Source of the DNA: Planctomycetota bacterium
Lineage (GTDB): Bacteria; Planctomycetota; UBA8742; UBA2392
Assembly (NCBI GenBank): GCA_019636215.1
Contig: JAHBXZ010000001.1
Coordinates: 133,694 to 197,693, forward strand
Reading direction: 5' to 3'
Length of the DNA: 64,000 nt
Position numbers and translations under genes: made by a program. Within the stretch, counting starts at the first letter, position 1, and each line of letters opens with the position of its first letter. The notes under the pieces were generated by a model, which ran no database searches, was not told the origin of the DNA, and saw only the letters and a list, made by a program, of their open reading frames with translations. This document shows, piece after piece, positions 1-64,000 of this stretch.

Positions 1-1174
1 TCTGAAGACCACCGGCGCTTGTCGACCAACCCCGGCTGCCAGCTGGAACGTGTGATTTCCCCTCGAAGACAACTTGGAAGCGTGATGACTCAGAGCCCGT
101 CTGAGAAGTGCAATCTGCCAACTTCAAGATTCTTCCTTCTGGCCTTGGGTCCTCTCCAGTCTTCTGTCGAACGGAAAGATCGATGATCTCCCCCTGCGCC
201 GTCTCGACACAGACATAGCGCTCATTGGGATTATCGATCGGAGGCTTCGATACGCTCGCGCTACGGATTTTCAGTGAAGCAAGAGATTTTCCATACCACA
301 AAAGGTAATCAGACACGGAAGGAATTGCGCCGCCAGATTGCCCGGTTGTCTTGGCGAAAGCGATCTGACCAGCAAAGTTGCCTTCTCCGAAAACCTCATC
401 CATCACCGCGCGGACGCGATGGACGTTCTCGTCGCTGATTTGGACGAAGATGCAGCCCGAGTCAGCAAGCAAGTCACGCGCCACTGTCAAGCGGTCGCGC
501 AGATAGGTGAGATAGCTGTGGATGCCATCGCGCCAGGTGTCGCGGAAGGCTTTGACCTGCTCCGGCTCGCGTGTGATGTGACCGGCGTTGCCGTCCTTTA
601 CATCGCGGCTGGTGGTGGACCACTGGAAGTTGCTGTTGAATTTGATGCCGTAGGGCGGGTCGAAGTAGATGCACTGCACCTTCCCGCGCAGCCCCTCGCG
701 CTCGGCCAGACTGGCCATGACCTGTAACGAGTCGCCCAGGATCATGCGGTTGGACCAGTTCTGGTCGTGGGCGTAAAAATCGGTCTTGTCGGCGCCCTCG
801 GGTATGCCATTGAAATCGGCAAACAACTCGGCTTGCGTGGGCGGCTTGATCGACTTGGTGTCGCGCGTCTGGCGCAGCAGGTCGTCAATCAGCACCTTGG
901 GCTGGACCTTCTCCTGAATGTAAAGCGGCGGGGCATGGACCACCAGGTCGGACCAGTCCTGTTCGTCTTTGCCGCGCCAAACCAGCTGCGGGTCCAGATC
1001 CGTGTTGCGCGGGTACTTCAACTTGACCGGGGCCAGGTCTTTGCCGCGCAGGACGGACTGGTACTCGGCCGTAGGGATGTTCTTGCGTTTGGCCTCGCTG
1101 TGGCGAATGGCCTCCACGGCCTTGCCCTTGGGCTTGCCGGCAGCGGTTTTCTTGGTGTTGCCGTTCTTTGCCAC
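1..1174 (-). CDS. Site-specific DNA-methyltransferase (type III Mod-like), 3' end beyond window
   Basis: Partial gene; about 391 residues are visible and the C-terminus runs off the left edge. The beta-class amino-methyltransferase motif IV, DPPYGIKF, lies near residue 172 (codons 650-661), after a long N-terminal region, which is the order seen in type III Mod proteins; the AdoMet-binding FxGxG motif would come later and is not in view. The start is a GTG at 1172-1174 that shares one base with the TAG stop of the DUF262 gene, so the two are translationally coupled. Together with the helicase/nuclease two genes upstream it should form a restriction-modification system, methylating adenine (inferred from family). 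No stop codon interrupts the visible frame. Confidence 0.85.
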   Translation of the reverse strand, partial: MAKNGNTKKTAAGKPKGKAVEAIRHSEAKRKNIPTAEYQSVLRGKDLAPVKLKYPRNTDLDPQLVWRGKDEQDWSDLVVHAPPLYIQEKVQPKVLIDDLLRQTRDTKSIKPPTQAELFADFNGIPEGADKTDFYAHDQNWSNRMILGDSLQVMASLAEREGLRGKVQCIYFDPPYGIKFNSNFQWSTTSRDVKDGNAGHITREPEQVKAFRDTWRDGIHSYLTYLRDRLTVARDLLADSGCIFVQISDENVHRVRAVMDEVFGEGNFAGQIAFAKTTGQSGGAIPSVSDYLLWYGKSLASLKIRSASVSKPPIDNPNERYVCVETAQGEIIDLSVRQKTGEDPRPEGRILKLADCTSQTGSESSRFQVVFEGKSHVPAGSRGWSTSAGGLQ

Positions 1175-3039
1175 TACTCCGTCTCCTCTTCAGCCAAAGC
1201 TTCGTCTTCATCGGCCAATTCACCTTCGGGCTCTGCTTGCTCATGCCCCATGACCACTGGCTTTTCCATTGCCTCAGAAACCAGTTCGGCCAAGGCACGG
1301 GTTCTGGCCGCGAAAAAGGCGTCAAAGTCATTGGTACGCAGGTGCTCTGGCTCAATCAGGTGCGAACGCAGGATGTTGTCAATCTCGACGGCCGTGAGGC
1401 CGCTTTCCTTTTCAACTTTGCGCAGGTAATCGGCCGGACCGACGCCGCCAATCATGATGTTGGAGCGCTTGGACAAGGGTGTTTTGTTGACCACGCTGTC
1501 GTAAAGCCCCTTGTCGATACCCTTCTTGGTGCACCAGGCCCGGGGGAAGATGTGGTGGATGTCGATGTCGTCGTTGAAGAACGTCATGACGTCGGTGGGC
1601 CGGCCGGTGATGAAGTCTTTGCAGCCGCGGAACATCAACAGGGCGTGCATGGCCTTGTACGGAGCGCTTTTGCGCGACTTCAGGCGCCTGAACTTTTCCG
1701 CCTGGAAGAAGGCCTCGTTCAACGACTGCGGGTTGGCCGTGCCACCGCGGATCCAGTTCACCAGCTCGGGCACGTCGCGTGCCATTTTGAACTCGGTGCT
1801 TGAACCGTACTGCTCGCCCAACGACACGCTCCAGAACCAGCGAGCGAGCTTGCTGCGGGCCGCCGCCGGCTTGCCCTCTTTGCCCAGCAGGGCAAAGGCT
1901 GCCGCCAATGCTGTGACCTGCGGCGGGTACGGGATGTCGCCGTGCCAGATGATCTTCAGTTCGTTCAGGAAACTTGCGGCCTCAATGAAGCCCTTTTCGA
2001 TTGTGTCAGCGTGGCGTTTGTAGGCATCCAGCGGCAATCCCAGCAGGGCCTCGCGCTTGCATGTAATCTGCGGCAGTTCGTTTCCCTTCTTGCCCACTTG
2101 TTCGGCCTGCAGGCGCAGTTCACGTGTATGCAGCAGTGTGCAAGCCTGCAGGAAGTCCGTGCTGGCGACATGCTTGAGGACGTCGCGGGGATTGGTTGTG
2201 CCGATCATGCGCGCCAGGCGCCCTGGCACAGCCTTGGCGGGCACCCCCATCCAGTCGTGACGCAGGTCGTATTCGTCGGCCGCGTAGACGGCGGTAACCA
2301 GCTCGAAGGCGTCCAGCTTCTTGCCGCCAACGTTGACCTTTTCGAAGACGAGGCAGATGGCTTCGCGGCTGTTGGTCTTGTCAAGCCGGATAACAGGCAT
2401 CTTGTAGTGCTCGATCGGCTTCAACACCTTTTCGACGAAGGAGCGTTCAAGTTGGCGGATGTGCGGGTCACGTGTTTGCCAGTGGTCATTCAGGCCGTAG
2501 AACCAGTCGCGGCTGTCGAAGACCAGATTGAGCGGGAACATGCACTTTTCAAACTCTGCGGCTGGCGTAGACATGTCAAGTTCGATGTCCTTGCCGAAAT
2601 TGGTGCGGATGATGCGGTCCGCGGGAACGCCAACAATCGCGACTTCGATGTCGGTCAGGTTCTGCAACGCCTTGCGCATGTCGATGTAGTAGTAGCGATG
2701 CAGGATCTTGTTCTGTTTGCTCTTGGTCTTTACCGGCAGCTTGGAAAAGGCGGCCTGGTAGAGCGATGTCATGCGTTGCTGGCCGTCCAGCAGCAGCTCT
2801 TCCGGGGTAGTCGCTGTATCAGGCACACCTTCCAGCCTGCGCGGTTGAAAGCGAACTGTTCCGCCGGTTTCGAGTGTGAGTAGCGCGCCGACCGGGAAGC
2901 CGCGGGCGATTGACGCAAGCAGGCTGCGAACGTCGTCATCACCCCACACATAACTGCGCTGGAAGTCAGGAAGCTGCAGCTTGCCACTGTCCACGCGCTT
3001 CAGGATTTCACTCAGGTCGAGCTTTGTGGTGTCAAACAC
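1174..3039 (-). CDS. DUF262 / HNH (GmrSD-like) nuclease
   Basis: About 621 aa. The N-terminal part carries the DUF262 (ParB/Srx-like, GmrSD N-terminal) signature: QLPDFQRSYVW near residue 25 and DGQQRMTSLYQA near residue 95. The C-terminal third has an HNH-type nuclease motif, DIDIHHIFPRAWC, followed by the NKTPLSKRSN segment typical of GmrSD/DUF1524 proteins. Such proteins cleave DNA, in some cases only modified DNA. I chose GTG at 3037-3039, which overlaps the stop of the helicase gene by 8 nt and follows AAAGGGGG; a TTG at 3081 is the longer alternative. It lies between the restriction helicase and the methyltransferase with overlaps on both sides, so it is probably an integral part of that system, possibly giving a second nuclease activity or a guard against modified phage DNA. 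Confidence 0.82.
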   Translation of the reverse strand: MFDTTKLDLSEILKRVDSGKLQLPDFQRSYVWGDDDVRSLLASIARGFPVGALLTLETGGTVRFQPRRLEGVPDTATTPEELLLDGQQRMTSLYQAAFSKLPVKTKSKQNKILHRYYYIDMRKALQNLTDIEVAIVGVPADRIIRTNFGKDIELDMSTPAAEFEKCMFPLNLVFDSRDWFYGLNDHWQTRDPHIRQLERSFVEKVLKPIEHYKMPVIRLDKTNSREAICLVFEKVNVGGKKLDAFELVTAVYAADEYDLRHDWMGVPAKAVPGRLARMIGTTNPRDVLKHVASTDFLQACTLLHTRELRLQAEQVGKKGNELPQITCKREALLGLPLDAYKRHADTIEKGFIEAASFLNELKIIWHGDIPYPPQVTALAAAFALLGKEGKPAAARSKLARWFWSVSLGEQYGSSTEFKMARDVPELVNWIRGGTANPQSLNEAFFQAEKFRRLKSRKSAPYKAMHALLMFRGCKDFITGRPTDVMTFFNDDIDIHHIFPRAWCTKKGIDKGLYDSVVNKTPLSKRSNIMIGGVGPADYLRKVEKESGLTAVEIDNILRSHLIEPEHLRTNDFDAFFAARTRALAELVSEAMEKPVVMGHEQAEPEGELADEDEALAEEETE

Positions 3040-6000
3040 TGCTGCCCCCTTTGGCCTGACCGCCGGCAACGGCCTGCTCAATCATCTTGTTGAACTCGCC
3101 GGCTACCTTGGCCTTGAAGTCGGCGTCGATCATGAAGATGTCGGTGAACTCGGCAAAGGCCCACCGGCCGTGGTTTCCCAGGTGGTTCACGCCCGGGACC
3201 CAGTAGGTGTCCATGGTGGACTTCTTTTCCTTGGCGTCTTCGCGGCGATAGCCCTTGATCTCGACGATCAGGTGCAGCAGGTCATTCGGCCCGTGGCCGT
3301 CGTCCACCAGCACGATGAAATCCGGCAGGTACGTCTTGGTGGCGGAACCCAGCCGGTAGGGCACTTCCAGGCCCAGGTTGTGGTTCTTGACGTAAGCCTG
3401 GACCCTGGGGTGCGACTCGGCAACGCGGCAGAACTCGGCCTCCCAGTCGCTGTCAAGCACGACCCAGTTCACGTGGCAACGGTTTGCGCTGGTCTGCCAG
3501 CGGTCCTGGCGTGACGTGTTGAAGCGCACGTGTGCGCTGGAGCCCACGGGGTTGTAGGGGTCCAGCAGGGCCTTGATCGGGTGCTGACCTTGAAACTTGC
3601 GGGTGATGGCTTGTGCGATGCGGTTGCAGGCCATGTCGGCAAGGTCCTGGTACATTAGCAGTGCGGCGTAAGTGCCGCCCTTGCAGTCCAGGTGGTTCTC
3701 CAGCCATTGCCGTGTGATGCGCTTGAGTTGGCCAAACAGGTGCAACTGGGGGTCCTGCCCGGCGTCGCGCCACTTGGTGTAAAGCAGCCTGTGGGTCAGG
3801 TGGAAAAGCAGGCTGGACGACCGCATTTCGGACAGGTGCTCCAGGTTCATGTCCACGGCTTCGCCGATGATGCCGGAGTTGCGGGTGATGGATGGACCAA
3901 CCAGATCGGGCGTCAGCACCAGTGTTGAATCTGCGTTGAACTCGGCTTCCAGTCGGTCTTCGGGCAGTTCCACGCGATAGCCGACCACGCGGGGGAAGCG
4001 AATTTCCAGCGCGTCGCGTTGAGGTCGGACAGCTTGCACAGTGATGGTTTCGCGCGGCGGTTGGGGCGGCGCGATGACGGGCTTGGCCGTGAAATCAAAG
4101 GGAATGCCAAAGACGTCGGCGTACTCGACGTTGAACAGGCCATCGTCGTTGAGTTCGTAGGACTGACGACGCAACGCGCGGCCGATGACTTGTTCGCACA
4201 GCAGCTGGGTGCCAAAAGCGCGCACGCCCAGGACGTGGGTGACGGTGTTTGCGTCCCAGCCTTCGGTAAGCATTGAGACGGACACGACACAGCGGATGTC
4301 GGCACCAAGCTTGCCGTGTTTGCCGACGGTGTTCATGACTTCGCGCAGCAGTTCGGTGTCGGTGATCTTTTCGCTGGCCTGGGCGTCGCCGGTACGGGCC
4401 CTGATCTCGTCTTTGAAGCGTGCGATTTCATCGGCCGCCATCTCGCGGAACTTGTCGTCCAGCGCATCGCCGGCCTCAAGCTGTTCGCTGTCAATCAGCA
4501 AGGTCCGCAGGCGGGGCTCAGGGTCACCGGTGTCTTCCCTGAAGTTGCGGAACAGCGCCAGCCGCCCGTTCTCAAAGGTCTTGGTGCCGTCAGGCTGGGT
4601 GCGGTGAAAGCCGGAGATGTAGTCGTAGACCAGCTTTGAAATGGACGTGTTCTGGCAGACGATGATGAAGCAGGGCGGTACCTCGATTTCCTTTTCTTTC
4701 CACAGCTTGAACGTCTTCTCGTAATGGCCGTACAGGGCCTGCAGGGCCGTCTGCAGACGCACCGGCAGACTGAGAGGGTCAAGGTCCTGGGCCTTGCCGC
4801 GGCCCTTCTTGGGCATGTCCTTGCGGATGTTCTCCCACAGGTTGCGGAACAGCGGCATTTCTTTGCCCGGGATGTTTTCGGCCACGGGCACGCGGGGCAG
4901 CTTGACGATGCCGCACTCGATGGCGTCCATCAGCGAAAAGTCGCTCATGGTCCAGGGAAACAGCGTGCCCTCGGCATAGCCGGAACCGCGCAGGAAGAAC
5001 GGCGTGGCGGACAGGTCCATCACGCGGTGGATGCCCAGGTTGCGGCCGACGGCCTCCAGGCCCGAAATCCAGACACGGGCGGCCTCGTTGTTGCGGCTGG
5101 CCTCGTCCTTTTCATCGCTGGCCAGGTCTTCGTCGTCGGCTTCTTCGGGCTTGGACCGGTAACAGTGGTGGGCCTCGTCGTTGAGCACCATGATGTTCTT
5201 CATGCCCATGAGGTCGGGCATGACGCGCTGGATCATCTGGCCTTCAGTCTCCAGCGTGTTCAGGGCTTCGCCACTACGGCCCTGCAGCAGCGCGCGGCCG
5301 CCCGACGAAATTTCGACACGTTCGCGCAACTTGAAGGCGTGGTAGTTGGTGATGACGATCTTGGCGCGCTTGATGTCGTCAACCATGTCCGCAGGTACCA
5401 GCTCGCGGCTTGCGTAGTAGCTGCCCGGATCGTTGGGCTGCAAGACACGCAGCCGGTCCTTGATCGTCAGGCCGGGGGTGCACACCAGAAACCCGCGCGT
5501 GAAGTTCTTGCTACCCGGCCGGCGCACTGAGTTTACGATCTGCCAGGCGATCAGCATGGCCATGACGGTGGTCTTACCCGCGCCGGTGGCCAACTTCAGG
5601 GCAAGGCGCAAGAGCTGGGGGTTGGCATCGCGGCTGGCACCGGCCAGGTGTTCCAGGATGCGCTTGCCATCTTTGCTGTGGGGCGCCACTTCGGCCAGCC
5701 AGATCGCTGTCTCTACAGCCTCAACCTGGCAGAAGAACGGGCGCACACTGTTGAATCTATGATGCCGCCAGTGTTGCAGCAGCCGCGCGGTTTCCGGCGT
5801 GACCTGCCATTCCTGGGGGCTGGGGCGGGAACGCCAGGCACCCACCAGGCCCCGGACCTCATTGATGATCGAGGTTGGGTCGTACTGCTGCTGCTTGGTG
5901 GACAGCCCTTTGCCTTCGTCAAAGATGATCTGCTCTTGCTTCTGGCCCTTCTTGTGCTTCTTGGGCTTGGGGATTGGCGTGATGAACTCGGCACGACGGC

Positions 6001-6130
6001 GACGTTCAAGGATCTGTAGCGTCGGCTGGCCGTGCTGGTCCAGTTCCCAATGGCGGGTAGGCACCGTGTAGGGTGAGTTGAGGATCGGCCGTTCAAAGAA
6101 CTGGTTGGTTGCCCCTTCGCCGTCGTTCAC
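3032..6130 (-). CDS. BPTD_3080-type restriction endonuclease (DEAD/DEAH helicase-nuclease, Res-like)
   Basis: About 1032 aa. Superfamily 2 helicase motifs are clear: Walker A region LATGAGKTTVMAMLIAWQ, Walker B-like LNDEAHHCY, motif III-like DLSATPFF, and motif VI QVIGRALRRQSY after SMLTEGWD. Near the C-terminus DFIVLVDDG followed by VEIKGYR is a PD-(D/E)xK-like nuclease core. The N-terminal FERPILNSPY...PTRHWELD block is how this family (RefSeq 'BPTD_3080 family restriction endonuclease', recalled from memory) begins, so I take the GTG at 6130, preceded by GGGGG, rather than the TTG at 6238 that adds 36 unlike residues. It should cleave or translocate unmodified DNA together with the downstream methyltransferase. 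Confidence 0.85.
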   Translation of the reverse strand: MNDGEGATNQFFERPILNSPYTVPTRHWELDQHGQPTLQILERRRRAEFITPIPKPKKHKKGQKQEQIIFDEGKGLSTKQQQYDPTSIINEVRGLVGAWRSRPSPQEWQVTPETARLLQHWRHHRFNSVRPFFCQVEAVETAIWLAEVAPHSKDGKRILEHLAGASRDANPQLLRLALKLATGAGKTTVMAMLIAWQIVNSVRRPGSKNFTRGFLVCTPGLTIKDRLRVLQPNDPGSYYASRELVPADMVDDIKRAKIVITNYHAFKLRERVEISSGGRALLQGRSGEALNTLETEGQMIQRVMPDLMGMKNIMVLNDEAHHCYRSKPEEADDEDLASDEKDEASRNNEAARVWISGLEAVGRNLGIHRVMDLSATPFFLRGSGYAEGTLFPWTMSDFSLMDAIECGIVKLPRVPVAENIPGKEMPLFRNLWENIRKDMPKKGRGKAQDLDPLSLPVRLQTALQALYGHYEKTFKLWKEKEIEVPPCFIIVCQNTSISKLVYDYISGFHRTQPDGTKTFENGRLALFRNFREDTGDPEPRLRTLLIDSEQLEAGDALDDKFREMAADEIARFKDEIRARTGDAQASEKITDTELLREVMNTVGKHGKLGADIRCVVSVSMLTEGWDANTVTHVLGVRAFGTQLLCEQVIGRALRRQSYELNDDGLFNVEYADVFGIPFDFTAKPVIAPPQPPRETITVQAVRPQRDALEIRFPRVVGYRVELPEDRLEAEFNADSTLVLTPDLVGPSITRNSGIIGEAVDMNLEHLSEMRSSSLLFHLTHRLLYTKWRDAGQDPQLHLFGQLKRITRQWLENHLDCKGGTYAALLMYQDLADMACNRIAQAITRKFQGQHPIKALLDPYNPVGSSAHVRFNTSRQDRWQTSANRCHVNWVVLDSDWEAEFCRVAESHPRVQAYVKNHNLGLEVPYRLGSATKTYLPDFIVLVDDGHGPNDLLHLIVEIKGYRREDAKEKKSTMDTYWVPGVNHLGNHGRWAFAEFTDIFMIDADFKAKVAGEFNKMIEQAVAGGQAKGGSSV

Positions 6131-6253
6131 GTCGCCCCCGCCGCGATAGCCGTTTCGTGCCGAGACTGACCGGCCGCAAACTTGTTGATGTAGTTTTCTG
6201 CGACTCGGGACTTTACCTGCATGTGCGACAGGTGCCAACCTTGCTGGCCGGGT

Positions 6254-7774
6254 TCATTGGCCCCAATGATACTGGCCGGTCACGCGTCGAACGTAGCCAT
6301 GGCCGATGCCCCAATCCGGGCGGTTTTCGGGCCGTGTATCCAGCTTGTATTCGGCGTGGGCCTTCCAGCAGCGCTTGTCAGTCAGTGTTTGGCCATCGGG
6401 GACGATGTAGACGGCCTCGCCGTCAGGCCGGAAGCCATATCCCAGCACGACCCGTGGGTGCCCTTGGCCTGACGTGCAGGAAGCGCCCAAGGGGAACGCA
6501 AACTGGCCTGCCCCATCGGCGCGAATCGCTGGGTGTATTTGGTTCTGCTGCATAAACTCAGCCGCGGCAGTAGTACCTGTTGCCAGGCTCTCGGGCACAA
6601 AGCTGGCGTCTGTCGATGCCATGGCGGCGGCTTCCACTGCGGCGACACGAAGCCTTGTCGCCAGGATCTCGCGGCCGGTGGGTACATCTCCGAAACATCG
6701 TCCAAGCGCCCAGAACAGGATGTATGCAACGTGCGTTGTCGAGGCCGCTTCCGGTGCATCGTGACACATATGGCCGTGGGAATTCAGTTGATGGGCGCGC
6801 ACAGCGTACTTGCGCCACTCACCGGGCTTGCAGGCAAGGACTGCACCCAGCAGCAGAGCATGGACTAACGCATGAGGAAGGTGTGCGCCTTCAGGTGTGT
6901 CCCCGTCGGGTTTCGAAAGCTGAAACAACAGGTCCGCAGCCTGTTGGGCACTCTCGGGTGGCGCCTGACGCTGGGCAAACTTGCGCAACTGGAGAAGCGC
7001 CAAACGGCCTTGTGAAAACAGGGGCCACTTCCGCTTCACAACCAACTCGGCAAGGGCAAGGTCAACGGCGGTTTCGATGACCTGGCTTGGTTTCAAGTAC
7101 CCGAAGGCGACACGCATCGGGTTTTCGAGGCCTCCATCGAGCGTGAAGGCCACTGGCCGCGGCGATGCGATGCTTGCCGCCAGCGCAAGAATCTGACTGG
7201 GTTCCTTGCGCCCACCAAAATTGATGGCAGCCAGCATTTCGGGTGACGGGGACTCCGACCAATCCCAACGACCGGGGTTGTGCAATGCACCCGGCACAAG
7301 GCTTAAGACCGCGTTGGTATCGGTATCTGCGTCCCCAGTCTCCCATATCGGTGGTGGCGGCTCCGCGAATTCGACCGCCCTGGTGGGTTCCGCCGGCGTG
7401 CCTGCGGGTGACTGCTGCAAGGCGAACATGGTTGACCACACCATGTGCAAGGCGTGGACGTACCCGTCTCCGACTGCCGCGGCGTTTGTGTGGCACGTAT
7501 TCTTGAAGTTGCCGTAGGCGGTCGCATTGGACATGGCGGCGACGGCGGCACTCCAATCCTTTTTGGGCAGAATCACCCGGTAGCGATAGTCCGTGCCGCC
7601 AAGCTCCAGGATTTCGCGGTGCCCCAGCAGATCCGGCAGGAACTTCTGCAGGTTTACCAGGTGCTGGCGAACACGTGCACGCACCTGGATCAGGTCGGGG
7701 TCCATCGCACCCTTGCCTGCTGACTTGCGCGCGCAGGTGGCACTAAAAAAACCGAGCGTCGTAAACAGCCACAT
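6254..7774 (-). CDS. Two-part protein: small conserved 'MWLFTT...GFF' domain fused to an unknown domain
   Basis: 506 aa, ATG at 7774 with GGGGG upstream. Residues 1 to about 120 (MWLFTTLGFFS, then RARVRQHLVNL, TDYRYRVILPKKDW, YGNFKN, HALHMVWSTMFALQ) look like a widespread stand-alone protein of about 110-120 aa that I recognise from many genomes but that has no assigned function. The remaining 380 residues are predicted alpha-helical with Ala/His-rich stretches, ending in a probably beta-rich tail (LGYGFRPDGEAVYIVPDGQ); I do not recognise them. The gene is first in the restriction-modification cluster, 123 nt upstream of the chosen start of the helicase gene. A regulatory or effector role in that system is only an inference. 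Confidence 0.7.
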   Translation of the reverse strand: MWLFTTLGFFSATCARKSAGKGAMDPDLIQVRARVRQHLVNLQKFLPDLLGHREILELGGTDYRYRVILPKKDWSAAVAAMSNATAYGNFKNTCHTNAAAVGDGYVHALHMVWSTMFALQQSPAGTPAEPTRAVEFAEPPPPIWETGDADTDTNAVLSLVPGALHNPGRWDWSESPSPEMLAAINFGGRKEPSQILALAASIASPRPVAFTLDGGLENPMRVAFGYLKPSQVIETAVDLALAELVVKRKWPLFSQGRLALLQLRKFAQRQAPPESAQQAADLLFQLSKPDGDTPEGAHLPHALVHALLLGAVLACKPGEWRKYAVRAHQLNSHGHMCHDAPEAASTTHVAYILFWALGRCFGDVPTGREILATRLRVAAVEAAAMASTDASFVPESLATGTTAAAEFMQQNQIHPAIRADGAGQFAFPLGASCTSGQGHPRVVLGYGFRPDGEAVYIVPDGQTLTDKRCWKAHAEYKLDTRPENRPDWGIGHGYVRRVTGQYHWGQ

Positions 7775-7954
7775 ATCAGCCCCCGTGAGCTTGCCCCGCC
7801 AAGGTCAAAAAGCAAGTTCTGCGCTAGGCAGCATACACGGAGACGCGACATTTGCCGTGCAGGCCTGACGAACCACAGGTGCCCAATGATGGTGCAGCTT
7901 GACAGCCGATGTCGGCACTAAAGGGAACGCGCCTGTGCTACGTGCGGTTCGCTT

Positions 7955-8199
7955 CTGGAAAAGAACACCAAGGGTGGCCTGGTGATCGTGGGCGCGTTGA
8001 ACCTCGGCGGCACTGTGGAAACCGTGCCGAATCCGGTCTCTATCGCCGAGCTGGCGATCGACAAGCACGCCCAGACACTGCTGATGCATGTAAGAGCCCG
8101 CAAACAGCTGGTCGACCTGCCAGACAACCTGGCAGCCAAGTTGCGCATGAGTTCTACGCCGACGCGGCCGATGCCGTGCTAAAGGCAATAGAAAAGTAG
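7955..8199 (+). pseudogene. brxL: C-terminal remnant of BREX Lon-like protease BrxL, frameshifted
   Basis: On the plus strand, opposite to its neighbours, one frame reads LEKNTKGGLVIVGALNLGG followed by VSIAELAIDKHAQTLLM and ARKQLVDLPDNLAAKLRM. At about 8147-8149 the frame shifts and the sequence goes on as EFYADAADAVLKAIEK and a TAG stop. This is the pattern of the extreme C-terminus of BrxL, the Lon-protease-like protein of BREX phage-defence systems. Nothing recognisable as the AAA+ or N-terminal part precedes it. So it is a truncated and frameshifted scar of a former BREX locus. Identification is from remembered family consensus; the Lon-like fold assignment is surer than the exact subfamily. 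Confidence 0.6.
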
Positions 8200-8256
8200 T
8201 TGCGCCATCGTGCGGTGTGGAGACGGGCGCCATTTCTGGCGCCCGCGCTGTGTTCC

Positions 8257-9051
8257 CTAACCGACATTACCCCAGCGTTCGCCGCTCCAGATGCGGAAAA
8301 TCTGGCGAATATGCACCCCGTACTTGGCTGCATACTCGCGGGCAAAAAGCTTGCGAGACTTGATTTCGGATACATCGTCACGTGTCAAGCGGCATGCGGG
8401 ACGCAGGTCAGGACGACCCATCTGGCCCGATTCGCAGGCCGCGCGGTGATTATCTTTGGCACTGCACCACTCCAGATTCACAAGGCGGTTATCCAACGGG
8501 TTGCCGTTCTTGTGATGGACCTGAGGCAGGTTCAGCGGATTCGGAATGAATGCTGCGGCCACAAGTTTGTGTACTTCGCGCGCGGCATAGCCAATGCTGA
8601 CGGTCACGTATCCGTTTGTCCCGACGCGCTGTGTGGGAACCCGGCCCGCACTGCCCCCGTTTCCCGTGCGAGTCCGCACGACTCTACCGAGATTGCTAAC
8701 CGCGAAGTAAGTCCCGAACGGGCCAATCACCCATGTCGGCAAGATTCGCCACTCTTCTGTGGCCAGTTCCTCTTCCGTGAACACAGGCGGACGATTCGCG
8801 CCCAACACTTTCCTGCGAAGTTGGGCGCAGGTGAACAGCCTCTCGCCGGCTTGGGTAGAAAAGAACGCGATCAGGAAAGCGAGTGCAACGGCGTAAGGCG
8901 GTGACACAGACATCGAAACAAGTCTTCCCTTCTTGATGTTGTCGGTGATGGTTCGCAGGGGGATGCCCGTCGCCAATGAGATGGCAGAGGCACTCGACGT
9001 TTCAGCCAATCCCAGTTCCTGCAAGCGCTTCTCTAGTTCAGCTTTGGTCAT
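8257..9051 (-). CDS. NUMOD4/HNH endonuclease with N-terminal helix-turn-helix
   Basis: 264 aa. ATG at 9051 follows AAGGAG with 6-nt spacing; a longer reading from 9261 lacks this signal. N-terminal residues 1-45 look like a helix-turn-helix (SASAISLATGIPLRTITDNI). Near the middle, EEWRIL...YAVSNLGRV-type residues mark a NUMOD4 domain, then VHHKNGNPLDNRLVNLEWC is a complete HNH motif. The C-terminus (RLTRDDVSEIKSR to IWSGERWGNV) resembles the modular DNA-binding tails of phage homing endonucleases. It lies directly behind the capsid-like fragment, as intron- or free-standing homing endonucleases often do in phage structural genes. Probably a phage-derived mobile endonuclease. Confidence 0.8.
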   Translation of the reverse strand: MTKAELEKRLQELGLAETSSASAISLATGIPLRTITDNIKKGRLVSMSVSPPYAVALAFLIAFFSTQAGERLFTCAQLRRKVLGANRPPVFTEEELATEEWRILPTWVIGPFGTYFAVSNLGRVVRTRTGNGGSAGRVPTQRVGTNGYVTVSIGYAAREVHKLVAAAFIPNPLNLPQVHHKNGNPLDNRLVNLEWCSAKDNHRAACESGQMGRPDLRPACRLTRDDVSEIKSRKLFAREYAAKYGVHIRQIFRIWSGERWGNVG

Positions 9052-9173
9052 TACCTGCTCCTTTCTGGTGCCGACCGCTGAGCGCGGCTGGCCACACCTA
9101 AAGGATGGAGGTTTGCTGAGGCGATCCCGGGCGATCGCGAAGAAAAACTTGCACCAGCTCAAGGTCTGGGGCT

Positions 9174-9767
9174 TCAGTTGACGGAACAGCGCAGGGTGTC
9201 GATGTATGTCGCTTCGTGCATCAGGACCACCCGCAGCTGCAGCTGGCGGTTGGCGAAGCACTGCGCCAGGTCAGCGATGGTCTCACGGCGCCAGTACGTG
9301 TTGGGCGACATGATGATCATGCTGTTGGTCGGGTTGGCGATCGGCGGGGTGGCACCGGTGCCCTTGAAGAAGGCGTCGACCAGGGCGCCTTCGCCAGCGG
9401 CGAAGTTCAGCAGACCACCGGCCAGGCGGTCGGTGATGTTCAGCCGGGTTGTCGCCATGCCGGCCGCGGCCTTGCTGTGGTCCAGGAAGCTGATGTCTTC
9501 CTGTTCCTGCAGGTCCTTCAGGCTGTTCTGCTCGATGATCTTGAGCACGGGTTCCGTGTGAGCGAGCAGCTCCTGCTCGGTCTTGTTGAACTCGTCGGTC
9601 GAGACGTCGAAGAAGCGGATGCGGAAGCGCTTGCCCTGGATCCAGGTGCGTTCCGGGTCTGAACGGAAGCCGATGCGCTGGGCGACCGTGTCCGGTTCCA
9701 GCGGAACCATGTACTCCAGCTCATCGTGCTCTTCCGAGCGCTGCATGAGCGGGTCCTTCTCGGTCAC
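9174..9767 (-). CDS. Phage capsid-like protein, probably truncated at both ends
   Basis: 197 codons from a GTG at 9767; the same frame is open for eight more codons upstream (ATLDAGT precedes the GTG) and then meets TAA at 9792-9794. The protein has no recognisable enzyme motif. Its blocks (FRSDPERTWIQGKRFRIRFFD, NSLKDLQEQEDISFLDHS, SMIIMSPNTYW, VVLMHEATYIDTL) have the look of phage major capsid proteins, in particular the 'IxDLQExED' helix and the late 'VLMHEATYID' strand. It ends abruptly after IDTLRCSVN, where a capsid protein would go on, and the HNH endonuclease gene follows after 122 nt. I read it as a remnant exon or fragment of a capsid gene; the assignment is tentative. Confidence 0.45.
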   Translation of the reverse strand: MTEKDPLMQRSEEHDELEYMVPLEPDTVAQRIGFRSDPERTWIQGKRFRIRFFDVSTDEFNKTEQELLAHTEPVLKIIEQNSLKDLQEQEDISFLDHSKAAAGMATTRLNITDRLAGGLLNFAAGEGALVDAFFKGTGATPPIANPTNSMIIMSPNTYWRRETIADLAQCFANRQLQLRVVLMHEATYIDTLRCSVN

Positions 9768-9796
9768 GGTGCCGGCGTCCAGTGTGGCGACTTAGC

Positions 9797-9832
9797 ATGA
9801 GTGTACCAACATCCTTGGTTCACTCATTTTTT
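9797..9832. terminator. Strong hairpin followed by T6
   Basis: ATGAGTG-T-ACCAA, loop CATCC, TTGGT-T-CACTCAT, with one T-T mismatch, followed on the plus strand by TTTTTT. It looks like a plus-strand rho-independent terminator, yet no plus-strand gene ends here; on the minus strand it begins inside the stop codon of the HTH gene. It may instead be a recombination or transposon-end relic. Confidence 0.5.
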
Positions 9833-10114
9833 GTCGCGGCCAATGAGGGTGGCGTGCGCGTTGTGCAGGGACCAGCGTGCCAGGTCCCGGCGCATGATGC
9901 GCCAGCGCCCTCCCTGCTTGTGCGCCTTGAGCACACCGAGCTGAATGTGGGACCAAAGCGTCTGGTAGTGGCAGGAAACGGCGGCGGCAGCCTGGTGCAC
10001 TGTAAGCAGCAGGGGCACACCCTCAGCACGCCACGCAGCATCCAGTTCGTCAGCTGTGCAGCCACCCGCATGCACCGGGCTTGATGGTTGTTTGCGTTTG
10101 TTGGGGCGTTTCAT
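9824..10114 (-). CDS. Small HTH DNA-binding protein (excisionase family, HTH_17-like)
   Basis: 96 aa, ATG at 10114. The middle, LTVHQAAAAVSCHYQTLWSH followed by GVLKAHKQGGRWRI and DLARW, is the winged-helix excisionase/MerR-like pattern: helix, turn, recognition helix, then a wing with a basic GGRWRI strand. The N-terminus is short and basic. In mobile elements such proteins act as recombination directionality factors for the tyrosine integrase, or as repressors of element genes. It is 1.4 kb downstream of the integrase on the same strand. No clear Shine-Dalgarno sequence. Confidence 0.7.
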   Translation of the reverse strand: MKRPNKRKQPSSPVHAGGCTADELDAAWRAEGVPLLLTVHQAAAAVSCHYQTLWSHIQLGVLKAHKQGGRWRIMRRDLARWSLHNAHATLIGRDKK

Positions 10115-10226
10115 GTTCGACCGTTAGGTGCCTGATTTCCTTGCAAGCCAACCTGGTTTGCCCAACCCGGCGTTTGACAGCAGGAGTGGCTGTGTTGAAC
10201 TATCACTGGACGGTGCTGACTTACCC

Positions 10227-10517
10227 TTAGCTCCACTTCCTGTTTGGCTTCTTGCGGCGCGGGGGTGCGCGCCTGGGCTGGCTCTTGGCCTCACAGGCGC
10301 AGATGAACTGGGCGAGTTCACGGATCCAGATGCGCACAGGGCCGTTCACGGCCATGCGGGCACCGCACAGCCGGCCATCGTAGATGGCGGCTCGGACTGT
10401 GTTCTGGCAGAGCCCAAGGAGTTTCGCGGCCTCGCGGATCGTTACGAAAAGGCGCCCGTCCAATGCTTCGCGCATTGAGGCCGTCAGCTGCTCGATTCTG
10501 TCCGGTTGGTCCCTCAC
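10227..10517 (-). CDS. Second small HTH protein (excisionase-like)
   Basis: 96 aa from GTG 10517; an internal ATG at 10475 would also work and the true start is not decided by a ribosome site. FVTIREAAKLLGLCQNTVRAA then IYDGRLCGARM and VRIWIRELAQFI follow the HTH_17 layout, with an unusual longer wing. The C-terminal 20 residues are very basic (RRAPPRRKKPNRK). It lies between the integrase and the other HTH protein, 44 nt downstream of the integrase stop, so the integrase and the two small DNA-binding proteins probably form the element's excision/regulation module. Confidence 0.68.
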   Translation of the reverse strand: MRDQPDRIEQLTASMREALDGRLFVTIREAAKLLGLCQNTVRAAIYDGRLCGARMAVNGPVRIWIRELAQFICACEAKSQPRRAPPRRKKPNRKWS

Positions 10518-10561
10518 AATCCAAGGGTGATCAACCGGACGTTCGTATCAAGGGCAGCCAG

Positions 10562-11983
10562 CTAACTTTTTTCACAGTCTTTTGAGGCGGCTTCCAGCGC
10601 CATCTGCAGGATGCCGGTGATTCCCATCGCCGACTCAAGATCGGCCGCCTTAGCAGCGTCAACGGGAAGCGTGAGATAGTGTTCCGACTGCACGTCCGGC
10701 CTGTGGCCCGCAAGCAGGGCAACGATTGGCTGTGGATGGCCTTGGCCGACCATCCAAGTCACCCAGTTCGCCCGGAGATCGTACGGGCGGATCCGGGGGG
10801 ACGTGTCCTCGGCAAGCCTTCGCCAAGACCGCCGGGGCACGGTTCGGACCTTGGTGCGCGCGTCCGCCGGCAGGATGTAGGCGGATTGGTCCGCACCTTT
10901 GCCCCATGCATTGAGCAGCGCGATTAACGTGGGGGAAATCGGCCACCGCTTGTCATTCAGAACCAGTCGCCGCCCCTTGGCAGAACGTCGCCGTTTCAGT
11001 TTGGTTGAGGTCAGCATCAGCATCCCGCGGTCTGGGTCGTAGTCACCCCACTTGAGGTCTGCGAGCTCATGTGGTCGTGCGCCCGTAAGCAGCAGTAGGG
11101 CCAGCCAAGGAAAGATCGGGGTCCGCAACGTGGCCATCGAGAACTGCTCTGTGTTGCCCAGTTGTCTTTTAGAACGCGTCACCTCGATCGACCTGTCTTG
11201 ATCAAGTTTCCATGCACGGTTCAGCAAGTCCTGAATGGTAGGGGCGCTGAAGTGCCGTGGCTCTTTGACATCGCCACTGGGCCTTGTCTTTAGTGCCGCC
11301 AGCAGCAGGTTCAGCGGGCGCCGAAAGTAGCGCACCCCGTCAGCTTCAGACCCAACAGCACGCAAAAACGCGCGCATACTGCGCATAACCTGGTTGAACG
11401 TAGCGTCGGACACCGGCTTTTTTGTCCGTCGCCCCTTGGCGGCTTCCAACCACGCGCCAAACTTCGACAGGATGTGGGGCTGCAGCCGACCGCAAGGCAG
11501 GCTGCCCAGATCTTCATGGCGCAGGAACCGCTTGAAGTAGACAAAAGCGAGCTCGTACGCGTCGTTGGTCTTCCTCGCCTTGGAACCGAAGGGACGGTCC
11601 CTGCTTTCGCTCTGCCGGCCCCGTAAACCTTCCAAGTAGCGGTCCATCAATGCGTCCAAGCTGAAGTCGAAATCGAACCTTACCTCATCCAGACTGGCCT
11701 CCAGTGACTGCTGGGTACACTGGCGCTCCAAGGCCTCGTAAGCCACAAGCAGCTGGATCCGCTCCCTCTTGGTTGTGGCCCCGTTGATCAGATTGGTAGC
11801 GGCGGCTGGCATCGGGGAGTTTGCATGCTGCGCCTGCTTCAAGGCCTGCAGGGCCTCGGCGTGGTCGCCGTTGACACAGTTGGCTTCGCGGCGGCCGCGG
11901 CGACCGGCGCCCTTGCGGGCGTCCTGCCATACGATGCGCCAGGGCGCGTTTTTTGTGTTGGATCGCTTGAACAGGAAGGCCAT
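10562..11983 (-). CDS. Tyrosine recombinase / integrase
   Basis: 473 aa from ATG 11983, which follows GAGGGG; a TTG at 12034 would add 17 residues. The C-terminal catalytic domain shows LLLTGARPHELADLKW (first catalytic Arg), a basic beta-hairpin KLKRRRSAKGRRLVL, RPYDLRANW where the usual His of HxxR is replaced by Tyr while Arg is kept, and LLAGHRPDVQSEHYL with the His and nucleophilic Tyr. The N-terminal part has a core-binding SAM-like region. The gene sits 154 bp from the tRNA-Gly(CCC) 3' fragment that marks the end of the element, transcribed away from it. It is the likely integrase of the whole element. Confidence 0.9.
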   Translation of the reverse strand: MAFLFKRSNTKNAPWRIVWQDARKGAGRRGRREANCVNGDHAEALQALKQAQHANSPMPAAATNLINGATTKRERIQLLVAYEALERQCTQQSLEASLDEVRFDFDFSLDALMDRYLEGLRGRQSESRDRPFGSKARKTNDAYELAFVYFKRFLRHEDLGSLPCGRLQPHILSKFGAWLEAAKGRRTKKPVSDATFNQVMRSMRAFLRAVGSEADGVRYFRRPLNLLLAALKTRPSGDVKEPRHFSAPTIQDLLNRAWKLDQDRSIEVTRSKRQLGNTEQFSMATLRTPIFPWLALLLLTGARPHELADLKWGDYDPDRGMLMLTSTKLKRRRSAKGRRLVLNDKRWPISPTLIALLNAWGKGADQSAYILPADARTKVRTVPRRSWRRLAEDTSPRIRPYDLRANWVTWMVGQGHPQPIVALLAGHRPDVQSEHYLTLPVDAAKAADLESAMGITGILQMALEAASKDCEKS

Positions 11984-12136
11984 TTTGATCAACCCCTCAG
12001 TCGACCCTAGAGTCAACCCCAACGCTTGCAGCAAGCTACAACGGTTGGTAGCGGTTGGTAAGCAGAAAGGCTAGAAACAAGCCTTTCAAGGCATGACCGG
12101 CAAGTCCAAGCGTCCCGAAAATAGGGTGTGAATCCG

Positions 12137-12181
12137 TTCCCAAGCAGGTGGTCGAGGGTTCGAACCCCTTCGCCCGCTCCA
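12137..12181 (+). repeat. att site: 3' part of tRNA-Gly(CCC)
   Basis: TTCCCAA (anticodon loop with CCC), then the 3' anticodon strand GCAGG, variable TGGTC, T-arm GAGGG-TTCGAAC-CCCTT, acceptor CGCCCGC, U73 and CCA. The preceding bases do not pair to form an anticodon stem or acceptor, so this is not a whole tRNA. It is the duplicated 3' segment left when an element integrates at the anticodon loop of a tRNA gene. Polarity implies the element lies to the left and the intact tRNA gene is left of the window. Confidence 0.8.
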
Positions 12182-12572
12182 GCCTCATGGGTCGCTGGGT
12201 GTTTGGAACATAGGGGCTGATGGTTGGCGTTCGGCGTTGGTTTGCGCCGATCGAGTTTTCCAGTCGGCCTGACGCTGGGCTGCTGGTTTCTGCGTGAGTT
12301 TGCGGGGATCATTGGTGAGGCGACTTCTGGTAGTCCGATATCGTTGGACCACTTGCTTTCGTGGTGCGAGCGACTTGCTGGTGACCCGTGCTTGCCCTAA
12401 CTCAGCCGGACATTCTGGCTTCTGTGTAAATCCTGTGGCCGTTTTGTGCCCTGGCTTGCGGCCGTGCGATGCGGGTGCGGGTTTGGGCGACGTGTTTCGG
12501 CTGGTGCCTTCCGGTACGCCCGTTGCCTGCCGCCTCGTGTTAGAATGACCCGCCGACAACGAGGACACCGAC
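12182..12572. other. Intergenic region at element boundary
   Basis: 391 bp between the att scar and the HEAT gene. No coding sequence is supported. TAGAAT at 12541-12546 is a fair -10 box, giving a start about 20 nt before the ATG of the HEAT-repeat gene. Nothing else seen. Confidence 0.4.
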
Positions 12573-13922
12573 ATGACCACCCCGGAAGTAGATCGCCTGA
12601 TCCAACGCCTGGCCGACAAAGACGCGCAAGTTCGCCGCAGCGCCGCTGAGGCCCTGGGCAAGCTTGGCCCTGCCGCTGCCGATGCCGTGGTGCCACTTGG
12701 CAAGGCGCTTCGCGATGAAGACCCGCACGTGGTGTTCGATGCCGCGTTTGCGCTGGGGCGCGTGGGTGCCGCCAGTGTGCCGGTGCTGGTCGACACATTG
12801 CGCGAAGGCAGCACCACGTTGCGCCGCCGGTCGCTGGAGGCCATCCGCATGGTCGGCCATCGCGCGGTGGACGCCGTGCCGGCGCTGGCCCATGCGCTGC
12901 GCGATGCCTCAACCGAGATCCGCTGCTATGCCGCCGAGGCCCTGCGCAAGATCGGCCGCGCCGCCAAGGATGCCATCCCGGAGCTGATGCTTGCGTTGAA
13001 AGACGACAAGGTGGACGTGCGCCGCGCCGCCGCAGAGGCACTGGGCGACATGGGCGTCGAGGCCGTCGGCCCGCTTTGCAAGGCCATGCAGGACCCCGAC
13101 CCCAACGTGCGCTTTGACGCCGTGTTTGCGCTGGGCAAGATCGGCGCGGCGGCCAGCGGAGCAATTCCCGTGCTGATGGAAGCGGTGCAGAAAGATGTCA
13201 GCGGTGTGCGGTACATTGCTGCCGAGGCCCTGGGCAACATGGGTGCCGCGGCTGAGACCGCTGTTCCAGTGCTGCAGAAGGCGCTCAAGGACAACGAAAC
13301 TGAGGTGCGCGCGGCGGCCGCAAAGGCACTGGGCCGCATCGGCAAGGGCGCCGTACAGGCGCTGGTGGCCACGCTGGCCGATGAAGACGCCCGTGTGCGG
13401 CGCCGTGCGGCAATGGCGTTGGGGCGCATCGGGCCAGATGCGCGCGAGGCCGTGCCCGCGCTGATCGAACTGCTGAAAGACCCGGCCTTGCGCATTGAGG
13501 CCGCCAACGCGCTGCGCGATGTCGGCCCATCGGCCGCCGGCGCCGTGCCGCGCCTGATGGATCTGCTGCGCAAGGAAGGCGGCGACGTAAGCCGGGCCGC
13601 CAGCGACGCGCTGGGCGCCATGGGCAAGGCTGCCGTAGAGCCCCTGACCAAGGCGATCATGGGCGATGCCACAGAGGTGCGCCTGCGCGCGTTGAACGCG
13701 CTGATCCAGATCGGCGACGGCGCCGGTACGGCTGTGCACGCGCTGGCGGAGTGCCTGCGCGATGAGGACGAGCGCATCCGATTCAATGCTGCCCGCGCCC
13801 TCGAGAAATTGGGCAGCCAGGCTGCGCCGGCCGGAGCCGCGCTGACGCACGCGCTGCAGGATGAAGATGAGGACGTGCGCTATTGGGCCGCGGAGGCCCT
13901 GCGCCGGATCGGGGGCCAGTAA
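12573..13922 (+). CDS. HEAT-repeat protein
   Basis: 449 aa, ATG preceded by GAGGAC. It consists almost entirely of about 13-14 PBS-lyase-type HEAT repeats of roughly 31 residues, each with the pattern 'DxxxxVRxxAAxALGxxG' (for example VRRSAAEALGKLG, VRRAAAEALGDMG, VRAAAAKALGRIG, VRYWAAEALRRIG). No catalytic residues, signal peptide or membrane segment. Such armadillo-like solenoids bind partner proteins. It is followed after 11 nt by precorrin-2 dehydrogenase, so the two are cotranscribed; PBS-lyase HEAT proteins sometimes act on or near tetrapyrrole systems, but a link to siroheme here is only suggested by position. Confidence 0.9.
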   Translation: MTTPEVDRLIQRLADKDAQVRRSAAEALGKLGPAAADAVVPLGKALRDEDPHVVFDAAFALGRVGAASVPVLVDTLREGSTTLRRRSLEAIRMVGHRAVDAVPALAHALRDASTEIRCYAAEALRKIGRAAKDAIPELMLALKDDKVDVRRAAAEALGDMGVEAVGPLCKAMQDPDPNVRFDAVFALGKIGAAASGAIPVLMEAVQKDVSGVRYIAAEALGNMGAAAETAVPVLQKALKDNETEVRAAAAKALGRIGKGAVQALVATLADEDARVRRRAAMALGRIGPDAREAVPALIELLKDPALRIEAANALRDVGPSAAGAVPRLMDLLRKEGGDVSRAASDALGAMGKAAVEPLTKAIMGDATEVRLRALNALIQIGDGAGTAVHALAECLRDEDERIRFNAARALEKLGSQAAPAGAALTHALQDEDEDVRYWAAEALRRIGGQ

Positions 13923-13933
13923 AAGTGCCTGAG

Positions 13934-14512
13934 ATGTACCCGATTTTCCTGCGCATGGAGAAGCGCCCCGCGCTGGTCGTCGGCGGCGGGCAGGTGGCAG
14001 CGCGCAAGATTGAGGCGCTGCTGGCAGCCGGAGCCGAAGTCTATGTTATCGCGCCGGAAGTCTGCCCTGAGGTAGCCACGCTGGCCTCGCAGGGCAAAGT
14101 CAGCCTTGAGCAACGCGCGTTCCGGCGCAATGACTGTGACGGCGCGTTTCTGGTGATAGCGGCCACGGGCGATGGTGCCGTCAACCGCGCGGTGCGCGAC
14201 GAGGCCGAGCGCCTTGGCCTGCTGGTCAACAGTGTGGATGACCCCGCGAACTGCAACTTCTACGTTCCCGCCCAAGTGAGGGTGGGGGATCTACGCATCG
14301 CCGTCAGCACGCAGGGCAAGGCGCCGATGTTGTCGGGGCTGGTTCGGGCCTGGCTGGAGCGAGTTGTGCCAAGGCAGTTGGCCGATCTGGTGGAAGACAC
14401 AGAGACGCTGCGTCTGCAGTTGAAGGAATCAGAGCCAGATTCGGCCAAGCGCAATGCAGCGTTGCGCGCGTTTCTGGAGCGAGAGCTTCCGGCGCGGGGT
14501 TTGCTGAAGTGA
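13934..14512 (+). CDS. Precorrin-2 dehydrogenase / sirohydrochlorin ferrochelatase (Met8p/CysG N-terminal type)
   Basis: 192 aa. Starts MYPIFLRMEKRPALVVGGG, the classic beginning of the family, so ATG 13934 is preferred over GTG 13925. GGGQVAARK is the NAD-binding Rossmann loop; the segment with NCNFYVPAQVRVG and the STQGKAPMLSG motif (the usual ISTxGxSP) belong to the dehydrogenase/chelatase domain. No uroporphyrinogen methyltransferase domain is attached. Oxidises precorrin-2 to sirohydrochlorin with NAD and may insert iron to give siroheme for sulfite/nitrite reductases. Lies in a short operon after the HEAT protein and before a RidA homologue. Confidence 0.9.
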   Translation: MYPIFLRMEKRPALVVGGGQVAARKIEALLAAGAEVYVIAPEVCPEVATLASQGKVSLEQRAFRRNDCDGAFLVIAATGDGAVNRAVRDEAERLGLLVNSVDDPANCNFYVPAQVRVGDLRIAVSTQGKAPMLSGLVRAWLERVVPRQLADLVEDTETLRLQLKESEPDSAKRNAALRAFLERELPARGLLK

Positions 14513-14547
14513 TTTCATGGTGCCGGCGCGTGGGACCAGGAGAAGCA

Positions 14548-14937
14548 ATGTCTCGTAGAGTTGTCAGCTCGGGTGCGCCCTGGGAGTCGCTTTACGGCTA
14601 TCGCCGAACCGTGCGCGTGGGGAACATGGTCTTTGTGGCGGGCACCGCGCCGGTAGGTGATGACGGCAAGACGTTCGCGCCCGGCAACGCGACCGCCCAG
14701 GCCCGGCGCTGCTTTGAAATCGCGCTGCGCGCTATGGGCGAGCTTGGCGGCGGGCCACAGCATGTGGTGCGCACACGCATGTTCGTCACGGATATCCAGC
14801 GTGGCGATGAGTTCGGCCGGGTGCACGGGGAGATCTTCGGTGCGCACCCGCCCGCGGCAACCATGGTCGAGGTCAGCGCACTGGTCAACCCCGACATGCT
14901 GATCGAGATTGAACTGGACGCCGTTGTTGATCAATGA
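14548..14937 (+). CDS. RidA/YjgF family protein
   Basis: 129 aa, ATG at 14548 after AGGAGAAGC. GNMVFVAGTAPVG, TAQARRCFEIALRAMGELGG, VVRTRMFVTDI and the C-terminal LVNPDMLIEIELDAVV are the standard RidA blocks; the substrate-binding Arg lies in VVRTRMFV, and the C-terminal IEIELDAV matches the usual 'vEIExxA'. Trimeric enamine/imine deaminases that protect PLP enzymes, or uncharacterised relatives. It ends convergently with the DUF1549/1553 gene, overlapping it by 7 bp. Belongs to the HEAT/precorrin-2 dehydrogenase transcription unit (35-nt gap). Confidence 0.88.
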   Translation: MSRRVVSSGAPWESLYGYRRTVRVGNMVFVAGTAPVGDDGKTFAPGNATAQARRCFEIALRAMGELGGGPQHVVRTRMFVTDIQRGDEFGRVHGEIFGAHPPAATMVEVSALVNPDMLIEIELDAVVDQ

Positions 14938-16733
14938 TTGGTCGCGAACTCGGTCGTCATCAGCAGGGCATAGAACACGTCTTCCCACCCGCCGCTGGTT
15001 CTTGCGTACTCGAGCACGCGCTTGGCTTCGGATTCGCTGGGCAGGCGCGACAGCACGGTCAGGTACAATACCCGAACACGATCCGCGTCGTCCTTTGCGT
15101 CTGCCAGAACCCTGGCCATCAGGCCCCCGCGTTCGAGGCTGGACAGTTTGTTTGTCATTTCGCCGTTCATCACAAACAGGGCCTGGTCAATTGTCAGACT
15201 GAAGGCGTCGGATTCGGTCATCTCGTCGTCGCTGGTGGCGCGTGAGAAGCCAGCGGCCATACGGCGACGTGCCGCCCAGTCGGCGGGCACGGTCTCGTAC
15301 AGCGCCTCCAGCTTCCGCAGCGCGTCGTAGTCATAGGACAGCTTCTTGTCGTTGTCTCGCAGGGTGCCGGCCTTCACCCGCTGGTCGTACTGCTCGCCTT
15401 CGCGGATCATCCGCGTGTAGGGGTTGTCTTTGCCTTTGCCGGGGCGGCGCGAGCCGTCTGCGTCGGGCGTGATGGTAAGCAGCGCGCCGAAGAACTGTTC
15501 GGGCGTAAGCTGGCGAACCGGGTACTGCGCGAAGTGCCAGGTCTCGACGGGATTGCCGTCCTTTTGCCTGGCGCCCGATGCGGCAAGCTGCCAGGTGCGG
15601 CTGTTCAAGATCGCGCGCACCAGGCGCTTGGTGCTGAACGCGCCGTCGCGGAAGTCTGCCGCCAGTGCATCCAGCAGTTCCGGGTGGCTTGGCGAGTTGA
15701 AACTGTTGTAGTCGTCCACCGGGTTGTGCAGGCCGCTGCCAAACAGAAACGCCCAGATCCGGTTGGCCATGTAACGCTGGGTCTGGGTGTTGTCTTTGCT
15801 AATGACCCACTTGGCCCATGCGGCGCGCCAAAGCGTGGCGTCGTCGATCTTGAGTGCTTCGCCCATCAGGAACTTGGGGCGGCTGAACTTGTTCTTGTCG
15901 AGGAACTCCTGCTTCCGGGCCTCCGGAAGCTTGGCGAGCTTCTTGGCAAGTTTGTCGTCATCCATGCGCTCGCGCTTGTTATCGGTCACCAGGCCCACGT
16001 TGGGAACCCGGTCTCCCTGGCGGCGAACCTGCATCGGCGCAAAGAAGCTGGCAACGCCGTTGAAATCAGCGACCTTCCACTTGTCTTCGTAGGGGTGGTC
16101 GTGGCACTGCGCGCACTGAACCTGAACGCCCGTGAAGTGCCTGGTTGCGTTGCCCGCGATGTCGGGCGTAATCAGCTCGCGGTGCTGCGAATAGTAGACC
16201 GTTGCGGGGTTGTCCTCGGCTTGCCCGCTGGCGGTGATGATGTCGTAGAACAGTTGGTCCAGCCCCTGGTCGCGATTGAAGCGCTCAATCAGCCAATTGC
16301 CGAACAGCGGGTCGCCGCCGTTGCGGTTTCCGCCCTCGCTGCGGCGCGTGAACACGGCCATCCATTGGTCGGCCATGTGCTGGCCGTAACGCGGGTCTGA
16401 CAGGAGCTTGTCAATCAGGGCGGCGCGCCGGTTTTCCGTTTTGTCGGCCAGGAAGATCTCGGCCTCGCTCATGGTCGGCAACACGCCCAGGACATCCAGG
16501 TAGGCGCGGCGCAGAAAGGCGTGGTCGCTGCTGGTGGTGGCGGGGGTGATGCCGTCACGGGCCCAGATTCTGGCAACTTCGGCATCAATCAGCGCTGAAA
16601 GCTGCCCGTCTGTGCGTGCTGTCGGTGCCGTGGGCTCGGGCGCTGCGGGCTTGACCTCATCGGCCGAAACATTGCCGGCAATCCAGCAGCCGACACCGCC
16701 CAGCAGCAGCACCGCCATCACTACCTTGCGCAT
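14931..16733 (-). CDS. DUF1549/DUF1553 planctomycete secreted protein
   Basis: 600 aa; ATG 16733 preceded by GGGGATC begins a signal peptide (MRKVVMAVLLLGGVGCWIAG). DUF1549 occupies about residues 45-250, with RRAYLDVLGVLPT, DKLLSDPRYGQHMADQW and the haem-like but single CAQCHDHPYEDKW motif. DUF1553 follows, with MANRIWAFLFGSGL and FNSPSHPELLDALAADF, ending in LPSESEAKRVL. In Planctomycetota these proteins usually sit beside a DUF1501 sulfatase-like partner and may have an N-terminal cytochrome c domain; here both are absent, so it is a short, solitary member. Function in the family is unknown; often linked to polysaccharide degradation. Confidence 0.92.
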   Translation of the reverse strand: MRKVVMAVLLLGGVGCWIAGNVSADEVKPAAPEPTAPTARTDGQLSALIDAEVARIWARDGITPATTSSDHAFLRRAYLDVLGVLPTMSEAEIFLADKTENRRAALIDKLLSDPRYGQHMADQWMAVFTRRSEGGNRNGGDPLFGNWLIERFNRDQGLDQLFYDIITASGQAEDNPATVYYSQHRELITPDIAGNATRHFTGVQVQCAQCHDHPYEDKWKVADFNGVASFFAPMQVRRQGDRVPNVGLVTDNKRERMDDDKLAKKLAKLPEARKQEFLDKNKFSRPKFLMGEALKIDDATLWRAAWAKWVISKDNTQTQRYMANRIWAFLFGSGLHNPVDDYNSFNSPSHPELLDALAADFRDGAFSTKRLVRAILNSRTWQLAASGARQKDGNPVETWHFAQYPVRQLTPEQFFGALLTITPDADGSRRPGKGKDNPYTRMIREGEQYDQRVKAGTLRDNDKKLSYDYDALRKLEALYETVPADWAARRRMAAGFSRATSDDEMTESDAFSLTIDQALFVMNGEMTNKLSSLERGGLMARVLADAKDDADRVRVLYLTVLSRLPSESEAKRVLEYARTSGGWEDVFYALLMTTEFATNH

Positions 16734-16847
16734 AAAGATCCCCCGACAGCGTCGACCTATATTGAACACAGCCGATGGTGATTGTGTGCGGTTAATCCGG
16801 CACAAGTGAGACTGCCTAAAGGTGCGCCAGAACGCCATAATGCTGCC

Positions 16848-18560
16848 ATGGGACTCGCCGCGGAAACCGTCTACCTGTTTCGTCATGCCCTGATGCGTGA
16901 GGCCGCCTACGACCTGCAGGCTCCGTCCGATCGTGCCCGCCTTCACCGGACGGCGCTTTCGATCCTTGAGAAGTTGGTGGACGGGGTGGCGGAATCGGAC
17001 TCCTGGGCCGAAGAACTGGCCTATCACGCCCGGGCCGCGCGGGAGCAGCAGGGGCAGGAGAGCACCGCACTCCATGGTCGCGAGCTTTACTGGCTGAGAC
17101 GGGCCGCTGCCTATGCCACCCGCAGCTGGGCCAACGAAGCGGCCTTGGACGCCTGGCAGCGCATGGCCCAGCACGCGAACGCCACCAGCGTTGACAAGGT
17201 TCGCGGCTGGACGCAGGTGGCCGAGATTCTGATGCGGACCGGCATACCAGTTCGCGCGGAACCACCCATGCGCCGCGCGCTGGAGGCCCTGGCAGATTGC
17301 GACGATGCCGCGGTGCGTGGCGAGTGCCTGGCCATGAACGCGCGCATGCTGGTCGTCTTGGGCCGCAACGCCGAGGCCCGCAGGCAGTGCGAGGAAGCGT
17401 TTGGGCCTGCTCGGGCGGCCGGACCGGCGGCCTTTGGGCAGTTGTGCAACGTGGCCGCGCAGGCCGCTGCTTCGATGGGCGACTGGTTGGCGGCAGAGAA
17501 ACATGTGCGTGACGCGCTGGAGTTGCTTGTGCCGGGGCATGACCCCGGCGTTCATGCCCGCGCCCACCTGCACCTTGCGGACTGCCTGTGGCGACAGGGC
17601 AAGCTGATGGATGCACTTCAGGTGTATGAACATGCCGTCGAGATGGCGCGCCAATCGCGGAACCCTGGCACAGAGGCCTCGGCCTGGGATCACCTGGCCA
17701 GCCTGCAGCGTGAACTCGGGCGCGGCGAGGACGCCCGCCGCAACCACGATCGTGCCCGCGCGCTGTATGCCCAGGTGGGAGACACGGTGGGCATGGCATC
17801 GGCGCTGGTGAACCTGGCCAATCTGGACCAGGGCGAAGGCAGGCTGGTGGCCGCGCGGGCCGGCCTGATCGAAGCCGTGGCGCGCTTTCATGCGGCAGGG
17901 ACGATCACTCTGGAAGGCATCGCGCTTGGAAACCTGGGCGGAGTTTGCCGAAAGCTGGGCAGGTTGACGGAATCGGCGGCGTGCTATGAACGCGCCCGCG
18001 CATTGCTGGCTCGCGCCGGGAACCTGATTGAAGTCGCGGTGTTCGATGGCATGTATGCCCAACTGCTGCTGCTGGCCGGCGCCGGAGACGCAGCAGAAGT
18101 GAACGCTCGCCAGGCCATGGCGACGCTGGAGAAGCAGGGAGCCCTGCACTGGCGTGAGCAGTACGGCGGACTGGTGTTCATGCGGGTTCTGGCAGAACGT
18201 GCGGCAGCCGGCAGTGCCGTGGCTTTGCGCGAGGCGATCGAGCGCCTGGCCGAAATGCGCGCCGTGCTGGGCAAGGCTGATTACAACGGGCACAGCGCCC
18301 TTGCTGTTGTGGTCGAAAAGGCTGCTGCCCTGGTTTCCGAAGTGGAAGGCGCGAGGGCGAAGGGGCGCAGACCGTTGGTCTTTCGGGGCTTCCTTCCTCA
18401 GGAGTTGGAACCGGCGGTGCGCAAGGCCGCGATCGCGCGCATGAAGATGGTAGAGCCTGGCGAGTACGCGAAGCTTGCAAGTGATCCGGATTTGCTTGCC
18501 GCCATGCAACAGGGGCTGGAAACAGGGCATGAACCGGATTGGCAGGCAAGCGAGGTCTGA
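16848..18560 (+). CDS. TPR-repeat protein resembling the C-terminal half of a STAND ATPase
   Basis: 570 aa. Begins MGLAAETVYLFRHALMREAAYD, the sequence that in AfsR-, kinase- and adenylate-cyclase-linked STAND ATPases joins the winged-helix to the TPR superhelix, and continues with about ten TPRs (for example AHLHLADCLWRQGKLMDALQ, ALVNLANLDQGEGRLVAARA, ALGNLGGVCRKLGRL). No Walker A/B motifs precede it. CATAAT at 16836-16841 lies exactly 6 nt before the ATG and there is no Shine-Dalgarno, so the mRNA is probably leaderless, which supports this start over a GTG at 16782. Likely a scaffold protein; partner unknown. Confidence 0.75.
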   Translation: MGLAAETVYLFRHALMREAAYDLQAPSDRARLHRTALSILEKLVDGVAESDSWAEELAYHARAAREQQGQESTALHGRELYWLRRAAAYATRSWANEAALDAWQRMAQHANATSVDKVRGWTQVAEILMRTGIPVRAEPPMRRALEALADCDDAAVRGECLAMNARMLVVLGRNAEARRQCEEAFGPARAAGPAAFGQLCNVAAQAAASMGDWLAAEKHVRDALELLVPGHDPGVHARAHLHLADCLWRQGKLMDALQVYEHAVEMARQSRNPGTEASAWDHLASLQRELGRGEDARRNHDRARALYAQVGDTVGMASALVNLANLDQGEGRLVAARAGLIEAVARFHAAGTITLEGIALGNLGGVCRKLGRLTESAACYERARALLARAGNLIEVAVFDGMYAQLLLLAGAGDAAEVNARQAMATLEKQGALHWREQYGGLVFMRVLAERAAAGSAVALREAIERLAEMRAVLGKADYNGHSALAVVVEKAAALVSEVEGARAKGRRPLVFRGFLPQELEPAVRKAAIARMKMVEPGEYAKLASDPDLLAAMQQGLETGHEPDWQASEV

Positions 18561-18578
18561 CAAGCACCCGCCAAAGAA

Positions 18579-18604
18579 ACGGGGCCCGCAGATGCGGGCC
18601 CCGT
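18579..18604. terminator. Bidirectional hairpin between convergent genes
   Basis: ACGGGGCCCGC, loop AGAT, GCGGGCCCCGT: a perfect 11-bp stem between the TPR gene and the Ig-like protein gene. T-runs are poor on both sides. Confidence 0.7.
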
Positions 18605-18623
18605 TGGCTTGAAGCAATGCATA

Positions 18624-20093
18624 TCAGGCCGTGCGGCGACGCAGGGCAAGCCCAATCAGGCAGAGCGCGCCAAGCAGAGTGATGTACGGTGCCGTGGAGC
18701 TATCTGTCGAGCAGCCACCGCCACCACCGCCACCACCGCCACCACCGCCACCACCACCGCCACCACCGGCCGCGATGACGAGGTTGAAGTTGGCGTTCGT
18801 CGTGTTGGGCGTGGGTGCCGCACTATCAGTAACCGTGACGATCACGGGGAATGTCCCCGATACTGTCGGGGTACCCGAGATCACACCGGTGCCCGGGTTG
18901 ATGGTAAGACCGGCAGGCAGACCAGTGGCCGACCAGGAATAGGCCGGAGTGCCGCCGGTAGCATTCACCGTGGTGCTGTAGGCCACGTTGCGCGTGCCGC
19001 TGGGCAGTGTGGTGGTCGTGATGCTGAGGCCGCCACCACCGCCACCGGTGGTCGAGCCAGTGATGTTCCACTGGTACGGGTTTTCGTCCGAGTCGTTGTT
19101 GGTGATCGAGATCGGAACCGTGAACGCGCCACCCGAGGGCGTAACTTCGATGACCAGCGTGGTCGTTCCGGCCGACGCAACCGAAGCAGCAGGCTGGGTC
19201 GTTACCGTCGCCGTGCAGGCGGTGGTGCCAGTGATAGGCGTAGTCAACGCGGTGATGGTCAGGCTAGTCGCACCGTTGTTGGCAATGTTGTAGGTGAAGC
19301 TCACAGGAGTTCCAGCGGTGAACGAAGACCCGACGTTGTCGTTGGTGCCGGATCCCGAAACGATTGGTGTCCCAGCTCGGTCAACATCCATTTCCGCAGT
19401 GGCAGAAAGTGGTGTAAACCGATAGGCCTCGGTTGACGGTACAGGTGACTTGACGAAACCGCCGGGTGCAGCAACACCAACGGCGCCCGTAGAATCCTCG
19501 AGGCCAGTTTGACCGGCACCGGTCGACGTGCCGTAGTGAATCTCGATTACATTGGTAGTCTCGTAAAGGATGGCAAGCACGGTAGTTTGCGTTCCGTTGG
19601 CGTAATGGAACGCGCCCTGAAATTGGCAGATGAAGCGGCGATTTGGGCCGGTTCCTAGCGTCTGCGTATAGCAGGTTCCGCCGACCTGAAGGTCGTTGTC
19701 CTGCCACAGCAATGCAATGAAGTTATCGGGCACACCAGAAGACGGAAGCACGTACTGAAATGGAATCGTGGTGCTGCCGCCAGCCCCGTCCTGGTAGATG
19801 TCGGTCAAGATGGCACTGAAGGACATAATGCCGTTGGAATTGATGTTGATCGTCGTGTACGGGGTGCCAAAAAAGTTGAACGTGAACCCCAGGGCGACGT
19901 TACTCACCGTGCCCTCATCCAGCGGCCCCCACGTTGGTCCAGTCGCTACGAAAGAACTGTTCTGGTTAGTCCCAGTTGACTGGATAGAGTTGGCTGTAAA
20001 GCCGTTCGTGATGGTAGTTGCGGTGTAGCCCTGCGCCTGCGCAAGTGTGCTGAATGCAGCGGCTGCGACCAGTACTGCGATGAGTCGATTCAT
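18624..20093 (-). CDS. Secreted protein with Ig-like domain, poly-Gly linker and C-terminal anchor
   Basis: 489 aa; ATG 20093 after GGGGAG starts a signal peptide (MNRLIAVLVAAAAFSTLAQAQ). The first 200 residues resemble nidogen/adhesin-type beta domains in planctomycete surface proteins (FTFNFFGTPYTTININSNG). Residues around 395-450 are a putative Ig (He_PIG) domain with YSWSATGLPAGLTINPGTG and ISGTPTVSGTF. Then 18 or so glycines, a single Cys (GCSTDSSTAP), a hydrophobic helix YITLLGALCLIGLAL and RRR: the layout of a GlyGly/Synergist-type CTERM sorting signal. Likely exported and anchored or processed at the cell surface. Confidence 0.8.
   Translation of the reverse strand: MNRLIAVLVAAAAFSTLAQAQGYTATTITNGFTANSIQSTGTNQNSSFVATGPTWGPLDEGTVSNVALGFTFNFFGTPYTTININSNGIMSFSAILTDIYQDGAGGSTTIPFQYVLPSSGVPDNFIALLWQDNDLQVGGTCYTQTLGTGPNRRFICQFQGAFHYANGTQTTVLAILYETTNVIEIHYGTSTGAGQTGLEDSTGAVGVAAPGGFVKSPVPSTEAYRFTPLSATAEMDVDRAGTPIVSGSGTNDNVGSSFTAGTPVSFTYNIANNGATSLTITALTTPITGTTACTATVTTQPAASVASAGTTTLVIEVTPSGGAFTVPISITNNDSDENPYQWNITGSTTGGGGGGLSITTTTLPSGTRNVAYSTTVNATGGTPAYSWSATGLPAGLTINPGTGVISGTPTVSGTFPVIVTVTDSAAPTPNTTNANFNLVIAAGGGGGGGGGGGGGGGGGGCSTDSSTAPYITLLGALCLIGLALRRRTA
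18718..18772 (+). repeat. Trinucleotide repeat coding for poly-Gly
   Basis: A run of ccacc/gccacc triplets (GGT/GGC on the coding strand) coding for the poly-glycine linker. Such runs change length by slippage in whole codons, so linker length may differ between cells. Confidence 0.8.
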
Positions 20094-20199
20094 GCGTTCT
20101 CCCCACGGTTCCATGTTGCCTGGCGCCAAAGCACCGTGTCTGGCGCCATGGCGAACGCCGGGCCTCGGCGATCGCCCTTTGAACTGTTCGTGAGTCCGC

Positions 20200-20229
20200 A
20201 CAATACACCGGCGGAGTGGCCAAAGTCAA
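20200..20229 (-). promoter_or_regulatory. Sigma-70-type promoter for the Ig-like secreted protein
   Basis: On the minus strand TTGACT (20229-20224), 18-bp spacer, TATTGT (20205-20200). Predicted start about 100 nt before the ATG at 20093. Confidence 0.5.
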
Positions 20230-20255
20230 CATTTTGTAATATATTGGTTGGCGTT

Positions 20256-21950
20256 TCAGCCTTGCGAGAATCCCTCTTCTTGTTCCTTCTTGGGGTCTTT
20301 GGGTGGTGGCACCGATGGGTCGCGAGGCTTGCCGTCGGGGCCAATGGCGGTTTTCACCGGGCTGACGCAATCGGCATAGCCCGGGTCTTCACTGATTCGC
20401 CAGGCGATTTCGGCCATGTAACACGCACCCAGCACAATGCCGTCGTACTTGATGGTTTCCGGATCGTCCAAATTGGTGTGCATCTCGGGCGGGATAGCGC
20501 CCATCGGGAACAGTACCGGGATGCCGGCCTCGCTGAAAAATGGCCAGTGGTCGCTGGCCGGGATCGGTGACCGGGTGGTCATGGTGACCTTGAGTTCCGG
20601 AAACAGCGGCGCGGCCTCCTGGCAGTGCTTCAGCAGGAACTTGCTTACGCCGGTGCCCTGCATGCCGATCTCGTTGTTCGTCAGGCGGCCGAGCATGTCA
20701 ATGTTGATCATCGCCACGACCTTGTTGTGCGGAATGGTCGGGTGCCTGACCCACCACTGGCTGCCCAGCAGGCCCTTCTCTTCGCCAGTGAAGGTAATGA
20801 AAAGCATGCCGCGCCGCGGCTTGCGGCCGCTGGTGGCGAATGCCTCTGCAATCTCAAGGATCGCGGCCACGCCCGAAGCGTTGTCGTCGGCCCCGTTGTG
20901 GATTTCTCCGGCCTTGTTGGGCGACCGCGACCCGAAGTAACCCTGACCCAGGTGATCATGGTGGGCACCGAACACAATCCATTCGTCAACCTGGCCGTCA
21001 ATGCGGCCCAGCACGTTAGGGCAGGTGCTGCTGATCGCGGTGGCCTTCATGGCCAGTGTGGCCTTGACGCCTTCCATGGCGGGGCGGCCGGCAAAGTTGC
21101 CCTGGTCGAACTCGGCTTGCAGTTTCTTCAACGTTCCTTCGCCGCCCAGCATGCGGTCGGCGGCTTCCACGGTGATGTGCATGAACGGAAACGAGGCCGG
21201 GGCGTTCTTTGCCGCGGCCAGGTCAAGTTCCAGCGGCGGCGATTTTTCGCTGCCGTCGGGGCTGGGCAGGTCGCGCCTGTTGTCGCTGCCGCCGACGCTT
21301 TCCGGCCCGGTGACCAGCAGAATGCCCACCGCGCCGGCGCTTTTGCAAAGCTGTTCCTTGGTCTGCAGGAAGCTGGAACGCGAGAACGGGTTGCGGCCAC
21401 CGCCGCGCCGCCAGGGCGTGGGTTCATAGCGCAGCACCAGCGCCAGCTTGCCCTTCAGGTCAAGGCCTTCGATGTCGTTGTAGCTGCGCGTGGATTCATT
21501 GATGGCATAGCCCGCAAACACCACGGGCACGTCCTTGAGCTCGGCCGCGCCGCCGGGACCGTTGGCGCCAACGAAGTCCTTGCCGTACTCCAGCGCGGTG
21601 GTGCCGGCGGAGGTTGTCAGGCTCAACCCGGGCGTGCCGTCCCATTTGTTGTAGCGCAGCCCGACTTCCTGGTACCAGCCGCCCTTCTCTCCGGCGGGCT
21701 TGAGGCCGGCCTGCTGCATGCGTGACTTGATGTAGGCGGCCGTGGCGCGGGCGTGGGCGGAAAGGGTGTCGCGCCCGCCCATTTCGTCGCTGGCCATGAA
21801 GTACACGTCCTGGCGCACGTCGCGCAGGCTGATGCTGTCAAGGTTCGGCGCGGACAGGGCCGGGCGGGCCGGCGTGGCATCCTGGGCGATGGTCAGCGGG
21901 CACAAGGCGGCCAACAGGGCAAGTGCGGCCAGGGGTGCGCGGGGCTTCAT
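20256..21950 (-). CDS. M28-family zinc aminopeptidase, secreted
   Basis: 564 aa, ATG after AGGAG; signal peptide MKPRAPLAALALLAALCPLTIAQ. A PA (protease-associated) insert spans about residues 130-260 (VVFAGYAINESTRSYNDIEGLDLKGK region). Metal ligands of the M28 fold are visible: IVFGAHHDHLG (first His and bridging region), NGADDNASGVAAILE (Asp), TFTGEEKGLLGS (catalytic Glu and Glu ligand), AMINIDMLGR (Asp) and the late ASDHWPF (His). So the catalytic set is complete. Releases amino acids from peptides outside the cytoplasm. Single-gene unit, divergent from the lipoprotein gene. Confidence 0.92.
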   Translation of the reverse strand: MKPRAPLAALALLAALCPLTIAQDATPARPALSAPNLDSISLRDVRQDVYFMASDEMGGRDTLSAHARATAAYIKSRMQQAGLKPAGEKGGWYQEVGLRYNKWDGTPGLSLTTSAGTTALEYGKDFVGANGPGGAAELKDVPVVFAGYAINESTRSYNDIEGLDLKGKLALVLRYEPTPWRRGGGRNPFSRSSFLQTKEQLCKSAGAVGILLVTGPESVGGSDNRRDLPSPDGSEKSPPLELDLAAAKNAPASFPFMHITVEAADRMLGGEGTLKKLQAEFDQGNFAGRPAMEGVKATLAMKATAISSTCPNVLGRIDGQVDEWIVFGAHHDHLGQGYFGSRSPNKAGEIHNGADDNASGVAAILEIAEAFATSGRKPRRGMLFITFTGEEKGLLGSQWWVRHPTIPHNKVVAMINIDMLGRLTNNEIGMQGTGVSKFLLKHCQEAAPLFPELKVTMTTRSPIPASDHWPFFSEAGIPVLFPMGAIPPEMHTNLDDPETIKYDGIVLGACYMAEIAWRISEDPGYADCVSPVKTAIGPDGKPRDPSVPPPKDPKKEQEEGFSQG

Positions 21951-22044
21951 GCGGGTCTCCTGCCCATAGTCTTTGCACTGGCCGTAGTTCTCACGGCATT
22001 GGTGCTTGCATGGGCGTCAAAGGAAGCAAATACTACGTGTTCCC

Positions 22045-23463
22045 GTGGCGTTCTCCCCTCAGAAATCGACTGTGGCCCGCCTTGTCATTTTCGCCCTGGC
22101 CTGCCTGGTTCTTGCCGCGTGCAAGCAGGCCCCACCACGGGCGGGGGTAGGCATGAACCGGGTGGTGATGCCCGAATGGGCCCGCACCGGCAAACACCCG
22201 GACTATCCTTCAACTACCCATCTCCTGGGATTTGGCTCGGCACCCGGCAAGCAGGCCGCGGAAACAGAGGCGGCGCAGCGGCTGGAAGAAGCCATTGTGG
22301 CCCATGCGCTGACGCTGGGCGGGCCGGTGCTGCAGGGCACACAGTTTGAACGCCTGGTGACTGAACGCGGTGCCTGGTTCGGCCTGGCCGAGTTCGGCGA
22401 GTCCGTCAACACCGACATTGCCGGCAACGGCTTTGAAGTTGTGGCATTGCGCGCGCTGCACAAGGGCGAACTGGCCCTGCGCGCCCAGGGTATGATTGAG
22501 CAAGCCCGCGAAGACCAGAAGTCAGCACCCGACCCGCAGACGGGCGGCGACCTGAAGCATCGCATTGAAACAGCGGCCCGCGCGTTTGTGCTGCATGCCC
22601 GCCTGCTGGCCCTGGGGTTTCTGGTGGACGGCAGGTTGGAACGCAAGGCACTGGAAGGCGCTGAGGACGCGGCACTGGCCATTTGGGAGTTGCCGGGCAT
22701 CGTCAAGCTGGAACAAACCGGCGGCGGCCAGCGCGTGGCCATGCAGGGCGGCGTGGCCCAGCCCCTGACCATGCAGGCACGCTTTCGCAATGTGCCGATG
22801 GCGGGCGTGCCACTGGTGTGGAGCCTGCCTTCAGGCATGCGCGGCGTGATGGATGGCGAGCCGCAGACAGATGCCCAGGGACGTGCGTCCTGCCGTCTGC
22901 TGCAGGCATCACCCACGGGCGACGAATTCGGCATGCTGCGCTGCCAGGTGAACCTGGACCAGATGACCGCGCGCCGAACCGGCATCGGCATGCCGGCGTG
23001 GATCTGGACGTTGCGCCTGCCCTGCCGCCGCAACACGGAACTTGTCGTGATGGTCGACGAGATTGTGGACGACAAGAAAGAGGGCTTTGAGCGCTACTTT
23101 CTGCCGGGGTTGCGTGAGTGGGCCAGGGGCCGCGGCCTGGAGATCGCGATTGGCAAGCCCAGCGAACGCGAGTTTGACTACCGGCTCAAGCTGGAAGGCA
23201 GCATTGCAGTCAGCACCTGGATGCGCGGCGAAGCCCCGATGGCCCGCACCAGCGGCAAACTGGCCTTGTCGGATCATGGCGACGGGCGCGTGCTGTTTGA
23301 ATGGACGCCCGGGCTGCTGCGCGAAGGCAAGCCCGGCAACAGCACCCAGAGTCAGGCACTGACTACCCTGCGCGAAGCCGCCGCGGACGGACTGGCCGAG
23401 TTCTGCTCGCGGCTGATTGCCACGATCCCGGCACCCGGCGAAGAGTACGGCCGCGGACGTTAG
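22045..23463 (+). CDS. Lipoprotein of unknown function
   Basis: 472 aa from GTG 22045; a TTG at 22006 would add 13 residues. Signal peptide with a lipobox: LVIFALACLVLAAC, mature Cys followed by KQAP. After it, MPEWARTGKHPDYP...LLGFGSA and AAETEAAQRLEEAI resemble the LPP20-like start of several outer-membrane lipoproteins. The middle has an Ig-like stretch (RVAMQGGVAQPLTMQARF...VPLVWSLP), and the C-terminal part KLEGSIAVSTW...GKLALSDHGDGRVLFEW looks beta-rich. No enzyme motif. Convergent with the next membrane protein gene, overlapping by 4 bp at the stops. Confidence 0.8.
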   Translation: MAFSPQKSTVARLVIFALACLVLAACKQAPPRAGVGMNRVVMPEWARTGKHPDYPSTTHLLGFGSAPGKQAAETEAAQRLEEAIVAHALTLGGPVLQGTQFERLVTERGAWFGLAEFGESVNTDIAGNGFEVVALRALHKGELALRAQGMIEQAREDQKSAPDPQTGGDLKHRIETAARAFVLHARLLALGFLVDGRLERKALEGAEDAALAIWELPGIVKLEQTGGGQRVAMQGGVAQPLTMQARFRNVPMAGVPLVWSLPSGMRGVMDGEPQTDAQGRASCRLLQASPTGDEFGMLRCQVNLDQMTARRTGIGMPAWIWTLRLPCRRNTELVVMVDEIVDDKKEGFERYFLPGLREWARGRGLEIAIGKPSEREFDYRLKLEGSIAVSTWMRGEAPMARTSGKLALSDHGDGRVLFEWTPGLLREGKPGNSTQSQALTTLREAAADGLAEFCSRLIATIPAPGEEYGRGR

Positions 23464-24722
23464 ACGCGCGTGTTGGCCGCGTTCTTGGCAAACGTATGCA
23501 GGTTGAAGAAGAACGCGTCGTGGAAGTAGTGCGTCAGCAGCAATCCGAACCCGAACAGATAATAGGCCTGCAACACCGCACCGGGCTTGTAGTAAGGCGT
23601 ACCCGGTTCGCCGCTGCCGGCAAACAAGCCGACTTCGCGCACCACACTGATGCCCATGGCCAGCAGCAGGATCACGCCGATCAGGAACAGCACAATCGCC
23701 AGCGCCAGCCCGTAGTAACGCGGGCCGCTGCGCTCATCTTTGGCCAGCCATTTGACCACCGGGTTCAGTTTTGCCCCTGCCTGTACCTGGCGTCGGGTGA
23801 TGAACCAGGTCAGCGCGATGTACTGCATGCTGTGCCACAGGTTGAAGCCCTGAAACGCGCTGTCCAGGTTCGGCCACAGCGGGCAGAACAACCCCACGCC
23901 GATCGCGCACAGGATCAGCAGAACCTTGGCGTGGTGCAGGGTGCCCTCGCGCCTTTCGCGCAGGGTCTTGGCAACCCAGATCGAGGTAAACACTACCAAA
24001 GCGACAGTGTTGGCCATCCAGAACCAGTCACTCAAGATGAAGTTCGGCAGCAGCGGCTGGGCCCGCCCGATGTGGAACTGCAGTTCGGTGGCTTTCTCGA
24101 CGCCAAGCCACTGCGAAGTCCAGGCCCAGGCCAGGGATTCGTGATTGCCCAGCACCATGCGGAAACTTGACACCGGGTACAACGGGAACATCACGGCGGC
24201 CACGTCAATCAGGCGCGACTTCAGGCTGGGCTTGGCGGCATCCCGGTCGTGATAAAAGCGCACAACGTAGGAAAGCTGGTGAATCAGGTGCAGGCTGGCA
24301 ATAAAGAAGAAGCCGGTCATCAGCAGCCGGCGGCTCACTTCACTGGACAGCGCCATGGTGGCCACAATCGGCAGCACGAACAGGCTGGCCGTGAACCACA
24401 CTTTCTCGCGGCGGCGGAAGTCAGGGTTCAGGTACGTGCGCGTGTAGGTGACCCACACGTGCGGGCCGCCGGCCAGCACCATCACGAACAGGCTGGTAAT
24501 GTCTTCGGCCATGCCCAGGCGCGTGGCCGCGTCTGCCGCCGTGAAGCGTTCCAGCAGGTACATGCTGAGGTAAAAGACAAGGATAGGCACTGGGGCCAGA
24601 AACGCGGGGTAGATGATCCAGCGTTTGTCCCAGGACGGCGAATGAATCCAGCCTGCGCGCGAAGCGGCTGCGGGCGCGGCCTGTGCCGCAGAAAACGACT
24701 CAACCGTAATGTTTCCAGCCAT
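23460..24722 (-). CDS. Polytopic membrane protein with conserved-looking histidines
   Basis: 420 aa, ATG 24722 (an upstream start at 24767 is possible). About 10 hydrophobic segments, for example IIYPAFLAPVPILVFYLSMYL, LLILCAIGVGLFCPLW, LALAIVLFLIGVILLLAMG. Histidines lie at GPHVWVTYTR, IASLHLIHQLSYVVRFYHDR, LWHSMQYIALTW and LLTHYFHDAFFFN, near or within membrane segments. The pattern is reminiscent of metal-binding membrane oxygenases such as Brp/Blh carotenoid cleavage enzymes, but there is no decisive motif. Unknown function. Convergent with the lipoprotein gene. Confidence 0.8.
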   Translation of the reverse strand: MAGNITVESFSAAQAAPAAASRAGWIHSPSWDKRWIIYPAFLAPVPILVFYLSMYLLERFTAADAATRLGMAEDITSLFVMVLAGGPHVWVTYTRTYLNPDFRRREKVWFTASLFVLPIVATMALSSEVSRRLLMTGFFFIASLHLIHQLSYVVRFYHDRDAAKPSLKSRLIDVAAVMFPLYPVSSFRMVLGNHESLAWAWTSQWLGVEKATELQFHIGRAQPLLPNFILSDWFWMANTVALVVFTSIWVAKTLRERREGTLHHAKVLLILCAIGVGLFCPLWPNLDSAFQGFNLWHSMQYIALTWFITRRQVQAGAKLNPVVKWLAKDERSGPRYYGLALAIVLFLIGVILLLAMGISVVREVGLFAGSGEPGTPYYKPGAVLQAYYLFGFGLLLTHYFHDAFFFNLHTFAKNAANTRV

Positions 24723-24795
24723 CGAAAGGGCCCCCGAGGCGCAAGACAATACGGAATGTCGTGTCAAGGCTCAACGGGCAAGCTGTGACTTTCTC

Positions 24796-24825
24796 TTGAC
24801 AGGACAAGACCAGTTGCGGCATTCT
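24796..24825 (+). promoter_or_regulatory. Possible promoter of the small HTH gene
   Basis: A perfect -35 TTGACA at 24796-24801; the best -10 is a weak CATTCT at 24820-24825 with 18-bp spacing. Predicted start about 32 nt before the GTG at 24864. Confidence 0.35.
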
Positions 24826-24863
24826 CTCTTTACGCGTCAACAGGGACGCCCGGGAGACCCGCC

Positions 24864-25106
24864 GTGAAGCCCAACGATTCCACCGCCAACGCCGCCACTG
24901 TGGCCGACAATTTCATCAACCAGTACGGCAAGGCCCGGTTCAAGCGGTTTCTCAAGCTTCTGCAGCAGAACACCAGCGGCGAGGAAATTGCCCGCGAGTT
25001 CAATGTCTCGCGCGAACGCGTACGCCAGTGGAAGAACGCGTTCGGCCACATGGTGCAGACTTACGACATCAGCCCTGACATTCTGCGGCTTGCCGGCTTG
25101 AAGTAG
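24864..25106 (+). CDS. Small helix-turn-helix DNA-binding protein
   Basis: 80 aa, GTG start after GGGAG. Residues 28-60 (FLKLLQQNTSGEEIAREFNVSRERVRQW) form a clear helix-turn-helix of the type found in sigma-factor region 4 and RNA polymerase sigma-like regulators: 'SGEEIAREFNVSRERVRQWKNAF' corresponds to the recognition helix-turn-helix. The rest is helical with no other domain. Probably a transcriptional regulator; target unknown. Stands 38 nt before the DUF2520 gene, which appears to have its own promoter. Confidence 0.8.
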   Translation: MKPNDSTANAATVADNFINQYGKARFKRFLKLLQQNTSGEEIAREFNVSRERVRQWKNAFGHMVQTYDISPDILRLAGLK

Positions 25107-25144
25107 CCGCACCCGCGACCCGGCGGCTGTGATAAACTGCCGGC

Positions 25145-25975
25145 ATGGCCAAAGCCGTACACATCCCGCCAGTCGCGATCTATGGCATGGGCCGGTTCGG
25201 CCGAGCCCTGGCCGATGCCCTTAAATCGACCGGTCAAAAGCCGGCACGCACCGGCGGACGCAAGGCCGGGCCCGCAGCCCTGCTGCGCGGCCTAAAACCC
25301 GGCACACTGATTGTGCTTGCAGTGCGCGACGACGCGCTGGCGCCTGTGGCCGCGCAGTTTGCCGCATTGCCCGGTGCCGGCAGACACGCTTATGTGCATG
25401 CCAGTGGGGCATTTGGCCCGGCCCTGCTGGCCAAGCTGGAAGACGCAGGCGCAAAGGTGGGGGGCTTTCACATTCTGCAAAGCCTGCCGCCAAAGCAGGG
25501 CAGCCAGCGCCTGAAAGGCTCCTGGTGTGCCGTTGCCGGCCCTGCCGGGCTTCGCCGGGTTCTGCGCGCGCTGGCCCTTAGACTTGGCATGAAGCCGTTT
25601 CAACTGCCCGACAAGGCTCGGCCGATCTACCACGCCGCGGCCGTGCTGGCCAGCAACGCGATGGTGGCGTGGCTTGGGCTTGCACGTGACCTGCTGGTTC
25701 GGACGGGTATCCGGCCTCGCGACGCTATCGCCATGCTGACGCCGCTGGTACGCGGCACGCTCGAGAATGTGGTGAAAGTGGGGCCGGAAACGGCGTTGAC
25801 CGGGCCGGTGGTGCGCGGCGACGCCCGCACACTGGTGCGACACCTGGCAGCCATGAGCCGGCAGCAGGCAGCGGCCTATCGTGCCGCCATGGTGCAGACC
25901 ACTGCGTTTGCCGAGAAGTCAGGGCGACTCACCCGTGCTCAGGCGCGAACCATTCGTGCAGTACTGTTCGAGTGA
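25145..25975 (+). CDS. Rossmann-fold / DUF2520 protein
   Basis: 276 aa. IYGMGRFGRALADAL is an N-terminal NAD(P)-binding glycine motif; VHASGAFGPALLAKLEDAGAK and GGFHILQSLPP follow as in ProC/PanE-like dehydrogenases; the C-terminal IYHAAAVLASNAMVAW and LTGPVVRGDARTLVRHL are the hallmark of DUF2520. Substrate unknown. TAAACT at 25133-25138 is placed so that transcription would begin at the A of the ATG, and there is no Shine-Dalgarno, so the message is probably leaderless. Confidence 0.88.
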   Translation: MAKAVHIPPVAIYGMGRFGRALADALKSTGQKPARTGGRKAGPAALLRGLKPGTLIVLAVRDDALAPVAAQFAALPGAGRHAYVHASGAFGPALLAKLEDAGAKVGGFHILQSLPPKQGSQRLKGSWCAVAGPAGLRRVLRALALRLGMKPFQLPDKARPIYHAAAVLASNAMVAWLGLARDLLVRTGIRPRDAIAMLTPLVRGTLENVVKVGPETALTGPVVRGDARTLVRHLAAMSRQQAAAYRAAMVQTTAFAEKSGRLTRAQARTIRAVLFE

Positions 25976-26057
25976 CGGGCGTAAACGAAGCGGCCGCGCG
26001 AGCCAAGGGCAGGCGCGACCGCCGGGTGACCTGGAGCGGGTGATGGGACTCGAACCC
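25976..26057. repeat. 82-bp direct repeat, copy 1 (with 3' end of tRNA-Gly)
   Basis: Essentially identical to 26126-26207 at a period of 150 bp. It includes the last 26 nt of a tRNA-Gly on the minus strand (TGGAGCGGGTGATGGGACTC and on), then diverges into a 9-bp perfect hairpin CCGCGACAG/CTGTCGCGG (26057-26083). So it is a truncated tRNA copy plus its downstream flank. Confidence 0.85.
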
Positions 26058-26102
26058 CGCGACAGCCCGATGGACTGTCGCGGCGCGCAGTAGCCCGCAT
26101 AA

Positions 26103-26120
26103 GCCCGCGCAAACGCGGGC
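26103..26120 (-). terminator. Hairpin downstream of tRNA-Gly
   Basis: GCCCGCG, loop CAAA, CGCGGGC: a perfect 7-bp stem about 62 nt past the tRNA 3' end. No T-run, so terminator function is uncertain. Confidence 0.4.
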
Positions 26121-26125
26121 GATGC

Positions 26126-26207
26126 CGGGCGTAAACGAAGCGGCCGCGCGAGCCAAGGGCAGGCGCGACCGCCGGGTGACCTGGAGCGGGTGATGGGACT
26201 CGAACCC
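26126..26207. repeat. 82-bp direct repeat, copy 2 (contains 3' end of the intact tRNA-Gly)
   Basis: Partner of 25976-26057. The shared block stops inside the T-arm of the tRNA at CGAACCC, the usual right limit of tRNA-embedded att sequences. Confidence 0.85.
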
Positions 26208-26256
26208 ACGACCATCACGTTGGCAACGTGATGCTCTACCACTGAGCTACACCCGC
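26182..26256 (-). tRNA. tRNA-Gly (anticodon GCC)
   Basis: 75 nt with encoded CCA. Acceptor GCGGGTG/CACCCGC, D-arm GCTC-AGTGGTA-GAGC, anticodon arm TCACG-TTGCCAA-CGTGA (anticodon GCC), variable TGGTC, T-arm GTGGG-TTCGAGT-CCCAT (one G-T pair), U73 as expected for bacterial tRNA-Gly. Confidence 0.97.
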
Positions 26257-26270
26257 GTTGCAGGGCGGGG

Positions 26271-26298
26271 AATATAGTCCGCACCTTTGCACTGTAAA
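26271..26298 (-). promoter_or_regulatory. Promoter of tRNA-Gly
   Basis: Minus strand TTTACA (26298-26293), 16-bp spacer, TATATT (26276-26271); the mature tRNA begins 14 nt after the -10 box. Confidence 0.65.
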
Positions 26299-26463
26299 CC
26301 CCCGGTCTTTGGGCAGTTTCCTGCCCGAGAAACGACTGCTGCCGGAAAATCGCCAGGTGTACCCAGGGTGAATCTGTGCGATTGCCCCCGCCGTTGCTAG
26401 GCTATTGGTCACCAATCTGGTCGCGATGCCCGTTGCGGCGTCCAACGTGGGGAATGCGCCATC

Positions 26464-28563
26464 ATGGCGGACGTGATCACGTTCAGTTGTCACCAGTGCC
26501 AGCTTCCCTTTCGGGTTGCATCCAGCAATGCCGGCCGTGGGTTCCAGTGCAAGAACTGCGGCACGATGCTTACCGTGCCGAGCCAAAGCACACCTTCAGC
26601 GCCGGTGATCGTTCCGGCGCCAGAAGTGGAACTTGGTGCCGGCCAACAGGTGATACGCAAGACGGATTCCGGCCGCCGCGCAACCGTCGACCCTACGCGC
26701 ATGATCACGCGCAACAGCGGCGCGCACCTGGCGGTCGCCCCTGCCCATGCGCCCGTGGCGGGGCCGTCGTCATCGGGCAAGAGCAAAACCCCGATGCTGG
26801 CCGGCATCGGTGCCGTGGTGCTGGTCGGCGTGGTCGTGGTGGTTCTGCTTGCCACCGGCGTAATCGGCGGTACGCAGGGACCGGCGGTGGTTGCCAACAA
26901 TCTGGTTGTCGCTGCCAATGGGTCGAACGTGCCGACGGCAAAAGGCGAATCCGAGCGCGAAAAGATCCTCAATCACCTGGTATCGCCCGACCGCACCGGC
27001 ACCAGCATGATTGACATCTACAGGCGGGCCGTGGCCGCAAAGCTCGACAGAGCCGACCAGGCCAGCGTGGCGCGCGAGGCCGTCAGCCGCATCGAAACCG
27101 AAAACGCCCAAGGCCTTACCGATGACACGATGCTGGATTTTGGCGAGCAGCTGGAAGCCGCCGAGTTCCAGACGGAGGCCTTGCGCCTGTTTGCGATGGT
27201 GGCGCGGCGCTGGCAGGGCAAAACGGACGCGCCGGCGGCCTATGCCCGCGCGCAGAAGCTGCGCAAGCTGGAGAAAGTAGACTTTGCGGCGGTGCTTTCG
27301 CGCGCCGATGAAGTGGAACAGACCGGTGTGATCGACGCCGCCAAGGCCCTGCGCGAAGAGCTGCTGAAGCTGTCGGATGCTGCGGTCGACGGGTGGGCGA
27401 CGGCGACTGTCGCTGCCCGTGTTGCAGAGATTGCAGACGAGATCGGCCGGCACGAAGCCGAAGTCGCGCGGCTGCGCCGGGACGACCCCTTCCGGTTTGT
27501 CGCGGCGCGGTCGATTCACCAGTTCCGCACCCAGCGGGTTGCCACCCGCAACGAATGGGGCATCCACATTGCCGAGCCGGTGGTCGTCTATTACGCGCGT
27601 CGCAAGGATGATTCCGACGAGCTGGCCCAGATGCGCTATGCGGAGGCGATCGCGGGCGTGGTGCAGTTCGTGAAGTGGTTTCGCGCGGAGTTTGCAGAGC
27701 CTGCCGGCCTCAAGCGAATGCTTCCGCTGGACATCGCTGACCAAGGCTTGCGCGACCAGGCACCTGTGGAAGTGCTGCTGTTCGAGGACCGCACCCAGTG
27801 GCGGCCTTACCTCAGTGATGTGCGGGCCAGGGTGGATACCTCGCGCCAGTCGCACTTCACCGAACAGGGCAGTGGGCGCTTCAGCTACATCTTTGAAGGC
27901 AGTGAGACATCGCTGGTCAACCTGATGACCATGCTGACCCATCATTGCCTTGAGACCTGGCACCCCCGGGCCAAGCAGACCCGTGACCTACCATCGTTCC
28001 AGACGTTTGCCGTGGAATCGACCATTGCCGCGGCCATCTCGTTGATGAAGCGCACCCCGGTAGACGACGACTATGAGTTCGAGTTCTTTCTTCAGGACGA
28101 CCGGTGGGTGAAGCAGATGGCAAGGTGGCGCGGCCCGTTTGCCGTGGCCGCCAACGGCGGCGTAGACAGTTTTGGCGGCCCGGGAGTGACCCTGCGCGAC
28201 CTGGTTGCCTCAAGTGGTGGAAAGGACTTCGTTGACGCCTTTGAACGCAACATCAAGACCTACAAAGGTTGGGATGACGACCAAACCCGCCGCGTGGTGG
28301 ATTCCATGCGCGCGCCAAACAGCCCGGTTTTGAACCTGGTGGCTGGTGCATACCTGCGCGGGTTCAACATGTTCCTGTGGCACTTCAAGCAGAGTGGCAA
28401 GCCCAAGTACCGCAAGGCCTTCTTGAAGTACTTGGTGGCCGACATGGAGGGCAAGGTCACGGCTGCCAACCAGCTGGAACAGTTCAGCGCCGCGTTCGGG
28501 CTGGATGAGGCCGGCTGGAAGGCCATCGAGGCCGACTTCCTGGCCTACCAGACTGTGCCTTGA
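26464..28563 (+). CDS. Zinc-ribbon, membrane-anchored protein with DUF1570-like C-terminal domain
   Basis: 699 aa. Residues 7-40 form a zinc ribbon (FSCHQCQLPFRV...FQCKNCGTMLTV, two CxxC pairs), typical of planctomycete proteins that start with a 'CxxC...CxxC' finger. One transmembrane helix follows at about 118-135 (GIGAVVLVGVVVVVLLATGV). After a helical region, the C-terminal 300 residues resemble DUF1570/peptidase-MA-like domains: VLLFEDRTQWRPYL, and MLTHHCLETWHP where the family often has an HExxH-like zinc site; here the Glu is missing, so activity is doubtful. Extracytoplasmic C-terminus inferred. Confidence 0.75.
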   Translation: MADVITFSCHQCQLPFRVASSNAGRGFQCKNCGTMLTVPSQSTPSAPVIVPAPEVELGAGQQVIRKTDSGRRATVDPTRMITRNSGAHLAVAPAHAPVAGPSSSGKSKTPMLAGIGAVVLVGVVVVVLLATGVIGGTQGPAVVANNLVVAANGSNVPTAKGESEREKILNHLVSPDRTGTSMIDIYRRAVAAKLDRADQASVAREAVSRIETENAQGLTDDTMLDFGEQLEAAEFQTEALRLFAMVARRWQGKTDAPAAYARAQKLRKLEKVDFAAVLSRADEVEQTGVIDAAKALREELLKLSDAAVDGWATATVAARVAEIADEIGRHEAEVARLRRDDPFRFVAARSIHQFRTQRVATRNEWGIHIAEPVVVYYARRKDDSDELAQMRYAEAIAGVVQFVKWFRAEFAEPAGLKRMLPLDIADQGLRDQAPVEVLLFEDRTQWRPYLSDVRARVDTSRQSHFTEQGSGRFSYIFEGSETSLVNLMTMLTHHCLETWHPRAKQTRDLPSFQTFAVESTIAAAISLMKRTPVDDDYEFEFFLQDDRWVKQMARWRGPFAVAANGGVDSFGGPGVTLRDLVASSGGKDFVDAFERNIKTYKGWDDDQTRRVVDSMRAPNSPVLNLVAGAYLRGFNMFLWHFKQSGKPKYRKAFLKYLVADMEGKVTAANQLEQFSAAFGLDEAGWKAIEADFLAYQTVP

Positions 28564-28593
28564 AAGCGGCAACCGGCGCCTATACTGCGCGCG

Positions 28594-29646
28594 ATGCTGT
28601 CCATAGCTGACCGAGACTATTGCCGCAAAGCCTTGCCTGCGGTTTCGCGCACGTTTGCGCTGGGCATTGAACTGCTGCGCGAGCCCCTGCGCGACGAAAT
28701 CGGCGTGGCGTACCTGATCTGCCGCATTCTCGACACCATTGAGGACACCACCAGCCTGCCAGCACAGGCCCGTGCCGCGCTGCTGGAAAGCTGGGCAGGA
28801 AGCTTCGAAGACCCGCATAACTGGCCGATGCTGGCGGCCGATGTCGAGCGCATGTTCGCCGACCAGTCGCTGGACGGCCCGGACCACGAACTGTGTCGGC
28901 ACACCACGACCGTGCTGCGGGCCTTTCACGGCTTTCGCCAGGGTGCGCGCGACGCCCAGCGCCAGAGCATCATCGAGATGGCCAACGGCATGGCAGAAAC
29001 CGTGCGGCGCGAGCTGCGCGGCGAAGGCCTGCGCCTTCAGGACGAAGAAGACCTCAAGCGCTATTGTTATTACGTGGCCGGCACCGTGGGCAAGCTGTTG
29101 TGCAACGAATGGGCGCTGGACCGCAAGAGCATTACCCCTGCGATTAAGGCCGAACTCGACGAACATGCGGTCAGTTTCGGGCTTGGCTTGCAGGTCACCA
29201 ACATTCTCAAGGGCGTGACTGATGATATCGCGCGCGGTGTGGCCTATGTGCCGCACAAGCTGTTTGCCGCCGCAGGCATTGACCTGCAGACGTTGATTGA
29301 CAACCCGCAGGACCCGCGCGGGCGCGAGGTGGTGGCGGGGCTGGCCGAGATGACTCTGATCTGGCTGGACGAAGCGCTGGAGTACACAGTGACGATCCCG
29401 GCCACAGAGCGCGACATCCGGCTGTTTTGCGCATTGCCGCTGGTGTTTGCGGTTCGCACACTGGCTAGGTCACTCCGCACGACTGAAGTGTTCAGCGAAA
29501 ACGTCCTGAAGATCACCCGCGACGAAGTGAAGCAGATCCACGCCGAGGTCGAGGCCGCGGTTTCCGACAACGCAGCCCTGCGCCGAATCCACCTGCGCGA
29601 ACGCGCGGAAGTAGTCGCCGAAATCGCCAGGGCGAAAAGTGCTTGA
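28594..29646 (+). CDS. Squalene/phytoene synthase family protein
   Basis: 350 aa. All-alpha trans-isoprenyl diphosphate synthase fold: SRTFALGIELL near the N-terminus, first Asp-rich motif DTIED (residue ~49), YCYYVAGTVGKLL, and GLGLQVTNILKGVTDDIARG as the second motif, where the first Asp of the usual 'NILRDVxED' is Gly. Condenses two farnesyl (or geranylgeranyl) diphosphates to squalene or phytoene via the presqualene/prephytoene intermediate. TATACT at 28581-28586 sits 7 nt before the ATG with no Shine-Dalgarno, suggesting a nearly leaderless mRNA. It stands alone, not in a hopanoid cluster. Confidence 0.88.
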   Translation: MLSIADRDYCRKALPAVSRTFALGIELLREPLRDEIGVAYLICRILDTIEDTTSLPAQARAALLESWAGSFEDPHNWPMLAADVERMFADQSLDGPDHELCRHTTTVLRAFHGFRQGARDAQRQSIIEMANGMAETVRRELRGEGLRLQDEEDLKRYCYYVAGTVGKLLCNEWALDRKSITPAIKAELDEHAVSFGLGLQVTNILKGVTDDIARGVAYVPHKLFAAAGIDLQTLIDNPQDPRGREVVAGLAEMTLIWLDEALEYTVTIPATERDIRLFCALPLVFAVRTLARSLRTTEVFSENVLKITRDEVKQIHAEVEAAVSDNAALRRIHLRERAEVVAEIARAKSA

Positions 29647-29715
29647 ACTGCGATTCCCACGAAGTTCACGAAGGGATCAGCGCACCCGCCTGGGTGGACA
29701 ACGCCGTTGCCGTCG

Positions 29716-31041
29716 TTAAAGCACCGCGCGCATTTCGTGTATGCCGACCAGCTTGACCCGGGGCCGGTTCTGGGCCTTGCCGTTGTTGACCTCGGCGGCG
29801 TCGATTTTCTTCCAGGCCTGCCAGTCGATGAACTTCACCCCGCGTTGCGACAGCAGGGTCGCGATATCGCCGCTGCCGCCGGCTTTGGATTTGCCGACGT
29901 CCTGCAGCATCAGCGCCACGGTTTCTTCGGCATCCTTCTTGTTGGTGCCGATCACGCCCGTGGGGCCGCGCTTGGCCCAGCCCGCCACGTACAGCCCGGC
30001 CTGTACTGCGCCGACTGCGTCGGTCACCCGGCCCCCGGCGTTGCTGATGATGGCCTTCTTGCTGTCGAAGGGCACGTCGGGCAGGGGCACACCCTTGTAG
30101 CCCACACTGCGCAGGACCATGCCCGCGCCCACGGTCTCGAACTCGCCTGAGCCGACGGCATTGCCGTCCACCAGCTTGTTGCGTTCGATCTTGACCTGCT
30201 CGACTCTGCCGCTGCCGGTAATCTCGACGGGCGAAACCAGGAAGCGAAAGTGCACGCGCCGCTGCTTGCTGCCGCTGCCGCGTTCAATGTAGCTGCGCAG
30301 AATTTCGACGTTCTGCTTCATCAGGCGGTCTTTTTCGCACTCGGCGGCGCTGGCGGGGTCCAGCTCAAGTTCTGGGGCGCGCACCAGCGGGTCAGCTATC
30401 GCCAGGTGCCCGAATTCCTTGATTTCCGGGTTCGTGAACTTGGCCTGGGCCGGGCCGCGACGGCCCAGCACGTAGATGTCCTTGACGCGGGACTTCTTGA
30501 GGGCTTCCAGCGCGTGGTCAGCGATGTCTGTTGTGGCAAGTTCCTCGGGCGACTTGGCCAGAATGCGCGCCACGTCCATGGCCACGTTGCCGACGCCGAC
30601 AACGACGACACCTTCAATGTTGAGGTTCGGGTTCAGGTTCACGTAATCCGGGTGGCCGTTGTACCAGGCCACGAACTCGGTGGCCGACATGCTGCCGGCC
30701 AAGTCCTCTCCGGGGATGCCAAGGTTGCGGTCACTTTGCGCGCCGGTGGCAAAGAAGATCATGTCGTACAGGTCGCGCAGCTCGGCCAACTTCACATCTT
30801 TGCCGAAATCCACGCAGCCGAAGTAGCGAAAGCGCGGGTCAGCCGCGGTCTTGTCGTACAGGTTCGTTACGGATTTGATCTTGGGGTGGTCCGGTGCAAC
30901 GCCATAGCGCACAAGGCCAAAGGGCGCGGCCAGGCGGTCAAACATATCAACCTTGACGGCATGGTCTTTCCAGCCAAGCAACGCGGCCGCGCCATAGAAC
31001 GCGCTTGGTCCCGCACCAATGATCGCAACGCGAACGTCCAT
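29716..31041 (-). CDS. Ferredoxin-NADP+ reductase, adrenodoxin-reductase (FprA) type
   Basis: 441 aa, ATG 31041 after AGGAG. FAD-binding AIIGAGPSAFYGAAALL at the N-terminus, APFGLVRYGVAPDHP (the family signature), FFATGAQSDRNLGIPGED, and the NADP-binding VVVGVGNVAMDVARIL followed by YVLGRRGPAQAKFT. C-terminal YVAGWAKRGPTGVIGTNKKDA closes the FAD site. Moves electrons between NADPH and ferredoxins. FprA-type enzymes are common in actinobacteria and mitochondria and are also seen in planctomycetes. Single gene; next is an uncharacterised protein on the same strand. Confidence 0.93.
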   Translation of the reverse strand: MDVRVAIIGAGPSAFYGAAALLGWKDHAVKVDMFDRLAAPFGLVRYGVAPDHPKIKSVTNLYDKTAADPRFRYFGCVDFGKDVKLAELRDLYDMIFFATGAQSDRNLGIPGEDLAGSMSATEFVAWYNGHPDYVNLNPNLNIEGVVVVGVGNVAMDVARILAKSPEELATTDIADHALEALKKSRVKDIYVLGRRGPAQAKFTNPEIKEFGHLAIADPLVRAPELELDPASAAECEKDRLMKQNVEILRSYIERGSGSKQRRVHFRFLVSPVEITGSGRVEQVKIERNKLVDGNAVGSGEFETVGAGMVLRSVGYKGVPLPDVPFDSKKAIISNAGGRVTDAVGAVQAGLYVAGWAKRGPTGVIGTNKKDAEETVALMLQDVGKSKAGGSGDIATLLSQRGVKFIDWQAWKKIDAAEVNNGKAQNRPRVKLVGIHEMRAVL

Positions 31042-31103
31042 AGCATCTCCTGGTGAGGGCCGCATTGTGGCTTGGCGTTATGCACTGGCAATGAGGATCG
31101 GGC

Positions 31104-31775
31104 CTACTCAACCGCTTCCCAGGCCAGGGACTTTTTCCACGCGGCGTGGCCTGTGCGGTAAGCCGCAAAAGCGGCGCTGACGGGCGCGAGGTCCTTGTTG
31201 ATGGCCTGGAACAGTTCGCCCGTGTCTTTGTCGCGGTACTCGACCACGTACTCGCCCTGATCCAGCACGGCCTGGATGTAGGCCGTCGCGCACTGCGACA
31301 GCAGCACATAGCTTTCGCCGTCGTCTTTCAGGTCCTTGAGCGCGGCCTGGGTGTCCTCAGGCGAAGGTTCGACCAGTTCGTTGCTGAGGGTCTCCAGCCG
31401 CCAGAACGTCTGGTCTTCGAGTGACGGCGGCATATGCAGGTCGGGCGTCTGGGGGTCGTAGACGGTCATGCCGTGTTCAAGCGCCATGTCCACGATTACG
31501 GCCTCCAGCTGTTCCGAGTGCGCGGCCATCAGCGTGAAAATGAGGTACTGCGGGCTGAAGCGCGGCTGTTCCTCCCAGGGGCACTCGGTGACGTCTTCAG
31601 TCGGCCAGTTGTCGAGTGTCGGATAGCGCAGCAAAAGCTGGTTGAAGAAGGCCTTCATGGCCGGTGCGGGTTTCAGGCCTGGGTCTTTACCTTCCGACAC
31701 GCGGTCAAACAGTTCACCTGCGGCCCCAAGGGAAAGGGGTTTGTCGGCATGCCATACACCAAGCTGAAAGGTCAT
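31104..31775 (-). CDS. Uncharacterised cytosolic protein
   Basis: 223 aa from ATG 31775 (MTFQLGVWHADKPLS). The layout 'xFxLxVWxxxxPxSxxxAGxxFxR', then FFNQLLLRYPTLD, and VYDPQ in the middle is shared with a family of small bacterial proteins I have seen annotated only as hypothetical or immunity-like. Acidic, no membrane segment or signal. TACAAT 22 nt before the start could be its -10 box. Located between ferredoxin reductase and RluA on the same strand. Confidence 0.7.
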   Translation of the reverse strand: MTFQLGVWHADKPLSLGAAGELFDRVSEGKDPGLKPAPAMKAFFNQLLLRYPTLDNWPTEDVTECPWEEQPRFSPQYLIFTLMAAHSEQLEAVIVDMALEHGMTVYDPQTPDLHMPPSLEDQTFWRLETLSNELVEPSPEDTQAALKDLKDDGESYVLLSQCATAYIQAVLDQGEYVVEYRDKDTGELFQAINKDLAPVSAAFAAYRTGHAAWKKSLAWEAVE

Positions 31776-31819
31776 GACCGGGCTCTGTGCCCGCGATTGT
31801 AGTGGCGGCAACGGAACGC

Positions 31820-32980
31820 TCAAGCGGGTTCGGTGTGTTTGGCGGCAATCGCCGCCACGGCGCCTTCCATATCGCGGGGCAGGGGCGCAACCAGTTCCAG
31901 TTCGGCGCCGGATAGGGGGTGCTTGAGCTTCAGGTAATGGCTGTGCAACGCACATCGGCCCAGCAGCAGGGCGTCAGGGCCGCGCGGCACACGCTGGCCC
32001 CGGCAGATGGCCTCGTACTCGTGGCGCTTTTGGGTGTCCACGCTGCGGATGCGGTCGTTGACATCAACTTCTGTGTCGCCGTCCTTGAATCCATACGGGC
32101 TTTCGATCTTCGTGGGGGCGGGCGGGGGCTCGTCCAGGTCCGACAACAGAAGTTCGTCGCGAATGCCGTAATGGTGGTCGCACACCAGCGGGTGGCCGAT
32201 TGCCTGCATGTGCACGCGAATCTGGTGGGTGCGGCCGGTGTGCAGGCGGCACCGAACCAGGGTGAAACGCCCCAGGCGCTGCACCACCCACACTTCGGTG
32301 CAGGCGGAGTCGCCGTCTGGGTCCACGCGGCGCAGCATGGAGATCTGCGAATCAGTGTTCTGGCCCAGCGGCAGGTCAATCATCTGGTGGTCGCGCTCCA
32401 CGCGGCCCTCCACCAGCGCCAGGTAGTCCTTCACAACGTCTTTGTCGGCAAGTGCCTGGCCAAGCGCGCCGGTAACTTCGCCGGTTTTGCCCAGCAGCAC
32501 CAGCCCGCTGGTTTCCTTGTCAATGCGGTTGACCAGTCTTGGCGCATTGTCACCTTCACCGCGGTGCTTCAGGTGCAGCGCGTTCAGCAGGGTGGTGTAG
32601 CGATAGCCGCCGGTGGGGTGAACAATCAGGTGTGGCGGCTTGCTGACCACCAGCATCACGTCGTCTTCATAGATGATCTCATAAGGGATGCGCGCCATCT
32701 CGCTGATGTCTTCATGGGGCTTGGGCAGCACGAGCTTCAGGATGTCGCCGCTGGCCAGCTTGCGCCCGGCGGGGCAGGGCACGTCGTTGCGCAGGACGCG
32801 GCCTTCGTCGAAGGTGTCCTGCACCTTGGTGCGTGACATCCAGGGCGTGCGCAACTTCAGGAACTTGTCGGCGCGCATGCCTTCCTGGGGAAGTTCGACG
32901 CGGTACTCACGCTCGGTCTCAACCGCGCTGAGGTCGGCGATTGGTTCTTTGCCCTTGCGATGGCTGCGCGAGCGGGTCAT
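31820..32980 (-). CDS. RluA-family RNA pseudouridine synthase
   Basis: 386 aa. S4 RNA-binding domain at residues ~38-100 (RADKFLKLRTPWMSRTKVQ), then the pseudouridine synthase core: VSKPPHLIVHPTGG, catalytic Asp in LVNRIDKETSGLVLL (the usual HRLDxxTSG with N and I), CRLHTGRTHQIRVHM, and the C-terminal CALHSHYLKLKHP. An insert of about 60 residues between IGHPLVCDHHYG and ALHSH is longer than in E. coli RluD. ATG 32980 is favoured because TACACT lies exactly 6 nt upstream (leaderless); a GTG at 33004 is an alternative. Target uridines in rRNA or tRNA cannot be named. Confidence 0.92.
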   Translation of the reverse strand: MTRSRSHRKGKEPIADLSAVETEREYRVELPQEGMRADKFLKLRTPWMSRTKVQDTFDEGRVLRNDVPCPAGRKLASGDILKLVLPKPHEDISEMARIPYEIIYEDDVMLVVSKPPHLIVHPTGGYRYTTLLNALHLKHRGEGDNAPRLVNRIDKETSGLVLLGKTGEVTGALGQALADKDVVKDYLALVEGRVERDHQMIDLPLGQNTDSQISMLRRVDPDGDSACTEVWVVQRLGRFTLVRCRLHTGRTHQIRVHMQAIGHPLVCDHHYGIRDELLLSDLDEPPPAPTKIESPYGFKDGDTEVDVNDRIRSVDTQKRHEYEAICRGQRVPRGPDALLLGRCALHSHYLKLKHPLSGAELELVAPLPRDMEGAVAAIAAKHTEPA

Positions 32981-33242
32981 GGCGGAAGTGTACAAACGTT
33001 TCACGCGGCGGCGCGAAGGCGCGGCGATCTGTCAGGCACAAGCCAACCCTCACCAGTCAACTGCGGGGTGATCCCAACCGCCATAGAGTCGTGGCGCTCC
33101 GTGTGGATTCGTGGTTCGCGCAGTGGTCGTTTGCTGATCTGGGCCATGGTGCCGGGACGTGAGATGCACCTGTCGTCGCGCTGCCGCGTGAACCCTTTTC
33201 ACTGGCGCCCAAACGTGCTAATCCAAATGCGGAGACCCAATC

Positions 33243-33737
33243 ATGGCCGACAGCAGCTTCGACATCATGGCAACCTGCGACACCAACGAGGTCGACAACG
33301 CCCACCAGCAGGCACTGAAGGAAATTGCCAACCGCTGGGACTTCAAGGGCAAGACCGCGCAACTCGATTGGGACAAGAAGGAAAAGAAGATCACACTGCT
33401 GGCCACGGACAAAACCGTGCTGGATGCCATGCTGGACATCTTTCGCACCAAGCTGGCCAAGCGCGGCGTGAACCTCAAGGCCCTGGAACTCAAGACCGAG
33501 GAACCCGCCACCGGACAGGGCATCCGTCAGATCTATACGCTGATTGAGGGCATCCCCAGCGAGAAGGCCAAGCTGATCACCAAGATGGTCAAGGACAAGA
33601 AGTTCAAGGTTCAGGCCAGTATCCAGGGCGATGTGGTGCGCGTGACCGGCAAGAGCCGCGACGAACTGCAGGCCGTGCAGCAGGCCGTGCGTGAAATGGA
33701 CCTGCCGCTGCCCATCAGCTTTGGAAACTACCGGTAG
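33243..33737 (+). CDS. yajQ: YajQ family nucleotide-binding protein
   Basis: 164 aa, ATG after GGAG. Two ferredoxin-like (RRM-like) repeats with the conserved SSFDI start (MADSSFDIMATCDTNEVDNA), NRWDFKG, IKxMVKDKKFKVQASIQGD (as LITKMVKDKKFKVQA) and the terminal PLPISFGNYR, which is the invariant YajQ tail. Binds nucleic acid or cyclic di-GMP in some bacteria. Single-gene unit with the usual family length (about 160). Confidence 0.95.
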   Translation: MADSSFDIMATCDTNEVDNAHQQALKEIANRWDFKGKTAQLDWDKKEKKITLLATDKTVLDAMLDIFRTKLAKRGVNLKALELKTEEPATGQGIRQIYTLIEGIPSEKAKLITKMVKDKKFKVQASIQGDVVRVTGKSRDELQAVQQAVREMDLPLPISFGNYR

Positions 33738-33841
33738 GGGTGACAGCCCCGGTCGAAAGGCCGGGGGCCACCAGCAACTGCCGGACGTTTCAGTGCCAGC
33801 AATGCGTTAACTTGAACCGCCGACAGGCGGTCTGCTCTTGC

Positions 33842-33869
33842 TGCTGACTTCTTACTGCCGACTGCACCA
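33842..33869. repeat. Heptad array H1 (TGCTGAC family), half site
   Basis: Four 7-mers in register: TGCTGAC, TTCTTAC, TGCCGAC, TGCACCA, ending 2 nt before the MATE start codon. Same 7-mer family as the array behind the MATE gene at 35302-35408. Confidence 0.6.
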
Positions 33870-33871
33870 CC

Positions 33872-35293
33872 ATGAACGCACCCGTCAACATCTCGCGTCT
33901 GCCGGCTGTCCTTTACGCGCCCGACGGGTCGCGCCGCGTAGACTATCGCGCGGTGTTTGCCCTGGCCTGGCCGCTGCTGATCAACACCGGCATCCAGGCG
34001 GTGTTGAACCTCACCGACACCTGGTTTCTCGGCCAGCTTTCCGTGGACGCGCTGGCGGCCGTGGGCGGCATCTTCTTTCTGATCCTGGTTTTCATTGTGC
34101 TGATCGGCGGTGTTGGCCATGCCACCCAGACCATGGCCGCACAGGCCTACGGCGCGGGGGCAAGGCCCCGTGCCGCCAGCTATGCCTGGAATGGCCTGTG
34201 GGCGACACTGGCCACGGCGCCGCTTTTTCTTGGGCTGGCGTTTGTTGGCCCATGGTTCATTGCACCGTTCGGCATGGATCCCCAGGTTCAGGCGCTGGCG
34301 CTGGACTACTGGTTTCCGCGCATGGCAGCCGGCTGGCTGGGCGTGGCGATCTGGTCGGTTGCCGGGTTCTTCAATGGGATCGGACGCACCCGCCTGCCGC
34401 TGCTGGTGATGATGGTGATTGCGATCAGCAACGCGGCGCTCAACTGGCTGCTGATCTTCAAGCTTGGCTACGGCGTGGCCGGCGCGGCCTGGGCCACAGC
34501 CGGCGCGCAGCTGATTGGCGTGCTGGCACTGGTGGCGGCCATGCTGATGCCGGACATGCGGCACGAGTTCGCGTCGGGCCGGGTATGGAAGCCCCGGTTC
34601 AAGCGCATGTGGGGCCTGCTTGCGCTGGGCTTTCCGATGGGCCTGCACGGCACGGCTGACCTGCTGGGTTTTGCCCTGTTCCAGCTGATGATTGCCCGCG
34701 TGGGGCCGGTGCATGCGGCCTCGAGCCAGGTGGTGATGATGGTGACCAGTGTGTGTTACATGCCCGCGATTGGCATTGCCCTGGCGGGCACCACCCTGGT
34801 AGGCCAAAGCATCGGCGCCGGCGACAAGGAATGGGCCCAGCGTACCGGCAGTGCCGTGATCAAATTGGCGGTGGCCTACATGGGAGGCCTTGGCGTTCTG
34901 CTGGCCGCCTCCGGCCCGTGGGTGCTGCCGTTGTTCGTGCAGTCGGGTGACCCCCACGCCGCTGAAATGGTGCAACTGGGCGTGACACTGTTGTGGATTG
35001 CCGCCGGCTATCAGGTGTTTGACGCGCTGAACCTGGGCGCGGCCTTCTGCCTGCGCGGCGCGGGCGACGTGAAGTTTCCCGCCATTGTGCTGGCAATCCT
35101 GGCCTGGGTGGTGTTTGTGCCGCTGACGCACGTCCTGACGTTTGAACCCGGGCAGGGGCTGGTGAACTTCCTGCCCCAGTTCGGCATGGGCAGCAAAGGC
35201 GCATGGACGGCCGCGGTCGTCTACATCGCCCTGCTGGGCAGTGCGATGCTGTGGCGCTGGTGGGGCGGGGCCTGGAAGAAGATTGTGGTGTAG
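33872..35293 (+). CDS. MATE-family multidrug/Na+ exporter
   Basis: 473 aa with 12 predicted membrane segments in two homologous halves. ALAWPLLINTGIQAVLNLTDTWFLGQL and AGVFFLILV-like segments start each half; the second begins around LLALGFPMGLHGTADLLGFALFQLM, with MVMxxTS in VVMMVTSVCYMP and GQSIGAGDKEWA. This is the MatE (PF01554) arrangement. Exports organic cations or metabolites in exchange for Na+ or H+. Flanked on both sides by heptad arrays of the same 7-mer family. Confidence 0.92.
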   Translation: MNAPVNISRLPAVLYAPDGSRRVDYRAVFALAWPLLINTGIQAVLNLTDTWFLGQLSVDALAAVGGIFFLILVFIVLIGGVGHATQTMAAQAYGAGARPRAASYAWNGLWATLATAPLFLGLAFVGPWFIAPFGMDPQVQALALDYWFPRMAAGWLGVAIWSVAGFFNGIGRTRLPLLVMMVIAISNAALNWLLIFKLGYGVAGAAWATAGAQLIGVLALVAAMLMPDMRHEFASGRVWKPRFKRMWGLLALGFPMGLHGTADLLGFALFQLMIARVGPVHAASSQVVMMVTSVCYMPAIGIALAGTTLVGQSIGAGDKEWAQRTGSAVIKLAVAYMGGLGVLLAASGPWVLPLFVQSGDPHAAEMVQLGVTLLWIAAGYQVFDALNLGAAFCLRGAGDVKFPAIVLAILAWVVFVPLTHVLTFEPGQGLVNFLPQFGMGSKGAWTAAVVYIALLGSAMLWRWWGGAWKKIVV

Positions 35294-35301
35294 GAACTGC
35301 T

Positions 35302-35408
35302 GTCGGCAGTCTGGAGTCGGCAGTCGGCAGCAAGGGCAGTCGTGCCGGGCGATTGTCACTGCCGACTGCTGACTGCTGACTGCTGACTGCTGACTGCTGA
35401 CTTCCGAC
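35302..35408. repeat. Heptad array H2 (inverted, TGCTGAC family)
   Basis: Left arm 35302-35329: GTCGGCA, GTCTGGA, GTCGGCA, GTCGGCA. Right arm 35360-35408: TGCCGAC, five TGCTGAC, TTCCGAC. TGCCGAC is the reverse complement of GTCGGCA, so the arms can form a long hairpin. All units keep a strict 7-nt register. Confidence 0.85.
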
Positions 35409-35424
35409 TCGCTTTACTGGCCCC

Positions 35425-36273
35425 GTGCCCACGATCCGCCAATCCATCGACCACTGGCGCGCGGCCTTTGCCGCCGCCGGTGTCGATTCGCCTCGCCTGA
35501 CCATCGAACTGCTGCTAGCCCATGTGCTGGGCCTCGAGCGCGGCGCGCTGCTTGGCATGGGCGAGCACGAACTTACCCCCGTGCAGTCTGCGCAGCTTGA
35601 AGCCCTGTGCGCCCGGCGAGCCCGGCGTGAGCCGCTGGCTTATCTGTTGGGCTACTGGGAATTCTGGGGCCGCCGCTTCGCCGTCAGGCCGGGCGTGCTG
35701 ATCCCTCGCCCGGAAACCGAGGGCGTGATCGCACTGGCCAAGAAGCTACTGCCGCCGGACACGCGCGGCTGGGCTGTAGATATCGGTTGCGGCTCGGGTG
35801 TGCTGGCCGTGACCCTGGCGCTGGAGTTCAAACAACTGCGCGTGCTGGCCTTGGACCTTCACAGCATGCCGCTGCAGGTCACGGCCGAGAACGCCCGCGC
35901 CCACGGCGTGGCTTCACGCCTGTGGATGGCGCGCATGGACGGCCTTGCGGCAATGCCGCCTGTGCCGCTGTTTGACCTGATCGTGAGCAATCCGCCTTAC
36001 GTGACGCCTGAGGACTACCCCGGCCTGCAACCGGAAGTGCTCGATCATGAACCGCAGGCAGCACTGGTGGGCGGCAAGGCCGGCCTGGAGTTGCCCTCGC
36101 GGCTGCTGGCGCAGATCGCTCGCATCGCGAAGCCCGGTGCGTTGGTGCTGATGGAACACGGCATGGAACAGGGGGCAGCCCTGCGCGAGGCCGCGCAAAG
36201 GGCCGGCCTGAAAGACATTCGCACCGAGGAGGATTATGCTGGTCTGGATCGAATCCTGGTGGCGCGCGCATGA
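35425..36273 (+). CDS. prmC: Release-factor glutamine methyltransferase PrmC/HemK
   Basis: 282 aa, GTG start. N-terminal helical substrate-binding domain (DSPRLTIELLLAHVLGLERG, RREPLAYLLGYWEFWGRRFAV), then LIPRPETE, AdoMet motif VDIGCGSGVLAVTLAL and catalytic NPPYVTPEDYPGLQPEV. Methylates Gln of the GGQ loop in RF1/RF2. TTTACT 6 nt before the GTG may be the -10 box of a leaderless message. The next gene overlaps its stop (ATGA), so they are cotranslated. Confidence 0.95.
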   Translation: MPTIRQSIDHWRAAFAAAGVDSPRLTIELLLAHVLGLERGALLGMGEHELTPVQSAQLEALCARRARREPLAYLLGYWEFWGRRFAVRPGVLIPRPETEGVIALAKKLLPPDTRGWAVDIGCGSGVLAVTLALEFKQLRVLALDLHSMPLQVTAENARAHGVASRLWMARMDGLAAMPPVPLFDLIVSNPPYVTPEDYPGLQPEVLDHEPQAALVGGKAGLELPSRLLAQIARIAKPGALVLMEHGMEQGAALREAAQRAGLKDIRTEEDYAGLDRILVARA

Positions 36274-36536
36274 GTGACTTCACGGCGATGCTGGTGGTGC
36301 AGTTTGAGGGCGTGGACCGTGTCAGTGCCGAGATGTTCTCGGCGCGCATGAAGGAACTGGGCTGGCAGCAAACCATGCCGGGCGTGTGGACACTGGAGTT
36401 CGAGGCCCGGGCCCGCCACAGCCGCGCCGATACCGTAAAAGGGCACCTCGATCTGGCTTGCCAGTTCGCGCGCATCAAGCGCGGGCAGGCCAAGGCCATT
36501 GTTCACTTTGGCGACGACGAACCGCTGGCTGTTTAG
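36270..36536 (+). CDS. Small uncharacterised protein coupled to PrmC
   Basis: 88 aa; its ATG overlaps the TGA of prmC by 4 nt (ATGA). Sequence MSDFTAMLVVQFEGVDRVSAE and FGDDEPLAV; predicted alpha/beta, no motif recognised. Translation coupling suggests a related role, but nothing in the sequence says what it does. Confidence 0.7.
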   Translation: MSDFTAMLVVQFEGVDRVSAEMFSARMKELGWQQTMPGVWTLEFEARARHSRADTVKGHLDLACQFARIKRGQAKAIVHFGDDEPLAV

Positions 36537-36540
36537 CAGG

Positions 36541-36604
36541 AACCGCCAAAGCCAGTGGATCGCAATGCGTCCAGGGCGTTTGGCGCTTCCGCGCTTTGGC
36601 GGTT
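36541..36604. repeat. Inverted repeat AACCGCCAAAGC / GCTTTGGCGGTT
   Basis: Perfect 12-bp arms with a 40-nt loop between the prmC unit and murA. AACCGCCAAAGC recurs at 52640-52651, so it belongs to a dispersed family. Confidence 0.7.
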
Positions 36605-36716
36605 TGGATTGCCGTTCCTCGCGCTTTCGCGCCATGCAGTTGCCCGAACGCACACCAAAGTTCCGGGGCTCCAAACGCCGATAGTTCCCTGGCGGCAATA
36701 CGCCCAAGGAACTTCC

Positions 36717-38024
36717 ATGCCCAGCAAATATGTGATTCACGGCGGCCAGACGCTGCGCGGCCATGTCACCATCAGCGGCAGCAAGAACGCCGCGTTGCCC
36801 ATGATGGCCGCGGCCCTGCTGGCCAAGGGTGCAACCGTGCTGCGCAATGTGCCGGATCTCAGTGACGTGCGGCTGATGGCGCACATCCTGGAAACTCTGG
36901 GTTGCGAAGTGACGCTGTTTCCGCAGCCGGGCGTGGTTGTGATCAACGTGGTGGATGAATCGCCCGTCAAGGCGCCCTACGAACTGGTAAGTGAGATGCG
37001 CGCCAGTTTCTGTGTGCTGGGCCCGCTGCTGTCGCGCAGGGGCGAGGCACAAGTGAGCCAGCCCGGCGGCTGCACACTGGGCGAACGCCCGGTAGATCTG
37101 CACGTCAAAGGCATTGCCGCCATCGGCAGCCAGGTGACGTTTGAGCGCGGCGACGTGATCGCCAAGGGCCGCCCCACCGGCGGCCGCGTGTACCTGGGCG
37201 GCGCAATGGGCCCCAGTGTCACCGGCACCGGCAACGTGATGTGCGCCGCAACCATGGGCACGGGTGTGACGGTGATTGACCAGGCCGCCTGCGAGCCCGA
37301 GATTGTCAACCTGGCCGAGATGCTGATCGCCATGGGCGCCCGCATCACCGGCCACGGCACGAGCCGCATCGTCGTCGAAGGCGTGCGCGAGCTGCACCCG
37401 GTCACGTTCGACGTAATCCCCGACCGCATCGAGGCCGGCACGTTCATGATTGCCGCGGCGATCACGCGCGGCGACATCACACTCGAGAAGTGCGACCCCG
37501 ATGTGATGCTGGCCCTGTTCGACAAGTTCGCCGAAATGGGCGTGCCGCACGAACGCCTGGACGCGACCACCTTGCGCGTGAACTGCCCCAACCGCGCCAG
37601 GGCCGCGGACATGACCACACTGCCCTACCCGGGGTTTGCGACCGATCTGCAAAGCCCGCTGATGGCCCTGCTGTGCGTCAGTGAGGGCTACGCGCTGGTG
37701 GAAGAAAAGATCTACCCCGAACGCTTCATGCACGTGCCCGAATACCGCCGCCTGGGCGCCGAGATCCGCAAGCAGTTCAACACGGCCATAGTCACAGGCG
37801 TCACTAAGCTGCAAGGCGCGCCCGTGGCCGCCACGGACCTGCGCGCGGGGGCGGGGCTGATCCTTCTGGGTCTTGTGGCCGAGGGCATGACCGAAGTGCT
37901 CAAGATCAGCCACGTGGACCGCGGCTACGACAACTTCCACGGCAAGCTCGGCCAACTGGGCGCCAGCATTCAAAGGGTGGACTACCAGCCCATGCGCCGC
38001 GCCAGCGACCGCCGCGCGGCGTGA
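36717..38024 (+). CDS. murA: UDP-N-acetylglucosamine 1-carboxyvinyltransferase MurA
   Basis: 435 aa. ATG 36717 follows AAGGA; upstream in-frame sequence is not part of the protein. SGSKNAALPMMAAALLAKG holds the catalytic Lys, PGGCTLGERPVDLHVKG has the active-site Cys loop (fosfomycin target), and the second lobe has FDVIPDRIEAGTFMIAAAIT and TTLPYPGFATDLQSP. Transfers enolpyruvate from PEP to UDP-GlcNAc, the first committed step of peptidoglycan synthesis; consistent with newer evidence that planctomycetes make a cell wall. Confidence 0.97.
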   Translation: MPSKYVIHGGQTLRGHVTISGSKNAALPMMAAALLAKGATVLRNVPDLSDVRLMAHILETLGCEVTLFPQPGVVVINVVDESPVKAPYELVSEMRASFCVLGPLLSRRGEAQVSQPGGCTLGERPVDLHVKGIAAIGSQVTFERGDVIAKGRPTGGRVYLGGAMGPSVTGTGNVMCAATMGTGVTVIDQAACEPEIVNLAEMLIAMGARITGHGTSRIVVEGVRELHPVTFDVIPDRIEAGTFMIAAAITRGDITLEKCDPDVMLALFDKFAEMGVPHERLDATTLRVNCPNRARAADMTTLPYPGFATDLQSPLMALLCVSEGYALVEEKIYPERFMHVPEYRRLGAEIRKQFNTAIVTGVTKLQGAPVAATDLRAGAGLILLGLVAEGMTEVLKISHVDRGYDNFHGKLGQLGASIQRVDYQPMRRASDRRAA

Positions 38025-38168
38025 AGTGGCCTTGATCTCAAGTTCGCCACGGACTGCCCGGTGGGGCGGTCTGGGGCGTTTTGGTGGCCAACACATCTCC
38101 GCCCCTTCTGGCGGAAACCTTGCATCGTCCTTACATTGATCGCATCGTTTGCACCCCGGACGCCCCTG

Positions 38169-38558
38169 ATGCTCCACAAAGAAATCACCCAGCAGGTCAT
38201 CAACGCCGCCAAGGCCGTGCACAACGACCTGGGAGCGGGGTTGCCGCACAACTTTTATCGCCGCGCGCTGGAGATTGAACTGCGCACGGAAGGCCTGGCC
38301 GCCGAAGTTGACAAGCCCGTCAAGCTGCACTACCGCGGCGAATCCCTGGGCGAGCTGGGCGTGGATTTCTGCGTCAACAGCGCGATTGTAGTGCTGCTGA
38401 TTGATACCCCTGAAACGTCGCCCGATGAGTACGGCAAGCTGCGCGCGCTGCTTAAGGCCCTTGAACTTGAGGTCGGGCTGCTTCTGAACTTCAACGGCGC
38501 CCGGCTTGACATCCGAAGGGTGGAGGCGGTTCCCAAGAAACAGGCCCAGACGGCCTAG
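38169..38558 (+). CDS. GxxExxY family protein
   Basis: 129 aa. ITQQVINAAKAVHNDLGAGLPHNFYRRALEIEL matches the family signature (usually GxGLLExxYExALxxEL), but the conserved Glu is His here (GLPHNFY). LGELGVDFCVN and VVLLIDTPE follow, then ALELEVGLLLNFNGARLDIRRV, as in other members. PD-(D/E)xK-like fold has been proposed for the family; biological role unknown. No clear ribosome site. Confidence 0.85.
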   Translation: MLHKEITQQVINAAKAVHNDLGAGLPHNFYRRALEIELRTEGLAAEVDKPVKLHYRGESLGELGVDFCVNSAIVVLLIDTPETSPDEYGKLRALLKALELEVGLLLNFNGARLDIRRVEAVPKKQAQTA

Positions 38559-38569
38559 CCAAAGGAAAC

Positions 38570-38598
38570 CCGCCCCGCCCGAAAGGACGGGGCGGTTT
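38570..38598 (+). terminator. Rho-independent terminator after the GxxExxY gene
   Basis: CCGCCCCG (38570-38577) pairs with CGGGGCGG (38588-38595), loop CCCGAAAGGA, followed by TTTGATTTG. Confidence 0.7.
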
Positions 38599-38611
38599 GA
38601 TTTGAACGGCG

Positions 38612-38688
38612 GTGTCGAGTGTCAGGTGTCAGGTGTCTCGCACATCGGCGCGATGGGCAGGACACCAGACACTAGACACCGGACACGC
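38612..38688. repeat. Heptad array H3 (GTGTCxx / GACACxx)
   Basis: Left arm 38612-38639: GTGTCGA, GTGTCAG, GTGTCAG, GTGTCTC. Right arm 38661-38688: GACACCA, GACACTA, GACACCG, GACACGC. Each arm is four strict 7-mers and the arms are inverse complements (GTGTC/GACAC), 21 nt apart. Confidence 0.85.
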
Positions 38689-38761
38689 AGTGCGACAGCT
38701 TCCACACACCCGTTGAGCATCACCGCAGCGCCGGTATCGTTGCAGCACTAGGGGCGAAGTC

Positions 38762-41497
38762 ATGGACGAAGAACGCAGGTTTCCCGATTTCGAACAGAAG
38801 TGGCAGAAGGCCTGGGCGGCCTCGAGCAAACCCGCGGCCGATCAGCCCGGCAAGAAGACCGACAAGGACTTCTACATCCTGTCGATGTTTCCTTACCCCA
38901 GCGGCCGGCTGCACTTCGGCCATGCCCTGCCCTACACCCTGACCGACAGCATTGCCCGTTACAAGCGCATGTGCGGCTGCAATGTACTGAACCCGATGGG
39001 CTGGGACGCGTTCGGCCTGCCAGCCGAGAACGCGGCCATCGAGGCCGTGCGCCGGGGCGAAAAGAACGTCCACCCCGCACGCATGACCTACGACAGCATC
39101 GAGGCCATGCGCAAGCAGATGAACGCGTTTGGCTACAGCTTTGACTGGGACCGCGAGGTCTACACCTGCAAGCCCGACTACTACAAGTGGACCCAGTGGC
39201 TGTTCTTGAAGATGCACGAAAAGGGCATCGCCTATCGCAAGAAGGCCCGCGTCAACTGGTGCCCCGATTGCAAGACCACCCTGGCCAACGAACAGGTGGA
39301 AACCCACGTCAAGGACGGCGAAGACTTCCAGGCCTGTTTCCGCTGCGGAACGCCGGTGGAGCCGCGCGAGATTGACGCCTGGTTCCTGGCGATCACGAAG
39401 TACGCCGACCGGCTGTTGAGCGGCCTGGACAACTTGCAGAAGTCATGGCCGGAGTTAGTCACCAGCCAGCAACGCAACTGGATCGGCCGCAGCGAGGGCG
39501 TGAACATTGATTTCACGATTGAACTGCGCGCCGGGGCATCCGGCAGCGGCCCGTTGAAGCCGCCGGGAGAGAGCGACCCGAACACCCAGCGCGAAACGTT
39601 GACCGTGTTTACGACGCGCGCCGACACCACCTTCGGCGTCACGTATGTGGCAATCGCACCAGAGCATCCGCTGGTGGATCGCATCCTGAAGCTGGTGGAC
39701 CCGCGCACGCACAAGCGCATCACCGAGTTCGTCAAAGAAACCCTGAACATGACCGAGCAGGACCGTGCCAGCGGCGACGAAAAAGAAGGCGTCGCCACGG
39801 GCATGTTCGCGGTCAACCCGCTGAACGGCGAAAAGATCCCGGTGTTTGTCGCCAACTACGTGCTGATGTACGGCACCGGCGCGGTGATGGCCGTGCCCGC
39901 CCACGACGAACGCGACCACGAGTTCGCCCGCGAGTACCGCCTGCCCATGAAGCAGGTGATCAAGCCTGCGCCCGGCAGTGATGATGAGGTCAACATCAAG
40001 CAAGAAGCCTACACGGCACAAGGCGTGCTGGTCGACAGCGGGCCGTACACGGGGTCAACCAGCGCCGAGGCGATTGCGCGCATCGGCGCGGATTTGAAGA
40101 GCAAGCAGTCCGGCGGGCCGGTGGTGAACTACAAGCTGCGCGATTGGGGTATCTCGCGCCAGCGTTACTGGGGCTGCCCGATCCCGATGATCCACTGCGC
40201 CAAGTGCGGCGTGGTGCCGGTGCCCGAGAGTGACCTGCCCGTCACCCTGCCCGACGACGTGGACTTTCTGCCCACCGGCCGCAGCCCGCTGACGGACCAC
40301 CCGGCCTTTCGCAGCGTGAAGTGCCCGACCTGCGGCGCCGACGCGCGGCGCGACACAGACACCATGGACACGTTTGTGGATTCGTCCTGGTACTTCCTGC
40401 GCTACACCGACGCCCGCAACGACAAGGCCATTTTCGACCCGGGCAAGGCCGCGCGCTGGACGCCCGTTGACCTGTACGTGGGCGGGCGCGAGCACGCGAT
40501 CCTGCATTTGATCTACGCGCGCTTCTTCAACATGTTTGCCCACGACATCGGGCTGACGGCGCACCAGGAGCCCTTTGCGCGGCTGTACGCCCACGGGCTG
40601 ATCCAGGGCGAGTCGCGCCGCGTGGTCACCGACGAAATGGACCGCTATGTAAGCGAAGACGAACTGCAAAGGCTGGTTGATGCCGGCAAGGTGGAGCCCG
40701 GCCAGGTGGTGCGCCGCATCGAGAAAATGAGCAAGAGCAAGCTCAACGGGGCCGACCCGACCACGCTGGTCAGCCAGTATGGGGCCGATGCGTTGCGCCT
40801 GACGATCCTGTTTGCCGGCCCCGCCGAAAGCGACAGCGTGTGGGACAACGACGGCATCAAGGGCCCGTACAACTTCCTGCGCCGCTGGCACGACCTGGCG
40901 CTGTCGGCCGCGCCGCTGGTGGAAGACCTGCCGCAGATGGGCGCCGATTGCGTGATCAACGCAGCCTCAAAAAAGCTGCGCTATGCCGCGCATGTGCTGG
41001 TCGAAAGGGCCACGGGCGAGTTCGAGGGCCGGTTTGCCCTCAACACCGTAATCGCCAAGGCCATGGAACTGGTCAACGAGATCCGCGCTTTCATCGCCGC
41101 CGAAAACCTGTCCGGCCCGTGCAAGGGCGCGGCCGATCCCACGCTGCCGTCACGCTGGTCACTGGCCGAGGCCTTTGACATCCTGGCCCGCTGCATGGCG
41201 CCATTTGCCCCGCACACCGCAGAAGAACTGTGGCACGCGCTGGGTGGCAAGCAAAGCGTGTTCGAAACCACCTGGCCCAAGGCTGACCCTGCCGCGCTGG
41301 TGCTGGATGAAATCGAGCTGCCGGTTCAGGTCAATGGCAAGGTGCGCGGGACAATCCGTCTGCCTGCTACGGCCGACAAAGCCACGATGGAGCGGCTGGC
41401 GCTCGAGAACGAAAACGTGAAGAAGTTTGTCGAGGGCAAGGCCATCCAGAAGCTGATTGTGGTGCCCGGCAAGATCATCAATGTGGTGGCCAGATAG
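38762..41497 (+). CDS. leuS: Leucyl-tRNA synthetase
   Basis: 911 aa, class I synthetase. HIGH signature in MFPYPSGRLHFGHALPYTL, GWDAFGLPAENAAI, zinc/editing region with Cys pairs (CPDCKTTLANEQV, CFRCGTPVEP), the CP1 editing domain with TVFTTRADTTFGVTYVAIA and GTGAVMAVPAHDERD, and KMSKSKLNGADP. The second zinc-like cluster (CAKCGVVP ... CPTCGAD) is also present. C-terminal anticodon-binding and 'IRLPATADKATMERLALEN' domain complete. Charges tRNA-Leu. Placed behind the heptad array H3. Confidence 0.97.
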   Translation: MDEERRFPDFEQKWQKAWAASSKPAADQPGKKTDKDFYILSMFPYPSGRLHFGHALPYTLTDSIARYKRMCGCNVLNPMGWDAFGLPAENAAIEAVRRGEKNVHPARMTYDSIEAMRKQMNAFGYSFDWDREVYTCKPDYYKWTQWLFLKMHEKGIAYRKKARVNWCPDCKTTLANEQVETHVKDGEDFQACFRCGTPVEPREIDAWFLAITKYADRLLSGLDNLQKSWPELVTSQQRNWIGRSEGVNIDFTIELRAGASGSGPLKPPGESDPNTQRETLTVFTTRADTTFGVTYVAIAPEHPLVDRILKLVDPRTHKRITEFVKETLNMTEQDRASGDEKEGVATGMFAVNPLNGEKIPVFVANYVLMYGTGAVMAVPAHDERDHEFAREYRLPMKQVIKPAPGSDDEVNIKQEAYTAQGVLVDSGPYTGSTSAEAIARIGADLKSKQSGGPVVNYKLRDWGISRQRYWGCPIPMIHCAKCGVVPVPESDLPVTLPDDVDFLPTGRSPLTDHPAFRSVKCPTCGADARRDTDTMDTFVDSSWYFLRYTDARNDKAIFDPGKAARWTPVDLYVGGREHAILHLIYARFFNMFAHDIGLTAHQEPFARLYAHGLIQGESRRVVTDEMDRYVSEDELQRLVDAGKVEPGQVVRRIEKMSKSKLNGADPTTLVSQYGADALRLTILFAGPAESDSVWDNDGIKGPYNFLRRWHDLALSAAPLVEDLPQMGADCVINAASKKLRYAAHVLVERATGEFEGRFALNTVIAKAMELVNEIRAFIAAENLSGPCKGAADPTLPSRWSLAEAFDILARCMAPFAPHTAEELWHALGGKQSVFETTWPKADPAALVLDEIELPVQVNGKVRGTIRLPATADKATMERLALENENVKKFVEGKAIQKLIVVPGKIINVVAR

Positions 41498-41513
41498 CAC
41501 CACCGGCGGGCGG

Positions 41514-42152
41514 TCAGCTCGCGTCGCTTTCGGCCAGGGTCGAGAACCACACAAAGCGGATGGTCACGTCCCACAGGCTGCGGTCGACGTACCGTCCGCC
41601 CACCTCGGCCGAGATCTCCAGCTTGTTGAAGCGCTGTTCCTTGCGCTTGATGTCAATGCTGTCGACCATCACGTACTTGTGCAGCACGTACTTGTCCGAA
41701 AGCGGGTCCATCACCTTGCGCAGGTAGGCCGCCCACTCGGTCTGGGTTACGTTCTTGAGCGTCACCACACAGCCGTGCTCGTAGTATTCCTTGAACTGCA
41801 GCTTGCGCTGCTCGGTCACCACGTCCAGCCGGTCGTCGGGCCCGGCGGATTCCTTGATGCCCAGTTCCGGGGATTCGGCAATCGCCTTGAGCGTAAGGTG
41901 CGTGTCGTCCTTGACCGTCTTGCCGATCTTCACGATCTGGCCGCTCTTCACCTTGTTGTAGTAGTCGGCAATGTTGGGGGCCAGGCCGCCCTGCATGTCG
42001 GCCACCTTCTGCGACAGCGTAAGGTACTCGGCGGACAATTCCGTGCGCTTGTCGTTGGTGATCTTGTAGGCCACCAGCGCGCCGGCAGCCAGCACGAAGC
42101 AGATCACAATGTAGGCGTTCATCGCCCTGGAACCTTCGGCCTTGTCTTCCAT
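41514..42152 (-). CDS. GspM/PilO-like inner-membrane protein
   Basis: 212 aa; ATG 42152. One transmembrane helix near the N-terminus (MNAYIVICFVLAAGALVAYKI), a short coiled-coil (TELSAEYLTLSQKVADMQGG), then a ferredoxin-like periplasmic part with two alpha/beta repeats (YYEHGCVVTLKNVTQTEWAAYLRK). This is the plan of PilO and GspM. Two bases separate it from the stop of the GspL-like gene, so they are an operon, matching the pairing of GspL and GspM. Confidence 0.75.
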   Translation of the reverse strand: MEDKAEGSRAMNAYIVICFVLAAGALVAYKITNDKRTELSAEYLTLSQKVADMQGGLAPNIADYYNKVKSGQIVKIGKTVKDDTHLTLKAIAESPELGIKESAGPDDRLDVVTEQRKLQFKEYYEHGCVVTLKNVTQTEWAAYLRKVMDPLSDKYVLHKYVMVDSIDIKRKEQRFNKLEISAEVGGRYVDRSLWDVTIRFVWFSTLAESDAS

Positions 42153-42154
42153 GG

Positions 42155-44047
42155 CTAGGTTCCTCCCTTCGTGGCGGGCTTGGCCGTTGCTGAGGGCTTG
42201 GCGCGTTCGGGCTTCACCAGCGGAATCTGGATCTTCACCTGGTCGGCCTGGCGGCCCTCGGGCCCGGTCTGGGCGCGGCTGGCAAAGGTCTGCTTGGGCT
42301 CGTTGGCGAAAATCTTGGGGTTGGCGCGGGTCATCTTGCGCAGCGCGTCATACAGGCGGTCAACTTCCTTGATGCCGCCTACCTTGGCCAGTTCTTCGGG
42401 TGATTCCGAAAGGCTGGCGTAGTAGTCCAGGTTCAGGTTGCTGTTCTTGATGTCCAGGTTGATCATCGCAAAGTCATAGCTTGGCTTGGCATCGGCCAGC
42501 GTCTTGAGCACCAGCGCCAGCACCTGGTCCGCCGGCAGTGGCCGCAGGAAGTTGTCGCTGGTCGCGCCCTGCAGGCGCTTCTGGTGATCCAGCAGCCGCT
42601 TGTGGTTGTTGGTGATCTCGGCCGCGGGGTCTTCTTCGTTTTCGTAGTACTTGCGCTCTTCCAGTTCCTGCTTGCTGACCTTTTCCTTGGTGTCCACGTT
42701 CTTGTAGGCCACCTTGAAGTAGTGCGGCAGCCCCGGGTCGGCATCGCGCAGATAACGGATATCGCCCTCATAGCGCCGCACATGCGTGAAGCTGACCAGA
42801 AACAGGATGCCCGCAAACAGCAGCGCCACCGTGGCCGTGAACGCCAGCGGCGTGCGCGCGTAATCCAGCAGTGTGCCGGCAGCCAGGTCGCCGGTGCGGA
42901 AATCAATCCGCGTCACGTCGCGGCCCAGGCCCTTCAGGGCAATACCCGTCAGGTAGGTCATCTCGCCGAGGTCAGGCGCCCTGACCTCGCCCTTGGTCTC
43001 CACCGACTGCATCAGGTCAATCGCCGAGGTGGCCTCGATGCGCAGCTCGTTGCCCAGCAGCTTGGCCAGGTCCGCGCCCTCCACGCCCAGGCCGGAGACC
43101 ACCAGCCGCGCGGGCTCTTCGTCGCTGCGTGAAATCGCCAGTGTGCGCCGCGCCTCAATCGCCACGCGCTGGATGAACTTCAGCTTGTCGTCGCTGGACA
43201 TGTGCCGGATGCGGTCAGCCACCTGAGCCGCGCCCATGTTCACGCTTTCGCCGCGCGGCAGGCTGGTGGAGTCGCCCCCGGGCAGCTTCACGCTGTCGGT
43301 GTTCAGGCCGTTCTTGGCCGCAATCTCGCGCGCCCGGATTTCGGCTTCGTGCCGCGCGGAATCGGCCGCCGTCTTGGCGTCGGCCGCACTGGCCGCGCCC
43401 ACGGCGCCGGCAAGGTACGGGCTGACAAACACCCGCGCCGTCTGGATGCCGCCCTTGTGAATCACCATCACCGCGGCCGTTGTGCCCGCAAAATCCAGCC
43501 ACAGCGCCGGCGGCTTGTCGGCCGCAAACTCGGGGTGCAGCAGCCCAAGGTTGATCGTGCCCGAAAGGTGGCTGTCCACGGCCTCGATGCTGGTGCCGCC
43601 TTCTTCCAGCGCAGTCAGGCGCTGGCGGATGTAAGGCCGGTCTGCCGCATGCACCAGCAACTGGGTGGTGCCGGGTTCGGCCCCCAGCGGAATGTGCCCC
43701 AGGGCAAGTTCTTCAATCGGGATGTTCGGGATCAGGCCCTCTACCTGAAACGGCAGAACCCGGTTGATCTGCCGCTTGTCGGCAAAGGCCAGCCGCAGTT
43801 CCCGGTACCGCATGGCGTCAGGCCCGACCAGCAGGTAGGCCTTGCCGCCGGTGAGCTTGCGTTCTTGCAGGAACTTGGCGACCTGGGCGTTCAGGTGGCC
43901 CTGTTTGTCGGCAACGGGGGTGCCGTCTTCGTTGCGGGGCTCGGCCAGTTCGCCGACTTCAACGCGCTTGAGGCGCGGTTTCTTGGCCGACCCGCTGACC
44001 TCAACGGCCACGATACGGGGAAAGTCGATAGAGAATGCGATCGTCAT
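42155..44047 (-). CDS. GspL/PilM-like type II secretion or type IV pilus assembly protein
   Basis: 630 aa from ATG 44047 (MTIAFSIDFPRIVAVEVSG). N-terminal actin/FtsA-like domain with AVDSHLSGTINLGLLHPE, ALWLDFAGTTAAVMVIHKGG, and the lead SIDFPRIVAVEV, like PilM and cytoplasmic GspL. A transmembrane helix at about 445-465 (ALLFAGILFLVSF) is followed by a periplasmic PilN-like domain. So PilM- and PilN-type parts are fused, as in GspL. TATCAT lies 13 nt upstream, giving a leader of 7 nt or less. Forms an inner-membrane platform with the next gene; the cognate secretin GspD is at 60.3-62.4 kb. Confidence 0.75.
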   Translation of the reverse strand: MTIAFSIDFPRIVAVEVSGSAKKPRLKRVEVGELAEPRNEDGTPVADKQGHLNAQVAKFLQERKLTGGKAYLLVGPDAMRYRELRLAFADKRQINRVLPFQVEGLIPNIPIEELALGHIPLGAEPGTTQLLVHAADRPYIRQRLTALEEGGTSIEAVDSHLSGTINLGLLHPEFAADKPPALWLDFAGTTAAVMVIHKGGIQTARVFVSPYLAGAVGAASAADAKTAADSARHEAEIRAREIAAKNGLNTDSVKLPGGDSTSLPRGESVNMGAAQVADRIRHMSSDDKLKFIQRVAIEARRTLAISRSDEEPARLVVSGLGVEGADLAKLLGNELRIEATSAIDLMQSVETKGEVRAPDLGEMTYLTGIALKGLGRDVTRIDFRTGDLAAGTLLDYARTPLAFTATVALLFAGILFLVSFTHVRRYEGDIRYLRDADPGLPHYFKVAYKNVDTKEKVSKQELEERKYYENEEDPAAEITNNHKRLLDHQKRLQGATSDNFLRPLPADQVLALVLKTLADAKPSYDFAMINLDIKNSNLNLDYYASLSESPEELAKVGGIKEVDRLYDALRKMTRANPKIFANEPKQTFASRAQTGPEGRQADQVKIQIPLVKPERAKPSATAKPATKGGT

Positions 44048-44211
44048 GGTTGCCGACGGAATGATACGTCGCAGACCCCGAAAAGTTGGGCAAATCACCC
44101 GCCCAAAAGGGGTTGCCGGAAGGCAGAGGCGCAAGGCCAGCCACCCACTGCCCGCGATTGTCACATTCCTGTCACCGCGTCAGAGTCGGCCACGCCTGGC
44201 ACCGCCGTAAC

Positions 44212-44253
44212 CGTCGACGGTCAACCGTCAACCGTCGACGGTCAACTGTCAAT
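44212..44253. repeat. Heptad array H4 (NGTCRAC type)
   Basis: Six 7-mers in register: CGTCGAC, GGTCAAC, CGTCAAC, CGTCGAC, GGTCAAC, TGTCAAT. CCGTCGACGG inside is self-palindromic and occurs twice. Confidence 0.85.
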
Positions 44254-44433
44254 CGCAGTCCCCCTCTCTTTCGTCACCTCCATATCCAACTGCCATCACC
44301 ACTGTGTCACAGCCACCAGGCTCGAACGCACCCAAGCCCGGCCCAGAAGGCCAAAATTCAACATACCACATACCCGCGACATCCCCGCGCCCTGGCATGG
44401 CACAAGGGCGAAGCCCGAGCACAGTTTCCCAAA

Positions 44434-44678
44434 AACAGGAGCCCGAAGCGCAAGCGAGGGCTAGCCTGGCCCATCCCGAACTACCCGTTCCGAAAGGCAA
44501 CGCCATCGCCCTTGGATGCCCACAGAAAAACAGGAGCCCGAAGCGTAAGCGAGGGTTAGCCCGGCCTGTCCCGAACTCCCCGTCTGAAACCGCCACAGCA
44601 ACTACCCCGTCGCTTCCGCTCCGGGCTCAAACGGCGCGATGACAACTGCATTCCTCGCTTGCGCTTCGGGCTCTTGTT
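44434..44678. repeat. R1 repeat cluster ('SPKRKRG'-type)
   Basis: Two direct copies of AACAGGAGCCCGAAGCG(C/T)AAGCGAGGG at 44434 and 44529, about 95 bp apart, and inverse copies at 44605-44638 (diverged) and 44653-44678. Translation of these in any annotation gives peptides such as NRSPKRKRG; I treat them as non-coding repeats. Further inverse copies are at 45472-45499 and 45648-45666. Confidence 0.85.
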
Positions 44679-44717
44679 CTGGTGCCTGTCCTTGCCTCTG
44701 CAATTGCGTCGGCCTTT

Positions 44718-44820
44718 CGGGAGCGCTGGCTTCCAGCCGGCAACTGCCTTGGGCCTCTGGCCCAAGGCGGCGAAGGCCGGAGGCCTTCGCCGGGTGCCGC
44801 CCGGACGGCGGCGCTCCCGG
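44718..44820. repeat. Structured repeat module R2, copy 1
   Basis: Outer arms CGGGAGCGC (44718-44726) and GCGCTCCCG (44811-44819) enclose two perfect hairpins: CCTTGGGCC-TCT-GGCCCAAGG (44747-44767) and GGCGAAGGCC-GGA-GGCCTTCGCC (44769-44791). Copy 2 is at 45544-45642 in the same orientation. Confidence 0.9.
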
Positions 44821-44881
44821 CACCACCAACGTCTCCGAATCGGCAATCGCGTAGCCCTTTCTTGACGCCGGTGGCTCGGCG

Positions 44882-45388
44882 TTACTGGGGGGCCGTGAAC
44901 ACCACATGGCGGCCAGCTTTTGTGGCGTTCGCAAAAAACGGCGGCAGATTCTTGAACCAATGCCATGTGTAGTCCAAGTCCTCCTCACCCTTTTCGCTTT
45001 GATAGCGTGGAAACTCCTGCTGCTTGTAGCGCTTTCGGAAACTGGCCTCGTCCAACTTGGCAAGTGCGTCTGCCACGGCCTCGACTTTTTGAGGGTTCAG
45101 CAGGCAGACGATGTAGTCGTCGCTCCCATACAATGGACCTGCACCGAGAATGACCCACTTCAGGGGCTCCTCGCCGCAGACCCAAGTCAGTTCACCGTTG
45201 GTCAGCGTTCGGTGGATGGCGTCCCAAGCCCTGTCGGTTTCAGCCAGCCAAAGGGCCGAGTCGGGCTGCGCGAAGGCAAATTTTTCGATCTCCTCGATGA
45301 GCGCCATCAGTGCTTCATCATGTGGCGCGCAAATGAGCGCGTTGGCCTGGTCTTCGGTAATGGCGAAGTGAACTCCGAGGCAACCCAT
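44882..45388 (-). CDS. DUF1877 (YfbM-like) protein
   Basis: 168 aa from ATG 45388 after AAGG; the frame stays open upstream but reads repeat DNA. MGCLGVHFAITEDQANALI, ETDRAWDAIHRTLT, VILGAGPLYGSDDYIVCLL, EDLDYTWHWFKNLPPFFANA match the DUF1877 profile over its full usual length. Function unknown; family members are often in genomic islands or beside polymorphic-toxin loci as possible immunity proteins. It stands between two copies of R2 in direct orientation. Confidence 0.85.
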   Translation of the reverse strand: MGCLGVHFAITEDQANALICAPHDEALMALIEEIEKFAFAQPDSALWLAETDRAWDAIHRTLTNGELTWVCGEEPLKWVILGAGPLYGSDDYIVCLLNPQKVEAVADALAKLDEASFRKRYKQQEFPRYQSEKGEEDLDYTWHWFKNLPPFFANATKAGRHVVFTAPQ

Positions 45389-45662
45389 ACCTGCCTTTTG
45401 CCCTTCCAGCCGAGAGGCGGCTGCACTCCGAAACACCCCGTCGCTTCGGCTCCGGGCTGAAACAGCGATTACCCGTCGCTTACGCTTCGGGCTCCTGTTA
45501 CCACCCCACCAGTGCCTCCACGCCTGCGATGACATCGGCTTTTGGGAGCGCTGGCTTCCAGCCGGCAATGGCCGCGGGCCTCTGGCCCGCGTGGCGAAGG
45601 CCGGAGGCCTTCGCCGGGTGCCGCCGGGACGGCAGCGCTCCCGACTACGCCTCGGGCTCCTG
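45389..45662. repeat. Repeat-filled gap with R2 copy 2 and R1 copies
   Basis: R2 copy 2 spans 45544-45642: outer GGGAGCGC/GCGCTCCC, hairpin CGCGGGCC-TCT-GGCCCGCG and hairpin GGCGAAGGCC-GGA-GGCCTTCGCC. R1 copies at 45472-45499 and 45648-45666 flank it. No gene. Confidence 0.88.
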
Positions 45663-47708
45663 TTACCACCCCACCAGTGCCTCCACACCTGCGATGACAT
45701 CGGTCTTTTGGGGCAGGATGGCGTTTTCGAGCGGCTTGGCGTAGGGCACGAAGCTGTCTTTGGCGGCTATGCGCTTTACCGGGGCGTCCAATAGCTCAAA
45801 GGCCTCTTCCATGATCCTTGCGCTGATCTCGGCGCCGAAGCCCATGGTGATGGTGTCTTCGTGCAGCACCAGGCAGCGGTTGGTCTTCTTGATGCTTTCG
45901 AACACCAGTTGGCTGTCCCACGGGATGATCGTGCGCAGGTCAATGATCTCGACCTCCACACCTTTGTCTTCGAGTGTCCCGGCGGCATCAATCGCGATGT
46001 TGACGGTGTTGCCCCAGGTCACCAGGGTTACGTGCTTGCCCGGCCTGACGATGCGGCCTTTGCCGAAGGGCAGCACATAGTCCTTGTCAGGTTCGGGGCT
46101 CTTGCTGCGTTCCTGGCGGTACAGGTTCTTGCACTCCATGAACAGCACCGGGTCGTTGCCGCGTATCGCAGCTTTTAAGAGTCCCTTGGCGTCGGCGGCG
46201 TTGCTGGGCATGGCGATTTTTAAACCCGGCCGGGTGGCGAACAGGCCTTCGATGCATTGGCTGTGGTACATCGCGCCCTGGATGTAGCCGCCCACGGGCA
46301 CGCGGATCACCAGCGGGGCGGGCCAGTTGTTGTCGCTGCGATAACGTGCGGTGGCGATCTCGTTCACGATCTGCATCGCGGCCGGGAAGATGTAGTCGCC
46401 GAACTGGATTTCGACCACAGCTTTGCGGCCGGGTTTGTAGCTGTAGCCCAGGGCGGTGCCGGCAATGGTGGCCTCGGCCAGTGGGCTGTTAAACACGCGC
46501 TTGGTGCCGAACTTGGTGCTCAGGCCTTTGGTGGCGCCGAACACGCCGCCTTTGCCGTCCTGCACGTCCTGGCCCCAGCACACAAGGTGCGGGTCGCGTT
46601 CGAATTCTTCGTGCAGGGCGTGGTTGATGGAATCAATGAGTGTGACGGGGTCGCCTGTGGCGGCCGGGACGGCTGCCTCACCTGCCGGCCGGAGGCCAGC
46701 GCTCCCGTCTTCGTAGAAGACGTTTCTTGCGGCCTGGCTTGGGTCGGGGTGCGGGGCCTGCTCGGCGCGCTCGGCGCTGGCGTCAATGTCGGCCTTGATC
46801 TGTTCTTCGAGTGCGACCAGTTCGTCTTCTTCGGCCACGCCGTTATCAATGATCCACTTGCGCAGCAGTGTGATCGGGTCCTTCTTCATTTCTTCGGCGA
46901 TCTGGGCGTCGGTCATGTACAGCTTGCGGTTGTCGCTCGACGAGTGGCCCCACAGGCGCACGACCTTGCTGACGACGATGGCCGGCCCCTTGCCGCTGCG
47001 GCACCATTCGTGGGCCTGTTTGAAAGCTTCATAGCTGTCAAACAGCGAGCAGCCATCGGGCGCAAAGATGCCCAGGTTGGCGTAGCCCTTGACCATCTGC
47101 TCAATCGGCTGGGCGCGTTCCTGGCTGCTGTGCGTGCTGATGCCGTAGTTGTTGTCTTCCACGTGAAAGAGCACGGGCAGCTTGTGGATCGTGGCCCAGT
47201 TCAGGCCTTCGTGGAATTCGCCCTGGGCGCAGGTGGCGTCGCCGCTGGATACGTAGACCACTTCGTCGTCGCCATCAAGTTTGATGCCGTAGGCCCGGCC
47301 GCCGGCCTGCAGCCACTGGGTGCCGACGCAGCTTGACTTGTTGATGATCCGCAGCTTCTTGTGCCCGAAGTGGCTGGGCATCTGGCGCGAGCCGCTGTTG
47401 GGGTCGCCTTCGCGGGCCATGAAGCCGGTAAAGATTTCCTCGGTGGTCATGCCCAGGCCAAGCACGTAGGTGAGGTCGCGGTAGTGGCAGATCGACCAGT
47501 CCTGCCCGGGGCGCAGCACCATGGATGCGGCGGTCAGCGCGGCCTCATGGCCGGGGCCGCTGATCTGGAAGCTGCCGCCCTTGGACTGGCGCAGGATGAT
47601 GCTGCATTTGTCCTCGGTTTTGCGCGAGGTAACCATGGTGCGGTACGCGCCAAGGATCTGTTCAGGCGTGAGGCCCTTGGTGTCTTTCTTGCTGGCGGTG
47701 CGAGGCAT
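45663..47708 (-). CDS. Fused E1 alpha/beta subunit of a 2-oxoacid dehydrogenase complex
   Basis: 681 aa in one chain. Residues 1-325: E1 alpha with GPGHEAALTAASM, HYRDLTYVLGLGM and the thiamin-diphosphate motif GDATCAQGEFHEGLNWA...VEDNNYGIST. Residues 355-681: E1 beta with TLIDSINHALHEEFERDP, NSPLAEATIAGTALGYS, QFGDYIFPAAMQIVNEIA, RVPVGGYIQGAMYHSQ and VTWGNTVNIA. Together they are a branched-chain 2-oxoacid or pyruvate dehydrogenase E1. Between them a linker (DGSAGLRPAGEAAVPAATGD) is encoded by a repeat of the R2 type (46652-46709). No E2/E3 genes are nearby. Confidence 0.93.
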   Translation of the reverse strand: MPRTASKKDTKGLTPEQILGAYRTMVTSRKTEDKCSIILRQSKGGSFQISGPGHEAALTAASMVLRPGQDWSICHYRDLTYVLGLGMTTEEIFTGFMAREGDPNSGSRQMPSHFGHKKLRIINKSSCVGTQWLQAGGRAYGIKLDGDDEVVYVSSGDATCAQGEFHEGLNWATIHKLPVLFHVEDNNYGISTHSSQERAQPIEQMVKGYANLGIFAPDGCSLFDSYEAFKQAHEWCRSGKGPAIVVSKVVRLWGHSSSDNRKLYMTDAQIAEEMKKDPITLLRKWIIDNGVAEEDELVALEEQIKADIDASAERAEQAPHPDPSQAARNVFYEDGSAGLRPAGEAAVPAATGDPVTLIDSINHALHEEFERDPHLVCWGQDVQDGKGGVFGATKGLSTKFGTKRVFNSPLAEATIAGTALGYSYKPGRKAVVEIQFGDYIFPAAMQIVNEIATARYRSDNNWPAPLVIRVPVGGYIQGAMYHSQCIEGLFATRPGLKIAMPSNAADAKGLLKAAIRGNDPVLFMECKNLYRQERSKSPEPDKDYVLPFGKGRIVRPGKHVTLVTWGNTVNIAIDAAGTLEDKGVEVEIIDLRTIIPWDSQLVFESIKKTNRCLVLHEDTITMGFGAEISARIMEEAFELLDAPVKRIAAKDSFVPYAKPLENAILPQKTDVIAGVEALVGW
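46652..46709. repeat. R2-like sequence inside the E1 coding region
   Basis: Contains GGCCGGGACGGCTGCC and CCGGCCGGAGGCCAGCGCTCCC, the GGGACGGC and AGCGCTCCCG words of module R2, in frame and coding for the linker DGSAGLRPAGEAAVPAATGD. Confidence 0.65.
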
Positions 47709-47784
47709 GTGCGGCTCCGGGTTTGCGACCGGTGATTGTGGCCAGTTCGGCGGGTTGGGTCAAATGGTGCAACGAAAAAGGCAG

Positions 47785-47860
47785 TTTTGGGTTTCCGGTT
47801 CCGGGTTATCGGGCATGGCCAAGGCCGCTGTCCCCAAAACCCAAAACCCTCAACCCAAAA
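47785..47860. repeat. Heptad array H5 (TTTTGGG / CCCAAAA)
   Basis: Left arm 47785-47812: TTTTGGG, TTTCCGG, TTCCGGG, TTATCGG. Right arm 47833-47860: CCCAAAA, CCCAAAA, CCCTCAA, CCCAAAA. The flanks AAAGGCAG and CCGCCTTT extend the inverse symmetry. Lies between the S41 homologue and the E1 gene. Confidence 0.85.
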
Positions 47861-47875
47861 CCGCCTTTGTCATTC

Positions 47876-50164
47876 CTACTTGCTCAAACTCGCGTACTCG
47901 GGGATGTCGCGCAGGTTGATGCCGGCCACGTTGGCGGCCTCTTTGACTGCGCCGGTGAACACCGAGTCTTCCTGCAGGTCAACCTGCGGGATTTTGCCCG
48001 CCAGGCGCTTGCGCAGTTCCGCGCGCACCAGATAGCGCAGTTCTTCTTTATCGGTGTGCAGGCCCAGCGTCTTGTACAGGGCGTCCAGGCCGGGGTAGGC
48101 CTCCACGTTGCGGCCGTCGGCGCGGGCGAGTTCCTTCAGCTTGTCTTCGCCCAGGGCCTTGGACAGGTCGTTCATGAATGACGCAAAGGCCGGGTGTTCA
48201 AAGGCGACTTCAAGCTCGTCGTAGATCCAGCCCTCGAACAGGCGTGGCTTCAGCACGGTGTCGGGCTCTACGCCGCGGTCGTACCAGGGCATCTGGCTTA
48301 CGGGCGACAGATAGCGCGCGACGGTCAGCAGCAGCGCGGCCTCTTTTTTGTCTTCGGTGAGTTCCTGGGCCTTCAGCGGGATGAGCTCCTGCACGATCGA
48401 GCGCCCGAAGGTGGTCTGGCCCGCAATACGGGCGCGCTTGTGTTCTTTCAGCGCCCCGGCCAGGACTTCGGCCGCGTCGCAGGTGCCGCCGTTGACCAGC
48501 ACCACCAGCGGCAGCTTGAGGTCGCCATCGCCGGTTGTGCGGAACTCGGTTTTCGGGGCAAGTTCGACACTGCGGCCGATGCTCAGCGTAACCAGGGTGT
48601 CCTTGGGCAGGAAGTTCGCAGCAACCTGGGTGGCGGCCTGCACGCTGCCGCCGGCGGCGTTGCGCAGGTCAAGGATCAGCGCCTTGGCGCCGTCCTTGCG
48701 CAACTGGGCCAGGGCATCCTTTACGCGGGCCGGGGCCGATGCGCCAAGGTCCGCCACATGGATCATGCCGATGCCGCCGGGCAGCATTTCGCTGGCCACG
48801 GGCTCAATGCGGGTTTCGGTGTGGGTAAGGTGAACCCAGCGCGAAAGCAGCCAGCCGTCGCGCATGATCTGCAGGCCCACGGTGGTGCCCAGCGCGCCCT
48901 GAAGCTGCGTCAGCTGGTCGTCCAGCGGCAAGGCCTGGAAGCCGCGCTCTTCGTCGGGCAGTTCCAGCTTGTTGGCGCGCAGGTCGTGCACCATCTGCGG
49001 GTTGGCGCCGCGCAGTACGCGGTAGATGCGGTCGCCGGGTTCGATGCCCGCCTGGTCGGAGGGGCTGCCGGGGACGACCGAAAGCACGCGGGTAAGGCGA
49101 AGCTGGCGGTTGGGGTTCAGGCGCGCGCTGCCCAGCATCAGGCCCAGCGACGGCACGGCAAAGCGGGCAAGTTCGCCCGCGTCGCGCAGCTGCGCGTCTT
49201 CCAGCAGGCAAGTGTAGGGATCCAGGCCGTCCAGCAGCCCGTTGGCCGCGGCGTACAGCAGCTTGCGGCCGGCGACAACATCGGGATAGATGAAGCGTTC
49301 CTTGATCATCTTCTCGACGCTTTCCAGCAGCCGGGTGTCGATCTTTTCGACCTTGGGCAGGCCGGGGTGCTTGCCCTCAATCGCGGCTTCCAGGCGGCGG
49401 ATGGCCTTTTCGTAGTCCAGCGCGCGGCGGGCGGTGCGGCCCCGCAGCGTGGGTTCCTCGGACAGTTGCTCCAGGATCGGCTTGGATTCCGGCGTAAGCT
49501 GGTTGATCTCGCCCAGCGCCAGCGCGGCACTGATGCGGAAACTCTCGTTTTCGCTGGCCAGCAGGTCACGCAGCACCTTGGTGGCGGCGGTATCTTTGGC
49601 GCTGCGCCACAACGCCACGGCCAGTTGCACCTTCACCGCAGGGTCGAAGACTTTTTCGTTCAGCGACTTGCGCAGGATGGCTTCATGGCGCGTGCTGGCC
49701 ACGGCGCCCAGTACCTCGGCGGCGGCCACACGGGTTTCGACGGGCCCCTGGCCCTCCACAATGGCCAGCAGGCCGTTCACGCCCGGGTCCCAGCCTTCGA
49801 GTGTCCACAGCGCGCGCAGGCCGGCAATGCGGGCAAGTTCCGGCAGGGATGCCACGGCGGCTTCAAGGTCAGGCCGGACATCCTTGCCCAGGTTCTCAAT
49901 CGCCTCGGCCAGCTTGAAGGCTTCGGGCAGGTCCTTGGCGTCTTTGAGTTTCTCCAGCAGGTCGCGCAACTGGCGCACCAGTTCATCGCGGCTGGCCTTG
50001 CGGGCGGCCTCGGCCCCGCCGTTGTTGTCGGCCTGGACGAAGGCGTTTTCGGAGGTTTCGCGGGCGGGTACCGTCGCGGCCTGGGGTGCCGGTTCTTCGG
50101 CCTGGCGCGAGCACGAAGCAATCAACGCAAAGGCAAGGGCGGCAACGAGAAAGCGCGACTTCAT
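47876..50164 (-). CDS. S41 (C-terminal processing peptidase) homologue, catalytic residues replaced; lipoprotein
   Basis: 762 aa from ATG 50164 after GGAG. Lipoprotein signal: VAALAFALIASCSRQ. Then a HEAT-like helical region (residues ~90-310), a PDZ domain (LTRVLSVVPGSPSDQAGIEPGDRIYRVL) and the S41 core (GGIGMIHVADL, ALILDLRNAAGGSVQAA). The nucleophile motif, normally T-A-S-A-S-E, reads TCDAAEV (Ser to Asp, near residue 563) and the Lys motif TFGKG reads TFGRS (Lys to Arg, 25 residues on, the normal spacing). So a pseudoprotease or substrate-binding scaffold is likely. Confidence 0.88.
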   Translation of the reverse strand: MKSRFLVAALAFALIASCSRQAEEPAPQAATVPARETSENAFVQADNNGGAEAARKASRDELVRQLRDLLEKLKDAKDLPEAFKLAEAIENLGKDVRPDLEAAVASLPELARIAGLRALWTLEGWDPGVNGLLAIVEGQGPVETRVAAAEVLGAVASTRHEAILRKSLNEKVFDPAVKVQLAVALWRSAKDTAATKVLRDLLASENESFRISAALALGEINQLTPESKPILEQLSEEPTLRGRTARRALDYEKAIRRLEAAIEGKHPGLPKVEKIDTRLLESVEKMIKERFIYPDVVAGRKLLYAAANGLLDGLDPYTCLLEDAQLRDAGELARFAVPSLGLMLGSARLNPNRQLRLTRVLSVVPGSPSDQAGIEPGDRIYRVLRGANPQMVHDLRANKLELPDEERGFQALPLDDQLTQLQGALGTTVGLQIMRDGWLLSRWVHLTHTETRIEPVASEMLPGGIGMIHVADLGASAPARVKDALAQLRKDGAKALILDLRNAAGGSVQAATQVAANFLPKDTLVTLSIGRSVELAPKTEFRTTGDGDLKLPLVVLVNGGTCDAAEVLAGALKEHKRARIAGQTTFGRSIVQELIPLKAQELTEDKKEAALLLTVARYLSPVSQMPWYDRGVEPDTVLKPRLFEGWIYDELEVAFEHPAFASFMNDLSKALGEDKLKELARADGRNVEAYPGLDALYKTLGLHTDKEELRYLVRAELRKRLAGKIPQVDLQEDSVFTGAVKEAANVAGINLRDIPEYASLSK

Positions 50165-50277
50165 GCACGGGCTCCGGCGGACAGGAATCAACGGCCCTAC
50201 CTTATACGTAGAGGCAGTCGGGTTGGGACTCAGGTTTTCACTGGAATCTGGACTTGGGTACGGGGTTGTTATGGGTA

Positions 50278-50359
50278 GAGTTCGGAGTTCTGTGTCCTGT
50301 GTCCTGAGTATCGGACCCAATGGTGCAAGCAACTCAGGACTCAGGACCCGGAACTCAGA
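50278..50359. repeat. Heptad array H6 (GAGTTCT / ACTCAGG family)
   Basis: Left arm 50278-50312: GAGTTCG, GAGTTCT, GTGTCCT, GTGTCCT, GAGTATC. Right arm 50332-50359: ACTCAGG, ACTCAGG, ACCCGGA, ACTCAGA. It ends 2 nt before the copper-ATPase start codon. Confidence 0.85.
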
Positions 50360-50361
50360 GC

Positions 50362-52629
50362 ATGTCGTCAACTCTAGACATCCGCGTGGAAGGCATGACC
50401 TGCGCCCACTGCGCCCGCAGTGTCGAAAAAACGTTAACCGAGCTGCCCGGCATCACGGCCGCCAGCGCGGATTTCGCCAGCGGCAACGTGCGCCTGACGT
50501 TGGGCGAAAACCCGCCGTCATTCGAGGTCATGACGCCCAAGGTGGCCAAGGCCGGGTACCACTTGCTGCCGCCCGACGTTGCAGCGCGCACGGATGCCGC
50601 CGATGCCGCCAATGCCGCGGCGCGCAACCATTTGATCATGCTGCTGCTGGGCGTGGTGCTGACCGCGCCAGTGCTGGCCATGGATTGGCTGCACCTGCAT
50701 GGCGCGGTCTATGACTGGCTGGCCGTGGCGCTTTCCGTGACCCTGCAGGCCACGGTGGGGCTGGTGTTCTACAAAGGCGCGATTGCCAACATTCGCTCGC
50801 GCATGCTGGGCATGGATGTGCTGGTCAGCATCGGCATGGCCTCGGGGCTGATCTATGGCGTGCTGCTGGTGGTGTTTGACTGGCCGCTGCCGGCGGGCCT
50901 TACCCGCCACGTGTTCTTTGAGGCCGCGACCTTGCTGGTGGTGTTCTTGCGGCTGGGCAAGTTTGTGGAGGCCAAGGCCCGGGGCAATGCGCTTAGCGCC
51001 CTGCGCAGCCTGCTGAGGTTGTCGCCGGAATCCGCGCGGGTGCGGCGGGGTGGCCCCGACCATCCGGGTGGGGTCCAGACCATTGCGGCCAGCGAAGTGC
51101 AGGTGGGCGAGATCTGCCTGGTCAGCCCCGGTGGGCGCGTGCCGGTCGACGGCGAAATCATCAGCGGCGCGGGCGACATGGATGAGTCCATGCTCACGGG
51201 TGAATCGGTGCCCGTGGCTCGCGGGCAGGGCGACACGGTACGCGCGGGCACCATCAGCACCAACGGCGCACTTGAGATTCGCGCCACGGCCGTGGGCAGC
51301 GGCACCGCGCTGGCCCACATTGTGCGGCTGGTAGAAGAAGCCCAGCGCAGCAAGGCCCCGATCCAGCGGCTGGCGGATCGCATAAGCAATTGGTTTGTCC
51401 CGATTGTGGTGCTTACGGCCCTGGGCGCGGGCATTGGCTGGGGCCTATCCGGCGCGGGCGCGGCCCGGGCGATCACCCATTCGATTGCCGTGCTGGTGAT
51501 TGCCTGCCCCTGTGCGCTGGGCATTGCCGTGCCCGCGGCGGTGATGATCGGCAGCGGCGCGGCCCTGCGGCGCGGCGTGCTGGTGAAAAACGGCGCGGCG
51601 CTCGAACGCATTGCCAAGGCCCGGATTTTTGCCTTCGACAAGACCGGTACATTGACCCAGGGCAAGCCCCAGGTGGCGAAGGTGATGCTGGCCCAAGGCG
51701 CGACGCAGGAACAGATGGACTCCGCGCTGGCGATAGCGTCCCAAGGGTCAAGGCACCCCTTTGCAAGGGCGTTGAACAACCAGTTCCGAGTCCTGAGTTC
51801 TGAGTCCGGTGTTGACGGCAGTGCCAACTCGGAACTCAGAGCTCAGAACTCAGAACTTTCAGTTCGCGGCTTCGAAACGCCCGGCAAGGGCCTGATCGCC
51901 ATTGCCGGCGAACGCACGATTTTGTTTGGCAGCGCAGGCTTGATGGCCGAACAGGAAGCGGCCATCCCCGCCGACTTGCAATCCCAGGCCCAGGCGGCGC
52001 GGGATGCCGGGCACAGTGTCAGCTTTGTGGCCGAGGAAACGCGGGTTCTGGGCGCCGTGGCGTTCACCGACGCCCTGCGGGCCGAGACCGCGGAAGTCGT
52101 GGCCGCGCTGCGCGCGGCGGGCGGGCGGGTGGTGCTGCTCAGTGGCGACCACGCGGCGGCAGTCGCGCGGGTGGCAAGCGCATTGGGTATCACCGAGGTC
52201 CACGCGGCGTTGAGTCCGGCCGAAAAGCTGGCGCGCATTGACGAATTGCGCCAGCAGGGCGTGACGGCAATGGTCGGCGACGGCATCAACGACGCCCCGG
52301 CCTTGGCGCGGGCGGACATCGGCGTGGCGATCGGCGGCGGCAGCGACGTGGCCAAAGAAACCGGCGACCTGGTGCTGATGAACGGCAGCCTGCGCGACCT
52401 GCCGCTGGCGATGGATTTAGGCCGCCGCAGCCTGCGCGCGATCCGGCAGAACCTGTTCTTCAGTCTCGTCTACAATGCCGTGGGTATCCCGCTGGCCGCG
52501 GGCGCGCTGGTGTTCGCGGGGGTGTTCCTGCCCCCCAGCTTCGCGGCACTCAGCATGGTCTTCAGCGACCTCAGCGTCGCCCTGAACAGCGCAAGGCTGG
52601 CCGCAGAACTTCGCAAGGCCGGCAAATAG
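50362..52629 (+). CDS. copA: Copper-translocating P1B-type ATPase
   Basis: 755 aa from ATG 50362, chosen because MSSTLDIRVEGMTCAHC is the normal beginning; an upstream ATG at 50320 would translate array H6. One heavy-metal domain with GMTCAHC, then eight membrane helices, TGES (residue ~279), CPC (~382), DKTGT (~426), HP motif in HPFARAL, and GDGINDAP (~639). Exports Cu+. Between the HP region and VRGFETPGKGL, where relatives have a short stretch, there are about 26 extra residues encoded by heptad array H7. No CopZ or CueR is nearby. Confidence 0.95.
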   Translation: MSSTLDIRVEGMTCAHCARSVEKTLTELPGITAASADFASGNVRLTLGENPPSFEVMTPKVAKAGYHLLPPDVAARTDAADAANAAARNHLIMLLLGVVLTAPVLAMDWLHLHGAVYDWLAVALSVTLQATVGLVFYKGAIANIRSRMLGMDVLVSIGMASGLIYGVLLVVFDWPLPAGLTRHVFFEAATLLVVFLRLGKFVEAKARGNALSALRSLLRLSPESARVRRGGPDHPGGVQTIAASEVQVGEICLVSPGGRVPVDGEIISGAGDMDESMLTGESVPVARGQGDTVRAGTISTNGALEIRATAVGSGTALAHIVRLVEEAQRSKAPIQRLADRISNWFVPIVVLTALGAGIGWGLSGAGAARAITHSIAVLVIACPCALGIAVPAAVMIGSGAALRRGVLVKNGAALERIAKARIFAFDKTGTLTQGKPQVAKVMLAQGATQEQMDSALAIASQGSRHPFARALNNQFRVLSSESGVDGSANSELRAQNSELSVRGFETPGKGLIAIAGERTILFGSAGLMAEQEAAIPADLQSQAQAARDAGHSVSFVAEETRVLGAVAFTDALRAETAEVVAALRAAGGRVVLLSGDHAAAVARVASALGITEVHAALSPAEKLARIDELRQQGVTAMVGDGINDAPALARADIGVAIGGGSDVAKETGDLVLMNGSLRDLPLAMDLGRRSLRAIRQNLFFSLVYNAVGIPLAAGALVFAGVFLPPSFAALSMVFSDLSVALNSARLAAELRKAGK
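51783..51861. repeat. Heptad array H7 inside the copper-ATPase gene
   Basis: Left arm 51783-51810: GTTCCGA, GTCCTGA, GTTCTGA, GTCCGGT. Right arm 51827-51861: ACTCGGA, ACTCAGA, GCTCAGA, ACTCAGA, ACTTTCA. Same 7-mer family as H6 just upstream of the gene. It is translated as roughly residues 474-500, in the nucleotide-binding domain. Confidence 0.88.
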
Positions 52630-52655
52630 GGCAGGTCCAAACCGCCAAAGCGCCC

Positions 52656-52728
52656 GTGGCATCGCCGTCCCGGCCATGGCCAGGCGCGGGACGCGTCTGG
52701 TACGCATCGGCGAGGACGCCGATGCCAC
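52656..52728. repeat. Palindromic repeat GTGGCATCG...CGATGCCAC
   Basis: Arms GTGGCATCG (52656-52664) and CGATGCCAC (52720-52728) continue as CCGTCC / GGACGCC. A REP-like element between copA and the FG-GAP gene; AACCGCCAAAGC at 52640-52651 lies beside it. Confidence 0.75.
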
Positions 52729-52781
52729 GTCACCAGGCATACCAGTGGCCGGAAACTGGCGACTGCGCCGCTGTCTGTTCG

Positions 52782-52787
52782 TATAAT
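52782..52787 (+). promoter_or_regulatory. -10 box of the FG-GAP gene
   Basis: A perfect TATAAT; predicted start near 52794, about 38 nt before the ATG. No good -35 at 16-18 bp. Confidence 0.5.
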
Positions 52788-52831
52788 CCGCAGTCCCTTT
52801 GAGTGCCCCTTTGTGCGGAACAGGAGGCGTC

Positions 52832-54181
52832 ATGAACCATCTTTCTACCCTGATGCTTGTTGCGGCGGTGGCTGGGCCATCGCTGGCGGCGGCGGACTAT
52901 TCGTTTGCGCAACCGCGCATGCTCAATGGCGGCGACAAGCCCATCGAAGTTGAGGCTCCGGGCTATGCGGCACCCAGCGTCGCCGACCTCAATGGCGACG
53001 GCGTGCCTGACCTGCTGGTCGGCCAGTTTCGCGACGGCAAGATCGGCTTCTACAAAGGCAGCAGGGGCAAAGACGGCAAGCTGACGTTTGGCGCCCATGA
53101 ATGGCTGCAGGCCGGGGGCGAAGTCGCCAAAATCCCCGGCGTGTGGTGATGCACCAGCAGCACTCCACAGGTAGTGGATCTGAACGGCGACGGCTTCAAC
53201 GACATTCTCTCGGGCTGCTACAGCCAAAGCGGCCACTCGGCCATGGTGGGCAGCTACTGGGTGCTGTACGGCGACAAAGAAGGCAAGTTCGCCAAGCCCG
53301 TAGAGCTGATGGGCACTGACGGCAAACTCCTGCAGGTGGTGCACGACCTCAAGGGCTCCGCGGGCGACCGCCTGACACAGAACATCTGCTCGCGCCCCTT
53401 TGCCGTTGACTGGAATGGCAACGGGCACCTCGATATCGTCGCGGGCAATTTCGAAGGCAGCTTTTTTGTGTTCACAGGCGAGGGCAAGGGCAAGTTCGCC
53501 CCCAAGGCCGCGCAGTTGATGGACACGGAAGGCAAGGCCCTGAAGATCAGCGGCGTGCACAGTGACCCGTTCATCATTGACTGGGACAACGACGGCGACC
53601 TTGACCTGCTGACGGGCAGCAGCGACGGCAACATCTATTGGGCCGAAAACGTCCGCAGCCGCGACGAAAAGGTCACCGGCGCGGATCGCACGCCCGAACT
53701 CACGGCGCTCAAACTGCTGATCAAGGCCCCCGCAGCCAGCAAGGATGCCAGGGCGCCAAGCTATGGCCTGCGCATCTGGGCGGCCGACATCACTGGCGAC
53801 GGCAAGCTCGACATCCTGGTCGGCGATACCTTTCACGGCGGCGGCGGCATGCGCACCGACCTGACGGCGGAAGAAAAAGCGGCCTATGAAAAGGCCGACG
53901 CCGACTACCAACTGGTGATGAAGGACTACCAGGCGGCCCAGAAGCCCTACAACGACGCCTACCAGGCGGCGCTGAAGGAAGCGCGCGAAAAGGCCGGCGA
54001 CAAAGAGCTCAGCCAGGACCAGCTGCGCGCGATTTACAAGGAACACGTAACCGACAAGATGGCCAAGGATGAAAAAGTGCAGGCGGCGCTGACCAGAATG
54101 CGCGAGACGAGCGCGGCACTGAACAAGTTCCGGACCCCGGCCGTCAGCGGCGGCAACCTGTGGGTGTACGAACAGAAGTAG
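52832..54181 (+). CDS. Secreted FG-GAP/VCBS-repeat protein with in-frame UGA (probable selenocysteine 106)
   Basis: ATG 52832 follows CAGGAGG. Signal peptide MNHLSTLMLVAAVAGPSLAAA, then FG-GAP repeats with calcium-type DxNxDGxxD loops: VADLNGDGVPDLLVG, VVDLNGDGFNDILSG, DWNGNGHLDIVAG, DWDNDGDLDLLTG, DITGDGKLDILVG. A TGA at 53147-53149 interrupts an otherwise open 449-codon frame; the repeat pattern continues in the same frame on both sides (GVW-U-CTSSTPQVVDLNGDG). A SECIS-like hairpin follows. The C-terminal 110 residues are a charged coiled-coil. If UGA is not read through, two fragments remain (52832-53149, and from GTG 53174). Extracellular or surface protein of unknown role. Confidence 0.75.
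53150..53182 (+). promoter_or_regulatory. SECIS-like hairpin after in-frame UGA
   Basis: TCCAC (53164-53168), loop AGGTA, GTGGA (53174-53178), with CAG/CUG pairing below across a small internal loop. The loop begins 19 nt after the UGA (17 nt in E. coli fdhF, whose loop is AGGUCU). Confidence 0.55.
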
Positions 54182-54202
54182 CCGAAGTGGACAAGTGAAC
54201 CC

Positions 54203-54228
54203 GGGGCGGGACCATTTGGTCCCGCCCC
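54203..54228 (+). terminator. Terminator of the FG-GAP gene
   Basis: GGGGCGGGACC, loop ATTT, GGTCCCGCCCC: a perfect 11-bp stem 21 nt past the stop, followed by GCTTGCTT. Confidence 0.75.
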
Positions 54229-54528
54229 GCTTGCTTGGCGCCCGGTCGTTGGGTTGCGTTTAAACGGGCCTGCCGGGTCCAAAGACCCGGCAGGCAGCTG
54301 ATGCGTCCGCCGGGCTTTCGGGCGGGCGGGCAACCCTGCGCGACGCATCGCTATGGCTAAAACGCCCGGCCTGGCCCGGGCCTTCCCGGCCTGTGCCTGA
54401 TTTGGCCCAAAGGGGAGGGCTTTCGCGCTTTGGCAAAGCCGGGCGTTGTTTGAGGTTTTTCCTGAACCGGAACCCGGGTAACCTGACAGTGTTAAAGGTG
54501 ACAGCCCTTAACCCTGATTGGGGACACC
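54229..54528. other. Highly structured intergenic region, no gene
   Basis: Successive inverted repeats: CCTGCCGGGTC-CAAA-GACCCGGCAGG (54269-54294); ATGCGTC (54301-54307) with GACGCAT (54342-54348); AACGCCCGGC (54361-54370) with GCCGGGCGTT (54438-54447). They precede the secreted protein gene at 54529 and could be an RNA leader, a small RNA or repeat DNA. Confidence 0.5.
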
Positions 54529-56145
54529 ATGCGCATTACCACGTTTCTTCCGGCCCTGCTGCTGGTTGCGTCAACCGGCCTGTTCGTGAATTCGGGCGTT
54601 GCCCGGGCCGAGCAGATCCGGCTTTCCGACGGCCGCTTCCTGCAGGGCGACGTCGAAGAGGTCAAGGATGACGGCTTCACATTCCGCCTGACCGACAGCG
54701 GCGGCAAGGTGTTCCTGCGCTGGAACCAGGTTGATGCCGGCCTGAAGCAGCGCCTGAAGAACGAGCGCGACCCCGACGACGGCCTGAACCTGGAAGTCAT
54801 GGTTGATGGCGCGCGCCTGGAACTGCTGGATGGCTCGGTGCTGGAAGGCAGGCTGACCCGAAACGGCAACAACTACACCATCATCAACCGCGACCGCCCG
54901 CGCGGGATTGAAGTCCTGCTGGATGACATCGTCGAAGACGGCGTGATTGAAGGCATCCAGATTGAAGCCACAGTCATGATGTCCGAGCGCGAAGCGCTGA
55001 CACTGGCCGAGGAACGCCGCGCCCCGCTGGAAACCGCGCGCCAGTACTACGAAATGGCCCGCATTGCCGACCGCCTGGGCCTGTACGAAGAAGCCAAAGA
55101 TTACGTGACCCAGGGCCTGCAGGCTTCGCCGGACCAGAAGCTGCAAGCCAGGCTGACCGAATACGACGCCAAGCTGGCCGACCTGATTCGCCAGAAGGAA
55201 CTGCTGACGGCCCTGGCCGCGGCGCGGCAGCTGGGCAAGGCGCGCAAGTACCAGAAGGCGCTGGATGTGCTCAAGAATGCCAAGGACACCTACAAGCCCA
55301 CCGACGGTGTGCTGGCCAAGTGGGAAGAAGTGAACGCCGAAACCGAGCTTGAGTACACCAAGTTCGTCATCAACGAGTGGTACAAGCTGATGAAGACGGT
55401 GGTGCAGGCCAAGCTGAAGCACAAAGACAGCAAGAACATCACCGTGCAGGAAGCCATGAACTGGGCGCGTCGCGAGATGGATGTCGACATCCAGAAGCGC
55501 CTGGCGGCGATCACCGAGGGCGACCCCGCCAACATGAAGCTGCGCTTCAGCAAGCGCCACGAACTGCACGACAGCAAGGTGATCCGCCTGTCCACCAAGA
55601 AGGTCACGTTTGGCGAAGACGGCTTCTACCAGGTTGTGGGCGGGCACCTGCCGGTTGCCGGCAAGCAGCCCAACCCGACAGGATCCACCCCGGGCGCCAC
55701 ACCCAACCCGCGCGGGCCCGGCGGCGGCAGTGGCCCGGGCATCGGCCCGGGCGGCGGTGGTGGTGGCAACGGCCCTGGCGGCCGTTACCAGGGCCCGATC
55801 GACTGGGACGAGTTCGACCGTATGATGAAGGGCCAGCAGAAGGACGGCTTCCAGGACATGCCGAAGCTGCCCGACAACATCTCGCCTGACGACATCAAAG
55901 AAGCCCTGCGCAAGGCCCTGGGCGAAGACAAAGACAGCGAGAAAAAGGACGGCCCCAAGCCGACCAGCCCCGTCAAGCAGGACATCAGCAAGCTTACTGT
56001 GCCCAGCTATGTGCCCAGCCTCACCGAGTGGTGGGACAAGGGCAGCTCCACCACCCGTCAGCGCTGGCTGCTGGCGGTGTACGTCAAGTTCGGCGGCACG
56101 ATGCAGGTGCTGGAACTCGACGACTGGGACATCAAGTACCGCTAG
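54529..56145 (+). CDS. Secreted protein with tetratricopeptide-like region, unknown
   Basis: 538 aa, ATG after GGGGACACC. Signal peptide MRITTFLPALLLVASTGLFVN...ARA. An N-terminal SH3-like pair (IRLSDGRFLQGDVEEVKDDGF; LLDGSVLEGRLTRNGNNY) as in the protein at 59.1 kb, then TPR-like helices (ARQYYEMARIADRLGLYEEAKD, ALDVLKNAKDTY), a Gly/Pro-rich linker at residues ~380-425, and a C-terminal part SYVPSLTEWWDKGSSTTRQRW. The N-terminal LSDGxxLxGxV domain plus TPR plan is shared with the 376-aa protein at 59107-60237, so they are distant paralogues. Periplasmic or cell-surface. Confidence 0.78.
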   Translation: MRITTFLPALLLVASTGLFVNSGVARAEQIRLSDGRFLQGDVEEVKDDGFTFRLTDSGGKVFLRWNQVDAGLKQRLKNERDPDDGLNLEVMVDGARLELLDGSVLEGRLTRNGNNYTIINRDRPRGIEVLLDDIVEDGVIEGIQIEATVMMSEREALTLAEERRAPLETARQYYEMARIADRLGLYEEAKDYVTQGLQASPDQKLQARLTEYDAKLADLIRQKELLTALAAARQLGKARKYQKALDVLKNAKDTYKPTDGVLAKWEEVNAETELEYTKFVINEWYKLMKTVVQAKLKHKDSKNITVQEAMNWARREMDVDIQKRLAAITEGDPANMKLRFSKRHELHDSKVIRLSTKKVTFGEDGFYQVVGGHLPVAGKQPNPTGSTPGATPNPRGPGGGSGPGIGPGGGGGGNGPGGRYQGPIDWDEFDRMMKGQQKDGFQDMPKLPDNISPDDIKEALRKALGEDKDSEKKDGPKPTSPVKQDISKLTVPSYVPSLTEWWDKGSSTTRQRWLLAVYVKFGGTMQVLELDDWDIKYR

Positions 56146-56164
56146 CCCGTGGTTGCCATGACCG

Positions 56165-56198
56165 CAAACAACCCCGGCCCATTGGCCGGGGTTGTTTG
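56165..56198. terminator. Bidirectional terminator
   Basis: CAAACAACCCCGGCC (56165-56179), loop CATT, GGCCGGGGTTGTTTG (56184-56198): a perfect 15-bp stem between convergent genes with T-rich ends on both strands. Confidence 0.9.
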
Positions 56199-56226
56199 TT
56201 TACAGGCTGCACCCGCGGTGCCGGTG

Positions 56227-57189
56227 TCATGGCGGGGTGCCGTTTGCCGGTTGCTGCCTGCGGCCGATGAACTGCGCGCTGAGGTTCGCCACCAGGATCA
56301 TCGCCGCGCCGAACACCAGCCAGCCCGAAAGCACTTCCAGGCCGGCAATCAGCGACATCACCGATGCAAACACCGGTGTGCTGGTGAACAGGATCGCGGC
56401 ATGGTTGGGTGAAACCTCGCGCTGCCAGCGGTTGACCAGCGCCAGCGCGATCACCGTGCTGACCAGCGCCAGGTAGAGTTCTGTCCCCCAGAAGCGCACA
56501 TCGGCCAGTGCCTCACCCAGGCCGGGGTTGGCAGCAAGTTCCGCCGCGCCGGGCGACAGGGCAAAGGCCGCGCCGCAGATCAGCGCACAGGCCACGATCA
56601 TCGCCAGTGTCTGCGACAGCACGTTGCCCTTGCGTGTGACAACATCGGTCACCACGATCTGCACGGCGTAAACGGCCGCGGCGACAATGTTCAGCCACGC
56701 CGCCAGCGACAGCCCGGCCTCCGGCGGCCCGCCGATGAACATCGCGCCCAGTGTTGCAAACGGCACGCCGATCAACACTCCCAGCCGGGGCTTGCGCCGC
56801 AGAAACAGAAACGCGAACAGCGGCGCGAACACGACAAACAGCGCGGTCAGAAACGCGGCCTTGCCGGGCTCCATGTCGATGTAACTCATGCCGACCATCT
56901 GCGTCAGCAGGTGCATCGAAAAGCACAGCCCCAGCGCCGCGCCGGAAAGCAGATTGCGCAGTGTCAGGTGCTTCAAGGCGCCCGGAAGCACCAGCGGCAT
57001 CAGAACGGCGGCCAGGGCAAAGCGCACGGTCAGGTACAGCGCGCTGACGGCCATGCGATGGTTGGTGTCGTCGATTTCCTGCAGCGGTTGAGGCCCGACC
57101 TCCAGGCAGATGAACGCCCCGGCCCAGATCAGGCAGACCAGCAGCAGCATGGCTATGGCCAGCCTTGGCCGGGGTGCGGGGTTATTCAT
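56227..57189 (-). CDS. EamA (DMT superfamily) transporter, second of a tandem pair
   Basis: 320 aa, ten predicted membrane helices in two EamA halves: LLLVCLIWAGAFICLEVGPQ, FALAAVLMPLVL, GKAAFLTALFVVFAPLFAFL, then IVAAAVYAVQIVVTDVVT, ALVSTVIALALVNRWQREVS and FASVMSLIAGLEVLSGWLVFGA. Exporter or importer of small metabolites; substrate not predictable. Its start overlaps the upstream paralogue by 8 nt, so the two are cotranslated and may pair as antiparallel partners or be a recent duplication. Confidence 0.9.
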   Translation of the reverse strand: MNNPAPRPRLAIAMLLLVCLIWAGAFICLEVGPQPLQEIDDTNHRMAVSALYLTVRFALAAVLMPLVLPGALKHLTLRNLLSGAALGLCFSMHLLTQMVGMSYIDMEPGKAAFLTALFVVFAPLFAFLFLRRKPRLGVLIGVPFATLGAMFIGGPPEAGLSLAAWLNIVAAAVYAVQIVVTDVVTRKGNVLSQTLAMIVACALICGAAFALSPGAAELAANPGLGEALADVRFWGTELYLALVSTVIALALVNRWQREVSPNHAAILFTSTPVFASVMSLIAGLEVLSGWLVFGAAMILVANLSAQFIGRRQQPANGTPP

Positions 57190-58147
57190 GGGGCACCCGG
57201 GGCCGCTTGCGCAGGAACTCGGCGGCCAGGTTGGCGCACAGGATCATGCCCGCGCCGAAAAACAGCCAGGGCGTAACCTGTTCGCGGTCCGACAGCGCCA
57301 GGCTTATCAGCGTGGCAAACACGGGCTCGGCCGTGTAAATGATCGCGGCCCGCGACGGGTGCAGTTCTTTCTGCCAGCGGTTCAGCACACTGACCGCAAT
57401 CACCGTGGCCAGCACCGCGCACAGGATCACCGTGTGCAGAAACTCGAAGTTGCCAAACACAGCGACCAGCGCGTCCGGCCGCAGCATGGCTGCGCCGCCC
57501 GGGGACAGCAGCAGCGCCAGCGCCATCCAGACCGCGCTGAACACCAGCATCGTGAACGTGACGGCCATAGGGTCAGACCGGCGCGTGGCGACATCGGTAA
57601 CAAGAATGTGCGCGCCGAACACCACGGCACAGCCGATGGTCAGCCAGGCCCCCAGCGACAGCCCGCCCTCAGGCGGCCCCTGGATGAACGCCGCGCCGAT
57701 CAGCGCAAGCGGCACGCCCACAATCACGCCGCCCGGCGGCAGCCGCCGCGTCAGGGCCGCGCCAAGAATCGGCGTGGCCACCACAAACAGGCTGGTCAGA
57801 AACGCCGACTGGCTGGGCGGCAGGTCCTTCTGTGTCAGGCCCACGATCTGCAGCAGAAAGCCGCCCGCAAAGGGGACACTCAGCCAGAAGCCCCACTTCC
57901 AGGCCGCGCGGTTCAGCCTGCGCAGGCTGTTGGGAATCAGCGGCGGCATCAGGGCCGCGGCCATCAGAAAGCGCACCAGCAAGAAGAACGCGCCGATCGC
58001 CACCACCCCGGCCCCGGGCGCGGCGTGGTGCAGGCCCTCCAGGCCGGTCTTCATCCATGTGAAGGTCGCGCCCCAGAACAGGCACACTCCCAGCAGGGCG
58101 AATGTGGCAATGCGGCGCAAGCGCGGGGTGGAAGCGGTCTGCTCCAT
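57182..58147 (-). CDS. EamA (DMT superfamily) transporter, first of the pair
   Basis: 321 aa, same layout as its neighbour: LLGVCLFWGATFTWMKTGLEG, FLMAAALMPPLIPNS, SQSAFLTSLFVVATPILGAAL, GCAVVFGAHILVTDVATR, VLATVIAVSVLNRWQKEL, FATLISLALSDREQVTPWLFFGAG. The shared blocks 'xQxxAFLTxLFVVxxP', 'LNRWQxExxPxxAAIxxT' and 'PVFAxxxSL' show paralogy with the downstream gene. Substrate unknown. No clear Shine-Dalgarno. Confidence 0.9.
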   Translation of the reverse strand: MEQTASTPRLRRIATFALLGVCLFWGATFTWMKTGLEGLHHAAPGAGVVAIGAFFLLVRFLMAAALMPPLIPNSLRRLNRAAWKWGFWLSVPFAGGFLLQIVGLTQKDLPPSQSAFLTSLFVVATPILGAALTRRLPPGGVIVGVPLALIGAAFIQGPPEGGLSLGAWLTIGCAVVFGAHILVTDVATRRSDPMAVTFTMLVFSAVWMALALLLSPGGAAMLRPDALVAVFGNFEFLHTVILCAVLATVIAVSVLNRWQKELHPSRAAIIYTAEPVFATLISLALSDREQVTPWLFFGAGMILCANLAAEFLRKRPRVPHE

Positions 58148-58201
58148 GGCGCGAGGATGCTAGCGAGCCCTGGCCCAAAGCGTTAGCGAGATGCGGCATC
58201 G

Positions 58202-58642
58202 CTAGCGTTCCAGCAGGATCGTGACCGGGCCGTCGTTGACCAGTTCCACCTGCATGTCGGCGCCGAACACGCCGCGTTCGACCCTGGTACCGAGTGCCGC
58301 CTCCAGCAACGCGCAGAATTGCTCGAACAACGGCTGCGCGGCTTCAGGCCGTGCGGCGTCGATGTAACTGGGCCGGTTGCCTTTGGTCGCGTCGGCGTAA
58401 AGCGTGAACTGGCTGACGGCCAGCGCCCGGCCGCCGGCCTGCCCCAGGTCGAGGTTCATCTTGCCTTCGGCGTCGGCAAACACGCGCAGGCCCGCAACCT
58501 TGTGGGCCAGCCAGGCCGCGTGTGCGGGTGTATCGCCGGTGCGCACACCCACCAGCAGCAGCAGGCCGCGCCCAATGGCGCCGACCACGTTGCCCTCGAC
58601 GGTGACCTGTGCCCGTGCCACACGCTGGACCAGGATCCTCAT
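58202..58642 (-). CDS. dtd: D-aminoacyl-tRNA deacylase
   Basis: 146 aa, family's usual length. [29 protein letters not shown], catalytic [17 protein letters not shown] and the chirality-proofreading tail [14 protein letters not shown] (NxGPVT) are all present. Removes D-amino acids (and glycine from tRNA-Ala) from charged tRNA. Its ATG overlaps the stop of the GNAT gene (4 nt), so they are an operon. Confidence 0.96.
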
Positions 58643-59064
58643 GCGAACATCTTGCGATAGATGGCCTGTTCTTTCACGCGGGTGTAGCCCTCGCGTTCAT
58701 AGAACCGGTGGGCGTCCTTGCGCGTTACCCGCGACCCCAGGTTCACGCCGGCCAGGTTGTGCTGGCGCGCCCAGGCCTCTGTGGCGGCCAGCAGCATGGC
58801 GCCCACGCCCCTGCCCCGGGCGGTGTCCAGCACCACCAGGGATTCCAGTTCGGCCATCGGCGGGCCGATCAGGTGTCGGCGCTGCGAAACGTCGGCAAAG
58901 CCCAGCACGCCTCCGTCTTCGGCCACAAGCAGCGCGTGGTCGGCGCGGCCGCGCAGGCCGGCAAACCAGCGCGCAATGTCGGCGGGGTCGCCGGCATAGT
59001 CCAGTTGCGCGCAAAGGTCGCACAGAACGGGCAGGTCGGATTCTGTGGCGGGGCGGATCAGCAT
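58639..59064 (-). CDS. GNAT-family N-acetyltransferase
   Basis: 141 aa. [19 protein letters not shown] at the N-terminus, [25 protein letters not shown] is the acetyl-CoA pyrophosphate-binding motif (RGRGVG), [22 protein letters not shown] ends the fold. Substrate unknown. First gene of the dtd operon. Confidence 0.92.
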
Positions 59065-59106
59065 GCGGCGCCAGAGTGCCCGCGCGGCCGCGAATGCGGA
59101 AGTGGT

Positions 59107-60237
59107 CTACTTGATTACCTTGGCCTTGACTGGGCGGCCGGGCTGGGCGTTGTCTTTGGTCCAGCGGTCAATGATGACCTGGTCCTTGCGGCCGTCAAAG
59201 CTGCCCCGGGCGAGGTTCTTGTCCTTGGTCACGTTGCCTTCCTTTACCGCGGCAACCACCATGACCTGCGGGTTCGATTTGGGGTAACGCTCGAACATCT
59301 GGTAGTACCAGCCGTAAATCACCACCGCCTTCTGGTGGTCGTAAAGTTCCAGCCAGCGGTCGATGTCAACCTTGATAGTGGCCTGGGCGCGGGTGACGCG
59401 GTCGCGGTAGGCCTTTTCTTCGCCGCCATTGAGGTACGCGGCAATGGCGTCATCGGGCGCGCCAAGGTCCACGCTGGCCGACAGCACCAGCTTGGGGTGG
59501 CCTTCGGCGGCCCAGCCCAGCAGGTCGTCGGCGGCCTTCTGGGCGTCCAGGTTGTTGCCGCGCTGTTTGTCAAAGGCGGCGCGCTCCTCGCGGCGCTTGC
59601 GCAGTTCGGCTTTCTCGGCGGTGTCGCGTTCGCGCATCTGTTCGCTGCCGCTGCGCACGCGCTCGATGCGTTTCAGGAACTCGTCCACCCGCGCACCCAG
59701 TTCCTTGTTTTCGGGGTACAGGTCGCCGGTTTCGCGGGCCACTTTGCGCGCGTCGCGCAAGTTGCCGGCCTCGAGGTAATAGGTGGCCAGTTGCAGCGCC
59801 AGCTCGGGGTCGCGATTGTTGGGAACCAGAATCAGGTAGTGTTCGAGTGTCTTGGTGGCCTCTTCGTACCGGAACATGCCGCACAGCGCGTCGGCCAGTG
59901 CCATGCGCGCGGGTGCGCTGCGCGGGTTCATCTTCAGCAGGTCGCGCAGCTCGACTTCGGCCTGCTTGAACTCCCTGGCGGCGACAAGCCCTTTGGCGGA
60001 GTTCAGGCGCTCGGCAAAGGTGGTGGCCTCTTCAATCCGTTCTATGCGCGAACGCTTGATCGACATCACGGCCACGCCGCCGTCGACCTGGACTTCGACC
60101 TTGATGGAGTCGTCGTTCTGTTCAAGGATCTTGCCGCTGATCTTGCTGCCGCCCTTGAGGTGAATGGTCTCGGCCTGCACGCTTGCGTGCAGGGCCAGCA
60201 GTCCAAGGCAGGCAATCAGCAGCGACAGCTTGCGCAT
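59107..60237 (-). CDS. Secreted TPR protein, unknown
   Basis: 376 aa with a signal peptide (MRKLSLLIACLGLLALHASVQA). N-terminal SH3-like strand pattern IHLKGGSKISGKILEQNDDSIKV...VMSIKRSRIERI, then TPRs (AKGLVAAREFKQAEVELRDLL, DALCGMFRYEEATKTLEHYL, LATYYLEAGNLRDARKV) and a C-terminal charged domain. Distant paralogue of the 538-aa protein at 54.5 kb. TACACT lies exactly 6 nt upstream of the ATG and no Shine-Dalgarno is seen, so a leaderless mRNA is likely. Confidence 0.8.
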   Translation of the reverse strand: MRKLSLLIACLGLLALHASVQAETIHLKGGSKISGKILEQNDDSIKVEVQVDGGVAVMSIKRSRIERIEEATTFAERLNSAKGLVAAREFKQAEVELRDLLKMNPRSAPARMALADALCGMFRYEEATKTLEHYLILVPNNRDPELALQLATYYLEAGNLRDARKVARETGDLYPENKELGARVDEFLKRIERVRSGSEQMRERDTAEKAELRKRREERAAFDKQRGNNLDAQKAADDLLGWAAEGHPKLVLSASVDLGAPDDAIAAYLNGGEEKAYRDRVTRAQATIKVDIDRWLELYDHQKAVVIYGWYYQMFERYPKSNPQVMVVAAVKEGNVTKDKNLARGSFDGRKDQVIIDRWTKDNAQPGRPVKAKVIK

Positions 60238-60309
60238 GGTCCCAGTGTACCCGGCGGCGGGGGCGGTTGCATGGGTTTGCGCAACCCGGCCGTGCCGATC
60301 CGCAAAATG

Positions 60310-60337
60310 AAAACCGCCCCGCGCAAAGGCGGGGCGG
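60310..60337 (-). terminator. Terminator of gspD
   Basis: On the minus strand CCGCCCCGC, loop CTTTGC, GCGGGGCGG, then TTTT: a proper rho-independent terminator 13 nt past the gspD stop. Confidence 0.85.
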
Positions 60338-60350
60338 CTGGCGGGGCAGG

Positions 60351-62438
60351 CTACTTTTCGCGGTCTGGCAGGCCCTGGTAGTCAAAGCTGCGGCGGGCGG
60401 TGCCGGGCTTGATCACGCGCTGGCGTTCGTAATCATCGCGGGCGTCTTCAAAGAACTTCTTCTTCTGGGGCGTGTCCAGCTTCTGGGTGTCGCGCTCGGC
60501 GTTATCCAGCGCCTTGCGGCTGACGTCCTGCAGGTCGGCAAAGTTGGCATCCTTGAGGATTTTGGGCCGCAGGAAGATGTACAGGTTAGTGCGGCGTTCC
60601 ACGGTGCGCTGGCTCTTGAACAGTTCGCCGATCAGCGGCAGGTCACCCAGCAGCGGAATCTTGGTGACCGATTTGCTGCTTTCGCTGGATTTCAGGCCGC
60701 CGATCACGATCGTGCTGGCGTCAGGTGCCGTCACAAACGTGGTGATCGAACGCTTCTGGCGCGGCGGTGAAACGCCGGGCGTGGCGCTTTCACCCACGAA
60801 GTTGGTGATGTCCAGCTCGATCTGCAGTGTCACGTAACCGTCGGCACTGATCTGCGGCGTCACGTTCATGCTGATGCCTGCTTCCACGAACTGGCCGGCA
60901 CCCTGCAGGTTGCCGTTGACGTTCTGGTTGACCTCAATCAGCTGGATTTCACTCTGGATCTCGATGGTCGCGGGCTCGTTGTCGTTGGTAATCAGCATCG
61001 GCTGCTGCAGCACGTTGGTGTCGGCCTGGGTCTTCAGAAAGCGCACCAGCAGCGGGATGTCAAAGGCCGTGCCCTTGTTCAGGGTCAACAGCCCGCCCTG
61101 GCCGATGATCGGGTTGCGGCCGGCGGGCACACCGCCGCCGGTGCCGATCGGCACGCCGGCGCTGTCCACGATTTCCGAAAAGCCGAAGTTTGTGCCGAAG
61201 CTCAGTCGCGGTTCTTTGCTCTGGTTGGCAAAGCCGTCCACCGTGGCCAGCTCGACGCCGAACTGGAAGTCGTCGTCGTCGCGCACTTCCAGGATCGCGG
61301 CCTCAATCATCACCTGCGGCCGCCGGATATCCAGCTTGTCGATGATCTTGCGGATTTCGTTGTAGTCGTTGGGTGTGGCGATCACCAGCAGGCTGTTGGT
61401 GGTTTCGTCGGCCACAATCGTGGGCGCGTTGGCCGAGTTGCCGATCACGCCGGGCTGGCCCGGCACCACCGGCTGGTTGGTCGGCACGCCGGCACCCAGC
61501 ACGTTGTTCAGCACATCAGACAGCGTCGCGGCCTTGGTGTTCTTGACCGAGTAATAGTGAATCTTGCCCTGGGTGGTGGCACCGGGGATCTCGACGTCCA
61601 GCTTCTTGACCAGGTCGCGCACCAGTTCAATGCCGGCATCGTAACCCGTCACCATGATTGCGTTGACGTAAGGCGCCACTTCCACGCGCACCAGGGTTTC
61701 GTCGTCGGGACTGCCGGGGCGGCGCGGCGCAGCCTGCAGCAGTTGCTGGCGCTGGTTCAACAGGTTGTTCAGGCTGGTGACCAGTTCTTCGGCGTCAATG
61801 TGGTTTACATTGATGACTTCAAGCCGCGGGCTGCGCGGCGGCTGGTCCATCAGGCGGATGATCTGCGCCAGGCGCCGGATGTTGTAGCTGTAGTCGGCAA
61901 TGATCAGGCTGTTGATGCCCGGTATCGGGTTTACCTGGCCGCCCTGGCGGGCTGTCAGGTTCTGCAGCGCGCCGCGCACACTGTTGGCTTCGGCGTACTT
62001 CAGGTTCACCACCAGTGTCACGAAATCGGCGGTGGTGTCTGTCCAGTTGTCCATGTTTTCCAGCAGGATCACCTGTTCACTCTGGGTGATGGCCTCTACG
62101 GCCGGGATGATCTCGTAAAAGCGCACACTCTGCTTGGTGTCTTCGCCAAAGGGGCTCAGGATCAGCTTGTACTGCTTCAGGAAGGTCTGCAGCACACTGA
62201 ACATCGCCGTGGGGGGCACGCGGAAGCCCTCACGCGGCGCCACGATGGTCACCGTGCCGGTGACCTTCTTGGGGTCATAGAGAAACTTGATCTTCTGGTA
62301 CTCGGCCGTGGCCCGGATCATTTCCTCAAGAGGAATGTCGTTCAGGTTGCCCGAAAGCACCAGCGCGCCGTCTTGTTCCTGGGCGTGCAGCGTAGAGGCA
62401 CCCATGGCCAACAGCACTACCAACAGCAGCTTGCGCAT
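60351..62438 (-). CDS. gspD: Type II secretion system secretin GspD
   Basis: 695 aa from ATG 62438 (GGAG and AAAGG upstream); signal peptide MRKLLLVVLLAMGASTLHAQ. N-terminal N0 domain (LNDIPLEEMIRATAEYQKIK), then N1-N3 repeats with VNPIPGINSLIIADYSYNIRR and VEVAPYVNAIMVTG, and the secretin core: PQVMIEAAILEV, VLQQPMLITNDNEPATIEI, IDDAxxx-type VTPQISADGYVTLQIELDI, TIVIGGLKSS and IPLLGDLPLIGELFKSQ. Forms the outer-membrane channel. The GspL/GspM-like pair is 18 kb away; a possible GspC start is at the right edge. Confidence 0.93.
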   Translation of the reverse strand: MRKLLLVVLLAMGASTLHAQEQDGALVLSGNLNDIPLEEMIRATAEYQKIKFLYDPKKVTGTVTIVAPREGFRVPPTAMFSVLQTFLKQYKLILSPFGEDTKQSVRFYEIIPAVEAITQSEQVILLENMDNWTDTTADFVTLVVNLKYAEANSVRGALQNLTARQGGQVNPIPGINSLIIADYSYNIRRLAQIIRLMDQPPRSPRLEVINVNHIDAEELVTSLNNLLNQRQQLLQAAPRRPGSPDDETLVRVEVAPYVNAIMVTGYDAGIELVRDLVKKLDVEIPGATTQGKIHYYSVKNTKAATLSDVLNNVLGAGVPTNQPVVPGQPGVIGNSANAPTIVADETTNSLLVIATPNDYNEIRKIIDKLDIRRPQVMIEAAILEVRDDDDFQFGVELATVDGFANQSKEPRLSFGTNFGFSEIVDSAGVPIGTGGGVPAGRNPIIGQGGLLTLNKGTAFDIPLLVRFLKTQADTNVLQQPMLITNDNEPATIEIQSEIQLIEVNQNVNGNLQGAGQFVEAGISMNVTPQISADGYVTLQIELDITNFVGESATPGVSPPRQKRSITTFVTAPDASTIVIGGLKSSESSKSVTKIPLLGDLPLIGELFKSQRTVERRTNLYIFLRPKILKDANFADLQDVSRKALDNAERDTQKLDTPQKKKFFEDARDDYERQRVIKPGTARRSFDYQGLPDREK

Positions 62439-62589
62439 GCCTTTGTCTCCGGCGTGCCGATCTTTCCGGCACGGATTGTTGCAGCGGTTGCTTCCCTGCG
62501 TAAAACGAAGTGGGCGCCCCGTCGTTGGGAAATCCTTCCTGATGTACCGTTTAGCGACGGCGGCCCCGGCTGGCAAACCCGAGAATGCG

Positions 62590-62964
62590 ATGATCGACCC
62601 GCGCTTTATCACCACAGCCAACGAATTGCACGGTTACCGCGTTAGCCAGCACTGCGGCGTGGTGCGCGGCATCATCGTGCGCTCGCGCAGCGCGATCGGC
62701 AACTTTGCCGCCGGCATCCAGACCTTCTTTGGCGGCAACATCAGCCTGTACACCGAACTGTGCGAACAGGCCCGCCAGGAAGCCTACGACCTGATGTGTA
62801 TCCACGCCGCCGAGGCCGGCGCCAACGCGATTATCGGCATGAGGTACGAAAGCAACGACGTGGCCCCCAGTGTGACCGAAGTCTTGTGCTATGGCACCGC
62901 CGTGATCGTGTCCCTGCCCCAAGCCAACCCGCCTGCCACAGAACAGCCCGGGCCGGCCGCCTGA
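62590..62964 (+). CDS. YbjQ (UPF0145) family protein
   Basis: 124 aa from ATG 62590, where homology begins (FITTANELHGYRV). GVVRGIIVRSRSAIGNFAAGIQTFFGGNI, YTELCEQARQEAYDLM, AGANAIIGMRY and VLCYGTAVIV are the family's conserved blocks. Forms pentameric rings in crystal structures; function unknown. Convergent with the PAP2 gene (3-nt gap). Confidence 0.93.
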   Translation: MIDPRFITTANELHGYRVSQHCGVVRGIIVRSRSAIGNFAAGIQTFFGGNISLYTELCEQARQEAYDLMCIHAAEAGANAIIGMRYESNDVAPSVTEVLCYGTAVIVSLPQANPPATEQPGPAA

Positions 62965-62967
62965 TCC

Positions 62968-63489
62968 TCACCACGCGGCCCAGTGTCCGAACCAGTGGCC
63001 GTAGGCCAGGCCCACGGCCGCGCCGATGGCGGCGCCGGCAATGGTGTCGCCGACCCAGTGGGCACCGTAATACACCCGGCTGAACATGCACAGCGGCACC
63101 AGCGGTGCCAGCAGCCAGGCCCGCCAGTCCTGCCAGGGCGCTGTCATGGCAAACAGCAGGGCGACCATCGCGGCCTGGGCGCTGTCGCCGCTTGGAAAGG
63201 CCGGGTTGTTCACCAGCGAACGCAGCTTCAGCGCACGGGGTGGGGTTGCCGCGCTGGGCCTTGCACGGCCGAAGTAGTGTTTCAGGGGCCCGGTGATGGC
63301 CAAGGTGGTAACACTGGCCATGGCAAGCACGGCGCCCAGGCGCCAGCCGGTGGCCAGCGAAAGGGCCAGGATGGTCGCCGGCATGCCATAGCTGCCGAAC
63401 ATAAGTCCAGGCAGGGCAAGGAAATAGTCCGCCGGGCCGAGTTTCAGGCCATGGATAGGTCGGCTGATGGCGTGATCGAGCTTGCGCAC
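62968..63489 (-). CDS. PAP2-family membrane phosphatase
   Basis: 173 aa from GTG 63489; the -10-like TATCCT exactly 6 nt upstream supports this start. Five or six membrane helices. Phosphatase motifs: KHYFGRARP (KxxxxxxRP), AFPSGDSAQA (PSGH with His changed to Asp) and SRVYYGAHWVGD (SRxxxxxHxxxD). Dephosphorylates lipid or undecaprenyl diphosphates; the Asp for His change is seen in some PAP2 enzymes and may alter activity. Possibly part of lipid-carrier recycling. Confidence 0.9.
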   Translation of the reverse strand: MRKLDHAISRPIHGLKLGPADYFLALPGLMFGSYGMPATILALSLATGWRLGAVLAMASVTTLAITGPLKHYFGRARPSAATPPRALKLRSLVNNPAFPSGDSAQAAMVALLFAMTAPWQDWRAWLLAPLVPLCMFSRVYYGAHWVGDTIAGAAIGAAVGLAYGHWFGHWAAW

Positions 63490-63581
63490 CGGGGCAGGAT
63501 AAGATCATTGCGCAAAATCCCGGCAAAAAACCGGCAACGGAACCGCCCGCAGGGCGTTTCAAGTGCCGGAAAGGCAACTCG

Positions 63582-63719
63582 ATGCGCAACAAGAACCTGC
63601 TGGTCATTTTTGCCCTTGCCAGCCTGATGGCCATGGCGGGCGTAGGCATGTGGCTGATCATGGACGGCGGCACGGCACGGGCGGCCGACAAGCCTGTGGT
63701 TCCAGGCCGGGCGCGCTAG
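63582..63719 (+). CDS. Small single-span membrane protein, 45 aa
   Basis: ATG preceded by GGAAAGG at good spacing. MRNKNLLVIFALASLMAMAG starts a hydrophobic helix (to MWLIM), followed by DGGTARAADKPVVPGRAR and TAG. Too short for homology-based naming. Its codon use and ribosome site argue for a real gene; possibly a signal-peptide-bearing secreted peptide. Confidence 0.5.
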   Translation: MRNKNLLVIFALASLMAMAGVGMWLIMDGGTARAADKPVVPGRAR

Positions 63720-63794
63720 ACGGGTGGCCGGAAAGGCCGCGATCGGTTAGAAGGGGCAGCAGCTCAACGAAGCTCAACGAAGAAGGTGCAGTAG

Positions 63795-64000
63795 ATGAAG
63801 GGTCCGCAGCTTGCGATGCTGGTGTGGCTGGCAAACCTCGTGCTGTTCGGGGGCGGTGGGCTGCTGGGCTACAAGATCTACAGCGAGATTACCGCAGACC
63901 GCGCCAGTGACACGCGCGCGATCAGCGAAATGAAGTCCAAACAGAAGCGCGAGGACTGGCTGGCGAAATCCTCGGCCAAAGAAGCGCAGCAGCAGCAGGA
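63795..64000 (+). CDS. Membrane protein N-terminus, cut by window edge (GspC-like?)
   Basis: ATG after AAGGTG. MKGPQLAMLVWLANLVLFGG is one transmembrane helix, then a hydrophilic, charged stretch (KIYSEITADRASDTRAISEM...) running off the window. Short cytoplasmic end, single helix, then soluble region is the plan of GspC and other bitopic secretion proteins; with gspD in the neighbourhood this is possible but unproved. No stop seen. Confidence 0.55.
   Translation, partial: MKGPQLAMLVWLANLVLFGGGGLLGYKIYSEITADRASDTRAISEMKSKQKREDWLAKSSAKEAQQQQ

What the first reader, a model, noticed from the sequence alone, without database searches (positions are those of the whole stretch)
52832..54181. Probable selenoprotein: FG-GAP secreted protein with UGA at codon 106 and a SECIS-like hairpin
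Seen: a strong ribosome site and signal peptide start a frame that meets TGA at 53147 and continues, in the same frame and the same FG-GAP repeat pattern, for another 344 codons. Directly after the UGA a 5-bp hairpin (UCCAC-AGGUA-GUGGA) begins 14 nt on, its loop 19 nt on; E. coli fdhF has loop AGGUCU at 17 nt. The residue next to it is Cys (W-U-C-T), as in redox or metal sites. Known: bacterial SECIS elements lie just 3' of the UGA with G in the loop. Inference: Sec insertion in an extracytoplasmic FG-GAP protein, a kind of selenoprotein I do not know to be described.
Basis: partly seen in the sequence, partly recalled or inferred. Interest (0 to 1): 0.85.

Follow-up and report, generated by a model that had tools for sequence, protein, structure and literature searches.

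The report
Secreted selenoprotein family in Planctomycetota bacteria
A gene that looks broken by a stop codon is almost certainly intact and makes a secreted protein containing selenocysteine, the rare 21st amino acid; it belongs to an apparently undescribed family found in about a quarter of the Planctomycetota bacteria sampled.

Summary
In detail: the 449-codon frame 52832-54181 is interrupted only by TGA at 53147-53149, followed by a 5-bp hairpin with loop AGGUA 19 nt downstream. The selenoprotein reading is strongly supported by comparison.

In 392 Planctomycetota genomes, 122 of 134 matched places carry exactly one in-frame TGA. At the aligned codon I found TGA in 103 sequences and a Cys codon in 7; all 110 have Cys next (Sec-Cys or Cys-Cys). 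A second copy in the same genome has the TGA too. The four inner hairpin pairs are kept in 98 of 98 TGA-form sequences (synonymous-codon null 24%, maximum 37%) and in none of 7 Cys-forms. The genome has selA, selB, tRNA-Sec(UCA) and a selD that itself contains TGA. selA is present in 89 of 92 TGA-form genomes (the other three are 77-82% complete) and in 1 of 7 Cys-form genomes.

The protein is a secreted five-bladed FG-GAP propeller with an invariant vicinal Sec-Cys pair. Neither a 2026 catalogue of 119 prokaryotic selenoprotein families nor NCBIfam contains it. Biochemical function is unknown; a periplasmic redox or soft-metal site is my best guess. No experiment has shown selenium in the protein.

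The parts
52822..52827 (+). Shine-Dalgarno AGGAGG
   Evidence: sequence
52832..54181 (+). complete selenoprotein gene, 449 codons plus TAG stop; UGA read at codon 106
   Evidence: full-length homologues
52832..52891 (+). signal peptide (about residues 1-20, cleavage site not determined)
   Evidence: sequence; signal-like N-termini in 90 of 97 family members tested with a simple hydrophobicity rule
53147..53149 (+). in-frame TGA, inferred selenocysteine 106
   Evidence: TGA in 103 and Cys codon in 7 aligned homologues; column invariant Sec/Cys among 98 rows
53150..53152 (+). TGC, invariant Cys107 (vicinal Sec-Cys pair)
53164..53178 (+). SECIS hairpin UCCAC-AGGUA-GUGGA inside the coding sequence; loop starts 19 nt after the UGA, G at loop position 2
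52985..53011 (+). FG-GAP calcium-type loop, blade 1 (residues 52-60)
53177..53203 (+). FG-GAP calcium-type loop, blade 2 (residues 116-124)
53408..53434 (+). FG-GAP calcium-type loop, blade 3 (residues 193-201)
53579..53605 (+). FG-GAP calcium-type loop, blade 4 (residues 250-258)
53786..53812 (+). FG-GAP calcium-type loop, blade 5 (residues 319-327)
53867..54124 (+). long helical (coiled-coil-like) insert, residues 346-431, inside the last blade
   Evidence: AlphaFold2 model

Best explanation
The gene encodes a selenoprotein of an apparently undescribed family. UGA-106 is read as selenocysteine by SelB and tRNA-Sec(UCA), guided by the hairpin just downstream (comparative evidence; the insertion itself is not observed). 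The N-terminus directs export (inferred). The mature protein folds as a five-bladed FG-GAP beta-propeller (predicted, pLDDT 92.7). An invariant vicinal Sec106-Cys107 pair sits in the loop joining blade 1 to blade 2 (from the order of strands in the model). The likely function, inferred only, is a reversible selenenylsulfide/selenolate-thiol site outside the cytoplasm, acting as a redox centre or as a ligand for a soft metal or metalloid. Lineages without the Sec machinery keep the site as Cys-Cys and do not have the hairpin. The confidence given is for the selenoprotein claim; for the redox role it is about 0.5.
For: TGA at the aligned codon in 103 sequences and Cys in 7, always followed by Cys. 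Sec106 and Cys107 are two of only nine invariant columns at 25% mean identity. A 37%-identical paralogue in the same genome has the same TGA; the UGA-plus-hairpin pattern occurs in the genome only at these two genes, 0 in the reversed-pattern control. With the wider profile, 122 of 134 places have exactly one TGA. Hairpin: four inner pairs in 98/98 distinct UGA-form regions versus synonymous-codon null mean 0.235, maximum 0.367 of 1000; 5 pairs in 93% versus 3%; 0/7 in Cys-forms. The rare Pro codon CCA (7% elsewhere in these genes) is used when the partner is GUG, CCG when it is GCG (facing bases A-U 75, G-C 19, G-U 4, A-C 0). Mean MFE z -1.6 for UGA forms and +0.16 for Cys forms. selA, selB, selD (GAGUGCK) and tRNA-Sec in the genome. 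selA in 89/92 TGA-form genomes against 45/80 family-less genomes and 1/7 Cys-form genomes. Six Cys-form genomes of 99-100% completeness also lack selB above cut-off. Cys forms fall in two separate places of the tree, each beside Sec forms.
Against: No mass spectrometry or 75Se data. The window's hairpin alone is not exceptionally stable, and the bare hairpin (-6.1) misses the -7.5 kcal/mol of the published model, which the 48-nt stretch (-10.5) meets. Independent covariation events on supported branches are few (6 pairs, about 3.3 concordant, 0 discordant; sign test not significant). One Cys-form genome (G188) has selA. Function: there is no conserved operon beyond the genus and no characterised homologue, so the redox/metal role rests on the vicinal Sec-Cys pair alone. 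Distances in the model could not be measured.
Confidence: 0.95

Rival explanations
1. The site is a soft-metal or metalloid ligand (for example mercury, copper, arsenic or silver), and the protein is a periplasmic scavenger or sensor rather than a redox enzyme. It is still a selenoprotein.
For: Vicinal Sec-Cys or Cys-Cys with His/Tyr and sometimes Cys at equivalent positions before other blades (Y/H45, C186 in 43 of 98, H243 in 36 of 94). A heavy-metal P-type ATPase (HMA plus E1-E2 ATPase) lies 202 bp upstream in the same orientation. CU-motif selenoproteins for organometals are known (SaoL, SaoC, HgcA in PMC13188914).
Against: The ATPase neighbour is kept only within the genus. The additional possible ligands are not invariant.
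Confidence: 0.3
2. UGA is a real stop and the gene is a pseudogene, or carries a sequencing or assembly error.
For: A single in-frame stop in one MAG would look like this; standard gene calling splits it into 116 and 335 aa.
Against: The same codon is TGA in 103 aligned sequences from many families and genera, including single-contig assemblies, with a conserved hairpin.
Confidence: 0.01
3. UGA is decoded by leaky readthrough or by a suppressor tRNA as Trp, Cys or Arg, not Sec.
For: In-frame UGA readthrough exists in bacteria (own knowledge).
Against: Cys is the only alternative residue seen in family members at this column; the hairpin is kept only in UGA forms; selA co-occurs; six Cys-form genomes lack selA and selB.
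Confidence: 0.03
4. Two proteins are made: a short one ending at the UGA and a second one starting at GTG 53174.
For: A mechanical ORF of 335 aa starts at GTG 53174.
Against: Cys-form homologues are one continuous frame. The split would separate blade 1 from blade 2 and take off the start of blade 2, whose first strand is 113-115. The GTG is the 3' arm of the hairpin and is explained by it.
Confidence: 0.01

Closest known systems
Bacterial selenoproteins in general (e.g. formate dehydrogenase FdhF, SelD, Sec peroxiredoxins)
   Same: In-frame UGA, SECIS hairpin with G in the loop immediately 3' of the UGA, Cys homologues, co-occurrence with selA/selB/selD/tRNA-Sec.
   Different: No sequence relation to any of them was found; the scaffold is an FG-GAP propeller, while most characterised selenoproteins have a thioredoxin-like fold (PMC13188914).
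CU-motif selenoproteins (SaoC, SaoL, HgcA-type, KCU-star, MbdU) listed in PMC13188914
   Same: Vicinal Cys and Sec.
   Different: Opposite order (here Sec then Cys) and different named domains; the table lists no FG-GAP or VCBS family.
FG-GAP / VCBS beta-propellers (integrin alpha, CRTAC1, fungal lectin PVL)
   Same: Repeats D-x-[DN]-G-D-G-x-x-D-L (Pfam FG-GAP_3); best solved-structure hits are CRTAC1 and integrins.
   Different: Five blades in the model, low structural superposition (TM about 0.3), an invariant Sec-Cys pair, bacterial and secreted.
PQQ methanol dehydrogenases with a vicinal disulfide in a beta-propeller (own knowledge, a lead only)
   Same: Adjacent Cys-Cys in a secreted propeller oxidoreductase.
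   Different: Different propeller type and no sequence relation seen; not tested further here.

Membership tests
Bacterial selenoprotein | In-frame UGA conserved between homologues | tested here: met
   103 of 110 aligned Sec/Cys positions are TGA; 122 of 134 places have exactly one TGA
Bacterial selenoprotein | Cys (Sec/Cys pair) in homologues | tested here: met
   7 Cys forms (TGC 5, TGT 2), two separate placements in the tree
Bacterial selenoprotein | bSECIS structure: loop 3-9 nt, stem 4-16 bp, G in first two loop positions, 16-37 nt from the UGA (model in PMC13188914) | tested here: met
   Loop 5 nt, stem 5 bp, loop AG.., spacing 19 nt; conserved in 98/98 regions (four inner pairs)
Bacterial selenoprotein | bSECIS minimum free energy at most -7.5 kcal/mol | tested here: inconclusive
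   -6.1 for the bare 23-nt hairpin, -10.5 for 48 nt from the UGA
Bacterial selenoprotein | selA, selB, selD and tRNA-Sec in the genome | tested here: met
   selA 539 bits, selB 323, selD 391, tRNA-Sec 73 bits with anticodon UCA
Bacterial selenoprotein | Selenium present in the protein | not testable with these tools
   Needs 75Se labelling or mass spectrometry
FG-GAP repeat beta-propeller | FG-GAP repeats above the Pfam cut-off | tested here: met
   PF13517 83.0 bits (cut-off 26.9), PF01839 50.2 bits (cut-off 22.1)
FG-GAP repeat beta-propeller | Propeller fold | tested here: met
   AlphaFold2 model pLDDT 92.7, pTM 0.88, five units by secondary structure and five repeat loops; TM to solved propellers is low
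Selenoprotein families already catalogued (119 in PMC13188914; NCBIfam release 20.0) | Same domain and Sec motif as a listed family | tested here: not met
   No FG-GAP, VCBS or propeller entry; no NCBIfam model above its cut-off

The most novel reading that the evidence does not exclude
A large, ancient secreted selenoprotein family of Planctomycetota in which the Sec form is the rule and Cys the exception. It would be a new extracytoplasmic redox or metal chemistry built on a vicinal Sec-Cys pair in a five-bladed propeller, important enough to help keep the Sec machinery in the many Planctomycetota genomes that have it.
Probability: 0.45. Interest if true: 0.88.

Novelty: new variant of a known kind. 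Interest (0 to 1): 0.82.

Why it matters
About a quarter of the sampled Planctomycetota genomes (102 of 392 with a match) carry this family, and standard gene calling cuts each Sec-form gene in two at the UGA. It extends selenocysteine to an exported FG-GAP propeller with an invariant Sec-Cys pair, a context absent from the 2026 catalogue. It may help explain why so many Planctomycetota keep selA. The hairpin data (rare CCA chosen to pair with GUG, CCG with GCG) form a natural test set for how coding and SECIS constraints are reconciled.

Tried and rejected
Operon evidence for function: 40 regions of up to 20 kb around family members gave no recurrent neighbour. The apparent shared clusters looked like antisense frames of the gene itself or unrelated ABC ATPases, and the heavy-metal ATPase neighbour is kept only in the same genus. 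Solved-structure and fold searches gave only generic propellers. Plasmid search: no match. Folding energy of the window hairpin alone: uninformative. Phylogenetically independent covariation: too few events on supported branches for significance. G167, G266 and G319 have weaker matches in which I found no Sec-Cys/Cys-Cys motif and were not counted as family members. Phyla other than Planctomycetota were sampled only by one short-peptide scan of genome contigs, which found three Planctomycetota MAGs, so the family's outer limits are unknown.

Full report
OBSERVATION. The frame 52832-54181 starts with ATG after AGGAGG (52822-52827), meets TGA at 53147-53149 as codon 106, and continues without another stop to TAG at 54179-54181. 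Under the standard code it is listed as a 116-aa and a 335-aa ORF. FG-GAP repeats span both halves (Pfam PF13517, 2.3e-23, five stretches). The hairpin UCCAC-AGGUA-GUGGA lies at 53164-53178; its loop starts 19 nt after the UGA. The hairpin's energy on its own is unremarkable, so the case has to be made by comparison.

HOMOLOGUES. A close relative (81% identity) and two at about 55% keep the TGA at exactly this codon, and so does a 37%-identical second copy in the same genome. A profile from these five found the family in about a quarter of 392 Planctomycetota genomes. 114 distinct stretches were aligned: at the column of codon 106, 103 are TGA, 7 are Cys, 1 is Thr and 3 are gaps; the last four are secondary matches in the same gene or other propellers. 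Every one of the 110 Sec/Cys sequences has Cys next. With a 98-row profile there were 134 places at E <= 1e-30, of which 122 have exactly one in-frame TGA and 12 none (my count from the table). The 12 are the seven Cys forms, two fragments and three weak matches in which I found no such motif. Residues 106 and 107 are two of nine invariant columns at 25% mean identity; the other seven are Asp and Gly of the FG-GAP repeats and one Pro.

SECIS. For the 98 distinct 48-nt regions after a UGA, the four inner pairs (nt 16-28, 17-27, 18-26, 19-25) form in all 98. Resampling synonymous codons from each gene's own usage gives 23.5% on average and at most 36.7% in 1000 trials. Five pairs form in 93% against 3%. 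None of the seven Cys forms keeps the four pairs. The codon choice shows how this is done: CCA, 7% of Pro codons elsewhere in these genes, is used in 62 of 65 cases where Pro faces Val, whose codon is then always GUG; CCG is used in 18 of 18 cases where Pro faces Ala (GCG). The facing bases are A-U 75, G-C 19, G-U 4, A-C 0. Sliding the partner by one to six positions drops mean pairing from 0.92 to 0.14-0.56. Mean folding z is -1.6 for UGA forms and +0.16 for Cys forms. Counted as independent events on well supported branches there are only six changes, all concordant or neutral, so the phylogenetic test is underpowered.

MACHINERY. The genome holds selA (539 bits), selB (323 bits), selD (391 bits) and a tRNA-Sec with anticodon UCA (73 bits); selA and tRNA-Sec lie about 0.8 kb apart. 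Its selD contains an in-frame UGA at the usual place (GAGUGCK), so UGA recoding is expected to be in use in this genome. selA is over its cut-off in 89 of 92 TGA-form genomes; the three without it are 77-82% complete, and two of them have selB. It is present in 45 of 80 phylum genomes without the family, and in 1 of 7 Cys-form genomes. The six Cys-form genomes of one genus, 99-100% complete, lack both selA and selB above cut-off. In the tree Cys appears in two separate places, each beside Sec forms; since the root is only a midpoint, the direction Sec to Cys is likely but not proven.

PROTEIN. 90 of 97 members have a signal-peptide-like N-terminus by a simple hydrophobicity rule. The AlphaFold2 model (pLDDT 92.7, pTM 0.88) has five units with first strands at 47-51, 113-115, 188-192, 245-249 and 311-318, and a helical insert at 346-431 in the last one. 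Sec106-Cys107 lies in the connection between blade 1 and blade 2. Semi-conserved Tyr/His45, Cys186 and His243 occupy the matching connections of other blades, which suggests, but does not show, a common site on one face. Fold and sequence searches of solved structures give only generic propellers (CRTAC1, integrins).

HOW IT PROBABLY WORKS. Supported by comparison: SECIS-directed Sec insertion at codon 106. Predicted: export and a five-bladed propeller. Inferred: a vicinal selenenylsulfide/selenolate-thiol pair that acts either in redox chemistry or in soft-metal binding outside the cytoplasm. I put Sec at 0.95, a redox role at about 0.5 and metal binding at about 0.3.

KNOWN OR NEW. A 2026 catalogue lists 119 prokaryotic selenoprotein families and subfamilies; none is named as an FG-GAP, VCBS or propeller protein (PMC13188914). 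NCBIfam 20.0 has no model for it above cut-off. Full-text searches for selenoprotein with FG-GAP or with Planctomycetota found nothing relevant. An earlier study predicted selenoproteins in two Planctomycetes, with candidates in a supplementary table I could not read (PMC4807772). A groundwater-MAG survey cited in the review also reports unvalidated candidates I could not check. Prior mention in such a list therefore cannot be excluded.

Noticed in passing
G000:C1:291064-292086 (L002:1489-2607): Second family gene in the same genome, with UGA at the matching codon (NNW-U-CIGMQPQFVD) and its own hairpin; belongs to a different subfamily in the tree.
   Followed up: yes
G000:C31:170525-171451 (L021, minus strand of the locus): selD of this genome is itself a selenoprotein gene (GAGUGCK).
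   Followed up: partly
G000:C23:145683-147894 (L006, L014): selA and tRNA-Sec lie about 0.8 kb apart; ARAGORN also reports an odd tRNA-like gene with a 4-base anticodon just after tRNA-Sec (L006:1643-1740).
   Followed up: no
L041, L121: Two family genes in tandem in G155 and close together in G386 (four copies in that genome), all with UGA.
   Followed up: no
L174 (G167): A distant propeller relative in a 99%-complete genome without selA above cut-off; it lacks the vicinal pair.
   Followed up: partly
window 50320-52629: Heavy-metal P-type ATPase (HMA + E1-E2) directly upstream on the same strand; the neighbourhood is kept only in the same genus.
   Followed up: partly
window 54529-56145: 538-aa protein with a signal-like N-terminus and no Pfam match, directly downstream on the same strand.
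   Followed up: no
window 52782-52787: TATAAT about 45 bases before the start codon, a possible -10 box.
   Followed up: no
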